A stretch of DNA of 64,000 nucleotides, from contig MU004237.1 of NCBI GenBank assembly GCA_010405405.1, forward strand, positions 600,014-664,013, given 5' to 3'. The position numbers and the translations under genes are program-made. Positions 1-64,000 of this stretch are shown here, in pieces; position 1 is the first letter of the stretch; every line of letters begins with the position of its first letter. The notes beneath the pieces are model-generated. The model worked only from the letters and a program-made list of their open reading frames with translations, was not told the DNA's origin and did not search any database. Origin of the DNA: Microthyrium microscopicum. Lineage: Eukaryota; Ascomycota; Dothideomycetes; Microthyriales; Microthyriaceae.

Positions 1-454
1 TCGTTGAAAGGACTAGACGGTTCGTACGGCGTTGGTTATCATGGTGGTGAGTACTAGACACGTCAGCGAGGTTCATGCATGGAAGTGGAAGGGACATACC
101 CGGCCTTGAGGCATAGTAGGAGTTGAAGCGCCGCACGAGCATAGATACGATGGCCATTTGAAGGAGAAATATAAGAGCGTGAAGGAGAGGCTGAATCAAT
201 TGTTCATTAGTGATCTTTCACAAGGGCATCGAGGGATGGCACAAGGCCTCAGGTTTGAGATGGGAACGCACCAGTTTTCCGTAAATGTATCTCCGATTGA
301 GAGCCCGCAATACACCGCGCCGTTGTTGTTCAATCATACTGACGTAGAAGAGGATGGATGCACAGATAGCCGCGATATCGAGGCGAGGCGGCGGATCTTG
401 GTGGTGACGTCGCTAGTGGAGCAGGCGCCAATCGAGGCTGGTACAAAGCACTGA
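1..454 (+). CDS. 3' end of an unrecognised protein-coding gene (partial)
   Basis: The gene enters from the left edge, so its start lies outside the window. Bases 1-46 are open. A consensus donor (GTGAGT) follows at 47, and an acceptor at 109-110 restores the frame (split Gly codon), after which the frame stays open to the stop at 454. That gives 129 visible residues. The second exon is charged, with an LKEKYKSVKERL helix-like stretch, and ends in an acidic segment. I do not recognise the family. The matched splice phase and long open frame are the only support. A chance open frame is possible. Confidence 0.45.
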
Positions 455-893
455 CACGGGGAATTGCAATAACACTGGCCTCGTCGGATTATCAGGAAGA
501 CAAACTATGAGATGCTGAGGTGTAAATAGCGTACGAAATAATAGGGAAAATGGATCAAGTGTGGTAGGAAAGCAAGAATTGGCAAGTAGGTCAGATGGTG
601 AGGTGGAGAATGAGAGGATCAAACACAGCCCAGCCGCCAACCTTCCTGATTGGTCTAAATATCCTCAGTCAGCCTTGTGGTTGGATTCTCCAATAAAATT
701 TGCATTATTAAAGGGTATTTCGAGGGCTATCAAGGATTTATACTCTTGTGCTCCCCAAAAGACGCCATACTATCACAACATCTGCCAGCTCTTTTTCGAT
801 TCAAGCTTCCGATTGTGCCAGATCTCACAACAGAGATCTTGTTTCACAACTTCCCGAGGCTTGCATCTACAACGTGAAACACCCGCTAAATGT
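455..893. other. Intergenic, between convergent gene ends
   Basis: This stretch lies between the stop of the partial left-edge gene and the stop of the Trs65-like gene. Both genes point inward, so it should hold their 3' untranslated regions. I see no RNA gene, repeat or credible coding frame here. Confidence 0.5.
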
Positions 894-2761
894 TCAAGAC
901 TTTGCACAAACTACGATGTCTGGCAGCTGTCTAATGTCCACCGTCTGTTGTGTGGCCAAATCCACCAGCCGCAATGCTTCTAGCTGCAAGACACCCGCTT
1001 TCATGGGAAGAAACTGTAGCTCTGCCACATAACATGCCGATGGTCCAAGAGCACTATTAGAGTTAGATGCAGGGTGACAAAAAGGAGAATGAAGAACTTG
1101 CCCAACTCGCACATCAGGTGTCAAGCAGAGAATTTCTGCTGGTTCAATCGTTGACCCCTTTTGTGTCGAATAGAGGATGTTGTCATCCAACACCGGATTG
1201 ACCATACGACCATTCGATCCTATTGAACTTCCAGTCGAGCTAGGCCGTCTCGCAGCAGCGTATATATCCGTAGCTTTGCGCTTCGGTATTGGGATCAATG
1301 CGAATCGCTGAGGTCTCTCTGACCGATTGACAATCAACACCTCCCACGAAAACGCCTCCTCCGCAACGATCTTTTCTGGGCCAGAGATCGTCAGGCTTAC
1401 TCCTTCTGCGACAGCTGGCGCTGATGGGAACTCTATCACTTCTCCTGTCATCACAAGAGCATCGTGCTCTATTGATGAAAGTGGTTCCAAGGGCGTCAAA
1501 GGCATTGGTCCTGCGCGAGAAGTTGGGCGCGATGGAGGTAATTCGAGGGCGGTCTTCCATTTTATCTTCACTTTTGGTATACATATATCTGATACCAGGA
1601 TTGTGGAAGAGAGTGATATCGTTAGTGATCTTGACGCTCCTGGGTCTGGTATTTGTCTATCCGACAGCGATGGCGGAAGGATTTTGTATGTCAGCGTGAA
1701 TTGCTCAGCAGGCCTTCCGCGCTGTGGAAGATTAACACCTATCGCTTCATAAGAACCTGAGGACAGCTTGAGGCTGATGCTGTCTAATGATACATCGCAA
1801 GCTGCAAAAGGTGTAATCTCAATATCGAAACATGCAAGAATGGCGTCCTTCTCGGCGAGACCTGGGAAGCGCAAAAATCGGATCCGCCATAGAAATGCTG
1901 GTGCCGCTCGAAATAGCCTTCGTGCTCCGATTTTGATCGGTCTCGATGATTCGTTCAGTGCTGGCGCGCTTGGAAAGGGCCGCGTTATCCTTGATGCTGA
2001 GAGATGTGGATTTATGCCAGCCAGACTGGGATCGCTGGTGAATGATTGGAGAAGGTTAGTGGAGGTGGGCATTATGCTTGGTAGATATTCGTTATCGTGA
2101 TTATTTCCAAAGAATGCTTTCGGCGGATTCAATACTGTTATGGGGTTGAAAAAGACTGCTAGTTTCTGCAGCCGTGTTTTTGGTCTCCCTGTTTTGTGTG
2201 AGCGTTGAGTTGGTGGACATGTTATCAAACTCACCAATCGGTATAATAACTTTCCAGAAAAGAAACAGATACTGTTGCGGTTCTGCATCGTCTTCCGGTT
2301 GAATCTCAGTCGCACACATCAGCGGCTCCTCTGATATGTTCACCGCTTCTGCAGACAGCGCTTCTGTCGCCTCCCGTACCACAGCCGGGTTCCGGGCATC
2401 ACCCGGTTTGTCTATAATTTGACCCGTAGCTCGAGTCTCCACTGTAATAGCAAGCCGTGATATGAATTGTTTCAGCTCATCCTCATCCAAGGCCGGTATT
2501 CGAAGCAACACATAAGCAGTGAGCAGTTCATCTGATGCCTACCATGAGCAAGGGTAAACACAATAGCTCTCCAAAACGCGACACGAACATACCTAATAGT
2601 ATAAACTGTCTTGGCTCGATAAATGGGACCATAGACGTGGAATCTTCAGGAATTTCTCCGTCCCATGCTTGGAACAAGTCTTGCAGGTCGACATCACTGG
2701 CGTTGGGCACTACGACCTCCGCAATGGCGGCCTCGGCGATTGCTGTGCTTCTCTCTGCCAT
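894..2761 (-). CDS. TRS65: TRAPPII complex subunit Trs65-like protein
   Basis: Trs65 (Kre11) is a fungal subunit of TRAPPII, which activates Rab GTPases at the Golgi. The model joins exons 2593-2761, 2235-2531 and 894-2188 (586 aa, usual family size). Intron 1 uses donor GTATGT and acceptor CATCAG, fusing a split Asp codon. Intron 2 uses GTGAGT and AAACAG. The N-terminus is acidic and helical (LQDLFQAWDG). The C-terminal half looks like beta-rich immunoglobulin-like domains and ends with the family-like run VLQLEALRLVDLATQQT followed by LPDIVV. The gene is divergent from the Scy1-like gene, another membrane-traffic factor, with 311 bp between starts. The family call rests on remembered C-terminal motifs. 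The exon joins are well supported by phase. Confidence 0.72.
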
Positions 2762-3072
2762 AGTTCCATGAAAAGGTTATTGACAGGTCGTTTCTTCGCG
2801 TTTCATGCCATTCTGTAATTTTTTGCTAGTAAGTGAAGAAGTTATGCGAAAGCCAATGATCAAAATCTAGACCATGGAAGTCTGTAGCCCTAACCCTAGA
2901 TCTTCACGTCCTACCAATTTGGACGACGTGGAGCTCAACTCCATTGCCAAACTAATTCACCAGCACGCGACACTTGCTATCTACTTCACAACAACAATAC
3001 TACTCTCTAGACCTGTCCAAGAACATGCGATCTCCTTCTCACGCATGCCAACAATCGCCTCATTAGCCCACC
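2762..3072. promoter_or_regulatory. Bidirectional promoter of TRS65 and SCY1 with a telobox-like site
   Basis: The 311 bp between the two start codons must carry both promoters. It contains CCCTAACCCTAG at 2888-2899, nearly two telomere-type units, similar to the telobox sites bound by Tbf1/Reb1-class factors in fungal promoters. Pyrimidine-rich stretches precede the + strand start. A regulatory role is inferred. Confidence 0.45.
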
Positions 3073-5989
3073 ATGGCCGGCATGTTCTCCAACGCCCTGC
3101 GCTCCTTCAACTCCCCCATTCTCTCAAACTACAAACTCGCCGAACAACCAACCTCCACCGCCGGGCCCTGGAAGATCTTTGACGCCAAACACAAAACGAA
3201 TGGCAAAACCGTCTCTGTCTTTGTTTTCGACAAGAAGACACTCGAGCCCAATGCCAACGCCTCCTATGGCCGATCCACTGGCCGCTCCGCTGGTGGCTCC
3301 GTGAAGCGCGCGCAGGAAGAAGTCGTTGAGCGATTACGGAAAGAAGCGTCGAGTTTGGCGCGGTTACGGCATCCGAGTATATTGGAGCTTGTGGAGCCGG
3401 TGGAAGATACGAGGAGTGGCGGATTGATGTTTGCGACGGAGCCGGTCACTGCGAGTTTGGCGGGATTGTTGAGTGAGAAAGATGGACAGGAACGGCGGGG
3501 TGGAAGATTTGTGGTTGAGGATGGGGAGGGGAATCGGAAGAGGAGGGAGATTGAGATTGATGAGTTGGATATACAAAAGGGGCTGTTGCAGATTGCAAAG
3601 GGTATTGAGTTTTTGCACGAGAGTGCGGGCTTGATTCATGGGAATATCACGCCTGATGCGGTGGTGATAAATTCAAAGAGCGATTGGAAGATTACAGGAT
3701 TGGGGTTCTCGGGAAAGGTTGAGGGGACGACGGTTGCGACGAGTGCGGCGCCGATGGTGCTGAACGAATTGCTGAATTTCGATCCGAGATTACCACGGTC
3801 CGTTCAGTTGAATCTGGATTATAGCAGCCCGGATTTCATACTGGATAATAATGCGTGTCAAGCGGCAGATATGTTCTCTCTCGGGATACTTATCATCGCA
3901 TTATACAACTCGCCACATAAAAGTCCACTTGAAACGAATATGAGCATATCAGCATACGAACGGATGTTCTCCTCCTCCTCTACAGTACCATCACAAACAA
4001 ATAACTTCATGTCATCAGCACCTGTCGCCAAGCCAGTACAAATGCTGCTATCTCGATTAATCACTCGGAGGCCAGCGCAACGATTGAGCGCGAAAGAGTT
4101 TCAGCAAGCTGAATACTTCGATAACATACTCGTATCGACCATTCGATTTCTGGAATCATTACCAGCCAAAACCCAACGAGAGAAATCACAGTTCCTCAGA
4201 GGTCTTCCGCGGATAATGCCTCAGTTTTCTAGCAAAGTACTTGAACGTAAAGTTCTACCTGCGTTGCTAGACGAAATGAAAGATCGGGAACTCATTGCAT
4301 TGATCCTGCAAAACGTCTTTAAGATGATCAAGGGCATGCCATCTTCAAAAAGAGCTTTCCCGGAGAAAGTAATACCCAAACTTCGCGAAACCTTCATTCC
4401 TCCTCCGAGCGGGAAGAGAGATCAACAGGTTCAACCAGAACGAGATAGTGCTAAAGAAGCTGGACTGATGGTCATATTGGAGAATATGCAGTTAATATCA
4501 GACAATACCACGGGCTCGGAATTCAAGGATGGTAAGTTATCATTGTTGGTCGCCAGAGATCTGCTAATATTTCTAAGAAATCCTTCCTATAATACACTTC
4601 GCCTTGGACTCACCGACACATTCACTAGTGGATGCTGCTTTGGGAGTCTTGCCTGTTATTCTATCAACTCTGGATTACTCCACAATCAAGAACGAAGTGT
4701 TCCCTGTCATAGCTGCTGTGTTCAGCAAAACAAGCAGTATGGGAATCAAAATCCGAGGACTCGAGGCACTGAAGCTACTCTGCGGTGGCGGAGGTACGAA
4801 TGACGATGATGGATTAAACGGCTTTGATGATACAACTTCAAAACAAAAATCTAACAGTGTCATTCTGGACAAATATACCGTACAAGAGAAAGTGGTTCCA
4901 CTACTCAAAGCTATCAAAACGAAAGAACCAGCAGTCATGGTAAGTTGTTGATGAAGAAGCATTATATTGCCGAGCTAACCGATTCAGCTTGCTGCTTTGG
5001 ACGTCTTCAAAGAGATAGCCAAACTCGCCGACGCAGAATTCCTCGCCATGGAAGTCCTCCCGATCCTATGGAACTTCAGTCTCGGTCCACTCCTAAACCT
5101 CCAACAATTTCAATCCTTCATGTCCCTGATCAAGGGTCTCTCCGCCAAAGTAGAATCCGAACACACCCGCAAACTGCAAGAGCTCTCCGCCTCTAATCCT
5201 GTCTCCGCCAGCCGTAACGACTTCATGACTTTCGGCGGACCAGCCCTCCGCAGCAACGGCTTCGACGAACCCAACGGCGATACCAATGATTTTGAAGCCC
5301 TCGTCCTCGGAAAAGGCGGTGCACTCAGTCCCACTGCCTCCGGCTCCGACTCTTTTGACATCTGGAACAAGCCAGAGCAAGTCCCTTCCAATCATATCCC
5401 TCTCCGCACATCGCGGCAGGCCAGTCCAGCACCAACATTCGCGTGGTCTACGCCTTCTCCCACTTTACCGTCAAGAAATACATCGACGACTAGCATGTCT
5501 ACCGCAAGTCAGCCGATGAGCGCATTCTCCACCCTCCAACCGACTCAACCGAATAGACCAATATCAACAACGTCACAACCCATAAACTGGTCGTCCTCTA
5601 CCACCACACCCGCCACCCAATCCACAATATCTAATCCATGGTCCACTCCATCCGCCACCACACCAGCCGCAAACCCATGGAACGCCGCTCCCATAGCACC
5701 AGCTCCGAATCTCTGGGCGCAGCCTGCCGCACAACCTACGCTTAATCAGTCATTCAATCAGCCGTTAAGACCTACGGTTAGCTCACAGTCTTCATTTGCC
5801 ATTCCGCCGCCACCGCGTTCACCGTATACAGCAGGAGGTATTGCTCCGCCGCCTGCGGTTAACGCGCCGAGAATGGCGGGGGCCATGAACAGTTTAGGTC
5901 AAATGGGAGGACAGCAGCAGCGACAACAACAGCCGCCGCCTCCACCGCCGGGTGCTGGTGGGTTGGATAAGTATGAGAGCTTGTTGTAG
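3073..5989 (+). CDS. SCY1: Scy1/SCYL2-family pseudokinase
   Basis: SCYL2/Scy1 proteins are kinase-like scaffolds in clathrin-linked Golgi-endosome traffic. Exons 3073-4531, 4578-4939 and 4988-5989 give 940 aa, close to the family norm. The start ATG sits in a good context (CACCATGGCC). The kinase-like domain (about residues 20-350) keeps VSVFVFDKK, but the catalytic loop reads HGN (189-191) instead of HRD and the DFG position reads GLGFS (209-213), the usual inactive pattern. HEAT-like helices follow, for example LVDAALGVLPVILSTL. The tail is Pro/Ser/Gln-rich with NPW repeats and ends DKYESLL. Both introns are 46-48 nt with GTAAGT donors. Confidence is high. Confidence 0.9.
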
Positions 5990-6766
5990 AATGTATATGT
6001 GAAGACTCTGGCTTATGGCATAAAGTCAATTTGACTGGCAATTGTGATCAACGTTGAAAATGCGACTTTGATCTACTGGCTGTTTTCCTCAGATCGCTGG
6101 CATATGGCGTGATTGAATGGGTAAACCTAGAGTAGGTTTAAAGCTATTCGTGGGCATCAAACGTGTTGGTGGATATCCTGTTATCGACACTGGCTTTGGC
6201 TTGAATCGAATGCTCCCAGCCATCGTTTAAGACCATAAACGAGAGCAGCGTGTTGATACAGACGTTGTTCGATGGTTGGCATTGAAATGGCCGCCACTGC
6301 ACATGATTTCCTCGGTTATCATGGCTATGTTTTTGGATAAATGCTCTTTGCAAAGACTTGATTGCTTTACAGTGGACTTGCGGCTTGTCCGTTACTTGAG
6401 CTCCATCAAGCATCGATTGTTTGGTCTTTTTGCTTCTGTGTTCGAACAAATAACCATTGTAAAAGCTCGATTGCCGTGCAGTTGGCATGTGGTTTGGCCA
6501 TTTCTTGAACACTATGAAGCATCTTATCTCTGCACTCATGCTTTGTCTATTTTATTCTGCCTGTCATCGAGCTTCGTGTGTTTAGTTTTCCTGCTTACGT
6601 GTTCGGACAAAGCATCTTTGCTACATCTTGATTGCCTCAACAAGGGCGATGGGCTTTTGCGAATATTTGCAGAGGGTATAAGTCTGGGAGCTGCTAACAT
6701 TGCCACCAACATAGGCTTCCCAGCTGTACCACAGATCAAATACACGTAGCAATCACTGCGTACACC
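5990..6766. other. Intergenic between SCY1 and the NLR gene
   Basis: This holds the SCY1 3' end and the NLR promoter. An open frame at 6276-6749 has no recognisable domain and is probably fortuitous. Three loosely similar segments ending in TTGATTGC (about 6330, 6430 and 6595) hint at old duplicated sequence but are too diverged to call a repeat. Confidence 0.4.
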
Positions 6767-9700
6767 ATGGCTGAAATCATCGCAGGGGTTTCTATTGCCT
6801 CTAGCTTCATTCAACTTGTCGACTTCGGAACGAAGGTCGTATCCAGGCTCCACGATTATAGATCCGACTTCCAAGAACTGCCCAAAGTATTTCGTGATCT
6901 GCATATACAGCTTCCATTACTGTTGAGAACAATTGAAGCGCTTCGATCAAAGGCAGAAAGTTCAACGCTTCCGGGACTAAAGGATCACCTGGTGCCAATT
7001 CTGGATGGGTGCAAGAATGAGCTCCAATCGCTCGATCAGCTACTAACTGACCTTCTACCGGTGACAAACTCATGGAGAGAAAAGCTAAAGAAAGCCTCTC
7101 GAAGTATCTTCCAGGAGTCCAAACTCGAAAGGATGCATAAAACTCTTCGACAATATACCGACACTTTGATGTTCTACAGCATCGCGGAGGCACAGAATGG
7201 ACCAAGTACATTAGGTACTATGCAATTCGGTTTCCTCCAGTATGTTTTATGGTGCTAACTGCTGATAGGGGAAGAAGTCGACACGCAGAACGAGGCAACT
7301 GAAGCCGAAATGGAGAGAATCCGACGATGGGTAAAAGGCCCAGATCCACACATCAACTATCAGAGCGCCCTGAACCAAAGACTTGACAAAACCGGCTCTT
7401 GGTTTCTAGAAGGCAATGAATACCAGAACTGGAAAGCCCAGGACAAGTCCCTGCTGTGGGTCAATGGTATTCCAGGCAGCGGGAAGTCGGTGTTGAGCGC
7501 TTCCATCATTGAAGACGTTCAGCAGTCCCGCCCGGGACTAGCCCTTGCTTTTTTCTATTTCAGTTTCAACGATCCAGAGAAGCAACTATTTGACAGCTTC
7601 TGCCGCTCGATCTTCCAACAGCTTACTCGTCAAGCTCTGATAATCCCCAAACCCATTAAAGAGCTGTTCAGGTCGTGCACTTCAGGGCGTCGAACACCAA
7701 CGGTATACGAGTTGGTAAAGGTCTTGGGTGATTTGGTAGGAGCGTTTCCAGGATGCTACCTCATAGTCGATGCTCTAGATGAAAGTAGCGAGCCTGACAA
7801 CGTCCTACGCCTCCTAAAAGATCTCTGGTCTCGTGAGAACATTCCGCATCTACATATCTTGATGACCAGTCGGAAAGAGCGAGACATAGAACTAAGCTTG
7901 AGTGGATTTGTGGCCGATGAGGACTGTGTCAGTCTTCAAACGAAGTCAGTCGACGAAGACATTCGTCGGTATGTCCAGTACTGTTGGGACCATGATCCAA
8001 AGTTCAAGAAGTGGAGGAAGAATTCAGAGCTCAAAGCGCAAGTTGAAAAATCCTTGATGCTTAAGGCAAGCGGCATGTAAGTTGAATGCTTCTCTGGAGG
8101 GAGGCACTGTCTGATTCTGCTAGGTTTCGATGGGCATCGTGCCAGATGGATGAGCTCAGGAAGTGTATCAACGTCAAACAACTTCGCAATGCCTTAGTCA
8201 GCTTGCCAAAGGATTTGGATGAGACGTACGAGCGGATATTGTGTGGGATTGAAGAACAAAATCGCGAATATGCACTTCGAGTTCTACGATGGCTGGCCTT
8301 CGCCAACAGTACCCTCACGACTCTAGAAGTTGCGGAAATAGTTGCGATTGATGCTGAAGGTGAGGGTGCATTTGATAAAGACGAGGTTCTATCCGACCCG
8401 GAAGATATCATCGCACTCTGCTCAAGCCTCGTGACCATTCGAGAAAGCGCAGTGGTTCTCGCACATTACTCCGTTCAAGAGTACCTGGTATCTTCACGCG
8501 CATGCCAAGGACCGGCCAAACATTTCGCCCTTGAAGCAAGACATTCAAATGCGATCGTGGCTTGTGGATGTCTCATGTATTTGCTGCACCTTGCTGATGG
8601 TAGCATGCACGATCTCAAGAAGCTCAAACTATTCTACCCGTTGGCTTTATATTCAGCCCGCCAATGGTGGACTCATGCGAGCCAGGCATCTGAGAGTTGC
8701 GCTGATAGGATCTGCATATTGGCCAACAAACTCGATGGCAATTACCGCGGCTTTACTATATGCCTCTCTTTACACGACCCCGATGACAACAATAACCAAG
8801 GTCGGAGAAGTACGAATGAGAAGCCAACTCCAGAGCTGTTGTATCATGCAAGCTGCGCAGGTATCATTCCCTTGATACGGCAGCTGATGTCAGCTGGAGC
8901 AAATGTCAACCATGCGGGCGGCTACCTCGGAACCTCACTTCAAGCCGCGATTGTAAAGAAACACTCACCGGCTGTAAAGATGCTTCTCGCTGGTGGTGCA
9001 CACGTTGATGTATGCGGAGGGCGGTACGGATCTGTACTCAATGCTGCATGTGCCACAAACTCGGAGAATATAGTGCAGCAGCTGATTGTTGCTGGTGCAG
9101 ATGTGAATCTTCAAGCAGATACGCATGGCTCGCCTCTGCAGGTAGCATGTTGCACTGGATCTGATAAAGTCTTGCAACTGCTATTGAAAGCCGGAGCAAA
9201 TGTGAATGGCCCCCAACCTTTTAACGACAAATTTAACCTATCTAGAGCCGGGGCGTACAGTCCTTTGCAGATCGCAGCATTCTGCGGCTACACCACGGTT
9301 GTAGAGAAACTCCTCGCGGCTGAGGTTGAAGTAGATCTCACCCCGAGTAATCCCGAGCACATTGCGAAAACCTCCACGGCCGTCCAGTTAGCAGCTGGCA
9401 AAGGCTTCTATGAAATAACAGAGAAGCTGATTGCCGCAGGAGCCGATATCGATCGAAAAACAGCCAGCAGTCCACCTGCTCTTGCCAGAGCCTGTGAAGC
9501 CAAGCATGAGAACATTGTCAGGCTACTAATCCATGCTGGGGCTGATGTGCTTGACTCCGCCACGCTCTTTACTGCTGTCAGATGCGGGAACGAAGCAGTC
9601 ATCCAACAGTTTCTAGCCGCAGAAGCTCGTGTTGGCCCACTCTTTGTGGCCCGGAATGATACTTCCTCAGAGCAAGACGACACATTTGTGAGCCCCCTTG

Positions 9701-10596
9701 TTGCCGCAGTCGTAGAAAACAATCAACGTCTGTTTGAGCATCTTCTCAAAGCTGGAGTTGATCCAAATGCGTCCGGATGGACTGTATATTGCTTTGAAGA
9801 AGCTTTTCCTAAGCGAGACATAATACAAAACGACTTGCTACGACGACCGATAACTCCTCTATATGCCGCTTCGTGCCTTGGCCATGTAGCGATGGTGGAA
9901 AGGCTTGTCGCGCACGGAGCTGATGTAAACAAAAGGTCTCAGCATGACTACTGTTATGCTCTTCAAGCTGCAGTATATGGAATGCATGCTGAGATTGTCA
10001 AGCTGCTAATCAAAGCCCGCGCTAACGTTAACCAAATTGGTGGGTTTTATTCCACTGCTCTCAAGGCAGCGGTATTTGCAAACGCCCGTGTAGAAGAGTT
10101 CAGCTACTTGTTCAAGCACTCCAAAGGAATGAAAGAAAACAGTCTTCAAATCCTAGATCTACTACTGGAAAGCGGAGCAGATGTCGATGCCGCTTGGGGC
10201 AGATATGGCACCGCTCTAGGCGCAGCGACGTACTGCAACTTGGCTCCAATCGCCTATAAGCTTATTGACCTAGATGCAGATGTAAATCGATGCGGAAATG
10301 GCACAGAGCCGACTGAAGATGAAGTGCAGTTATGGGGTATTGAACGCATGGGCGACCCAGCTCACAAAGATCGGGTTACACCGTGGCAGCTAGCAATACT
10401 GAACGGATCCCAAGCTGTGGCACAAATACTCCACGACGCTGGTGTAGACAAGTCGCCTGTGCCGCTAGCGAACGGGCACTTTACTGTGCTTTGGGATAGG
10501 CATGTTGCAGCACCGTTAGCGAATCAGATACGTCGATACGCACATCTTGGTAACTCTCCTGCTACAGTGCTTGTAGAAGGACCACGGCCGAGTTAG
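6767..10596 (+). CDS. NLR-like protein: SesA-type N-terminus, NACHT NTPase, ankyrin repeats
   Basis: Fungal NLRs act in nonself recognition and programmed cell death. Exons 6767-7214, 7269-8076 and 8124-10596 give 1242 aa. Both introns (54 and 47 nt) keep frame, and the second restores the family motif GMFRW. Residues 1-150 resemble the helical SesA-type N-terminal domain (start MAEIIAGVSIASSFIQLVD). NACHT follows with Walker A GIPGSGKS (216-223) and Walker B LIVDALDE (314-321). A winged-helix-like region comes next, then about 14-16 ankyrin repeats (about 655-1205) with repeated AGANVN/AGADVN and RYGSxL motifs. The repeats are diverged from one another, so they do not look freshly amplified. 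The reading frame looks intact. The trigger is unknown. Confidence 0.88.
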
Positions 10597-10690
10597 ATTA
10601 GCTCGGAGATTTCAAGAGAGTTGAATACAGGCGTGTGGAGAGCATCATAGCCTTCGATTACGTATCAATATAGTTTTTTAGTATTCATTT

Positions 10691-12170
10691 TCAACCATGC
10701 ATCAGCTCCTCCTCCAGTCCAATTTGCTGTCTAACAACCAATGTAACAGTATGAAAAGAATTCCAAATATCCCCACCAGTCACAAGAATATACGCGCTCG
10801 TCTCGCACCGCTTACACGTGTGCCCATAAGTTCTGACGACTCCCCCAGTACCTCGATCCACGATCCTTCGATGTTCATTGTTTCCCGTGCCTGATATAAG
10901 TTGCTTAGTACTCATATGCCCACAAACCCACCAGTCGAGCTGCCGCAAAGTTGCAGTCAGCGCTTCACCGGTCATCTGGTGTGTGCGAGCATATTGAAAC
11001 CTAGAGAGTCCACCAGACTTGGGTACATTCGCGTCCGATGTAGGTCGAAAGTCGAAAACGCCTTGTAGAATTATGCCGCCGTCACTCAGTCTGGATGGTA
11101 TGATGCTGTAGCGGAACTGTAAAGGCACGGTGGGAAAGGTGGCTGTCCATTTGGATGCGACTTCTCTATTGCGGTATTTTGAGGTTATGGTAGACTTGAG
11201 CTTGAATACTGGATCTAGGAAAGCCCAGGGTGGACTGCCGCCGCACCTCATACCGCGTCTACGACGATTTGTGGGATATGGTGGACTGTTGAGACATTTT
11301 ACAGGGCGACCAGGTTTGATTAGTGCTTCTTTGGCTTCTGATAGTTTGTCATAGCGAGCTTGAGGATCGAATACCAGATTCGCGTTTGGGCGTCGTGGCG
11401 GTTTGAATGCGTTGACTGTTCTGTTGAGGTCAGCAATCAGTTATTTACAACAAGATAATAGCTTCAATTGTCGTTGTTCCTGCGAGTTGAACATGGAACT
11501 TACTTTTCTGGAATTGCCCATTCAGTCCTACAGCTCAGTAGGCTCGGACATAGTGTTTTTTCAAACCCAACCATTCGTATGTAGTCGTGTGGTAGCTGAA
11601 AGAAGTTTCCCTGAAAGTCAAACCGATCCTCCACGTCAGAAGATACGGTGAGAAACCTAGTCTGATCCATCCGATGCAAGGTCACGCAACCACTACAATA
11701 CAAGAACTTTGGCCAGAATGTCTTTTCAAGCATTGCAAAAAGTCTGAATATGGATTGATCAGGCTGTTCCGCATCTTCATTCGGTCTCTTGAAATCGAGC
11801 GGGAGTCTTCCCACTGATCGATACATAATGGGATGGACCAACGCAAAACTTTGTTTATCCACTGGATCGTCGATATTGGAGTGTATACTTCGAATTAGTT
11901 CCATTGGTAATGAGGCGATATTTTTTGCTGCAGGATCGACCTTCAATTCTTCGATTTCTTCCTGATCACCATTAGCTTAACCACAAGATATACTAGCAAT
12001 CGAAGCCAAGTGATGAGAGAACCATAGCGAGCACCTGACGGCTCTGCAGTGATTACACCTGTATAACTTACCTTAAGAGCTTCCCACTTCCAAGAATGTG
12101 AGTATCGCTCATGTCGACTACATTTATTCCCACTCCACGCACATGGAAAGACCACATTTGGGGCTTCCAT
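10691..12170 (-). CDS. F-box-like protein of the fungal orphan-expansion type
   Basis: Exons 12072-12170, 11504-11961 and 10691-11420 join to 428 aa, with GTAAGT donors in both introns and clean phases. An F-box-like helix pair follows the first intron (IASLPMELIRSIHSNIDD, then FALVHPIMYRSVG), which in such proteins would bind Skp1 in an SCF ubiquitin ligase. The C-terminal part has a THTCKRC-like cysteine pair (HTCKRCETS) seen in large fungal F-box families. Exon 1 has two cysteines (CAWSGNKC) of unknown role. The target is unknown. The gene is tail-to-tail with the NLR gene, 94 bp apart, with no evident functional link. Confidence 0.6.
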
Positions 12171-12236
12171 AATTAGTGAAAGCTCCGCCTAGAGCCCAAG
12201 TACAAATTGAATAAAATCAACTGACAAATCCTGAGG

Positions 12237-12282
12237 TGAAAGGACCTGGGAGGCTGAAAAATATCAGGCATAGGTCCTTTCA
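12237..12282. repeat. 11-bp inverted repeat upstream of the F-box-like gene
   Basis: Perfect arms TGAAAGGACCT (12237-12247) and AGGTCCTTTCA (12272-12282) flank a 24-nt spacer, 67 bp upstream of the F-box-like start codon. This could be a dimeric factor site, a hairpin in the leader, or chance. Confidence 0.4.
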
Positions 12283-12624
12283 ACCGCCCCCAAATATTTT
12301 TGCTGCGCCTCAATCTCCATCTGTAGTCTCCCGCAGGTGGCCTCCCCCTTTCACAACATCACATCGCGGAATTGATGCGAACTGTAGGTAAGCCGTTGCG
12401 AAGGTCCAGTGAGTAGTGAATAATGTGATGTGCTAGATGTGCAAAAGTGTATGCTTCGATTATGGTGTGGCAACAAAAAGCACTGAAATGAGTGCGAGTA
12501 GCTTAAAAAGCACTCGAATTCCAGATCTGGGTGAAAACCTCTAGTTGAACTATGGGAATTATTTGCTGTCCTTGTATTAGGAAGCTGGCCACTCTAACCT
12601 CTGTCTCAATCGCTTTTGAGATTT

Positions 12625-13668
12625 CTATATGCCATAGCTGTCCAAAGGAAAATCCACCAAATTTTTATACAGCCGTCCCCATCCATCATCAACCTCACCC
12701 GGCCGCCCTCGCACTCTCGCGAACCCCCGTCCTGCATCGACCCATTCGCCTCTCAATCGCTCCATTTCGACTGTCTCAGCGCGCGCCTCTTCACTGTCGA
12801 CTTCCTTGTGCTCTCCAGTCAACCCGGCTAGCACTTCGTGCTTTCGTGGGCCGTAAACACCAAAGAGACCTTCATGTGGAACCCAAGCGACCTGCATACC
12901 AGCTCGTCGACCAGCCTCCACACCCGGGACACTGTCTTCGAAAACAAGACACTCCTCGGGGTGGATTTGCTGGTCTTTCGGTACGCCCTCATTCAGCGTT
13001 GAGAGTGCGAGCAAATAGATGTCTGGCGCTGGTTTGCCACGGCCCTTGGGGATCCGGGGATCATCGCCAACAACGACATGCTCTTTTTGAAATATGTCGA
13101 TTAGATGACCAAGGTGACCAGTCTTGGACTCAAAATTGAGGCGATGACTGCTTGTAGCCACTGCCATCTTGACTTTTCCTTGTTCCCGTGCCTTCGCTAG
13201 ACGAGTGAGGAGATCCAGCGCGCCAGGGAGTGGTTGAGTGGATGGAAAGTGCTTAGTTTGCAGCTCTTGTGTGCGCTTTTTGAACTCGTCCATGCTGATG
13301 GGCAGTTGCGCCCAGGCTTGGAGCATCTCACTTGCCTCGGGGCCTGGTCGTCCTTGGAGTCGGGCTTTGACGTCCCATGGTAGCGGTGGCTTTCCAAACT
13401 GTGCGAGAACTTCATTGGTGCAAAATGTGTAGATGTCCTCGGAGTCGATTAATAGACCATCCATATCGAAGAGGCAGGCGCGGATCTTTGGCAGCCCGGT
13501 AGGAGTCAGATTTGATTGAGCCATATTTGATGCTTGATTCCCAATGGCACTGAGGAGCCTGAAGGTGGAGAATAGTCGTTGGATGGGACTGAAAAGTGGT
13601 TGAGAACTTGAGATGAGGTTGAAGAGTTGAAAAATACGGTATGCGCTTGATGACTGGTAGTTTTCCAC
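12625..13668 (-). CDS. HAD-superfamily phosphatase, pseudouridine-5'-phosphatase-like
   Basis: This is a single-exon protein of 347 aa. HAD motif I is DMDG (residues 68-71, nucleophile Asp68). The GKPAPDIY segment supplies the motif III lysine, and VFEDSVPGVEAG carries motif IV acids. The cap region lies between motifs I and II. The arrangement matches the HDHD1/GS1 subfamily that removes phosphate from small sugar or nucleotide monophosphates. The exact substrate cannot be read from sequence. The first 48 residues are Ser/Phe/Arg-rich and acid-poor, possibly a mitochondrial presequence. Translation from the second ATG at 13524 would give a 299-aa cytosolic form. Which start is used is uncertain. 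Confidence 0.82.
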   Translation of the reverse strand: MENYQSSSAYRIFQLFNLISSSQPLFSPIQRLFSTFRLLSAIGNQASNMAQSNLTPTGLPKIRACLFDMDGLLIDSEDIYTFCTNEVLAQFGKPPLPWDVKARLQGRPGPEASEMLQAWAQLPISMDEFKKRTQELQTKHFPSTQPLPGALDLLTRLAKAREQGKVKMAVATSSHRLNFESKTGHLGHLIDIFQKEHVVVGDDPRIPKGRGKPAPDIYLLALSTLNEGVPKDQQIHPEECLVFEDSVPGVEAGRRAGMQVAWVPHEGLFGVYGPRKHEVLAGLTGEHKEVDSEEARAETVEMERLRGEWVDAGRGFARVRGRPGEVDDGWGRLYKNLVDFPLDSYGI

Positions 13669-14711
13669 TTGCAGGGATGTTGAGTTCGAGGTTTTTAGCT
13701 CCTAAACTTCATGTTCACTTTCTTTGTTTACACTCAGAAGTATTTATGCTGAGATAACAAAGTATACACTATCTGTTCCGTAGTTACATGTAGACAGATC
13801 AATTCCTGAGTATCTAAGGATTCCCAAAAATTATCAACATCAAAATGGATCTACTCTGTCCGATATAAACCTTGCTTGAGCTACGCTTATACCTTGTAAG
13901 TTCTTTGCAAAATCACTGAGAGGGTGGAGGAATTTATAGGAAGTAGGCAGCATCCAGATTGCTCGAAAGGTGCCAACGCGGAGTCACTAAGAGACTAAGA
14001 GTGTCTGTGCGAATCTGGGGTAGATTGGCCGAGGCCTTTTCGTATATCAAAACTCCAGCATACTTTGTACCTAGGTATTCCTTAAAAGTCCATTACGTGT
14101 CTAACTACAAGGGATATGCTGTGCTACTGTGAGTCTGCTTCACAATATTCGTAGTCACCATAAGGCTGAAGAAATCAGGAGTGAAAGACTCCAATTGGAC
14201 GAAATATGTCTTGCTTTTGCTCCATGTTACAACTACAAAGTCATACAGCTTTCGCGATCATGAAACCATTCCAGTGATTTTGCTGCAAATGATTTCCTGG
14301 ACGATGATTATATTTCAACATTGCTACCAACGAAGCTGATTCCTTATGGAAAACGCTAGCATTATTTACCACTCCACTGGAGAACGCCACGTCTTCACTG
14401 CTCTACGCTTTGCCAACTCTGAGACCCTCATCAGTAGTAACAAACTTGTCTTTTCCAGAGACTTTTCTATTCGGAGCGACACAAATAAAGTTCGTCACAG
14501 TGCAAGGGTTGCAACTTGTACAGCCAGGTTTCACGAAGCGAAAATGGTCACCATCCCTGTGCGGCATGACGTAGAAGAGGCAACAATACATTATCACTCA
14601 CTGCCCCGAGCAGGACATGTTTCTACTAATTTTTATTTTGGAGCCTTGAGGTAGTTCCCTAGCATCCAACTCGCATATCAGTTAGCATTATCGAAAAAGC
14701 ACTTCATCAAT
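13669..14711. other. Intergenic, about 1 kb
   Basis: This is the upstream region of the HAD gene and of the small glycine-rich gene. An open frame at 14346-14654 has no domain or splice support and I leave it out. No repeat or RNA gene is seen. Confidence 0.4.
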
Positions 14712-15381
14712 ATGGTCAAAGTTCTCGAAAACAAAATCATCGATCTCGATCTCCTCCCTGGCCAAGAACACATCGAAGTCCAACGCCAACTACGGCAACA
14801 ACTCAACAATGCTAGAGGCCAAATAGAAAATGGCGGAGAGCAAGCTCAGGGAGCTGTAGTGGGAGCTGGAGGGCAAGCACAAAATTTAGCAGGACAACAA
14901 GGCGTACAAATCCCAAAGGAGATGCTGCCTGATAGCATGAGTGATGAACAGAAATCACAAGCAAGGTCAGTGGCAGGTACAATCTTGGATGGAAGTGGTA
15001 ATGTCATTGGCGGACTCGCCGGGACAGTTGGTGGAGTCCTGAAAGGTGTAGGAGATACAGCGGGCAATACTGTGAGTCTAAGGCGTAGTTCAGTATAATC
15101 TGCAGTATATACTAATGCTTTGATGCCAATAGGTCTACGCTCTCGGATCAGGACTTCTCCAAACAGGATCTGGCGCTGCTACAACTCTGGCTGGTACTGC
15201 GACGGCGCCATTCTCTGGTGGTACAAAGGAAGTCGAGCCAGCTCCTGCTGAGGATGCCAGCGAGGGGGCGGCAACAAAGAAAAAAGGACCTCGAAAGATC
15301 GAAATTAGAAATGGAAAGCCTGTTGATATCAGTGAAACCAATGAGAAGGAAGATGTCAACGAGGCTGAGGGGGAGAAATGA
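14712..15381 (+). CDS. Small glycine/alanine-rich protein, LEA- or conidiation-like
   Basis: Exons 14712-15071 and 15133-15381 give 202 aa. The 61-nt intron has donor GTGAGT and branch TACTAAT and falls in phase 0. After a hydrophilic N-terminus, the centre alternates Gly with small hydrophobics (GNVIGGLAGTVGGVLKGVGD), then a Lys/Glu-rich tail follows (TKKKGPRKIEIRNGKPVD). There is no signal peptide. The pattern recalls low-complexity stress or spore proteins and does not define a known family. The function is unknown. The gene itself is well supported by splice phase and codon continuity. Confidence 0.65.
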
Positions 15382-16004
15382 TGAAAGACAAAGAGATGGT
15401 TCATACATTACCAGGACATCTAGGGGGTTTATTTGGACTATTCGCATATGATTTCAGCCTTGCGCTTTTGCATCCAGCATAGTTCCAAGCGTTGTTACTA
15501 TTAATCTATGATTACCGCAACGCAATAGAGATAGATTGATTCAAGAACAGGAAAGTGCATAAATGAGGGGCTCATCCCAAAATAACTCAACACGGGATTC
15601 ATAAGTCTTTCTGATTCGATAGCCAAGTCGGATCCTCATAGTAATGATTTAGCCTCTCTTCTACATGTAAGAGTAGATCTTGAACGAAAAGTGACGGTGT
15701 CAGCGACCGATCCTTTGGTGAAATTGGGCTCGTTTGACTGGACAATTGAGGTTCAGGTTACATAGGTATGTATGAAATCAGCCTAGGAAAGCGCCTTACC
15801 TTTCATGCCTACCTTCTAGAAGATCTCACCTGCCCATTTACCCCTGCACAAAGAGGCGAGGAGTTGATCCTTCCAATTAGATCGTAGGTACTACATACTT
15901 ACATAGCCACCTTCTTCACGGCGAGATCATCAACTACAACCGAATACATAGATAAATATCCAAGAGAATTTGAAGATGCTGCCTTTCTTCTCACGACCAA
16001 TTTC
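15382..16004. other. Intergenic upstream of the GRPD-like gene
   Basis: This contains the 3' end of the small glycine-rich gene and the leader and promoter of the GRPD-like gene. No coding frame, repeat or RNA gene is recognisable. Confidence 0.4.
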
Positions 16005-18600
16005 ATGATGGAAAATCCAAAAGATCAACGTAACTCGCTTAATGCTTCATCGGAAGACGGTGAACGGCTCCCGAGCTATGCAGAGCAGCCGCCGCCTCAC
16101 GAACTACCACCGGATCTTAGCGCCAGATTGGCTCAACTAAATCTCAGTCAAACTAACACTGGTAGAGTAAGTCTTCAAGTCTTCTTAGTTGGAACAGAAA
16201 AGTATTCACAAAGAGCAGAATGGCATCAACGTAACGCCAGACCAATGCATAGCACATCTCAAGCTTCTAGAAGCATTCCATCAACTCCGAGAGGACATTG
16301 GCAACACAGACAATCTTTTCGACATCCAAAGTCCTCCCTCCACAGAAGAACTGCAGCAACCCGAAAAGACGCCTATTGTTCATGGTGTAGACCTTGATGC
16401 TTTGGCTCAGGTAAGAGTACGCGAGAAACGATGGGCTGTGTTTGTTGCGAGGGCTGTGGATCGTTTCGAGAAGTGGTGGGATACTTGCGTTCCCACGACA
16501 ATTCAAGGAGCACCGTGTGCAAAGCTTACTGGCAAAACGTTGTGTGAGCAAAAGGGTATTGATCGTATTGCACTTATGGGGGATGCTATCATGCAGTTGG
16601 GAGGTAGAGATCACTTGCCTCCTCTTGGTATGTATTTCTGGCAATCTCTTAACTGGTGAAGGAAGTACTGATCGTGTATGTAGATGTATTGATGGTGTGG
16701 CATTCGTATATGCTGAACCCGAGATGCTTCTTGGAGGACTGCTTTCGTTACGGTAGGTCTTCTGCTCGCTCACGCTAAAATTGCGTACTCACTGTCCTTC
16801 AGGCAAGATGGACTTCTACGCTACACCTATGCCATGGCCTGCGATTGACAAGTGTATTGACATAGTCACGTTTGAATACAATGCATCTGAGCAAGCAGTA
16901 AACAACTTCGCTGCTGCCACAGGGCTCAATTGGAACAACACCGAAGACAGCGCAGCCAAGGCATTAATCTGCCCAAAGTGTGCTGCCAACGTTGAGATTC
17001 CGTGGACCGATGGCTCGACCTGGCATCCCGAATCGAAAACTATGACACCGGGAATTGGATACGCGGATCCTGGATTCACATGGATTTGTTCTAATTGTGA
17101 ATCAATCCTCACTCACGACTACCTTCGAGTTCGCAAATTCCATAATGATGTCCATATGCTCATTCGAGCTGACTTACCCATGCCGGGCACGGTCCTGAAC
17201 GCCAATGGAAAGCCAGAGACTCGCATAAGTTATTCTCAGTCAGCGAGTGGAGGCTACGAGAACAGAGGCCCCAGCAACTACTTGCCTAACCTATTGCTCA
17301 AGAAAGGTCTGGACAAGATCCTCGAATCAGTGTTGGATAATCCCCAATCTACAATGAGCGACGTCAAGACTGTAATTGAGATGCAAATCGCGGACAAAAG
17401 TTGGCTTTTCGCCATAAGACAGTCAAGGCTGCGCATGCTGCCCCCAGAACGTCTCTCTGTTCGAAAAATGATGAGCCGCTACTGGTTCAACTCTTCGCCA
17501 TTCGCCCTGGACCTTGCTGGAGCAGTCATTCGACAAGGTTCATTCGTCGAAAAAATGCACGACATCGACTGGCTCCATTCACCAGCTCTTAATCATACCA
17601 TGGAACGTCTCATCGTCAAGTACTCCCGCTTTATGAAGATAATAAAAGATCATCCAAGGACTACAGTTGTCCCGACACTAGATGTTGATCTTGCTTGGCA
17701 TACCCATCAACTCAATGCACAAGGATACTATGCTTTCTCTGACAAGACAACAAGGAAATACATCGATCATGACGACAAGATTGAAGAATCAGCGCTCAGT
17801 GATGCCTTCGCATGGACATCAAAGACCTACGCTGCAGAGTATCGCGAGCCATACAGCGAATGTACCTGTTGGTACTGCGAAGCTGTCCGTGAAACTTATT
17901 CGTCTCGACTGGACATGTTATTCAATCCATCGAACAAAGAAGCAAACGAGAAGGTGCACGCTGCGGAAATGCCATCTGATCCACTAAAATCAGCACACAT
18001 CAGCGCCCACAATGCCGTCCGAAACGCTGCCACTGAAGCCACCGCTCGTGTCAAAGCTGCGGAACTCGAGAAAGCATATCAGAAAGTGTGTGCAAAGAAT
18101 CGAAAGAAGGGCACACCAGAGCCAAGAAGGGATGATTTCTACTACGCCTACGCCTGGGGTTATCCGATATACATGCCTATGTACTATCCTTATGGTGCTG
18201 GATTTGGCTATGGTGGCGGTGGTGGTGGAGTGTATACTTCGGATCCTTGTTCTGTTGATACTGGCTCCGGTGCGTACGGAAATTGTGCTTATGGAACTTG
18301 TGGAGGTATGGCAGCAAGTGGTAAGTACATCTCTTCAGATTCAGAAGGATCTCTTGCTAACGACCAGGAGGTGGCGCATGTGGCGGTGGTGTTGGCGGGT
18401 GTGGTGGAGGTGGAGGTGCAGCATGTGGCGGTAAGTTCTTCTTCCACTTTTTTATGTAGCAATTATTAATTAGCGACAGGCGCTGGCGGCGGATGCGGTG
18501 GAGGAAGTGGAGGCGGATGTGGTGGAGGAGGAGGTTTGTAACTCTGCTCTATTGACGTACTGATGCTGACCATTGTGCAGGCGGATGTGGCGGTTCTTGA
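16005..18600 (+). CDS. GRPD-like glycine-rich domain protein with Gly/Cys tail
   Basis: Seven exons (16005-16166, 16219-16627, 16684-16752, 16803-18320, 18368-18430, 18480-18533, 18581-18600) give 764 aa. The conserved core is plain: TPDQCIAHLKLLEAFHQLRE, then DVLMVWHSYMLNPRCFLEDC across a splice, two CxxC pairs (CPKC, CSNC) and VDLAWHTHQLNAQGYY followed by CTCWYCE. This is the DUF1399/GRPD family shared by fungi and plants. Its biochemical role is poorly defined, with links to stress and lipid or hormone signalling in plants. The C-terminus is Tyr/Gly-rich, then Gly/Cys-rich, encoded by three very short exons bounded by phase-1 introns. A short PSYAEQPPP segment near the N-terminus resembles a PY motif. 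Confidence 0.85.
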
Positions 18601-18821
18601 CACCGCGATACGAATCTAAAAGATTTGCCGTATTGTGTTCAGTACTTCTGTTTTCAAGCTAGTACATATGCTTTTTGCTTGCTGAAGAATGATATTGTTT
18701 AATTGACGATCTGCTCCCGGAGACTTTGGGCGTTTGGCCACTTTTTGGGACACGAGTTCGAATTCTAGTTTGTATCATTATTTATCGCATTCTCCCCAGG
18801 TCTAATTCTAGAAGATCTCAC

Positions 18822-19820
18822 TCAACTATCGCTCATTTCCGTATCCGTATCAAACCTTCTCGTCTCATACGTATCATTTACAGCATCCCACGACAACTCA
18901 GACCTCTTGAACCGAAAAGTCAAAGTCCTCCGCACGATACTCTTAAACGTCGGTCTCAATGGAGTCGGCGGCTGGAACCAAGGATTCAGCACCCCATAAG
19001 TATGCAACGGCGTCCTAAGATCGTCCATAAACCGTCGTGCATTACCTGGATAATCATAATACGGAATATTGATCACAATATGATCAAAATTCTTCCCATT
19101 CCGATGCAGCTTCAAAAACCACATACCTGTAAGGTGCTGAATACTCGGTATCATTATGCCCTGTAGCTCGTCCTCATACAACGTCGTTGGTGGAAATGGC
19201 CAAGGAGCTGGAGGTACTCGATTGGGTATACGCGTTATTTCAATTCTGCGTGTATCGCCAAAACCTGGCTGGGAAAGGTGGATATATGGACTTACTGAGC
19301 GGAAAGCCCAGCCATTGTTGACAGCTTGGAATCGGCCGTGGGTTTTTAGATGCTCCCAGTGTGGGATGTCGCAGTTTATTGTCAAGCTACTTAGATGGCA
19401 TTGGTTTAAGGGATTTACTAGTGGACGCGGTAAATGGGTGAAGAGGAGTAGGGGCTTATAGTAGCCGTAGCGGTCTGTGTAGTTTGCTTCGTAGTGCAAT
19501 GGCACGAGGCCTTGGATGTAGCGATCGAGGATGCGCATGAAATCCCAGCAGACGAGCTTTAGGATTTGTTGGTTTGAGGGTGGCTGCCTTATATCATACG
19601 TGCCTGGCCGCACGTAGTCTAGGGGGCCAGGTGGGAATTGCCTTACGAGTACTTGATGGTGAGTGAGCACGCGATTTCTGGAAGATGGGTAGTTTTCATT
19701 GTTGATTGCGTATTCGAGAATCATTATTTTTAACTCGCATGGAAGATCATACCATCCTGTTCGGTTCTGGATGGCTTGTTGGTGTGCACGAGCTGCTATT
19801 TGCCCACGAGTTTGCACCAT
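18822..19820 (-). CDS. Hypothetical protein with F-box-like N-terminal helix
   Basis: This is an uninterrupted 332-aa frame starting MVQTRGQIAAR. Residues 22-38 (GWYDLPCELKIMILEYA) resemble the first helix of fungal F-box-like proteins (LPxEL/I.xxIxxxA). The rest is rich in Pro, Tyr and aromatic residues with no domain I recognise. There is no signal peptide or membrane segment. Fungal genomes hold many such single-exon lineage-specific genes. The coding call rests on length and natural composition. The function is unknown. Confidence 0.6.
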   Translation of the reverse strand: MVQTRGQIAARAHQQAIQNRTGWYDLPCELKIMILEYAINNENYPSSRNRVLTHHQVLVRQFPPGPLDYVRPGTYDIRQPPSNQQILKLVCWDFMRILDRYIQGLVPLHYEANYTDRYGYYKPLLLFTHLPRPLVNPLNQCHLSSLTINCDIPHWEHLKTHGRFQAVNNGWAFRSVSPYIHLSQPGFGDTRRIEITRIPNRVPPAPWPFPPTTLYEDELQGIMIPSIQHLTGMWFLKLHRNGKNFDHIVINIPYYDYPGNARRFMDDLRTPLHTYGVLNPWFQPPTPLRPTFKSIVRRTLTFRFKRSELSWDAVNDTYETRRFDTDTEMSDS

Positions 19821-20305
19821 TTTCTTTCCAGTCGTGGTGAATTTGTCATAGAATTGACAGAATATGCATTGTTGATATTGGAGTACACTTCAATCTTATA
19901 GTTATTGAAGAACCTTCATAGACGCTGGTAGCGTTCTCTTTGTTGCCGGATTGAGAGAGACGTGATCTATTATAACAAAGATAAAAAAAAAAGTCTATGT
20001 CTTGCAGTTTTCATTGTTGGCTCACTCAAGCAGTTGCAACAAAGAAAGTCATTTCTGAAAGATTGAAGCTTCAATTTACTAGCCTGGTAGAGACTTAGCG
20101 GCTTCAATGCAGTTTTTGGGTCAGAGCTTACGATTCACGATCAAAAAACGTGCTTGCAACCAGAATGAGGAAAGCTTCAGGTCGAATACTTCCCCGAGGA
20201 ATACAGAGGCTAGAATGGGAGGGAAATTCTTTGATAGCTCCGATGCTTTAGTAGTATGACAGTGCTCTAACTACCACACTGCATCCGTTATCATGACCAC
20301 AGCCT
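19821..20305. other. Intergenic
   Basis: This is the upstream region of the orphan gene and the 3' flank of the LysM gene. A tRNA-like string on the minus strand near 20225-20290 (GGTAGTTAGAGCAC) does not fold into an anticodon arm. I see no other feature. Confidence 0.4.
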
Positions 20306-20992
20306 TCAATCAATTATTGTCATATTAGTAGATAATGCTGTGCAATCCATCGGTATAGTCAAAACCGGTCCCTCTCCAACTTCTGCCTGACTGGTAGTAT
20401 AGCCCGGATTAAACGCCATAATCTGTCCAACAGTGGTCCCAACCCGGGCAGCCAAATCTCTATAAGTACCATATGTCAAATGATACGGCTGTACGACACA
20501 TTGACTTGGTGAGCATTGCGGAATTTTGATAGTCATACCAGGATTCAGCGGTGTAGTCACTGTAATGTTGCCACCCTGTCGACGCCGAGTATTCTTCATT
20601 AATGTTGCAGTAGTGATGTTGAACTTCTTCAGTGCGATAGACTCCAATGTGTCGCCTTGTACTGTTTGGTATGTGTGTGGACCTCCGAGAATGCAAGTTG
20701 CAGTTGCGTTTTGTCTTGCCAGTAGGCAGGAATTGTTGTCTGGTTTGCAGACTTCGCTGGGAATAAGGAGAGTTCTTCCTGGATGTAGAGCAAGGTCTGC
20801 GTCGGCCATTCGGTTTGCTCGAGCAATATCGCAAACTCCGCGTTTCATGGCTTTGGAAATAGTCAAGATTGTGTCATTGGCTTGAATCCGATATATTCTT
20901 TCTGCTATGTTGAGGGCCTTGTCAGTACAGCTTTGTGATGCTGCCTGAGCAATAAAAACTAAGAACAAACAGCAAGTCGTTTTGAGAAACAT
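20306..20992 (-). CDS. Secreted three-LysM protein (LysM effector type)
   Basis: This is a single-exon 228-aa protein. Residues 1-19 form a signal peptide (LFLVFIAQAAS). Three LysM-like modules follow, at about 33-77 (YRIQANDTILTISKAM to LLIP), 106-152 (YQTVQGDTLESIALKKF to IKIP) and 168-213 (YGTYRDLAARVGTTVGQI to LTIP). The mature part has about eight Cys residues and several N-glycosylation sequons (NAT, NIT, NMT). LysM domains bind chitin and related glycans, and secreted LysM proteins of plant-associated fungi shield hyphae or hide chitin fragments. There is no catalytic domain. Whether this one is an effector or a wall protein is not decidable here. Confidence 0.82.
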   Translation of the reverse strand: MFLKTTCCLFLVFIAQAASQSCTDKALNIAERIYRIQANDTILTISKAMKRGVCDIARANRMADADLALHPGRTLLIPSEVCKPDNNSCLLARQNATATCILGGPHTYQTVQGDTLESIALKKFNITTATLMKNTRRRQGGNITVTTPLNPGMTIKIPQCSPSQCVVQPYHLTYGTYRDLAARVGTTVGQIMAFNPGYTTSQAEVGEGPVLTIPMDCTALSTNMTIID

Positions 20993-21625
20993 CTTACAAG
21001 ATATTTACGGAACCCAATTGAGTAAGAAATCTAGCTTTTGAGAATTGATGTAGTAAGGGATGATCGTGAATATTCATATTGAAAATGGCCTCAGTGATGA
21101 GTTTGTACTTTATATGACTGGCACCCAGAAATTTTAAGAAATATACTAAGCCATTTCGGATATCTCATAGACCTCCTCAAAGTTATAACGCTATATCTAA
21201 GATTATCAGGGCAAAATCTCCATGCTGCAGGTGGATCAAAACCTCCACTATATTCATCCTCCTCTTCGGCTTTTCGGACACTGGTCTATGGCGAAGCGAA
21301 TCCCGAGTTGGGCCGACTTTAGACTTGTTCTTAGTTATGCAGCTAGAATGCTGGCTAAAATAAACTTTCGTATGCTTTGGCAATCTACAGCCTTACCTTA
21401 AATATACCAACAATGGCATATTTTCGCGTTGGTAAAGCTGCACGGATCGCTTCAATATCAAACCAAAACATCTCTTAAGTTAAAATAGCTTAAACCATCA
21501 AAGTCTGTGTGCTCTACCAGGTCACAGACATGATTCCGGACCTGTGCTCTATAACTTCTATAAATGCAGCCTCACTGTACAATGGCACATACACGACCTC
21601 TCTTTTCAGCACTTTCGCTTACAAT
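20993..21625. other. Divergent promoter region of the LysM and first esterase genes
   Basis: This region lies between the LysM start (minus) and the esterase start (plus), so it should carry both promoters. The esterase frame stays open back to 21509, but the signal peptide indicates the start at 21626. No repeat is seen. Confidence 0.4.
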
Positions 21626-23458
21626 ATGATACAAGAAGCTTTACTGGTCCTAGGGACTTATGTATCCCTCGGTGCTTGTATCAGTAGCGCATCTCCACAA
21701 GGCCTATGGGAAACCACCATTCGCACAAACAGTGGCCCAGTACGAGGGGTACAGGCATTTCCAACAAAACCGGCTTTCAATATTTCCAGCTGGCAAGATA
21801 TCACAGTCTGGAAAGGTATACCATATGGAGCATCAACGGCATATGAAAATCGGTTCAAAGCACCCCAGCCACCAAAACCCTGGACTGGTGTTAGAAATGC
21901 AGATAAATTCGGAGACATCTGTCCAGTGGACCCAAACCAGGAGGCAGGATATCCCATCAGCGAAGACTGTCTGAATCTTAACATTTGGACAGCTGGATCC
22001 TCGATCACTGCAAAACTTCCAGTGGTCCTATGGAGTTATCCTGATGGTGCTTCGGCGTCTCAGCCCAGATTTGATGGAGCGAAGATGGCTTCCAGAGGTC
22101 TGGTATTTGTCAATTATAATTACCGAGCAGCTGCATTTGCCTACTTAGTACATCCCGAACTTCACGAGGAGAGACTTCGTGAGTCTGGTCATAACTCATC
22201 TGGAAATTATCGGATGCTGGATCAATATGCTGCGTTGAAATGGGTCCATGAGAACATTGCCAATTTTGGAGGAGATCCCAGCAAGATCACCGTGGCAGGA
22301 GAGTCTGGAGGCAGTGCCGCCGTTTATCATCTGGTTTGTTTTCTCTTTGTGCTGATTTATAGAGATAGTGCGCTGACACACAGGACTAGGTCAATGGTCC
22401 GTTCTCCAAGGGGATGATATCTGGAGCAATATCAGAAAGTGGAATTCGAGATCCATACGATCCAATGTGTGCCACTCTCGCAGAAAACTACAAAGACCTT
22501 GATTACCGGCTTGAGGAGGGTAAGGACTTCCTCAAAGATAGAATTGCTTCCAGCATCAAGGATCTGAGAGCTCTGAAAATGGAGGACTTGCTAGTCCCTC
22601 TCTCCTTTGGGCCAAAGGGAAAGCCGAAAGACCCAGGAAACGGAAAAGGAGGCAAAGGAAAAGGGATGGGTGGAAAGGGCATGGGCGGGAAAGGCCCACC
22701 TGCTTTCAAAAATCTGCCGTCGAGCAGTCGCGCCTGGCAATTCGGTACAACACTTGATTACTTCGCGATTCCGGACAAGTATATCGACACATTGAAGAAA
22801 GGCCCAGCAAACGACGTGCCACTTATAACAGGAAACAATAAAGATGAAAGGTATGTATCTGGGCTGATATATCATTCAGGGACTAATTATCTTTTGCAGT
22901 GGTGTCTTGCCTGATGGACAGAATTCTCCTGAAGAATACAAGTCCGAAATGGAGGCTCTGTTCGGCAAGTTAGCACCGCGATTTTTCGAGCTTTACCCTG
23001 GAAGAAACAGTAGCGAAGCATCCCTTTCATACAACTCTTACTACAGAGACGCCAATCGCGTGTCCTCTTGGCTATATGGAAACAAGTGGGCCAAATCAGC
23101 AAAGGCACCATTTTATAGCTATTATTGGGACCACGCGCCTCCAGGAACGACTCAAGCCGGACACATGTCGGAGATTGTGTATGCTCTGGGAAATTTACAT
23201 ACACAGAACTTGTCATATACCGCAGAAGACTATGCGGTTGAAGAGAAGTTGAACTCGTACTGGGTCAATTTCGCAAAGACAGGAAACCCGAATACAGGAG
23301 ATGCATACAAGGACGGCACCTTGGAACAATGGCATCCTTCCGTTGAATCCAAAGAAATGACCCATAATGTGGGTAATAGTTGGGGTAATGTTCCTATTGC
23401 AGAGCCCGCGAAGGTACAGTTCATCAGTGACTTTTTTGCGAGCCAAAAGCCATTCTGA
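21626..23458 (+). CDS. Secreted type-B carboxylesterase with Gly/Lys insert
   Basis: Exons 21626-22333, 22390-22850 and 22900-23458 give 575 aa. The chosen ATG starts a signal peptide (IQEALLVLGTYVSLGACIS). Family landmarks are FKGIPYG-like VWKGIPYGAS, SEDCLNLNIW and the nucleophile elbow GESGGS (Ser227). The elbow differs from the usual GESAGG, but the serine is kept. A likely acid lies in GNNKDE (388-389), and the histidine is in AGHMSEIVYALGN (His478). Residues about 311-339 are an odd low-complexity insert of Gly, Lys and Met. The oxyanion-loop GG is weak: the loop reads WSYPDGAS instead of the usual HGG. Activity is likely but not certain. Confidence 0.82.
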
Positions 23459-24087
23459 TATCTTGATGGGAATCATGCGAGGCTATCAACATAACAACAC
23501 AGTACCCTGAAAATAGAACAATAATATTGACATAGTTTCCAAGAAGCTTTCAGACTGTGATCCAGTGAAGTCCACTTCGTGACTGCTCGGTTGATCTGCA
23601 GTCATTTGTGACCAGCGATCAAGTAGACTCCTTCTCAAAAGGTCATGATATATGAATTTGAGAGATCAGACGAAGCGCCGGTATGTTCATAGAAACCGCT
23701 GAAGTATGCTATATTCGATGATGATGAGGGCGATAGGAGGGGCTTAGCCTAAAGCTTTGAGGGCATTTGCTTTACAAGATCGGCATGGATTCCGTCTAAC
23801 TGCAGCAACCTGCAGCTCATCTGCATCCATGTCAAAGATAAGCCCAGGTACTGCCACGATTAAGTACCTCCGTCTACCTCAACGGCGCAATCCGCTGTCA
23901 TGCTATAGATGACTTTAGGGAGCTAACAAGGTGATAGGCATGCTTCGTTGCAGCAGTACAAGCTTGTATGTCGACCTTGGAATTCATCTCTTCTTATCGA
24001 CTGTGGGCTGATCTTGATTCTTGAAGGTAAACCTAGCCTGCTATTCCACTTCCCTGCCTAAGCTTAGCTTCATGGAATCTTCCGAAC
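23459..24087. other. Intergenic
   Basis: This is the 3' flank of the esterase and the promoter of the GTPase-patatin gene. No coding frame, repeat or RNA gene is recognised. Confidence 0.4.
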
Positions 24088-27000
24088 ATGTCAAACTGGG
24101 CGGCTGCATTTAGCGAAGGTGGTGCAGAGGAAGACGGCCTCGAAGAAGACGAAGTATGGGAATCCACTGAATGCGATGCTTGCGGTAGCTTTGATTCGGA
24201 TCTCTACTACTGTTTATCATGCGTACAGACCTTGTGCGATACTTGCTGGGAAGAAGTGCCTGCTCATGGGAGAAACAAATCGAGGTTCCGTTTCCCGAAT
24301 ATTAATGGCATGAAGCACGAAAAGACTCCACATCATGTTCTCAAAGCCATACAGCCGGCATTTTTCACTCCTCCTAATGATGCTTCGTATGAGGCTATGT
24401 TGAAGGAAGATGACCAGGCCTCTTGGTTTGGTTAGTATATCACTATATTTGTTGTTCTCAGCCTGAACAAAGCTGATCAACGGGCTTAGGAGTCCGTCGA
24501 GAGGAAGATGAGAAGCTACCCATTCTCCTGCAAGACCATGGTCGATTCCCGGAATTGATGGCGGCTTCTAGTATCGATTCTCGGAAGAAGTTTATGCAGC
24601 AAGGAAAAGGTCCAACAAGAGTCGTCAAACGAACCCCAATACTAGTTTCCTTTGTCGGACAGACTGGTGCAGGCAAAAGTACATTGATCCGTCTATTAAT
24701 CGGCTTGAAGTTGGACCACAAGACCAGCAATGGCGTACGTCCACAGCTCCCTGTCATTGGCAGCGCCATCTCCGACATAGCTACTTCATCGGACGTTCAT
24801 TTATATCCAGATCCTGCCACCATTCAAACCGAAAATCCTATACTCTATGCCGATAGCGAAGGCCTAGATGGTGGAGAGCGTCTATCTTTATCAGCTTCGT
24901 TTCGCTCACTATCAACAAGCGATAGCATAGCGCCACCTTTTGTTTCTGAGGGATCATTTAGAGCTGCGTTCTGCTCAGAACGGGAACTCGTTTGGTCTGA
25001 TGATCCTTCACGTCGTACCAGAGACTTTATAGTCGCTCAGTTGTACTCGAGGCTGCTCTTTACTTTCTCAGATGTTATCGTCTTCGTTCAGAGAAACGCC
25101 AGGTACGTATTGATCAGAGTTGCGCGATTTGATCCTAATAATTATATTCAGAGTAATCGAAGGCGTCATCGAGACCATGGTAGAATGGGGTAAAGCTGAT
25201 GAAAAGAATTCTCTCTGGTATAAATAAGCTGATGTATTGATAGCTGCCGCCGCACTGGAAACAGCATACAATCAACCTATCTTGCCTTACGCAGTTGTAG
25301 CACTCAACGCAACAGACGAATCTACGCCTGAGGAACTATGGGATGTCAACGTATCAACTAGTGCCATTCTGAGCTCCTTTTCTGGAATCCTTTACAAGAA
25401 TCTGGTCTTCAAACGACACGTAAAGCTTTGGGCAGACAGAGGCAAGATTGTTACCACACTAGACGAGCTATTGGGCTGTTACTTTTCTAAAGTCCAAATC
25501 ATACGAATTCCCACAAGTCAAAGTCCGAATCTGATGTACAAGCAAGGCCATCAACTGTACTCGGAAATCTCCGCTGCTGGTAGTCTGGCTCAAGTTCGAA
25601 AATCACACTTACGAATGCTTCTCAATTCTCGCCAGCTTCAAGCATATCTGGATCGTGCGTTTGACCACTATTCTCGAACTCTTGAACATCCATTCGACTT
25701 TGTTCAAGCTTCTTTCCTGAACTCGCCTGTCCCTAATAACTTGGGTGACAACATTCTGGAATTCGCGATTGTAAGCAAATTGCAAAGTTATTTTTGCCCT
25801 TTACTTGCCATTGTTCAGTGCTATTACTTTAAGGATACTGCCAGAACACTCCTCACATTAAATGACGCTGGCAAATTTCGTGCTAGACAATGAGATAATT
25901 GTTACTGACCAGCAATTAGGCACTCATGAATCACCAAATTGAGGAGAAGCAGCCACGCGTTGGCAAGGAAATATTTGAGAAGCTCAGTCCACTAATTGCA
26001 TCCTGTATCATGATTGATGCTATCCGTCACAGTGTTCTTGGTACTATTTTACTTTTGTCTTCGTACACAAATAACCAAAAGATCAACCTTTACTAACATG
26101 GCAGCTAGGAACCGCAGACAGAATATTTCCAGAGTATTTGAAGCACCTGGACACTGCCCTGCAACGTTTTTGTAACTATCACTGGCGCTGTGAATACAAC
26201 ACAACGGGACAAATACCGGCCCACTTGCAGGCTCATTTGAACGCAGTAGGTTTTCTCTTATGCTTCATATGGTCCCAACAAGATCACATATGCGCCCTCG
26301 TACTACGGAATTATGCTAACCTACGCGCGGGTTCATTTTCACAGAAATATGCGAGCCACCGCAATCATTTACAGATGTAATAATACTCGCATTGGGCATA
26401 CTTCCAAAGGCCATCAGCTCCAGAGCGGCATTATATTCAAGCATGGCGAATACTTCTCAAACATCACGTTTGCCAACTATAGAGATACATTTCATTCCTT
26501 GGTGTTCATGCACTTGTCAGATATACTTTCGAAGCTTGGCAGCAATTCAGACGACTCCTTGTTACAACAAGCTCGAGCACATCGACTCCATTCCGACGTT
26601 CTTAAATCATTCTATTCGACTTACAAATCGGCAGAGACTCTAGGAATTCCCAGTCATAACATCTGTTTAGGCTGCTTGTCAGGAAGTCCCGAGCATGTAC
26701 TTTCTTGTGAAGACGTTCTTTGCTCTGCATGTATAGAAGCTTACGGCCGACCTCAGGGTCGGAATGCTTATGTACTTGAGACCTGCCCCATTGGTTTTCA
26801 GCACGAGAGTACAATCGAACCTCAATACATTTGCTCGAAGCCAAAAAATGCTGGGGTTCGATTACTATCCCTTGAAGATGGTGCTCTCCACAGCATTACT
26901 CAATTAGAAGTGCTTCGCCGGGTCGAGCTCGAGCTCCTGGGCAAGATCTCTGTGAGATCACTGTTCGATATGATATCCGCAAACGGCATGGCATCGATTA

Positions 27001-28405
27001 TTGCGCTAGCCATTGCTACCCAGGAGTGGTCGCTAGACGAATGTGCCAGTAAATTTCTGGACATAGCGACACAATCATTCAGCCAGTCAAATCTTCGAAA
27101 AACTCGAAAACTTCTTGGAGTCAATAAAGGGGCACTTGCGGCGAAATATCGATCTTCGTCATTGGAATCTAGTCTACAAAAAGCGTTTGATTCTGATGCT
27201 GTGTTGTTCGGACCTGAGTCTAGGTGTTTGGGGAATACTTCGATACCAAAAGTCATGATTACTTCAGAGAGCGCCGATGGTGGAACTACTGTGTTCACTA
27301 ATTATCATCGTGGAAACTCAAAATCATGTAAGTAACATTGTACCCTGACAGTTACATCTCTGACGTCCATTCCAGTGCCGTATAAGGTAGTGCGACCGAA
27401 TTCGGTCAAAGGAGAAATGAAGATCTGGGAAGTGTAAGTTCTTACACGATTTGCAATAACACACATCCCAAAGCTTACCTCATAAAGTGCTCGAGCATCA
27501 CTGACGTTTTCGGGTCACTTCAAACCCTTCAAGCACGATGCCACAGAAAGGACCTACACTGGCCATGGAGGATATCCATCGGATCCAATCGAAGTCATGC
27601 AACATGAGTCAGAGCGACTTTGGCCATCTCCAACGTCTACATTTCCAGACGCTGTGCTATCAATTGGTACCGGAACAGGCTTGAACAATTCGAAATTCAA
27701 GTTCTCCAAAGAAGCGACAGAGCGAATGATGTGGAAGCCCGCCAGAGCAGCAACTAGCGAAAAGCCCGAAGAAGAGCCCCACGACTCAGCCTGGAACCAA
27801 TTCCTTGGTACTTTACCTCCAAACTATCCTAGCTCCAAATATAGTCGTCTAGATGTGCAGATACCTCACATTTTGCCTGAAAAAGACGATGTCAGTGCGC
27901 TCCTCGCCTTTCAAAAGACTGTGCGAGCCAATATTCGACAGGAAGAGATCAGAGAGATTGCAATGAAGCTTCTCGCAGCATTATTCTACTTCGAAAGAAC
28001 CGGGATCATAGATGAAGTATCGGACGAGGAATTCTATATATATGGTAATATTGCCTACTCTGGAAGCATCTTTTTTCCTTTGCAAGACTGACTTTGTCGA
28101 TAGGAGAAATTCACTGCCGACTGCCTAACGGAAGATCAGAGGTCAAGCAGTTGGCCGACCTCTTGACAGACAAGAAGTTCGATAATCCAGCTTTCATCTT
28201 CCAAGAAACACATGGACCAGAGCAGTGTTTTCCCATTCCTTCCTGCTCATTAGACGATATGCAGAGATCTTGCCGCTTCCGACTTCCAGGAATACGGATC
28301 CGACTCTCTCGCAGCATGGCTGAGGTAGATGCTGTCCTCAGGGTCACGCCTGAGGAGAAATTTTCTATCAGCGGATTTCCACGAGTCATGCAAGAGACTG
28401 AATGA
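24088..28405 (+). CDS. Zinc-finger / P-loop GTPase / RING-like / degenerate patatin protein
   Basis: Exons are 24088-24430, 24490-25102, 25152-25189, 25244-25770, 25920-26040, 26109-26245, about 26341-27327, 27376-27433, 27488-28044 and 28104-28405 (about 1227 aa). The layout is a B-box-like zinc domain (CDAC, CLSC, CDTC), a GTPase-like domain with P-loop GQTGAGKS (about 171) and switch-like YADSEGLD, a helical linker, a RING-like cluster (CLGC, SCEDVLCSAC, about 703) and a patatin domain from about 763. This matches the fungal multidomain FabD/lysophospholipase-like family. The patatin catalytic motifs are replaced: EDGALHS for the oxyanion DGGGxRG, ANGMAS for GTSTGG, and GHGG for the DGG/DGA acid. 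The join between exons 6 and 7 does not keep frame with the best splice sites (GTAGGT, TTTCACAG). It is either a pseudoenzyme or an early decaying copy. Confidence 0.7.
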
Positions 28406-28449
28406 ATGGATGGCAGTCGATTGAGATTACTTGGTCACGACTTCCCAGC

Positions 28450-30176
28450 TCATCGGGAAGCACGAGTGAGTTTGACCATAAGCGGACCCTTCTCCCAAAC
28501 GAAGAATACTCGCTGCTTCTTCGTCCAATTCTGGCTTTCAGGCAGCAACTCGATATCAAAATTCCAAACTAATCGTGCCAAGATGGTACGCATTTCCATA
28601 TATGCGAGATTTTTGCCAACGCAATTCCTTGGCCCATAGCTAAATGGCTGCAAGACGTCCTTCTTGTCATGGTCGTAGCGGGGATCCTCGTCAAGCCAGC
28701 GAGATGGTACGAAGGAATCGGGGTCTGTGAAGTTCGAAGCACTATGATATGCTGCCCATTGGCAGACTCCGACAGATGTACCTCCTGGCACAGCATATCC
28801 GTCGACAATATCACCGCCTGGTGGGACTTCGCGTGGCAGGCCGACAGAGATTGGTGGGTAGACACGCATGGCTTCTGTCAGCACGGCAGTCAAGTAGGGA
28901 AGGCTGGAAACAGCGGAGAATCTGATCTCATCTTCGGTCTTGAATTTTTCGCGGATCTCAGCTTTGAGCCTTTCCATGGTGTGAGAATTTTGCGATAGGT
29001 AATAAACGGCACCGGCAAGGAGCGTTGCCGTAGTCTGACATTTTGTTAGCATGTGTGTATGAGGGATATAAACGGGAAGGGTAAATCAATCAAATTGACC
29101 TGATATAGGGGGCAGAGAAGGAGATGAAGTTAAAATAAGCCTGCCAACCACGTGGAAAATTCAATCCACGTGGATGACGTTGCCGCGATGGTATTCAAGT
29201 TCATCAAATGAAAATCTTACCTCCGAACCGCCAATGATGATCACATAGGCGTTGGTCTGAATTTCAGGGACAGTTAGTCTTGTCGCCTTGTCCCCATGTC
29301 GCAAGATGTAGGTAATGAAATCCGGCCGTTTAGTTTCACCCTGTTCGATTCGTTTGCTGACTTGTTGCTTGACAAGCTCAGCGTGCGCCATGCCTTCATC
29401 GATAGTCTTCTGCGGAGCAAGTTTCATGAGCAAGCTTTTCAAGAATGGTATCTTTCCAGCCACATTGCTGTATACAAATAGCTTCAGGTTTTGGAACATG
29501 AATGTAATCCACGGGTGCATCTTGCCATCTCTTAGGCAGTTGAAAGACTCGCCAAACGCCAGATCGCCAATGACATCGAAAGCGGTGAAATTGAACCAAG
29601 CAGCGAGATCAACCGGCTTGCCTGCATTTTCGTGTAGGCGAGCCATCAGTTTGTCCACATATTCGGTGATCAACGGCTCTTGCTCTCTCATGGCTTTGTC
29701 GCTGAATGCATGAGATATCACTCGTCGGAATCGAGAATGAGTTGCTATATCGGTGACAATCATGTTTGCAACCTCGAAGCCTTCGGCAGGCTGTATTTCT
29801 TTTGACTTCGGCATTTGGCCTTTACCTGGTCTGGAACCATAGACATCCGGCCAAGTTTGTGGTGTGATGAAAGACAGTTCGTTTGGCGCCACTCGCACGA
29901 CAGGCCCATATTTGTCATGAAGCTCTGCGTACTTGTAGATACCGATGCCTTGTACAGTCTGTATCATGTTTGGAAGCTCAAATGCGGCATAGAGCTTGGG
30001 ACCTGGGAATTTGGAAAGTGGATGCAAGTATGCATTATAAACAAGTCGGAAGGCAACATAACTGAGCAACTAGACACTCATGAGCACGGGTAATGGTGAA
30101 ATAATTTTGCTCAGAGTTTGGAAATACCACATACCACGATACTGGTGCCCAGAATCAACTCAGATGTATTGATCAT
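28450..30176 (-). CDS. Cytochrome P450 monooxygenase
   Basis: Exons 30135-30176, 29221-30069 and 28450-29034 give 491 aa. The short first exon (14 codons) plus the start of exon 2 forms a membrane anchor, followed by the proline hinge KFPGPKLY. Landmarks are the I-helix GGSETT, rebuilt exactly across the 186-nt intron, EAMR (351-354), a PSRW-type motif and the heme loop FSYGPRNCVGKNLA with Cys435. The sequence style recalls the TRI11-like CYP65-related group of fungal microsomal P450s. No other tailoring genes flank it, so a biosynthetic cluster is not supported. The substrate is unknown. Confidence 0.88.
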
Positions 30177-31064
30177 GATGGATACCGTGTAGTTTCAAGC
30201 GACCAAAAGGCTCAGAGGCGAAAACACCACGGTGAGATCGTGATATATGCCAAATTTCCAGTGATTTCCTGACCTGCTGGGCTTGCGAGGATGAGTTGGA
30301 ATTGTGATTATAATTTGCGTGCTAGAATGCTATAGTCCCAAAATTTGGTATTTCAAATCTATAAAGATGGTCAATACACATTAGCTCTATAAGAACTTTC
30401 CTGTCGAATAACAACACAGGAGACATACTCTGATGGACGTACCTGCTAGAATGATGGAAGGCAGGTAGTACTTACCTGTACAATGCTAGTGTTTTCCAAG
30501 GCGTTCAGTTTTAGAGGACGGTCCAAAGTTGTAACAAGTCAACAAGTCAACCCAAATGCAAATGGCTACCGGTAGCGTCAATGATAGTACGCGTTTGTCT
30601 AGAGAGTCGTTCCAGCGATTTCATAGCCACGATATTTATAGGTCTAAGAGGTGAATAAAAAGCACTCATGCATGCAGCAGATAAGCTAAAAGCTAACCTT
30701 CGTACCTTCGTACCTCTGGTGACCCATTGCCATCAAAATTCTACTCTACCATCACGGTCACCTACCAACAGCATCAAACAACAACAAATCATGATGCTCC
30801 AAAGCTCGAGTTCTTTGACTGTAAGACCATGATGGTTGCTCTTTACACATCTTTGCTTTGTCGCGGTTTGTCCTTCCCCGCAAAAAGTGGGCCTGCATGG
30901 CGGCTTCTTTTGTTTGCGTCTCCTGAAGATCTCTAAATAAGTATTTTGGTTCCTTTCATCATACATTCCCCTCTTCCTCTTTTTCATCCATCTATCGCAG
31001 AAATATTTTGATCGGGCACTTCTCAAGATACCTACTCGATTACTCTTCCAAGAGCGAAGAGGAA
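30177..31064. other. Divergent promoter region, P450 and copia-derived gene
   Basis: This is about 0.9 kb between two divergent starts. A short CAAGTCAA tandem occurs near 30536. No coding frame, repeat family or RNA gene is convincing. Confidence 0.4.
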
Positions 31065-32057
31065 ATGGCTCCCAATGCCCCAACCGGAGAAGCCTACAAC
31101 GTGGACTGGATCGTTTCCAATACCTCTGACATTCACGCAACCAACAACCGTGACTGGTTCACGGCCTACACTCCCTTCGAGACTACATTCGGCACGATAT
31201 ACACCAAAGAACACAGTGTCAAGGCTTTGGGCATTGGTGAAGTGCATCTGAACGTCAGACTCTACAAGCAGAAGAAAGGCAACAAGCCTAACTCCAAGAT
31301 CCTTGTTCTAAAGGATGTCCTCTACGCTCCTAGTCTTACCTGCAATATTCTTGCTACCCCAGTCCTCTCCGAGCATAGTCTCAATTTTGTTGGCGGAGGT
31401 GGCTACTTGACCGACGGAGATGGTAAACGCGCTGCCCTGATCGAGACACTGGTGCTTCCGCGCCTGCGTCTTCATGGCCAGCCCGCTGGAAAGTCCAGCC
31501 TTGATCCCAATACAATGTACTTGATGAATGCAAGTTGGTCAGCTCCTGAGCGAGCTCGCTGGGAGAGACAGAACCCAAATCGCACCGCACCTTCCTTGGG
31601 CGAGGCGCCATACACTGAGGAGGAGAATGCCTGGTTGAACAAACACTACGACGGAGAGTTCAAATTCCTTCGCACATTGGGCTTGTCAATCCACAAAGAG
31701 GAGGATCGTGAGGAGGGTCGTCTCATTGCAAGAGGTTTCATGGAGGATGATGCCAAAACACAGACCAGCTCAACTTCTCAGGCGTCGAAACAGCCCACAG
31801 TCGACGTCGAAATGATCGACCCGAACGATGAGACCAGTGATGATGATGATGATGGCGATACATTTTTGCAGGAATTGGAAGATGATCCCATGAGCCACCT
31901 TGCGGACTACAACTTTTCTGCCAAAGAGCTCAAGTGGATCAAGAAGAACTACAAATACTCTTCCAGATTCATGTTGAGCTACCGTCTCAAGCCGTTTGAG
32001 CAAGAAGATTGCAACACTGCTAAAGAACTTATCAAAAGTCTGATGGCTGGACCGTAA
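31065..32057 (+). CDS. Domesticated Ty1/copia-derived beta-barrel domain protein
   Basis: This is an uninterrupted 330-aa frame. The ATG at 31065 is preferred over an open extension to 31008. Residues about 10-110 resemble the protease-like beta-barrel region of Ty1/copia Pol: VDWIVSNTSDIHATNN, then LKDVLYAPSLTCNILA. No reverse transcriptase, integrase, RNase H or long terminal repeat lies nearby, so this looks like a single domain kept by the host, a fossil of an old element. The C-terminal half is a different charged region with two similar segments (YTEEENAWLNKHYDGEFKFL and AKELKWIKKNYKYSSRFML) and an acidic run (DETSDDDDDGD). The function is unknown. Confidence 0.65.
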   Translation: MAPNAPTGEAYNVDWIVSNTSDIHATNNRDWFTAYTPFETTFGTIYTKEHSVKALGIGEVHLNVRLYKQKKGNKPNSKILVLKDVLYAPSLTCNILATPVLSEHSLNFVGGGGYLTDGDGKRAALIETLVLPRLRLHGQPAGKSSLDPNTMYLMNASWSAPERARWERQNPNRTAPSLGEAPYTEEENAWLNKHYDGEFKFLRTLGLSIHKEEDREEGRLIARGFMEDDAKTQTSSTSQASKQPTVDVEMIDPNDETSDDDDDGDTFLQELEDDPMSHLADYNFSAKELKWIKKNYKYSSRFMLSYRLKPFEQEDCNTAKELIKSLMAGP

Positions 32058-33339
32058 GTGGCTGCAGTTGGTCTTGCAAGGCAGTGTCCCTCTACGCAAC
32101 AAATTCTGGTAATGGCATGTTTTAGTATCATGATTTGTGTATAATTATAGCCTAGTAGACCTACAATAACATACAGGTACGCACCAGTCTCCATTAGAAA
32201 CTCAAATGTTTAAGTACCTAGTTAGTTACAGTAGTCAAAACATCTGTAATGCCGCACGCCCAGCACGCCAGTGATTCAGGTCTTTCTTTGCTCGAACGTA
32301 GCGGATAGAGCTTCAAAGATAGGAAGCTGAATACATGATTATAGATTAACCATCGCATCCGAAAAAAGCTAACAGACAAAACAGACTACGAGAGTGATCC
32401 GAATGCTGCGCCTTGCAAACACGATCTGCCTAGGCCATTGTTGATGTGATGGGAAATCAAAGCAGCATGCGAACCACATCGAATTCCAACCACCATTGGA
32501 TAGACCAAAAACTGCCAACGATCGAACGCTTGCTTAAGCGAGCAGGTGCATATAGCTAAGAAAAAGCTATTTTGCTAAGCTTGGTCGAAATGCTTCCCCC
32601 AATATCATGTAAAGGTTGTTCCAGAAACGCTGACTTGCTAGTCACAAAGTTCACTTCTTCGCAATCCTTTTTGTGCGCTATTGCTCTCACAATACTTGTA
32701 CGAGTTGATCTGAACCCCGAGCCTGAGTGGCCCCCAAAAAATCGGGTTAGTGAGGTGGGAGGCAACCAATGGACAGAATAACTGGCGTTCACCCATCATC
32801 TTTAATGGCTCCCGCAAACTTTGTTAATTCAAACATGTTATATTTCCCATCGCATTCGATAAAAGTTCCAATTCTAAACGCGCTTAATGGCAAATAAAGC
32901 ACTCGATAGCAGATCGTCTTGCATGGGAGCCATCGCACTCGCTGGGAGCGCGGCATTTATTTTGTCGACCCCTTGGGAGGCTGCTGTGCCGTCTTTGCAT
33001 GATGAATAATGCACGATGGACGGCCTCGACCCAAGCCACGAATCCTGTTTAGAAACAGCCTAACAGAGCCCCGCGAAGCCGGACTTTTTCAACACGTCTA
33101 TAGAGCCGCAAGTGGATTCAATTTTCAAATGATATAGAAAACCGGTCGCGATACGACGCGTATTACTCAGACCAACGAGCCGTGACCGATGGGAGCGCCA
33201 TAGGGACAATACCAATTGGATAATAATGGTCAGCAGCTGTCCTGAGCAAGATATATAATGTCTAACTGACCCAAGTTCACAGAATTCATATTGATGAATC
33301 CCTTCCTACATCCCCGCTTAGATTAGGCGACCACGATCC
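32058..33339. other. Intergenic, about 1.3 kb
   Basis: This is the 3' flank of the copia-derived gene and the promoter of the membrane-protein gene. Only short fortuitous frames are present. No tRNA, repeat pair or transposon end was found. Confidence 0.4.
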
Positions 33340-35208
33340 ATGTCCAGATACAACAGGTTGCCAGAGGCTCAAGACAGTTATCAGACTGGCTATCGCTATC
33401 AACCACCACGTAATGTTCAATATCCGCAGTCCACCAGTCCTCAGTACCAGCAGTATTTCGGTCAAACCCCACAGTATCAGTACCACGTAAACCAGCAATG
33501 GCAGCAGACTCAGACGTGGGACCAGAATCAGTCTTACCAGACGGATCAGCATTTTCCTCAAGCTTCCCTCAACTCGTCTCTCAATACATCTTATCCATCA
33601 CAAACATCCTCCCAGCCATATGTGCAACAAAATGAGGAAGCGACCCCTTTTATCAGTGCCAGTCCGATGAAAAGGCCGGAGCAGTTGACTGAAGAGATTC
33701 TTTCACGACGATTACCAGCAAAACGGCGCACACTAGACTGGGCTACTATCCTCCTTACGATAGCAGTATGGATCTTCCTCACAGCAGCTTGTCTGGTCCT
33801 CCTATATTTTTCGCACAAGGCGTCGCAGACCCGTTCAGCTGAAGGCTCCAGCGCAACTGGCGACGAGATAGCTCTTGCAATCGCTGTCTCGTCAATACCG
33901 CTATTGCTGGCCACCATCCTCAATGAAGTCCTCGTAGAGCGTTGCTGGAGGCGAGTCATACACTCCGCACTTGGCATCGGCGCTGAACATCTCAGTGATG
34001 TGCAGATGGGTGTATATCTGCGAGCCGCCAACTTCCAGTGGGTGAACATTGTGAAGCGTATGTGGAGACACGAGTTTTCCTGGCGCGATTTGAGATCCAT
34101 GGCAAGCTATGGCCTTTTGAGATGGGGAACTGCCATCAGCATTGCCAGTGTGCAGCTCTGTGTGACCTGGACCAAAGAAGGTACTGGTGATGATGGCCAC
34201 GACAGCCTATACACGGCGAAGAAGCGAGCATATTGGCTTGGTATCCCTGTTTTTATACATGCTGTTTCTATCTTTGCAACTACGACTATCTGGCTCATGG
34301 TGCCGTGGGCAATGTTCAGTGGTCGATATGATGAACAAGGTCTATTAGAACGATACAAACCTTACCTCCAGAGGGTGAGCCAGAGGGGGGGCAATGGCTC
34401 CATTGCAAAATACGAGGACATTGCGCGATTCCTGGACGAAAAGAAATATCCGGAGTATAGGTTAGAAAAGAAATTGATAAAGAAACATCAGCCTGGATAC
34501 CAGTTATGGGGCAAACTGAAGGGCATCTCGCTGGGATTAGTTCTGATGGGACTTGCACCCGGCGCGGCATTGCTATATACCTCTCTGACGCAACACCTCA
34601 GTGAGGACGGTATGCAAGGAATGATAAGAAATGGCGTCTACCGCTTTGGCTTCCATCTCGTTTTCCTAGGACAAAACATTTTCTACATCATGGCACTGGA
34701 TTTCGTCGTATGGAATCTGTCTCTGGAAGGATTCTGTAAAGGCCCTCGCACAAAACCAAACAAGAGTCTTCGGGATCTAGGTTACTCCTCAGGAATTGTG
34801 CTCCTATGGCGGGCACTCCGGCAACGAAGACCTTATCGCTCTCTTATCTTCATGTGTCTGTTTTGGGTACAAGCATTACTGGTGCGGTCATTGACCACCT
34901 TGTACTCACTTGCCGTAGTAGTTTTGAGATATGGTACAGACGAGAGTCGCCAAAGCTTTTACGACCCCGACTTCTGGATAGGCTATTTGATGATATCGAT
35001 GGTGCTTGTGGTTCCATTGTTCCTGATCTGGATGTTCACAGAGTTCCAAGCTCCCATTGGCGAGCAAGATGGTTGGAGATGGGCCAAGATTGCACAAAAA
35101 GCGCTTCAAGGAGACGGGTACTATGGCGTACGCGAAGGAGAGGCAGCGTGGGGAAATGAGAGTGAGATTAAATCTTTCAAATCAATCGGGCGAACCGAAT
35201 TACGGTAG
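33340..35208 (+). CDS. Polytopic membrane protein with Gln/Tyr-rich N-terminus
   Basis: This is an uninterrupted 622-aa frame. Residues 1-105 are disordered and rich in Gln, Tyr, Ser and Pro (for example QYQQYFGQTPQYQY). About eight hydrophobic spans follow, including ATILLTIAVWIFLTAACLVL, IPLLLATILNEVL, IPVFIHAVSIFATTTIWLMV, LGLVLMGLAPGAALLY, LVFLGQNIFYIMALDFVV and MISMVLVVPLFLIWMF. A charged cytosolic loop (about 345-390) separates the halves. I recognise no transporter signature. It is likely a fungal-specific integral membrane protein. The Q/Y-rich head could be prone to phase separation, which is speculation from composition. Confidence 0.75.
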   Translation: MSRYNRLPEAQDSYQTGYRYQPPRNVQYPQSTSPQYQQYFGQTPQYQYHVNQQWQQTQTWDQNQSYQTDQHFPQASLNSSLNTSYPSQTSSQPYVQQNEEATPFISASPMKRPEQLTEEILSRRLPAKRRTLDWATILLTIAVWIFLTAACLVLLYFSHKASQTRSAEGSSATGDEIALAIAVSSIPLLLATILNEVLVERCWRRVIHSALGIGAEHLSDVQMGVYLRAANFQWVNIVKRMWRHEFSWRDLRSMASYGLLRWGTAISIASVQLCVTWTKEGTGDDGHDSLYTAKKRAYWLGIPVFIHAVSIFATTTIWLMVPWAMFSGRYDEQGLLERYKPYLQRVSQRGGNGSIAKYEDIARFLDEKKYPEYRLEKKLIKKHQPGYQLWGKLKGISLGLVLMGLAPGAALLYTSLTQHLSEDGMQGMIRNGVYRFGFHLVFLGQNIFYIMALDFVVWNLSLEGFCKGPRTKPNKSLRDLGYSSGIVLLWRALRQRRPYRSLIFMCLFWVQALLVRSLTTLYSLAVVVLRYGTDESRQSFYDPDFWIGYLMISMVLVVPLFLIWMFTEFQAPIGEQDGWRWAKIAQKALQGDGYYGVREGEAAWGNESEIKSFKSIGRTELR

Positions 35209-35458
35209 TTGTAATGGTATGAAATTATGTTCCGTTCGAGGACTTTCATCGAACATCTTTTTGAAACAAACACTCGACGAATGCAATCTCCAATAAGTCA
35301 TCATGGCTCCCAGGCACTGGTGGATTCTCTAGTACTTATCCGTTACACGCTCTGGACTAGCTTTCATGAATCGCTGTGCGCTCCTACGATTGAGTGGCAA
35401 CACATCCAAACTCAATCGTAAATTCTATAACTCATACAACCACTTCGCAGCTCTGGGA

Positions 35459-37627
35459 CTATTTGTCGACGTTCAGAGATCGTATGCTTGTCCAGTAGTT
35501 TTGCACAAAGTCGCATCGATCCTTCGGAACAACATTGTTTGTGCCTATGACAAAAGTGTCATTGCCAGGTATCAGTACACCAGCAATATCCTGCCCCTGC
35601 AAATTCGAAGCTGGGACCTTGTTCCAAAGTACAGCCGGAACAGTTGTTAAGGACGATGTTTTGATGGAAAGAGTATTTGGATCTCCTTTGACCACGAAGG
35701 ATGCAAAGTATGATTGAAAGGTTCTCGCAAACGCTCCAAAGCTAATAGGCAGTGGGACAGCTCCACTGCCAACTCTCAAGTCTGCGCGAAGATATAAACC
35801 GAGAATATCTGAGCCATGCCATCCACCAAACGGAGTCCACATGTAACTCCAGGCCTTGCTGGGATATGCCTGAGCGATAAATCTAGTGTTACAAGCAAAA
35901 GCAACGTCTTGAATGAAGTCCATCGTCCTGGCCGTCTCGTTTTTGTACTTCGCCGCGGGATTATCTGGATTTGCTGGCGGCCAGTATTGGTTGATGCCTT
36001 CGAGAAGCCCGGATTTCTTTACAATGCCAGGTTCAACTATGGCATTGATGAACGTGTCGAATTCTTTGTCCGTTCGGAGATGACCATCCACAAAGATATA
36101 CCCTTCATGTTCAGTGTTTGATACAATCAAAGACTCCAATGGCACTACATGCCCCTGTAGCAGTTCTGCCGCAGCATATTGTTGGATCCAGCGGCCGTCA
36201 CTAGATGGGCCAACAGAGAAGGTGCCTTGAGGCGTGTTGTCCTGAAGCTGCTGATTGACTGCGTTCAGTTTGCTCGTAGGAACGGTCCTCAGACAAGCTA
36301 TCCCTTTGCCTTTGCAACCTGCTAGTTCTGTGACATTCTGAAAAGTCTTTTCCAGATTTCCGTTCTTTCGTCTATCGCCCATAGGTTGAAACGCAGGTGA
36401 CATGACAATTGCACGTTTAAACAACGGGTCTTGTTTACCACCGAACGCTATCAAGTGATGAAGAATGCTTGATGCCTACGAAATGTCAATGAACTGTCTA
36501 TTAAAGACAAATAATGTGTCCTTACTCCCGCTGATTCTCCGGCAACAGTAACTTGGGACTTGTCACCTCCAAAAAAATGAATATATTTCTGAATCCATTC
36601 GAGTGCGAATCTTTGCTAAGAACTTGTCAGCCTGAAGTTATTGTGTAATTGGCACTATTAGACATCATCGTTTATAAGCTGAGATCCAACTCCCTACCAT
36701 AGGATAGTGACTTTATGGACTAATTGATGAACCAGGAGATTTCAACGGCTAAACTTACATCCCATAGTCCTGCGTTTGGGGTAACTGTTGGATCATTTTC
36801 CATTGTATGCCCAGCAAGCCATCCGTAGACTCCTAGGCGATAGTTAAAAGCGCACCAAATCATATCACCTTTTGCAAGGTCAATGAGCTGACTACCTCCA
36901 TAAACACCGCCCAGGAAGTCTTTAGATCCAAGTACTATATCGCCAATGTAAGTCAAAAAGCCTAAACTTCACCTGTAGTTAGACTTACGATACTAAGTTT
37001 GTTAGTTGCTAGGGATTTGAACATATCAGAGGAGGTAAACTCACGGCTCCCCCATAAATCCAGTTGAAGACCGGGACCTTGGGTCCGGTAGGATTCCTAA
37101 GAATCTTTCCAGGGACATAAACATCGGCAAACAAGCAATCCTCACTTGATGTGGTCAAGACTGGCCATAAAGCTGATCCAATGCCTCCAATTATTCCATC
37201 TAAACACGATGCCCAAACCTCCTCATTATAGCCACCAAGAAAGTTGAGTCCACGCTTTGGCAGAATCTGAGGACATGAAAAGCCCTCAGTACCGTTCTGA
37301 ATACCGCCTATAGCAGATGGTGGCTGAGGCTTGCCAAAACGCAGTGGACCGACTGGTGGTGCTGCGAAACGAATGTTTGTGAAGACATAGACCTGGGCTG
37401 TGTTAATTGCTGGCCTCTGGAAGGAGAGTTTGAATAGGACTAACATCTCGTCCAGAGTCGTATGAGCTAGCTCTGAAAGTCCCGTATGGCAATGTTATTG
37501 TGGGAAGTTCTGCACCAGAGCCCCATTTGACTCCCAGGTCACTCCACTCCGCATTTAAAGGAAATGCTAAAGAGAGCGGCGATGCTAACCAATTTACGAC
37601 CAGGACCGAGAAGCTGAAGAAGTTCAT
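35459..37627 (-). CDS. Secreted type-B carboxylesterase with a 4-nt microexon
   Basis: Six exons (37445-37627, 37045-37392, 36989-36992, 36759-36934, 36526-36615, 35459-36475) give 605 aa. A signal peptide is present (FFSFSVLVVNWLASPLSLA). Landmarks are FAAPPVGPLRF, SEDCLFADVYVP, FNWIYGGAY, nucleophile elbow GESAG (Ser265), acid in SNTEHEGYIF and His in GGWHGSDI. No single intron can join the GGA codon region to LGSKD in frame. Two adjacent introns of 52 and 54 nt, with donors GTGAGT and GTAAGT and acceptors TTAG and ATAG, leave a 4-nt exon (TATC) that restores GGAYLLGSKD. The intron at 36616-36758 is longer (143 nt). It differs in exon pattern from the other esterase, so the two are not a recent duplicate. 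Confidence 0.82.
36989..36992 (-). other. Predicted 4-nt coding microexon of the esterase
   Basis: On the minus strand the context is CTTAG, then TATC, then GTAAGT. Each flanking intron is about 50 nt, normal for this genome, and has a branch-like CTAAC. Skipping it breaks the frame before the conserved LGSKD segment. Confidence 0.75.
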
Positions 37628-38071
37628 TTTACCTCAGCAATTGCCAGCTATTACATAAATGCCAATTGTCATCAAAAGGTAAAAAGCTCTAATGTAATCC
37701 GATTGAGCTGGGAACAAGTTTCTTAAACTAAATTTTGCCCGCCAGCGCTCGACCGAAGATAAATGTCTATTCAGCCTCAGCTTTAACAAGCATGTGTAAA
37801 GACAAGGTAGCTTTTGTGTTTAGGAACTGTCTTTCGGCCACGTGAAACCTGTGTATATTTAATTGATTGTACATTGAACCGCTCGTGCTTATAGGGGGCA
37901 AGGCGGCTGATAAATTTTACGCAGTTCTGAAACACATATTTGAATGTCTTTGAAAGGCATGAGCAATGAGTACGACTGTAAGACTACTCTAGTCTTATAG
38001 TCCCATGACACTTTGATTCGATTCTCATCTTAGTCTACAAAACCTTACTGAAATTCTGTAGTAGCAAAGTC
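37628..38071. other. Intergenic
   Basis: This is the upstream region of the second esterase. No feature beyond short AT-rich stretches is seen. Confidence 0.4.
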
Positions 38072-39599
38072 TTGCTCAGTGTTGTTGTTGGATCAAAGCA
38101 CTTCAGATGTTGTTGGGAGCGGAGCCGACCTAGGGCACTGGGCAGACCAGTAAGGATAGGAGATAAGGATAGATGCAAGGTCGAAGTGGACTGGAAATCG
38201 AGGGGAGCGGTACACCAGCCAGATCCTAAAATTCTTATCTTTGAAATCTTCACTTCTCCGTACTGAAACGAGGAATACGCACTGATTATTGTGAGTGCAA
38301 TAGCGAGAGTATTCTTTGCCATGCTTCAGCTTCGAAGTTTGTACGCATTCCAAGGTCCAGAGCGACTTCTGTACGCAGGATTTGCGTCAAGTACTAGCAT
38401 TGGTATATCTACCGACAATGGGGCGATCCATGTCCTGAACGCCGACTGCGAGCTGCTTTACGTTCGACAAGATGACCCAGATTTGGTTACAAGCCTCGAC
38501 AGCTTCGCCTTTGGGGAAGATCAGCTTGATGAAATGCTAGTGGTTAGTGGCAAAACATCGCTTACAATATGCAACAGTGCAACAGGGTGAATAATACAAC
38601 AATCAGGAGTTGCCGATCAAGAATACGACTAATATGCCCCAGGGCAATCTGCCATGAGTTCCCCGTAGATCATCAAAGTCACATTGGTAAGATCAAGGCT
38701 CTCCAGCTCGGTGAAAGTCAGTCCAAGGGTAGTGGTTCTATCGTTCTTGCCGTCGCGGGTTTGAAGGGTAACATCCATCTCTTGGACTTCGACAGTAGTG
38801 GGATGAAACTACGATGTACCCTCACTGGACATACGCAGGCTATTACGTGTTTATCGTTACATCCACACAATAGTCATCTCTTGGTCTCAAGTTCTTACGA
38901 CGGCTCGATACGAGTGTGGAGTATGGAGACTGGATCACAGACCTTGTTATGCGCGCTCAGAGACGACGAGAAGATGGTACGCACTTCAGTTGATAGTAAG
39001 GGACACACTCGGACCTTCATTGAAGGAGCGTCATCAATGTTAGCCACCTCCGACGGAAGATTGATTGCGGGAGGAGTTGGTGGATTGTTCGTGTGTGGGA
39101 CTTAGAGACTGGGTAAGGGATATTTATGTTTTCATTAGGCCGCTGACCGTTCCGCGTTAGTAAACTTCAGCACTCATGGCAGGCACATTTCGGCGGTCAC
39201 CGACTGGTTGGCCCGGTATTGAATAAGATCCTGCTCCATCCGTCCAAAGAAGCATTCATTACCACTGGTACCGATGGCAATGTGTGCTTGTGGAATCTAA
39301 AAACATACGAGCTCTTCCGAAGAATCAAAGCGTTTGAGCACAGCGTACTGCGCGAGACTGTAATCTGGCTCAATAATAAGCTGATTTGTGCTGGCAAAGA
39401 TGGGGCCCCTGAAAATTCTTGCGGTGACTTTATTCGAGTTGTAGTCTGGGATCTCGAGAAACTGAAGCTTGAAAAGCAGGAGATTGATTGCTGCAACGAT
39501 CTTGGTATAGCATGTAATTTTGTTCATTACATATTGGTGGTCGGCTCTCGAGTCATTTTGTTGGTAAACAGACGAGGAAAGATCAATGTTGAGGCTTGA
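38072..39599 (+). pseudogene. WD40-repeat gene, apparently decayed
   Basis: Two introns are clear: 38587-38642 (GTGAAT to CCCCAG) and 39113-39160 (GTAAGG to GTTAG). Spliced exons encode WD40 blades: AVAGLKGNIHLLDFD, TGHTQAITCLSLHP with YDGSIRVWSMET, and FITTGTDGNVCLWNLKTY. Near 39080 the frame breaks by one base: the expected blade end IVRVWDLETG is read in the next frame, directly followed by the in-frame intron. Upstream, open sequence from 38072 runs in the same frame but meets TGA at 38264-38266, before LIIVSAIARVFF. With the ATG at 38321 only the frameshift remains. It could be a pseudogene, an assembly error, or a polymorphic allele. The partial N-terminal style vaguely recalls EED-type WD40 proteins, unproven. 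Confidence 0.6.
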
Positions 39600-39694
39600 G
39601 AAGAGATCGATAAGGTCGATGGCCCTTCTCTATGAATACTTTGCGTATCATGAGTGTCCAGAACTATTCTGTTGCACCAGTGAAGTATTCGAGC

Positions 39695-42007
39695 TTAGAC
39701 TAAGGTGATATCCTCCAAGTCTTCTCCTGTCCACTTCTGTCCCTCCATCATCGCGTGAATAAAAGCTGGACCAACATGGGAGTAAGCCCCAGATGCCATG
39801 CGCCGTAGAATAAGTGGCATCGCTATTCCAGACCCGAGCATTACATGATCTCCAACGGCAATACTTCGAAATGCTGTTCCTAACAGCCCATCTGATGTCA
39901 CGAAGAGAACCCTTCCAAACAACTTGTCACAGATATCTCTATGGAAAGTTACTGATGTATTTTGAAGCCTTATGAGGTCTCGCCAGTGTAGCAGCTGCTC
40001 ATGAGTGTCAACCATCATAGAGTTTGCAGTGACTAGAGACTGAAACCAGTAATTGAACACATCAGACTCCTCTGGTGGCACACGAGACATGACTCGAGCA
40101 TAGAGAACCTCATGAACGGCACTGTGAATCGTGTCTGATTCTTTTTGCAGCCTCATTCGAAGTCTAATCGTAGTAAAAGCATCGAAGAAAGTTTGGGCAA
40201 CATCTTGTTCTGCGTCAAAAGGACTGGAACAATATAATACTGTGCCACGAAAACATCCACGTATAACTAGTCGCGAATTCTCCATCAATCTCCACACCGG
40301 CAAAGATTTAGATGTAGTTGCATGGCCATCCACACTGTAGACACAAGCAGGATCCAGCCAAGCTCTTGAGGGTGTGTGAGCTAAACTCCAATCTGGAGTC
40401 CAAGAAGTGGCGTTTAGCAGCCCAGGAAGACCAGCATCTAAAAGTAAGTTTAGTGACCCTCCCCAGTGCAAAAGGGCCAAGAACAGCTCTTGATAAACCA
40501 GTCCGACGGGCTTCTCATAGCTGACTAGTGCAATGCCGACCCCCAAATCTTTCAGTACGCCATACAGCCCATATGATTTATCTCTAGGATCTTTGCATTG
40601 ACGGGTACGGATGGCGCGCTGGATAGAGAGAAACATAGATAGGTCTATAGTCTTAGGTAGCTTTTTGTCTGGTGAGCCTGGTACCAACTGTAAGGGAGAC
40701 ATGAAATTGAAGAACATGATGCAAAACATTGCGACGAGGGACAAACTGGTGATAGGCCAAAAGATTTTGTCGACATGAGAATCCGAATTCGTAACAATGT
40801 AACTTGTGTCGAAAGTTCCATTCAGGTACAAAACTTCCACCTGACCTGTGTGGTGAAAACGATGAAATATACCTTTGTTTTCGGAATACAAGACCATGAT
40901 CGTGATAAGCGAACCCATGAGCAAAAGGAGGATCACAGTGTGCACTATTCGCAGAAGAGCTCTGACCATTTTGTTGGCAAGAGCCTGGTAATGGAAGAAT
41001 GAAATCCCCGGACGTCGGTTTGCGGATTCCGGATCCAGTTTTTGTCGCGGAGCTGGAATAAGGCGCCGAACCTGGCGGTTGTTCCAATGCGACTTTCGCT
41101 CGAAGTTCATCCAGAGCTGAATAATTGACATCCAGATATCGTATTGTGTAGGGGCTATTGCCTGTATTGTTTTGCTGTTGGCTGCATACCATTCCCAGGT
41201 TCCAAGCACAAGTCCTCGAATAAAATCGTTCCAGGTAACCATTTGCGTGCCACAGATTACTACTACATTACGCGCCAGGATGATCTCCTGTAAGGTCCAT
41301 ATACGTTCAGCCCAGTCGCATGATAGGAGCGTTTGAAAGTCTTCCGCCTGGAATCGCTTATCGAAGCGTCGACTTTGGATTTGATCTAAATAGTCCGTCA
41401 TAACGTATTTGTTGTTGCTCACAGCAAAGCACTTACCCTGAAGTACGCCAACTGGCGCCAGAAATGTCCAATACAGATCTTTGATGGAGAAACAAGCACT
41501 CTTCATTCGCCCGCTCATAGTCGGCGCTGATTTGAGTTCCATGTCTTCCAGACACCGAACAAACTTTGGTGTGTAGCGAATGCAGTCCATTGCTCTGTCG
41601 GTCTGAGCCGTCCCCTGTCCAAGCCAGAGGAACACGGTTTCTGCCCATGAATATATCTCTTCCATTAAAGGGATCTGGATAGCCTTTTCAGCATTGTCCG
41701 ACTGGTTGATAGAGACAGCATCGACCCATATCGTGAGATGGCCGTAGAGCCTCCTTAGGGAAATGAGAGCTTGGTAACAATTGACCGTGACGGCAATGTC
41801 ATACCCGGAGCAACTAATCGTCGGATCGCTGTCTGTTTGAGGACCCCAGACATATGATAAGGCTGTAAAGCGCGGGCAGTCCGCCAGTGAAATAACGCGA
41901 AGGGTTGCTCGGAGTGCTGCCTGAGGGGAAGAATCAGGGTGAATGTCAAGAACCCGAGTCATTCGGGCTGCATCCAGAGGAAACTGACGATACAGACTCG
42001 AGTTCAT
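39695..42007 (-). CDS. HET-domain protein with two internal membrane segments
   Basis: This is an uninterrupted 770-aa frame. The N-terminal HET domain (about 45-160) shows FTALSYVWG, then LTIWVDAVSINQSDNAEKAI and YSWAETVFLWLG, the core of fungal heterokaryon-incompatibility proteins that can trigger cell death (TIR-like fold). The domain ends WAERIWTLQEIILARNVVVI. Unusually, two hydrophobic spans follow, at about 349-375 (IVHTVILLLLMGSLITIMVL) and 414-435 (SLSLVAMFCIMFFNFM), separated by a short loop. The C-terminal part has the family-like DKSYGLYGVL and a late GDHVMLGSG segment. It is likely membrane-anchored. The partner or trigger is unknown. Confidence 0.85.
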   Translation of the reverse strand: MNSSLYRQFPLDAARMTRVLDIHPDSSPQAALRATLRVISLADCPRFTALSYVWGPQTDSDPTISCSGYDIAVTVNCYQALISLRRLYGHLTIWVDAVSINQSDNAEKAIQIPLMEEIYSWAETVFLWLGQGTAQTDRAMDCIRYTPKFVRCLEDMELKSAPTMSGRMKSACFSIKDLYWTFLAPVGVLQGKCFAVSNNKYVMTDYLDQIQSRRFDKRFQAEDFQTLLSCDWAERIWTLQEIILARNVVVICGTQMVTWNDFIRGLVLGTWEWYAANSKTIQAIAPTQYDIWMSIIQLWMNFERKSHWNNRQVRRLIPAPRQKLDPESANRRPGISFFHYQALANKMVRALLRIVHTVILLLLMGSLITIMVLYSENKGIFHRFHHTGQVEVLYLNGTFDTSYIVTNSDSHVDKIFWPITSLSLVAMFCIMFFNFMSPLQLVPGSPDKKLPKTIDLSMFLSIQRAIRTRQCKDPRDKSYGLYGVLKDLGVGIALVSYEKPVGLVYQELFLALLHWGGSLNLLLDAGLPGLLNATSWTPDWSLAHTPSRAWLDPACVYSVDGHATTSKSLPVWRLMENSRLVIRGCFRGTVLYCSSPFDAEQDVAQTFFDAFTTIRLRMRLQKESDTIHSAVHEVLYARVMSRVPPEESDVFNYWFQSLVTANSMMVDTHEQLLHWRDLIRLQNTSVTFHRDICDKLFGRVLFVTSDGLLGTAFRSIAVGDHVMLGSGIAMPLILRRMASGAYSHVGPAFIHAMMEGQKWTGEDLEDITLV

Positions 42008-42419
42008 GATGCTATGATAAAGATGTAGAATGTGAAGCGCTCCGGGGAATTGAGGCCGGTTTTGAGCGTCTCACAACGACACGTCGAACGAGCCTTGCTT
42101 TCCATGATCGTACTTCTGATCAGGCTGAGCTAACCAGATCCGGTGTAACTGAAGGCGTCGAAAGCAAGAATGAACCAATCAACGATGGTCAGCCACTTTG
42201 GCATAGCCCTACATCTCAAGGTCAGTTCTAAATTGGTACTCCAAAAAGATCGCCGGTAGAACTATGGGCCAATAATCTTCAGTGTCTTTGGAAGAAGATC
42301 TAGTAAGTACCTAATTTAGAGCCAAAAATAGATTAGGGAAGTCAAGATGGTGTATCTCTGGCAAGTCAATATGTAATATCGGTATCCTTGCTGCCGATCA
42401 ATCAACACCCTTGAAGCTT
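42008..42419. other. Intergenic, HET promoter side
   Basis: This is upstream sequence of the HET gene up to the MITE. No further feature is recognised. Confidence 0.4.
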
Positions 42420-42648
42420 TACAGTGTCATTGGGGTTGAGCGATCCCCCCCCCCAAAATTCTTGCTGAGAAAGTTCAGCCGTTGATTGGCTTATAAGCAA
42501 GCCACCAAGGCTCTATCAGGCTTAGTGAGTAGAAGTTTCGTTGTGGTCGAATCGCTTCTATCCAAGCTTTCATTTTGCACCAATTACATCGTAAGTTGGT
42601 GTTCTATATTTTTAGCGGGGGGGATCGCTCAACCCCAATGGCACTGTA
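42420..42648. mobile_element. TA-flanked MITE with C-run terminal inverted repeats (Tc1/mariner-like)
   Basis: The ends are inverted repeats of about 33 nt. The left begins TACAGTGTCATTGGGGTTGA and continues GCGAT plus a run of C. The right is its complement with one mismatch before the homopolymer. Both ends are flanked by TA, the target duplicated by Tc1/mariner elements. The 229-bp length and lack of a coding frame make it a non-autonomous MITE. No parent transposase is in the window. Confidence 0.8.
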
Positions 42649-42755
42649 TAAACTACTCCAGGGTAGCTTGTCAAGCTTGTATAAATGTAGCTCACCGCCC
42701 ACAATCGTCTCCAAAACCTTCCTCTCAACAAAAATATTCTTCATCCACGAGAGCC

Positions 42756-42761
42756 AAAAAA
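42756..42761 (-). terminator. Pol III T-run terminator of the 5S gene
   Basis: Directly after the 5S 3' end the minus strand has a run of T, the standard RNA polymerase III stop. Confidence 0.8.
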
Positions 42762-42880
42762 ACGTACAGCAGTAGGGATTCTCACGTGGTCACCCACCGC
42801 AATACTAATCTACCGGTTCGAAGCTTAAATAGGGCGGAGCGGACGGGACGCCTTGTATTCTTCGACCTATGGCCGTACGT
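42762..42880 (-). rRNA. 5S ribosomal RNA
   Basis: The minus strand reads as a 119-nt 5S gene. The 5' end ACGTACGGCCATAGG pairs with the 3' end GCTGTACGT. Internal control elements are recognisable (CCCGTCCGCTC, TTTAAGC, GGTAGATTAGTAT, GGTGGGTGACCAC, AATCCCT). Compared with the Neurospora type I remember, the arms differ but stem II still pairs (GGTCGAAG with CTTCGAACC), which suggests compensatory change and a working gene. A T-run follows. 5S genes are dispersed singly in many filamentous ascomycetes. Confidence 0.9.
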
Positions 42881-43139
42881 GAAGGACAATTGTAATCGAT
42901 CATTACATATAATTGTTGACTTCGATCGATCATCAACGGCGAAAATCGCGTTTATTCAAAAGCAAGCACTTCTTTTACAGTATCATCGCAGCTTGAATCT
43001 CAGAAGTAAACCCTCATGACCAAACTATTATCATTTCTATCTCGCCTGCATACCAATAAATTATCTTTATGCTCCAAGTCTCATGTACAGATCCACTTTC
43101 GTGTCGTTGTGCTATGTCCTTCTTCTCCTTGCTCCTTGA

Positions 43140-43394
43140 CTAAATGCCTCCTAACAATTTGCAAGCTTCGCAAGCGGACTGAACATCGATTGCCGGCATG
43201 ATTCTCGCGCATGCAGAGTCGATTGAACACGGTGTTTGTATGAGCGATGCCCCGGTACACATGACTCCCGAGTGAACAATTGCTTCGTGGTAGCAGGTAT
43301 ATCGATACCAGTAGTAGGTGCAGCGGGATGGATCGTCTTCAAGTAGTATCATAGTCTGGCGTTGCTTGTGGATGTCATTGCTGAAATTGGCCAT
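43140..43394 (-). CDS. Possible small Cys-rich protein
   Basis: This is a frame of 84 aa starting MANFSNDIHKQRQ. It has seven Cys in the second half, spaced SRC, YTC, VMC, TPC, SAC, SAC and EAC. There is no signal peptide at this start. The Cys/His layout resembles small uncharacterised fungal proteins with a YxCxH...C...C pattern (YTCYHE), perhaps zinc-binding. No splice or neighbour evidence supports it, so it may be fortuitous. Confidence 0.35.
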   Translation of the reverse strand: MANFSNDIHKQRQTMILLEDDPSRCTYYWYRYTCYHEAIVHSGVMCTGASLIQTPCSIDSACARIMPAIDVQSACEACKLLGGI

Positions 43395-44863
43395 TGGTCG
43401 GTGGAGAATGGCAGATATAAGATATTCAAATAAAAATGGTATTGATAGAGATTGGATAGTGTATACACTAATTTGATAGATTTGCAAAGGAATGTGAGAT
43501 TGTACGGACCGAAGTCATGGCTTGTCGATTGGTGCGGTGGTGCTCATTGCGCTGGTTATATCGCATGTCTTTGGGGATCCCATTCTCACGATCTTTGGAT
43601 CTGGCGTTCAACCTTTCCGTGTCAGCCGAATCAATAGTAGCACGCTATAGACAAAATACCAAGCACATTGAGACGTACGATATTTGTGTAATAACTCAGT
43701 TGTCGAGTCATGCCGATTGGCTTGTGTAGTAGACATATTGTTATGCAAACTATGGTTTGTACCATTGCAATTCAATATGTCATCGGTGAGAATTACCATG
43801 TTTGAAGCTGCTTGCCCACTGGTGAAAGCAGTGACAGGATAGACTGAACGGCTGATGCCGTTTTCTTTAACTTGGTGGCTAAGTGCTGGGCCGCGCTCCA
43901 AGCCCGGTACATCACAAAGCCTTTTTGTTTAGGAGAAGTTGCTCGGTTAGTGATGCAACTATTGTTAGTACCATCTTGATCCAAGAGTGTGGTCGTATCG
44001 GAAAACAAGTACAACCTTCATAACGTTTCTATGGATAAGATTTGTCCCGAAAGAGTGGTTCGTAGTTGCTGTCAAGTTTTGTTTCTAAGAGGATTGCGAT
44101 CATGGTCTGCCGCTCAAGCCTTGAGCGCTTCACTGTGTGATTATGAGCTCAGCGGTGGAACTAGATCTCCATTAAATACTATGGAGCGAGGAGACAATGT
44201 AATATGGCAACATTGAACCGGAAGCGTACTACCAGAAATCAGGCAGCCGGCTCAAAGAATATGGACTAACGCTCTACTTCCAGAATAGCATAGCAGATCA
44301 TGTATGTTTCTGGTAGCACTGTGTGGTAATCGTGAAATCTGTTACTGAACAGTAGTCAGAATCGCAGAAGTCCAGGGAGAGCGACGTACAATATGAGCAT
44401 GCGTATTGTTTGCGCCATGTGGTACAGGCGCCACTAATGCGGCCAGTATCATAACTTTAAGATAAATCAGTTAAGCTGCCTTGATAATGTTGATCAGACC
44501 ACCAGATTAGCTTCAATGCAGCTCAATCTGCCTTTATTTCTTTCACACAGCGGATACTACACTGAACATATAGCGTTTGTTGGGTTGTATTGAGTAGAAG
44601 AATATAAACCTCTTATGAAGGCAATCTCGTATTGTTATAAGCAGTTCATAACCACCAAATCACAATTATATCGGATTTTTGAACAAGACAACTAAAACCC
44701 AAACCGGAGTCAACATGACCATAGGAACGAATGATCGTCAAGTCGACTTGTTTGGATTGACAGGACATAAACCGCTCACCATTTACCAACATATGCTTAC
44801 TAACTTGGGCATACATCAACACAACTCATCTATTGCATTGCCCGCCAAATCTCTAGATCGAAG
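43395..44863. other. Intergenic, about 1.5 kb
   Basis: I find only short scattered frames without domains. No transposon ends, tRNA or tandem repeats were recognised. Confidence 0.4.
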
Positions 44864-45994
44864 TCACTTTCCCTCAAAGGCATAACTCAACGCCCACATA
44901 ACCATCGTATCACTCGCCGTCCCCATATGCCCACCCCCATCCGTACTCTCCCTCAAATCATGCTTCGTCAAATCATAACTCCCCCTCAACGCAAAACTAT
45001 CCCCCTTCTTCAACCCAATCGGCTCCGGACAAATACTCATCTCCGTAATAACTCCCGCCCCATTATACGTCGGCCTACTCGTACAGACATCTTTCCCATT
45101 CAGCGTCATAACCACCTCAGTGCCGCCCGCATGGATATGTCCTCTTGCCCAAACGATCGTCGCGTCTTCGGTGACGGTCATTGTTTTGCTGGTGGTGGTT
45201 GCGGCGCCAGATTTGGAGACTTTGGGCGTTCCTTGGACGGATTTCATTACGTGGCCGGCGTCTTTGCCGATTAGGCCGTCGAGGTATTCTAGTTCGAGGT
45301 CGAGGTAGACGCGGCGGGAGGTTTTGTTGTAGTTGACGAGATCGTATTGGATGCCGAGGGAGGGGGTGCGGAAGTGGAAACCGGAGTTGTATTTGCCGTC
45401 GGGGGTGGTGAAGATTGTTTCGGTGTCGCCGCTGTCTTCGCCGCGGTCGGTGAAGCTGATGATTTCAATCAATTGCCACTCGAACAATGTCATTCCAAAG
45501 AACTTACGCTTGTGTGGCAGAACCGGTTGCGCCGTCAGAGCTAATGGGCACTCTTGCTGCTTTGGAATTGTCGTATGCTAGCAGGTGGTGCACGTAGAAA
45601 CCGTTGGATGGTTTGGCGGGTGAGCCGTCTTCGTTGTGGAATGATATACGGGTTAGGAGAACGGTGCAGTTGGAGCAGAGACCAGTTTTGGATGTGAATG
45701 TTGTTGAACCACCTAGACCTTTGCGATCCATGGAGAAACCTCCACCAGGCTTCTTCTCCTGATCAATGTATTAGCACAATGTGATTATGGCTTGAAACAT
45801 TCGCGTTATGGACTCACATCCACACCAGGCATGAGCAACGGCCCATACGATAACATGACGCGCTTAGCATTATCTCGAAGTTTTGGCTTAAGCTCCTTCT
45901 TTGAAGCCAAAGGCAATGAACTTCCAGCACCACCAAACTGAGGCCTGCATTCAGCTATGGCGCTCAGTAACAATAAAGCAGCTTGGAGCTTCAT
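44864..45994 (-). CDS. Secreted SURNod19-like protein
   Basis: Exons 45818-45994, 45508-45758 and 44864-45455 give 339 aa. The ATG at 45994 opens a signal peptide (KLQAALLLLSAIAEC). An open extension to 46009 lacks an ATG. Landmarks of the stress up-regulated Nod19 family are LTRISFHNEDG, FYVHHLLAYD, TDRGEDSGDT, a membrane-free beta-rich core and WARGHIHAGGTEVVM with the conserved HIH, then a Cys pair region (GKDVCTSR and SICPEP). Such proteins are extracellular in fungi, often stress or surface linked. The biochemical activity is unknown. Introns are 59 and 52 nt with GTGAGT and GTAAGT donors. Confidence 0.8.
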
Positions 45995-46479
45995 TTTGAT
46001 AGCTGTCAATATTTACCGTGGAAAATGAGGGACATTGAAGTCAACGAGGCTATATTAATATATTTTGTACTGAATGGCGTCTAGACTTTACATAGATTAT
46101 AGGTAGAAATGAAAGGGATAAATAATATAACAGAGATTAATAGACGGAAGATATGGTACAAGAGAGCCCTCGTCTTGGTGGTAGGGAAGCATGTCCATGA
46201 TTGATACACAGTCCATGATATGTTTGATAACACCGAGATTTCGGAAATTAGATCGCTATACATATGTACATCAGCTTTCTTTGATAAGGCTTGAGAAGTG
46301 GAGTGCAATCGCAGTTTGTTGTCATTGATCGCTGATGGGGCAATACATGAAGAGAGTCATTCTAGAGCCTTTCTGGTCTTCTTTCGATGAGCTTGGACTC
46401 CTCCTGAAGGTTCAGTCTTACATAAGGATTCGGTGTGGTAGTTCGTTTAGAGTATCGAGAAATCTAGATGGACTTGATG
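45995..46479. other. Intergenic, SURNod19 promoter side
   Basis: This is upstream sequence of the SURNod19-like gene up to the left end of the nested MITE. It is AT-rich near 46060-46150. No gene or RNA is recognised. Confidence 0.4.
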
Positions 46480-47673
46480 TATCCCCTCGGTGCATGTGGT
46501 CATGTTGGAATTTGATAGAAACTATAAGGACACGTTTTAGCTAGTTTCACCCCCTGTTTTTAAGCCCCTATTTTTGCCCCTTTTAGGCACTAATAGTACC
46601 TATATTTAGCTATATAAACCTATAGAAACACTTTCTTAGATAGAAATCTAGAGGTCCTTCAAAATAGTGTAATTTCCTTAAAATTTATAGAATCTAGTTT
46701 CTATTAGTTATAAGCCTAGTTATCTCTATACTAGACCTTCTTACTCTCTTATCTTCTTTTAAGTTAAGCCTTTATTAACTCTTAGTTACGCTAAGCTATA
46801 TATTAAACCTTACTTACTAAAGCTAAAGTATAACGAAGCTTCCTAATAAGAATAATTATTAACGTTTACGATTCTAATATTAAACTAAACGATTTTTTTT
46901 AAAAGGAACGTTAATCTCGCTATAGGCTAAATAATAGCTATAGTAAATACTATAACTTCTTACTAAGAGAACGTCTAACTTCCTTTAATAAGAAGGAACG
47001 TCTTTATAATTAGCTTTACTTCTAGGGAGGAACGTCTTTAAGTTTAATAAACTTCTTTTTAAGTTTTAATAAAAGAGAACGCTAAAATAATAATAGGGTT
47101 TACCCTTAGGAAGAACGTTTTTAATAATAGGATTTACCCTTAGGGGGAACGCCTTTAATAATAGGCTTTAAGGAACGCTTTTAGATAATAATAGACTTTT
47201 CTAGAGAACGCCTTTATAGCTTTATAATTAGGAATTTAATAGAATAGTATAATAAGCTATAGAGGAATAATAGAAACTATAAGGATACATTTTAGCTAGT
47301 TTTACCCCTTGTTTTTAAGCCCCTATTTTTGCTCCTTTTAGGTACTAATAGTACCTATATTTAGCTATATAAACCTATAGAAACATCCTCTTAGATAGAA
47401 ATCTAGAAGTCCTTTAAAATAGTGTAATTCCCTTAAAATCTATAAAATCTAGTTTCTATTAGAATTTGATCCTCGTTGCCTTGTGGCCTGTAATGTGCCT
47501 AATATAGCCTAATATAGCCTAAATAGCCTTAAAAGTTATAGGAAACTCTACAAGGCGCGCGGCTAATGTAGCTATCCCGTGACTTTTAAGGCTGTTTAGG
47601 CTATATTAGGCTATATTAGGCACATTACAGGCCACAAGGCAACGGGGATCGAATTCCAACCACCGAGGGGATA
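46480..47673. mobile_element. TA-flanked MITE with long inverted repeats, split by an LTR fossil
   Basis: Inverted arms of about 90 nt start TATCCCCTCGGTG and contain GTTGGAATT, CGTTGCCTTGTGGCCTGTAA and two TAATATAGCC units. The right arm is 47584-47673. The left arm is 46480-46512 plus 47467-47536, interrupted by the LTR element at 46513-47461. Outer ends are flanked by TA. Removing the insert leaves about 240 bp, a normal MITE size. The left arm has an extra 11 nt beside CGGTG that the right arm lacks. Confidence 0.8.
46513..47461. mobile_element. LTR-element fossil (TRIM-like, RIP-degraded) inside the MITE
   Basis: Two direct repeats of 194 nt (46513-46706 and 47268-47461) bound about 560 nt of very AT-rich non-coding DNA. 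Repeat ends form short inverted repeats (about TGATAGAAAC and its complement), and the flanks share a 5-bp target duplication, GAATT (46508-46512 and 47462-47466), as for LTR retrotransposons. The repeats differ at roughly 16 sites, nearly all transitions, and the interior is saturated with A/T, which suggests RIP rather than slow ageing. No coding frame survives. It is heavily broken and, from its size, may never have coded. The interior holds degenerate GAACG-containing units. Confidence 0.75.
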
Positions 47674-48335
47674 TGTATGGAGATGGATGGAATAGGTGTG
47701 GTGAGTGCAAAGATAAAAGCAAAGATCAGAAGAGCTCAGAGGCTTGGCAGGCACGCGAGATAAGATAGGAACTCACGATCTCCGATCTCGGAAAGCATCC
47801 GGCCCCGCCATGCACTGCAGCAAGGATACCCCTGCTTGGGCCTGGATAGGCTTGGAGTTGGGCGAAGAAACAACTTCTGGAGTCTGGACTGTCAGACTGT
47901 GGGACCACTCGACTGTCACGACCAAACTTCTTTTTCGCCCTCTCGTATTGCTCTTATATGCGCACGCGATCAACTCCTCTTTCCATCTTCCCTCTATTCT
48001 CACTCCATATTGCCTCCTATACACCTTCACCTGCAACGCAAGATACATCCATCAGCATATCCCATCATTCCTGAGCTTGGTACGTCATCCCCTTTTCCCT
48101 GAAATCCATTTCATCGCCCACAATATTGGCCTAGAGAGGCCTACCCGTAGCAACCATTCGACACGATAATGGGCGCGCTCCATCAACTGCCGTGTTCCTT
48201 ATCTCACTGGATGACGAGCAGATGGCTTGGATCCCACTCATTTGACGGGAGTCGACGGGTTTTCATTGCTGTATGCCAATGTTATGTTAACCTTGCTTCA
48301 GATTCCAATACTCGCCCTGACACACCTATATCATT
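47674..48335. promoter_or_regulatory. Upstream region of the ethanolamine kinase gene
   Basis: This is about 660 bp between the MITE end and the kinase start. It includes a pyrimidine-rich stretch near 47970-48010 (CTCCTCTTTCCATCTTCCC), typical of fungal promoters before transcription start. Frames here lack domains. No specific factor site is claimed. Confidence 0.35.
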
Positions 48336-49649
48336 ATGGGTCCTGCCCCCAAGTACATCGATCTTGCATACGACCATGCAAATTCCGACGAATCTGCATT
48401 GAAGCTCGTGGCTACATTATTCCCAGACTGGGCTTCACAAAAGGATACTGTTCAGTTTATCCGTTTCAAAGATGGCATCACCAATACTCTTTTGAAGGTC
48501 ATCAATAAACGCCCGGGTTATACAGAAGAACAGATTGACCGAGATGCTGTTCTTCTTCGGGCCTATGGAAATGGCACACAGGTCCTCATTGACCGAGATC
48601 GTATGAATCTTTCAATTTGTACAAGATCGTGGTGCTAACCCGTAATAGGTGAATGCGCATCCCACTCCTTACTCGCAAGTCATAACCTGGCACCTCCACT
48701 ACTCGCCAGATTCAAAAACGGTCTGCTTTACAGGTTTATCTCTGGCAAGGTATGCTCTCCTGCAGATCTAAGGAGGAGCGATGTATGGCGAGCTGTAGCA
48801 AGAAGACTTGCGGAATGGCACGCGACACTACCAATCTCAGCAATCCTCGACAAACCCGGCGAGAAAAATTCCAGCAAAGGTCCCTTCGAAACTATGAGCA
48901 AGATTTCAAGTCTCCCATCTCCGAACATATGGACTGTCATGTATAGATGGTCCTGCGCCTTGCCAGATCAGACCGATTCACAAAGCAATCGCAAAGCCAT
49001 GATTCAAAAAGAACTTGAATGGATGGCTGAGAAACTAGGCGATGTTCCCGGAATCCACTCTCAGCAGTTGATATTTGCGCACTGTGATCTGTTACATGGA
49101 AATGTAATTGTCCAACCATCTGCTGCGCATTTACACCATCCCTCGGAACACTCTGAGCCTAGTTCATCGGCCAGTTCTCCATTGACCGCGCCCAGCATGG
49201 CTTCGGACAGAGATGTAGCTCCTGTTAAAGTGCATTTCATTGACTATGAATATGCCACACCGTCGCCAGTCGCTTTCGACATTGCTAACCACTTTGCCGA
49301 ATGGGGTGGCTTTGACTGCGACTTCACTGTTCTCCCCACCAGAGCTCAAAGAAGGAACTTCTTGAGCACATATCTGCAGGCGTACAACTCTTTCAAGGGC
49401 AGGGAATTTGAGTCAAAAGAACTCGAACAACTCATGGCCGAAGTTGATCTTTTCCGCGGCGTGCCTGGATTCTACTGGGGAATCTGGGCTATCATTCAAG
49501 CTGAGATCAGCTCAATCGATTTCGATTATGCCAACTACGCCGAAGTGCGTATGAGCGAGTACTGGGCGTGGAAGAAATCTTTGACCAACGAAAATGGACA
49601 AGGAGACCAAGTACCAGTTCGCGAACGGCGGTGGGCACAAGACGAATAG
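48336..49649 (+). CDS. EKI1: Ethanolamine kinase
   Basis: Exons 48336-48600 and 48649-49649 give 421 aa. The 48-nt intron has GTATGA and TAATAG ends and a phase-1 join. The enzyme makes phosphoethanolamine from ethanolamine and ATP, the first step of the Kennedy route to phosphatidylethanolamine, in the cytosol. Landmarks are the ATP-side FKDGITNTLLKV, LLYRFISGK, Brenner motif HCDLLHGNVIV and the choline/ethanolamine kinase motif IDYEYATPSPVAFDIANHF followed by AEWGGFDCD. The segment GIWAIIQAEISSIDFDY near the end is typical. A Ser-rich loop of about 25 residues sits between the two catalytic motifs. Ethanolamine is preferred over choline on overall similarity only. Confidence 0.86.
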
Positions 49650-50171
49650 ATACGACCTTTAACGACGACACACTGGCCAGCTATCTCTTTCTGCAATTAA
49701 CCCAGATGCATGCTAGCTGAGGCACACAAACGACTTTTGCTTTGGTTTGGGGATATTTGCCTTTTCTCGATATGCTACCCGTGTACATAATTTGCATTTC
49801 ATAGTGCAGCGAACTGTGCGATTCTGATACCCCCTTCAACATATCTTAGATCGAAGACCATAGCAACTGACCTGTTTCATCAGCAGGTACATTTCCTATA
49901 ATGACATTTTCAAATTCAGTATTGCATAGCAAACGATGCTATTTCATTTGTCATAAGAAGTTTTCTGCTCGATAAAATCGTTCAATTCATACCACATTAT
50001 CAACACACCCAGTCAATTGTAAACAAATAAATACTCCCTCCATCACCCCTATTCCCCAGTCCCAGATCCATGCCAACCCATCTAGAAACTTTTCCAGTCC
50101 CAGTCCCAATTCCCTTTTCCAAAACAAAACTCCATCCTAATGCATCCAAGAAAAGAACCGAAAACAGAAAT
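49650..50171. other. Intergenic between convergent genes
   Basis: This is shared 3' flank of the kinase and regulator genes. Nothing else is recognised. Confidence 0.4.
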
Positions 50172-53005
50172 TTATAGCGTAATGGACATGCAAATCTGCA
50201 TATCGCTGGTTATCCCTCCATCATCAAAACTCCACGTCCCATCCCCCACCGCATCTAAATCCAACAACGCATCAAACTCATCCTGCACATGGAACTCTGG
50301 CATCACACTTGCGCTGAACAGTTTTAAGTCTGCTTCGAGATTACTTGTGTGTACATCGTCATGTGTGTCGCCGAAAATCGTCGTGCCTGCTGTCGTTGCT
50401 GCGAGTGATGCCGTATCAAGATGTGAATGCGAATCAATGTGTGTGTGGTGCGAGGACGAATCGCTATCGGGCGGTGTTGAGGCGAGGAAAGATTGTAGTT
50501 GGGTGGCGACTTCTTCGTCGGATGTGTTGGGTGTGTTCATATCTGCTACGAACAGTGCGTGGCGAGGCAGTGTATCTGGCGGCGAGGGCGCGTGGGTGCT
50601 GGGTGGTGGCATGGAAGCTAAGTCCAGACGGCGGCCGGCATCTACGAGGTCTTCGACGGATGCTACGGGATGCATGTTCTCTGCCGCTGAGGGACTAGCG
50701 CCAGCTTCAGCTGTTAGAGTAGACACTTGGATGCCTGCCTTTCGTATTGCGGCTTCCAGGAAGGCGGTGGAGTAGTCTGCGGCGGCATACATGTCGCGTA
50801 ACTTGCCCATTACGCCCATACATTGGCAGAAACCCCTCAGGGAGGCGCGGCGGATGTCGTCGTCGGGGGATTTTATGTCCAGGAGGTGGATTATTATGGC
50901 TGGTAGGAGGACGGTTACGCCGGTGGTGGGGAGGTATTTTACTAGGCCGGCGCCGTCGAGGGCTTGCGCGATGGAGGTTATGGATGTGGCGGCTCGGCGG
51001 ACGTTTTGACGGGAACATTCGAGGAGTTCGACGGCGGCGGGGGTGGTTGGGTTGGCGGTTGGTGAGGAGGGTAGGACTTGGGGCCGGTGGAGGGCGGAGA
51101 GGGTGGTGAAGAAGACGAGATGGAGGAGGGCCCGAGATAGGTCAATGGGCGCAAAGCCGGTGAAGGTGTCGGTGTGTTGGGCTTCGGGGGGGAGGTTGTC
51201 GAGCCAGGTCTGGAGATCTGTGTCGCAGAACTTGACTTCGGAGGTTTCGGGGTCGAGTTTCTTGGGGAGAAGCATCATTGTTGTGCGGTCGTTGACCATT
51301 CCTTGGTTGTTGTTGAGGACGCAGTACTGCTTGGAGAGTACACGAGAGATGCACAGGCATAGTTTGGCCTTTTCGATACACATGACGGCGAGGGTACGTT
51401 GTTTGTCGACATCGCGGGCAAGTGTGCAGTCGGCGGGCACACAGCTGACGTTGTCGGGGATGGCAACGATTTCAAAGTCTTCGAGGGTCATCATGGGTAC
51501 GTCGTAGTCTTCGGCCTTGATGCGGGTTGGTCTTCTCATTCCGAGAGCTATTAGTCGGTCTCTCATATATGTTGACCACCAGATACGTTTCCAAAGTCTG
51601 GTGCGTTTGGCGTCCATGTTAGATCGCTCGGGGTTGCGGTGAAGTCCAATGGTATGGGCTACGGATGTGGCGACTCCCATCCAGTGCCAGGTATCTTTCT
51701 GGTCATCTGGGGTCTCGTAGTAGTATGTCAACAGTAACAGAGCCTGGACTAATGATACGCGATCTGATTCATAGTCAAAGTCGTACAGAAGCTATGTTGG
51801 TTAGTGATATCGATGTTTAGCTGTTCTTTTTGACACTCACCCTGGTCTTGTTGAAAAAATCCTTGCGGGCTTGTTTTCTGGAGGAATATCCGGCATTGAA
51901 AAGATGCTGCATATCCACGAATGCTGAGCCAGCAAACATTACTGCGTGATATAAGATCAAGCTTATCCGTCCCAAAGCACCATTGCCACTCTCTATGATC
52001 ATTACAAAGTCATACAAATCGACGAGTGGCATATAAGGATGCACAAATTCTATGTAAGCTCGAAGAAGTTCATTTCGAAGGGCTGTGCCAGGGACTGTAA
52101 GGGCCCCTTTCTTTTCCAAATATGCAGTCTCATCTGGTCCAATCCTCGGTGGAAGAGGTTTAATGAAATATGGAATGTTTGGAAGGTTGGCGACGGCTGG
52201 AAATCGTGGACCTGGGGAGAAATAATGTGAATCGACCGACATTGGACTCGGCTGTAGCATTGGATATGGTGATTGTGCCCCTGGGCTGAAAGACATGCGA
52301 GAATTGATAGTCTGTAAGCTCAAATTCAAACGTTGGCCGGTTGTTCGGTCTGGTATTCATTGTCAGCCTTGTGCTTCCGCTCAGCCGTGCCAACATCTCC
52401 ACTCTCCACCAGTTAAGATTCGCACCCCAAAGAATCGTTCAACACACAAATCACACAACTTACATATTGAATGTGGTACATGGCTCTCGATAGGTGAGTC
52501 GATATCATGTGATCGTGTGCCTGTCATTGCTGGCTGCATGAATGGCATGGAGTTTCTCGAGGCGATTTTTCGACCCACGACTTTTGTGGAAACTGCAGCC
52601 GCTGCATCTTGGGATGTGACGTTGTTCCCCTTGCCCGTATCCGTTATCTCAGCGCCATCCTTGTTCCATTTCCTGCAGCACATGTCAGTCCCGTCTCTCG
52701 CGTGGTGTGAACGTGATGGATTTGTCAATTTCCCATACGCAATGATGAACCTACTTCTTTCTGCGGGACTCGGAAACAATGCATTCGACTTCGTCAAGAC
52801 GACAATTGGTGCATGGAGCACCATGTTCAGTGACGTTGCATCGAACTTTTCGAGCTCTACAGCATTGACATGCCTTTGAAGCTCGTCGCTTTACTGGTCG
52901 TGCTGGAGCTGCTCCGTCAAGTCCAGCAGCAGATGCTTTACGTTTCTGGGGCGGCGAGGTTGAGGATTCCTTGGGTGAAGACGGTTCTGAACTTGAACTC
53001 GCCAT
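50172..53005 (-). CDS. Zn2Cys6 transcription factor, CTF1/Far-like
   Basis: Exons 52755-53005, 52464-52672, 51841-52349 and 50172-51791 give 862 aa. The zinc cluster has Cys46, 49, 56, 65, 68 and 75 (CQCCRARKVRC, then CTNCRLDEVEC), preceded by a basic KRKAS and PVKRRAS stretch. The fungal_trans middle domain reads ELLRAYIEFVHPYMPLVDLY, then GRISLILYHAVMFAGSAFVD and TWHWMGVATSVAHTIGLHRN, closely like the cutinase factor CTF1 and the Far fatty-acid regulators. These activate lipid or cutin breakdown genes. The C-terminus is acidic and Ser/Thr/His-rich, probably an activation region. Regulation of the acyl-CoA dehydrogenase nearby is possible but not shown. Confidence 0.85.
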
Positions 53006-56000
53006 GATTATGTATCGAGCGGTTGTGATCGATGGGACAATGGAGAATATGGCTCCAAATAGTACACGGCGTGGGTAAACACATGGAAAACAATCACACT
53101 GCAAGCAACCACGCGCGAAGCAGGGACAGGCAAAATATAAGTAGGCGGAAAATCAAACGCAATAGCAAGCGTGTGGGCCAAAAGTTAGTGTGAAGCTTTA
53201 AAACGCATCCAGGCCAGGTCTGGTTCGTGACCCATGGGATCAGCCAAGATTACGAGATTATGGCCCTCTGAAGAAATAGAGGCATTTTGTACTTATTGCG
53301 GGGCTCTTTTTACGCGACTAGGTGTATGAAAGTCTCCATGTTCCCCAAACCAAGCCAAAGCCTTGAACAATGTGCACCCCGGATTGCTGGGCTTGCCCCG
53401 GTTGCCACTGGTTTGAGTGTAAACGTGCTGCCTCTTCTTTAGTCACTTTGCGGACAGGAACCAATCCCCGTCTGAATCAGACTGTGGAGTTCATGAGGCT
53501 GTGAGTGACAAAACGTTCATCGATTGTCGGCCTGGCTCGGACTTGAAATTCCGCAGCTTTCGGATAAGTGGAAGTGTGCTCTCTCCACACGTTACACGAT
53601 GTTTATCTCCTTGCACAACACGAGAAACATTGTCACTACTTCTCTCCACAGTAGCAGCCATAACACACTCAAAAAATACATTCAGGGTTCAAAAATCCTC
53701 AGGTCAAGCACAACCCTCTCAACGCCATCAATGCGGCGATCAACACTATGCCCCTTTGGTCTTTCTACCGAGGCGACTCGTCTGCAGGCAGGATGCTCAA
53801 ACAGGTCATTTGGGAAACTGACTGGAAGCGGAAGCGGGAGCTGGGATCACATTTTTCCAGCCTTGTGCAGTAATTCCGCCTGCAAACTCTGAACGGGCGA
53901 ACAGGCTTTGGACAATCTGTCGCCTGGGGTTGGCGTTTTTTGCACGTTGCTCGTGATCATAGCCTCATCAACCGCTAAAACAAATAACTGTGGATTTCAT
54001 GGCCAACAGTGAGCCTGCTGACAAGCACGTCAGCTACGATGCCCGTTTGTATCCAATAATTGGCGTCAGACTGTGGGTTTCAATGCAATCCTTCAATCTC
54101 AAGATACTAGACTTGAAAGGGCAGTTGTACCACGAGTTGAAAACATGTTGTTGAAGTCGAGACTTGTACAAAGTAATGAATATCAGGGTATCACTGATTG
54201 GTCTGTGTTTTGCTCTAACTGACTGGTCCGGCAATCTTTTCCCTTGCTGGTGGCATTCTCGAAGGTTGGAAATAAAAGCCGATCGCCCTTCCCGTCCATG
54301 GCGCCAACGGCTGTTGACAGGGGCCCTTGATGGTGTAATTCTTCACCTTTTGCTGCTGGTCCTTAACTCGAGACACTGTGAATTTTTGATCGAGATTCGA
54401 CGTTTTTACCAGAATTAACAGCGGCAAGATCGCCAATTGTATGTGAAGATGTTGTCTAGCGCAAGAAGTAATGCGTTTGTACCTTTGGAATGGATCCGTG
54501 GTACACCAACGAGCTAGTATGCTCTCTATTACTGCACATCGACATTTGGAACATTAAACTTTTATGGGGGACTCCATAAAACGTTGTGTAGATATCTCCA
54601 TATCCATGAAATATACTGACAACGCAACAAGCGGTCTCGAAATAGGTTTAGCACACGCATAAGTTCGAGGACGACCAGCTTTCTATCTCGAGTTGCCTCG
54701 TAAGGCAATCCTCCAGTATTTCGCAAGCAACAATTCATATACAATTGTTAAATTACTCACCAATCAGATTATATTGCCACGCGACAGATACAAAGAGCCT
54801 CGAAGCCGTATCAATAATATTCAATTCCAGTGTGGGCTATATACATGCGCCGTGCCAACCATGCACTCTGGTCCGTTGGCATGGTTCTATATCTAAATCC
54901 ATAGGTTGTACTCATTAAACATCTACGAATGATAATCCAAAATATTATGATGATCCAATGTACACAACCCTAGATACACCTAAGGTACCTAGGTACATAT
55001 GTGGTGAAGAACCTTCACACGAATGGATCATGCAGTCTCCACAAAGGTTTGAAATAGTCCAAAGCTATTGATCGTCCGGGTTCTCAATTCATGAAAGACT
55101 GTCTATCCCGGGCTATAGTGAGTATCTTATGAGATATAAGCTTTGCGATACTGTATTGGTACAAGTGTCAAATGACTTTTTGCACAGCGAACTTACAAAC
55201 GATACCAAGCTTGGTCCAAGATACAGGAGATATGAGCCGCTACTACTGGGCCGTGTCGCTCTTCAAAAACATCCCACAAGAAATCCTACGGAGTAGCATG
55301 TTCCTTGTTCAAAGGTGGGAAGTAAAGAACGCTCCGACTTCAATCCGATCTTATGTCTCAGCTGAAGAACATGCGTTCTTCGGCGATTTAATTGAAAGCA
55401 ATATGGCCATGCACGTTAATGACATTCGTTTAAGTTCTGGAATGTTGTTCTATAGTGTCAGGGTTCTTATCTAAACACTATATCGTGTCAATTTCACGCC
55501 TATAGCGAAGAAAAAGACCTATATTAAATTCCGATCTCGGGCTAGCAATGAAAATATCGTGCTCATCAACTACAATCGTAAACACTGTCACCAACACAAA
55601 ATCAGCTACATAGCAGACACCACTTCTCCATTGCTCGGGAACTAGCGATCGCATCGAAACCTTGCTGCAGGCCCCATGGGGAAATCCCTCAGCAACAGAC
55701 TGTCACACTCACGGAAGCATGTACGGTAGTTGTATCCTTGCCGCCTCTAGGCATGACGGGTGGCTGTTTTTGGCAACGCATACCTGGCGCCGGCCAACAT
55801 ACTGAACAAGGGTTTTAAAAGCGTCAAAGACTTCTATTCGACGGAATACAGGGGGCACAGACAGATATCACGATCTATCGTATCTTCATGTGTCGCAAAA
55901 TATATATGCGTAGATTGAAGAATTCACGGAACAGAGAAATATTATTATACTCTCGATCCTGAGATACCTATACCTTGAAAGATCTATGACAAGGCGGCAA

Positions 56001-56054
56001 TAATCCAGGCAGACTGATCATGGTAGATCATATTTGCCTGCTGCACCTCTTGTC
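53006..56054. other. 3-kb gene-poor upstream region of the Zn2Cys6 gene
   Basis: This is the longest gap in the window. Frames here (for example 53501-53821 and 55172-55474) lack domains, splice partners or homologous look. Short palindromic CCTAGGTAC-like strings occur near 54970-55000. There are no transposon ends, tRNA or tandem arrays. It may hold long regulatory sequence or non-coding transcripts. Confidence 0.4.
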
Positions 56055-56487
56055 ATGAACCTACCAATCACACGTCCTCTCAAGCTTTTTGATAATCACC
56101 CACCACGCGAAGCGAGACGGCACAGCTATCATAGACTGCAGGATGAATGGTGGGGCAAACACCCAGAGGGTCTTACGCAAGACATCGTAAACAGCTCAAC
56201 CGCCTCGGCATATGCCTCGAATAGGTAAGGCTTCATCATGTTCCTCCAACAGCATGCATATGCCGGCAGCGGGAGCCAAGCGCCGGTATTTGGAGAAGAC
56301 GAGATTTGGTCGATTCGGGATGCCGGAGAAGCGGTGAGCGAAGCGATTGTAAATGCCGTTCCCGGCGACCTTCCTATTTGGGATTTTGACATTTCTTTCC
56401 CAAGAGGTATGATGGAGTCGTAACGATGTTCTTGTTGGCTGATTGGCAGATACGAGTGCCAGCGCGACGGGCGAGCTGTGGGTGTAG
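56055..56487 (+). CDS. Possible small three-exon protein
   Basis: Exons 56055-56224, 56270-56406 and 56450-56487 join through two introns of 45 and 43 nt (GTAAGG to GGCAG, GTATGA to GGCAG), both in phase, giving 114 aa. The product is polar, with RPLKLFDNHPPREARRHSYH, a VFGEDEIWSIRDAGEAV helix and the end DTSASATGELWV. I do not recognise it. Two size-typical introns that both keep frame argue for a real gene, but short frames splice by chance too. Confidence 0.42.
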
Positions 56488-56779
56488 GATTTCGCGTCCG
56501 AGTATTTGGGAACTCAACAAATTTCTAGGTTGACGCATAGTTCATGCAGTTACAATTGGTTGTAAGTAACATGTACTTGCTTTGACGGAGTCTCGCAAGC
56601 ATCTCCTGATGCGTTCTTTTCCTATCCACAGGATAAACCTTTGTAAGGCCCCGATTTCGAATTCAATTGATCGGTCATAAGGCTGAATACCAAGTAGGTA
56701 TGCTATGGGCATGACAGATATACCATGAAGTTCATTGATAGGTCTAATTCTAGATGGTTCTTCATTGGTGGAAAGCTAT

Positions 56780-58312
56780 CTACATCTTTGACTTCCCCAA
56801 GAGTTTTGTTTTGGTCTGGTAGATTTTCAAAAGTTGACGAACAGCCAGATCAAGCATAACATCTTCTGATCCACCAGGAATACTGCCAAAAGTAAGCATC
56901 AATTGAGCGTCAGATATAGGATCAACTTACCGGACACCATTCACTTCACGGTAAATTCGCTCAGCAACCTCACCTTGCCCAGTCCTCGTGTATCCGTTAC
57001 CACCAAATAGAAGGACAGCCACCTGAGCACATTCGTTGATGACTATTCCAGCTTGAGCTTTGCACAACGCAGTCAGACCGCCAAGCTCAACGTCTGCCTC
57101 GGCCTTTTTCATCTTTGTCATTTGGTAGACAAACTGCTCGACCCAGGCCCACTGACTTTCTAGCAAAGCACCTGCCTTTGCAATTCGATGTCTGACCACA
57201 GGTTGCTCAATCAGTGTTTTGCCAAATGCTTCCCTCTTCATCACATAAGCGAACGCAGCACTCAACGCAACTCGTGCCTGTCTGGTAGCTCCAATCGCAA
57301 TAGCCAAGCGCTCATGGTTGAAGTTCGTCATGATATAAGTCATTCCCTTACCCTCTTCGCCAATGAGATTTTCCACTGGCACTTTGACATCGTCCAGCTC
57401 AATATAAGTAGTACCGCCAGTAATTTGACCTCCAACTTTGAGCCGGCGCATCGTGACGCCAGGGTGACCTTTGAGTGGCACTAGAAGTAGTGATAGACCT
57501 CCTGGGCCTGCCTTGCCAGTACGTACAGCCATGGTGGCGTATTCGGACCATATGCCGGTGGTGATCCATTTCTTACTGCCGTTGACGATGTAGTGCTTTC
57601 CGTCCGATGATTTTTCGGCGGTGGTGGAGATGTTGGCCACGTCGCTTCCTGCGCCTGGTTCCGTGATGGCGATGCAGATTCTCTTCTTGCCTAGGAGAAG
57701 GTCTGGGAGATACTTTTCTTGGAGACTCTTGCTGGCGAACTTGATTAATGGTGGAATACCGAACGATACACCGGTTGTTAATGATCCGCCGGGCCCAGCC
57801 AGACCGGATCGACTCATCTGCAAAAATTAGATCGAGCTTTGCATAAGATCATGTCCTTGTACCTCATCTGTACTAGGAATTTATTAGCACCAAAGTATAC
57901 AAAGATATATCTTGACCGATACCTCCCTTGACGAAGGAGATGTAATCAAGAAATGTAACAGTCGAAATCGCAAAAGTAGAAGGGGTATTTACTAAATGGA
58001 CATGTGTAAATAATCAAACTCTTCAACCTTTACACCACCAGGTAGTTCATGTAGTCCAACCTTCTTCAACCACTCAACTGGTAGAGGTGCAGGTAAAGAT
58101 GGAATAAGCATGTTATTCTCCGCAAACGTCTTGAACACATGTTCAGGTACTAAACCCTCCTCATCCCATTCAAGAGCATTTGCAATGAGGTTCTTGCCTA
58201 TAAAGTCGCGACACGCCTTCTGCCACCGCTTGTGGCTGTCGCTGTAGTAAGGAGATGGAAGGCCATTCAGCCATGGAGGCTCCGCAAACGGGACGTTCAC
58301 TGATTTCGCCAT
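56780..58312 (-). CDS. Acyl-CoA dehydrogenase with a 10-nt microexon
   Basis: Exons 57993-58312, 57863-57872, 56931-57817 and 56780-56882 give 439 aa. The flavoenzyme introduces a trans-2 double bond into acyl-CoA. Landmarks are GGSLTTGVSFGIPPLIKF, ICIAITEPGAGSDVANI, the FAD-side KKWITTGIWSEYATMAV, NFNHERLAIAIGATR, GGNGYTRTG and IPGGSEDVMLDLAVRQLL. The microexon TACAGATGAG restores the expected IYTDEMSRSGLAGP. Neither neighbouring exon can be joined in frame without it. The C-terminal tripeptide is SKM, a PTS1-like signal, and there is no mitochondrial presequence, so a peroxisomal site is plausible. The first intron is 120 nt and the second 45 nt. Confidence 0.85.
57863..57872 (-). other. 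Predicted 10-nt coding microexon of the acyl-CoA dehydrogenase
   Basis: The minus-strand context is TTCCTAG, then TACAGATGAG, then GTACAAGG. It supplies the residues YTDE together with the flanking split codon. Confidence 0.75.
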
Positions 58313-58739
58313 TGTTATATTAATGGAGGTGATGCTATGGTACAAGTCGTTTATGAGGCAGTGATGAGGTGGGTGGATATGATGTACAGGTGTTACGTGT
58401 ATTGAAGTCAGCTTCCTCTTGTCAGCATCTGAGACATGGGGAAGTGGAGATGCTTCGGTCAAAATCCGGGGTATGCCGAGGGTAAAGCTTAAACTCCACT
58501 TCGAGACGAATTATTTTGATTCTAGATTATCATTGGCTGGAAATCGTTTATATTCTGGAATATCATTAATAGTATCAAATGATTACGTTCGCCGTTGTAC
58601 ATCGAAATACTCGTATGCTTCGTAGGAGTTCTCAAAAGACCTACAACCTTGGCTTGCACTAGTGCAATCTGAGTTTGGATAAATACTTCCCAGAATGCAA
58701 TGAGTATTGCATAGAAGGACAATAATCAAGTTGGATTGA

Positions 58740-60697
58740 TCATTCATCCACCATAGGCTTTGTCCTTCGACCCTTAATCGCTCGTCCCGTGAAGCTCACC
58801 AGTCGTCTAGTCATCGGTTTGGTAATGATCTTCCCGTCTTCAGCAGTACCACTAATCAGGCTGAACATGGCCAAACCAAATGCAGACACAGCAAATATTC
58901 CTCCAAACCATCTCCAGTATGCCTTGACACTGAACTCGTAGTCGAAGAATTGACATGAAAAGAACGCAGTCATGAGACTAACTGGCATAAACAATATCGC
59001 GACTTTGGTCAGCAACAAAGTCGTCAAAGTGAGTCGCTCAACGGAAAATGCTTCTTTGATGGCTAGCAAGTTGAAATTCTGGGCAAATTAGCTAGGGGTT
59101 CCACGAAAAAAGATCATGACAAACCATGAAGATCAAGGAGGCTTTCTGGTCAATACACTCGTTGACCTCGCTCAAGGCATAGAGCTGTATACGATGCTTG
59201 AGTCGTTCAAACCGCACCTTCGCTGCAGAACTCAATGATACTCCAAGGGAAGATTGCGACTCCATAAGGTTTCCGTGAGGTTGTGACGAAGCTAATGACT
59301 CTAGACCACTGTGTATGATGTTTGAGTTCTGCAGTGATGCAAGTGAGATCTCCCTTCTGCCCAAAAGGCGGTCGATGAGAAGGTCGTAGGCTGAATATAA
59401 GCGTTTGAGAACGCTCAACTGACATCCTAGATGATGTAGTCGATCGATGTGCCGCAGTTCAGCTTTACACAGCATTCGTTCTCTCTAAAATATGTCAGAG
59501 AGGTAAAAGCGAGTCATGCGTGTTCATACTTACCAGTGCATTGAGTTCTTCCGCATAGCGATTGTCGCGTCGCGCTATGAGGCTATAAATTGCGAGCCAA
59601 TCGTCAAATAAGTAATAAAATAATAGTCCGGGCACGTCGGAGGCTCGATGCTGGGCTTCCTTTTCACTGTCACCAACACGTACGCGCAGTGGCAGTTGAA
59701 GAGGAGTGATGTTGGCCATGGGATCTCTTGCTTTCGAGCATTGACGAAATACGTTGATAACGTTTCTTCGAATGATGCTCAAACTTCTTTGCTCACGATG
59801 AGTCAAAGCACCAGATCTAAATGGGTATGGATGTTCGTGTATCATGATCACAGTCTTGTCTTCGCAGAGAACAAGCCAAGACCAAACCCGTTTGCACTTT
59901 GGCAGGTCTTCAGAAAACTCGTCAATCTCATCCTGGCTCGGAGCTGGTTCGGTGATATGGAGGGTATTGTAGCCTAGGCAAACGTAGCGACGTCCCCAGT
60001 CCATAGTTGAGTAGTGCCATAAGTCACTTGCAAGAGCGTATTGATTCAAAACCCGGTTCATGTCGGGCTCGTTGGAGAGGCCGAAATCCTCCATCCGAAT
60101 ATTGTCCTCAACATCAACAGACGACTCCATGGTAGAACTCTCTGGACTTGTCCTTCTGGATTTTGAGAGAACATTTCTGATTGATGTTCCGATTGGAGAC
60201 GATTTGATACTAGTCTTTGAGGACCGAATAGACTTTGCAGGCTTGATGGGATTGGAGCACATGAAGCCTAGTAATCGCGGCGAGAAGTCGTAGTATTTTG
60301 CCAATGACTAGAAATTTATGAGCGCCAATTTTATTCTCCGATCATGGTCTTACCGTGATTAGAGGTTTTTGTTCATGCGCCAACCAAATATTGCTAAGAC
60401 TCATTAGTCATTGATATTTACAGTTGGTAGACCTACCAACATCCATCGCGTATTGAGATTCGGGGGTCTTGGGCTTTGAATGAGCCTAGAAAAGTGGGTC
60501 GCTTCTAGATCGAATCCACACCAAGCTTCATCGTCTCCAAAATCGAGAAAGAAATTGCGACTACGAGCGTTAGTCACAGCGGCGTTGAAGAACTCTAGAT
60601 TTGCGGGATCATCAAAGTTCCTAACTGCTTCGTTAATAGTCTCAGACTTCAAGCCCGTGTAGTAAGATGGAAGGTCATAATCGGCTTTCTGCTCCAT
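58740..60697 (-). CDS. CorA-like membrane protein
   Basis: Exons 60441-60697, 60354-60393, 59534-60307, 59125-59484 and 58740-59078 give 589 aa. Exon 2 is only 40 nt. Its join through donor GTTGGT restores the family phrase RWINIW, then LITSLAKYYDFSPRLL. A helical region follows (AKVRFERLKHRIQLYALSEV) and two C-terminal hydrophobic spans (LTTLLLTKVAILFMPVSLMT and WFGGIFAVSAFGLAMFSLIS), as in fungal CorA-like proteins. The GMN signature of true Mg2+ channels is not seen: the first span is followed by AFFSCQFF. Transport activity is therefore unproven. A Ser-rich loop (about 115-165) may be disordered. Confidence 0.8.
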
Positions 60698-61393
60698 TTT
60701 GTTAAAGGTTTACAACAGTTAACGGAAAAAGTCCAAGTTGATAAGCGACGAAAACATACTTAAGACTGATCGTGTTGCATAGCGGTAGGCTCAAGAAGAT
60801 ATGAGACTTGTCAGGCCGACTGAGCAGGCGATGAAATTGATGTCTCAGTGCAGCCATCACGAGATTGCTAGCAGGGAGGACAAGTCTAGATCCAAATTCA
60901 AGGCAAACTCGAGGCGTTGAGTCACGGCCTCAAGAAAGACATCACAATGGTACTGATCATTTTGGAGTTTCAGAGCCAAGATAGTTGCAGATTCTCTCTG
61001 TTGCGACATGAGTGCTTCTCAAATCATCAGATGATTCAGATCCAGCGGGAAAGCCGTAAGCGTATCTTCGTAGCGCCTTGTATTGAGTTTTGACGCGATG
61101 CAAGGGGGTTGCCGCTTCAATCAAGTTTGGCGGCCCAAGGACATCTAGATTCAAATGAAATGAAAACAGCACAACCTTTCTTGGTGATGAATGGAGGAAA
61201 GAGTTAGGACGAAAATGAAAAGGGAGGCAGACACAGTTGTATGAGCCGCTAGCACCAAAAGCGGATTAGCGCATTTTGAACAAAGCTTCAATCTTTCTCG
61301 TGATGCCAACTTCAATCGCTTCAAAACTCATCAACATCCAGCAGAAGTTGCAGAACTGGCGCACCTGCGTCTTCCTGCGCGCTAGAAATCATC
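60698..61393. promoter_or_regulatory. Divergent promoter region, CorA-like and uL2m genes
   Basis: This is about 0.7 kb between divergent starts. A minus frame at 60957-61172 has no domain support. No specific site is claimed. Confidence 0.35.
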
Positions 61394-62625
61394 ATGCTAC
61401 AACCCAGGTTGATTCTGGGTCCCAGCTCTCGCGCTCCACGATGCGTCGCCAACGCAGTGCGCTCCTATGCCTCCGTCTCTCAAGTCCCCAATTCATCAAG
61501 CAAAGACTATAGCCTGGATCTTTCTCAAGTCGTGACCGAAAAGGTCCCCGAAAAGCCCAAGGTTGGACAGCAACAACTCATGCGAACCTTTGTCCCACGA
61601 ACGCCTGGTCTTCGCCATCTCAAGCAGGTAATCAACGATCATCTCTGGAAGCGCGGCCCTTTCACTCCTCTTACATATCCAAAGATTGGGCACGCAAAGG
61701 GTGGAAGAAACAATACAGGTCATGTCACCGTACGACATCGTGGTGGTGGACATCGCAGGAGGATAAGGACGATAGATTGGCATCGACTCGAGTCTGGAGA
61801 GCAACTCGTCGAGCGCATCGAATACGACCCAAATCGAAGTGCTCACATTGCATTATTGACTCACAAACAAACCGGCAGCAAGAGCTATGTTGTCGCGTCG
61901 GTCGGATTGAGAGCTGGAGACACGGTGCAGAGCTACCGAGCTGGCATTCCCGCGTCCCTCATCAAAGCTATGGGTGGACGAGTGGATCCAGGTCTTTTGA
62001 TCGCCAAAACAATCGTTCGTGGAAATTGCCTACCAGTGCAACTGATTCCTCAAGGGACCCAAATACATTCCATTGGCTCCATGTCCGCAAGGGGAGCGGT
62101 CTTTTGTCGCAGCGCGGGTACATACGCAACTGTACTGGGTAGAGATGAATCTTCAGCAGAGTTCAAATACATGGTGGTACGGCTACAAAGCGGAGAAGTC
62201 CGAAAGGTGTCGAAGAACGCGTGTGCGACGATCGGTATAGCAAGTAATCCAATGCATCAGTATCGCCAGCTAGGAAAGGCTGGTCGGTCGCGGTGGTTGA
62301 ATATTCGACCATCGGTACGTGGTGTGGCCATGAATTCATGTAAGCAGAGCGCTCCTTTACGAAATCAAGGAGACGAGGAATATTAACGTCACTATAGGCG
62401 ACCATCCTCACGGTGGTGGAAGAGGTAAATCCAAGGGTAATCGTATCCCTGTCAGCCCATGGGGGCAACCGGTCAGTTTCTCCTCTGGTATTGTACTTCA
62501 ATCTTCTGATACTAATGACTTCCTAGGCCAAGAGTGGATATAAGACCAGAAAAAAGACAAACGAAAACAAATGGATTGTTAGACCAAGAGAACGGAATCA
62601 TGGTAAACGGCGAAGCAAGACTTAA
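61394..62625 (+). CDS. RML2: Mitochondrial large-subunit ribosomal protein uL2m
   Basis: Exons 61394-62339, 62398-62471 and 62527-62625 give 372 aa. uL2 sits near the peptidyl transferase centre of the mitoribosome. The N-terminus ([20 protein letters not shown]) is an Arg-rich presequence. Landmarks are [40 protein letters not shown], the RGVAMNS join and the conserved loop [14 protein letters not shown], which carries the functionally important histidine, then [14 protein letters not shown]. The introns are 58 and 55 nt (donors GTAAGC and GTCAGT). The gene is complete and looks functional. Confidence 0.92.
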
Positions 62626-62713
62626 GCCATAGCATATTCTGTCTTTGGACCAAATGTACAACAATGTAATAGAACGACGCGTCAAGGTCGACTCGTGGCC
62701 GAAGGCGCTGACT

Positions 62714-62964
62714 TACCGTAATTGTACGTCGAATCCCCCCCCCAGGCTAAACCTGAACCAGTGGTGGCGTCGCAAAATTTGATGGGCTCCGCCCCAAAAA
62801 GTACGCCTCACCCGTACAAATGTGGATCCTGTTCATGGGCAATTTATAAGCCAGATGTCCCTTTTGCCCAAGTTTTTCCGGTTCCAAAAGTCTGAACAGC
62901 CCCATTTGCCCCCTTGCTGAGTCACTAGCCTGGGGGGGGGGGGATTCGACGTACAATTACGGTA
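62714..62964. mobile_element. TA-flanked MITE with C-run terminal inverted repeats
   Basis: The ends are inverted repeats of about 35 nt. The left begins TACCGTAATTGTACGTCGAA and continues into a C run and AGGCTA. The right mirrors it with a longer G run. TA flanks both ends, and the total is 251 bp without a coding frame. The termini differ from those of the 42.4-kb MITE, so it is a separate family of the same general Tc1/mariner-like type. It sits 88 bp after the uL2m stop. Confidence 0.8.
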
Positions 62965-63634
62965 CTGAACCATCATCAGCTCCTAGCAATCTGCAAGATA
63001 CGCCTTTAGCTTACTCGGTGCTCCAACGCATTTCAGGATCACGACTCTCGAAAGGGCTCGAAAGGGCGCTCAAGTCTGCTTTAGTGCGCAAATTTTGTAT
63101 CCAAATATTTGAAGCTATACTGGAATCTCTCGCACTCTTCATTAAACCAGCCACAGCAAATAACCATTTTAATGTCTAGTAAATCCTCCAAGCTCAATGC
63201 CAACGCTCTGCTCTTCATAATTGAGCTTGCATCCAAAAGTCTGGCAAACTTCTTCAAAGGGTGTAAGTCCTCCATAACCAAAAACCAAACTTGCCAACCT
63301 CGCTGACCATGTCAAAACAATATTAGTCATTCACCATTTTCCAAAGCCTCATACCCATTGCAATTATCTCCACAATCCGCCCTGTATGCACAAGACTGTT
63401 GATCCTCGGAGTATTTCCACGCTCAAAACCTGCTACCCGTCACAAATCTCCAGGTGAGCCTTTGTTTCTGCGCTGTTCACATACATGGCTCCGATATGCC
63501 CTACCTAGGGTAGATGTGTTGTTGCGTCCAAATGCACTTGATGTGTCCATTCCCAGGCCTGAATGTTTTCGACATAATTGCTATAGAGCATGAAAATCCA
63601 GCCATAGACGATAGCAATGCGTAAGATAGCGAGA
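62965..63634. other. Intergenic
   Basis: Short frames lie on both strands without domains. Part may be 3' untranslated sequence of the edge gene. Nothing else is recognised. Confidence 0.4.
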
Positions 63635-64000
63635 CTACCGATGGAACACTCGCCTATAGAGCACCTGAATGCTTAGCTTATGCTCCTTCTCAGCGAGTGC
63701 TTTACGCTTCTTCTGTCGCTGGATCGAAGCAACAACATCAACAATCAGCTCCTTCTGCTTGGTCTCTATCTCAAGGTATTCAGCTGGAGTCAACGCAGAA
63801 TCCGCCAATGCATCTTGTTGTGCCTTGATGGCATTCGCTTTCCAGGCCTGCAGAAGATCGACGGGAAGCTCATCGTATTGTGCGCTGGTAAGTTTTGGCT
63901 CGGGCTTTGCTGGCTCCTCCTTCGGGAAAACGACTGGCTGAGGCATTGATAGCTGATATTTTGGTTGTTGCTGGCGTTTCGCCGTTGCGGCATCTCGTGC
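63635..64000 (-). CDS. C-terminal part of an unrecognised gene (partial)
   Basis: The minus frame is open from the right edge to the stop at 63635, with about 121 residues visible. The start lies outside the window. The segment has VFPKEEPAKPEPKLTSAQYD, then LPVDLLQAWKANAIKAQQDA and a strongly charged helix ending QRQKKRKALAEKEHKLS, which looks like a coiled-coil tail. I do not recognise the family. The last residues (VLYRRVFHR) could instead be intron read-through. Confidence 0.45.
   Translation of the reverse strand, partial: ARDAATAKRQQQPKYQLSMPQPVVFPKEEPAKPEPKLTSAQYDELPVDLLQAWKANAIKAQQDALADSALTPAEYLEIETKQKELIVDVVASIQRQKKRKALAEKEHKLSIQVLYRRVFHR

Follow-up and report, generated by a model that had tools for sequence, protein, structure and literature searches.

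The gene at positions 24,088 to 28,405 of the window, which is the whole analysed stretch of 64,000 nucleotides, encodes a protein whose patatin domain is almost certainly dead as a catalyst, judging from the residues at its three catalytic motifs. It very probably belongs to one old lineage of conserved pseudo-phospholipases. On balance, we favour the view that the protein is a pseudo-phospholipase in an ascomycete family combining a zinc finger, a large GTPase resembling guanylate-binding proteins (GBPs), a RING finger and a patatin, and that its dead patatin serves as a non-catalytic module run by the GTPase. The persistence of this dead domain in several related fungi suggests that it now does something other than cutting.

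Gene model and domain organization

A single gene of ten exons and nine introns, all GT-AG, was recognized on the forward strand, from the ATG at 24088 to a stop codon ending at 28405. The translation of the ten exons matches exactly the public protein BT63DRAFT_456762 (P0001, 1188 aa) of the dothideomycete Microthyrium microscopicum. That the model is open partly reflects selection by the gene predictor. The order of zinc finger, P-loop GTPase, RING-like segment and patatin given in the first-pass annotation, and described there as usual for a fungal family, was confirmed by the motif coordinates (Table 1).

Table 1. Coordinates of the P0001 gene and of its motifs in the window
Feature	Position	Strand	Basis
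Whole gene BT63DRAFT_456762 (P0001)	24088..28405	+	Exon translation identical to P0001
Exons 1-5	24088-24430, 24490-25102, 25152-25189, 25244-25770, 25920-26040	+	Exact translation to P0001
Exons 6-10	26109-26133, 26345-27327, 27376-27433, 27488-28044, 28104-28405	+	Exact translation to P0001
N-terminal Cys/His zinc finger (C29, C32, C42, C45, C50, C53, H60)	24172..24267	+	Residues invariant in 10 aligned dead-clade proteins
GTPase G1 (P-loop) GQTGAGKS	24657..24680	+	G-x4-GKS in 22/22 dead-clade members
GTPase G3 DSEG	24852..24863	+	D[C/S]EG in 22/22 dead-clade members
Candidate G4 LNATD	25303..25317	+	Asn invariant in an 85-sequence alignment; putative assignment
Intron 6 of the public model, 211 nt	26134..26344	+	One frame encodes a helix and Cys that relatives keep
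RING-like finger, conserved His replaced by Asp	26664..26732	+	His present in 21/22 clade members
Oxyanion segment LLSLEDGALHS (active: LDGGGxRG)	26862..26894	+	Alignment with active relatives
Nucleophile-elbow segment ISANGMASIIAL (active: VGTSTGG), Gly at the Ser position	26973..27008	+	Alignment with active relatives
Acid segment TYTGHGGYPSDP (active: YxDGAxYHNNP)	27552..27587	+	Alignment with active relatives
Retained patatin core strand LSIGTGTG	27657..27680	+	Alignment

Pfam matches to the zinc finger (CEBP_ZZ, B-box and others) were all below threshold, and the C3HC4 residue pattern of the RING-like finger is incomplete, P0001 being alone among the 22 dead-clade members in having lost the His. 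No Pfam match to NACHT or NB-ARC, the hallmarks of fungal NLR (STAND) proteins, was obtained for P0001 at E 0.01. Within intron 6, HWRCEY (26180-26197) lies in the stretch readable in one frame, whose helix and Cys are kept by relatives and removed in the public model. The best-looking donor and acceptor, chosen by eye, break the frame when paired, and frame-keeping boundaries also exist; residues 555-564, at the junction, form a low-confidence stretch of the predicted structure.

Large GTPases of the GB1/RHD3 type have GxxxxGK[S/T] as G1 and DxEG as G3, and the G4 of guanylate-binding proteins is an RD motif. P0001 has the first two (GQTGAGKS and DSEG), which the first-pass annotation had described as still present and which also persist throughout the dead clade; where the presumed strand ends, at the putative G4 position, it has LNATD in place of RD. 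The predicted structure shows a G-domain fold of the GB1/RHD3 kind, like that of guanylate-binding proteins, atlastins, RNF112, Sey1 and SMG9, a resemblance that leaves room for other GTPase families. No match to the Pfam GBP profile was listed for the exons to E 1 or for P0001 to E 0.01, in searches where the HMMER filters discard most weak matches. Pfam returned just sub-threshold P-loop families for the GTPase half, and the fold search was more informative. The GTPase half is thus predicted to be GBP/atlastin-like, without the G4 motif of those proteins.

Replacement of the patatin active site

The patatin-fold region, placed at residues 760-1150 by the first-pass annotation, was relocated to residues 724-1072 of P0001 on the basis of the predicted structure, which has the patatin fold expected of PNPLA proteins and resembles patatin-17, CapV and iPLA2beta. 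The Pfam Patatin match scored 28.2 bits, just over the cut-off of 27.7, which is consistent with the PNPLA labels on relatives. The motifs that define PNPLA proteins, including the GxSxG elbow, were taken from PMC12871566. In register with these, P0001 has EDGALH in place of DGGGxR (LEDGALHS versus LDGGGxRG in active relatives), ANGMAS in place of GTSTGG, and YTGHGGYP in place of YxDGAxYH, so that TGHGG stands where DG[A/G], with the catalytic Asp, is expected. The motifs have therefore been lost by substitution and not by truncation, as had been proposed. A profile built from ten dead members was aligned with CapV over a span that starts ahead of the oxyanion loop and ends beyond the acid motif; in this alignment, Gly faces the catalytic Ser of CapV.

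A search of the entire P0001 protein found no GxSxG, and DG[GA] occurs in it only at residues 241 (beside GTPase G3), 734 (within the oxyanion segment) and 867 (in a variable loop), none of them aligned with the catalytic Asp. Intact copies elsewhere in the domain, which would have undone the first-pass reading, were thus not found, and alternative catalytic motifs within P0001 were rejected on these grounds.

A single clade of dead patatins

Three protein searches yielded at least 188 homologs. Among those listed, the Ser and Asp columns were readable in 165 (131 with Ser and Asp, 32 with Gly at the Ser position, one with Asn and one with Arg), and 23 of 188 were gapped or unreadable there. 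Thirty-two of the listed homologs were flagged as lacking both motifs, and 22 of these make up the clade, which was picked by hand from the motif table and first trees before the clade test. P0040, P0045, P0051, P0061, P0062 and P0125 proved to be fragments or unreadable in this region (P0125 had first been put in the dead-clade set and was later removed for coverage), P0120 carries a gene-model insertion, and P0041, P0103 and P0117 lack both motifs and were placed outside the clade in the trees. The exclusive clade, P0001 included, therefore holds 22 of the 25 readable proteins without both motifs among the homologs listed.

In the full-length tree of the listed homologs, the 22 were exclusive among 142 tips with a support of 1.0; for the same tip set the GTPase half alone gave 0.995, and the patatin part recovered the clade as an unrooted split with 0.88. 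A larger tree of listed homologs (22 of 180 tips) again gave exclusivity with a support of 1.0, and the GTPase half of 68 taxa, comprising 46 actives of which 20 near ones were hand-picked and 26 were random, gave SH-aLRT/UFBoot values of 99.7/100. Before tree building, 6 of 62, 8 of 150 and 8 of 188 rows were removed. A double loss common to 22 homologs as one clade is more than chance would give.

Within the clade the Ser column holds Gly in 20 members and Asn in P0068, and the elbow stretch of P0134 is unalignable, perhaps through a gene-model error. The Asp column was aligned as D in P0002, P0003, P0004, P0070 and P0134, and DG[A/G/S/C] occurs at this position in 0/22. Some short-branched members (P0068, P0069, P0071, P0076 and P0077) still have DGGGIR, and four members have Glu for Asp, from which it seems that Ser was lost first and the oxyanion loop last. 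The 18 named species of the clade belong to Dothideomycetes and Leotiomycetes, the class having been looked up for four of them; the other 14 we take to be in one or other of these classes. P0001 clusters with the Leotiomycetes members (0.953 at full length, 0.775 for the GTPase half and 0.746 for the patatin half), a grouping that makes duplication or horizontal transfer possible.

Counted by eye on public gene models, further losses of Ser outside the clade affect P0041, P0043, P0103 and a nine-tip group (P0014, P0027, P0100, P0106, P0108, P0109, P0111 and P0149 with P0117; support 0.891). The dead clade itself shows the marks of a conserved pseudoenzyme, namely the same loss in several species, a single clade and a kept fold, the last as predicted for P0001 only.

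Constraint and branch lengths

Columns were scored as conserved when at least 90% identical in 133 active proteins, and as retained or lost when the state was present in 80% or more, or in 20% or less, of 21 dead proteins; P0134, with its unalignable elbow, and actives with an unreadable elbow were left out of the rate and column tests. The dead clade retained 98 of 119 conserved columns in the GTPase half and lost none, and retained 34 of 69 in the patatin and lost nine (G726, T756, S757, T813, T894, A897, D915, G916 and N921 in P0030 numbering). In three control clades of active proteins, with 13-14 members each, 63/72, 65/67 and 63/69 patatin columns were retained, as were 114/114, 115/122 and 111/118 columns of the GTPase half, where 0, 4 and 0 were lost. 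Compared with these, the low retention in the dead clade shows clear relaxation of the patatin and slight relaxation of the GTPase half. Since the control clades too lost 5, 0 and 3 patatin columns, the loss count by itself is not decisive; the placement of the losses in the dead clade, at 5 of 14 catalytic-motif columns versus 4 of 55 others (Fisher p 0.0135), is moderately telling.

When first run on a smaller active set, the column test showed 33/73 patatin columns retained and 10 lost, and 96/115 retained and 0 lost in the GTPase half. With that smaller active set, new common states were found in the dead clade at Glu729 (Gln, 100%), Ser757 (Gly, 95%) and Ser895 (Met, 90%), Glu729 falling outside the 90% columns once the active set was enlarged. 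The ratio of summed branch lengths, patatin to GTPase half, was 1.41 in the dead clade versus 0.86 in active clades, and the median terminal ratios were 1.29 (20 dead tips) and 1.01 (83 active tips). Recent decay was rejected for the clade as a whole; conservation across its members argues against simple decay, though the patatin is relaxed.

Paralogues and alternative explanations

In the first-pass annotation, the dead protein was put forward as a possible regulator of an active paralogue, or as a decoy for it. In such an arrangement the dead and active proteins would co-assemble through their GTPases, and the dead form would damp or tune lipid cutting. We consider this unlikely as a general account, although it is possible in some species: at least 6 of the 18 named dead-clade species also carry a long homolog in which Ser and DG[A/G] are present, namely Byssothecium circinans (P0030), Periconia digitata (P0009), P. 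macrospinosa (P0075, P0177), Tricladium varicosporioides (P0146, P0165), Zopfia rhizophila (P0154, with an insertion adjoining the Ser that is perhaps a gene-model error) and Polyplosphaeria fusca (P0172). For M. microscopicum the suggestion found no support. When the assembly (20 contigs) was searched with the active homolog P0030, no second intact GTPase-patatin was found; of the seven matches, four fall in the window gene and the rest, all weak, in a relic, the L003 gene and the L006 gene. A Pfam Patatin search of the genome also gave seven matches. Typing of these covered L003 and L006, whose translations read as GTPase-free patatins, and L005 and L007, which lie within 600 bases of each other and read as one NTE-type protein; the other three matches, L001, L002 and L004, lie on the minus strand.

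The relic, on contig 2 near 1,056,400, is an AT-rich remnant of a GTPase-patatin with many stops. Where the relic spans the RING to beyond the elbow, its pieces are matched by active-type proteins (P0032 and P0146 best), and a Ser is still visible at the elbow; its acid-motif piece was matched just by the dead-clade P0006 among six queries. Four 500-base windows across it have a GC content of 0.35-0.41 and TpA/ApT of 1.1-1.8, three of them are also RIP-like by the second RIP index, and a block of GC 0.24-0.29 lies nearby. This ruined copy, together with the GTPase-half branch of P0001, the longest among the 21 members measured, is what a regulator that has lost its client might show; yet the public model of the window gene is open in an assembly where no intact active partner was found, and a regulator role is not needed to explain the persistence of the dead copy in this species.

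Slightly less probable still is that the clade is real but the M. microscopicum copy is losing its function. The long GTPase-half branch, the lost RING His and the intron 6 problem, in which the best-looking splice sites are jointly out of frame and the public model omits a conserved helix, keep this decay as a rival, and the oxyanion loop of P0001 is among the most eroded in the clade. Against it, the public model is open, G1, G3 and the zinc-finger residues are intact, the predicted fold is confident, the patatin-half branch of P0001 is just the sixth longest of 21, and no RIP signal was found over the window gene (TpA/ApT 0.69), in contrast to the relic. Enzyme activity retained through other residues, by a moved nucleophile or different chemistry, is very improbable: the predicted patatin fold remains and Glu occupies the Asp position in P0006, P0066, P0067 and P0069, but the patatin regions of 21/22 clade members have no GxSxG (that of P0063 lies in the acid segment), an elbow Ser is found in 0/22, and many members have an eroded oxyanion loop.

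Proposed mechanism and significance

In guanylate-binding proteins and atlastins, GTP binding drives self-assembly. Under the favoured reading of a GTPase-run, non-catalytic patatin, the patatin lost its Ser (mostly to Gly) and its Asp motif on an old branch, long-branched members, P0001 among them, also lost the oxyanion loop, and the patatin fold and GTPase were kept. Judging from the fold, GTP binding would then drive self-assembly of the protein, and the assembled dead patatin domains would offer a surface that binds membranes, lipids or partners without catalysis, at the step where active relatives would cut lipids. That the module is driven by GTP we hold only tentatively, at a little below an even chance. 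For P0001 itself we infer that it may hydrolyse GTP, assemble, bind membranes or partners and act in a stress or immune-like role; the literature lends this mechanism support by analogy with PLP-1, CapV filaments and a venom phospholipase A2 inhibitor.

A wider and more speculative scheme, which we consider unlikely, is that ascomycetes possess a GBP-like GTPase of immunity that carries its own phospholipase effector, and that in one old lineage this effector became a dead partner-binding module. Active (cutting) and dead (sensing or scaffolding) forms would then share work like sensor and helper NLRs, with about four further separate losses of Ser in the family.

Dead-clade members are labelled PNPLA or FabD/lysophospholipase-like in databases, and these labels should not be taken to mean phospholipase. 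A patatin whose activity disappeared a single time, but which a lineage spanning two fungal classes has retained, offers a natural experiment on the non-cutting roles of patatins and on whether assembly driven by the GTPase is enough for function. If borne out, the GBP/atlastin-like fold would tie an uncharacterised fungal patatin family to the large GTPases of animal immunity.

Comparison with known systems

The closest known proteins are active fungal GTPase-patatins such as P0030 of Byssothecium circinans (36% identical to P0001 over 87% of the query) and P0146 of Tricladium (32% over 97%), which have the same domain order and keep G1 and G3. Proteins of this type are annotated as FabD/lysophospholipase-like or PNPLA; they have GTSTGG, DGGGxR and DG[A/G], none of which P0001 has in register. 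The predicted G-domain fold of P0001 is like those of the GB1/RHD3-type GTPases (GBPs, atlastins, RNF112, Sey1 and SMG9). Unlike these, P0001 has a fused patatin and Asn where the RD of G4 would stand, and no Pfam GBP match was listed for it.

The predicted patatin fold is similar to CapV (a CBASS effector), iPLA2beta (PLA2G6) and patatin-17, from which P0001 differs in having Gly aligned to the catalytic Ser and a GTPase as fusion partner, whereas those proteins carry other sensors. CapV with Ser changed to Ala still makes filaments, according to the title of entry 9kej. Trichoderma PLP1 (PMC10714772) and VdPLP (PMC5867883) could not be linked to the zinc finger-GTPase-RING-patatin order, and the ToxhAT patatin-TPR protein (PMC6737239) has a different architecture. 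No conserved dead fungal patatin or GBP-like patatin fusion was found in the accessible portions of the full-text literature, a body of text with most subscription journals outside its scope.

The snake-venom pseudophospholipase A2 inhibitor differs from patatins in fold family and setting. It is, like P0001, a dead phospholipase, and according to PMC10211241 it inhibits the active enzyme by binding to it. Fungal patatin NLRs such as Neurospora PLP-1 resemble P0001 in joining a patatin to a nucleotide-binding domain; as given in PMC12881547, PLP-1 interacts with itself, and the cell death that it causes requires both patatin activity and the nucleotide-binding motif of its NB-ARC. PLP-1 is built from NB-ARC and TPR parts, whereas P0001 combines a GTPase and a RING with a dead patatin.

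Loss of the nucleophile serine in other homologs

Eight homologs of the dead-patatin protein (P0014, P0027, P0100, P0106, P0108, P0109, P0111, and P0149) carry GTGTGG at the nucleophile elbow and retain DGG or DGS as the acid motif. P0117, which was grouped with them, has GTGSGG at the elbow together with SGA. These proteins form a second, separate group in which the serine was apparently lost independently. Glycine again occupies the serine position in the M. microscopicum genome too, in a patatin match without a visible GTPase (L006), the elbow of which reads GTGTGG.

Related copies and gene neighborhood

A second GTPase-patatin in the genome is represented by a relic on contig 2, which is AT-rich and RIP-like with many stops, and of which only the RING-patatin half was detected; a strongly AT-rich block lies nearby.

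Features of the window and related loci in the M. microscopicum genome
Feature	Location	Strand	Basis
NLR-like gene	window 6767-10596	+	NACHT/NPHP3_N and ankyrin repeats
LysM-domain protein	window 20306-20992	-	two LysM stretches
Pol_BBD fragment	window 31008-32057	+	domain match
HET-domain protein	window 39695-42007	-	domain match, E 3e-26
GTPase-patatin relic	contig 2, 1,055,238-1,056,808 (extracted stretch L017, 3239-4809)	-	genome search with active homolog, translation, composition
L006, patatin without visible GTPase	contig 4, 1134842-1135186		elbow read from translation

The dead-patatin gene is flanked by a P450 gene, and the Pol_BBD fragment, of Copia type, lies about 1 kb past the latter. 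Three immunity-type genes, encoding the NACHT-ankyrin protein, the dead patatin, and the HET-domain protein, lie within about 36 kb. The N-terminal stretch of the first appears helical and may resemble the N-terminal domains of fungal NLRs.
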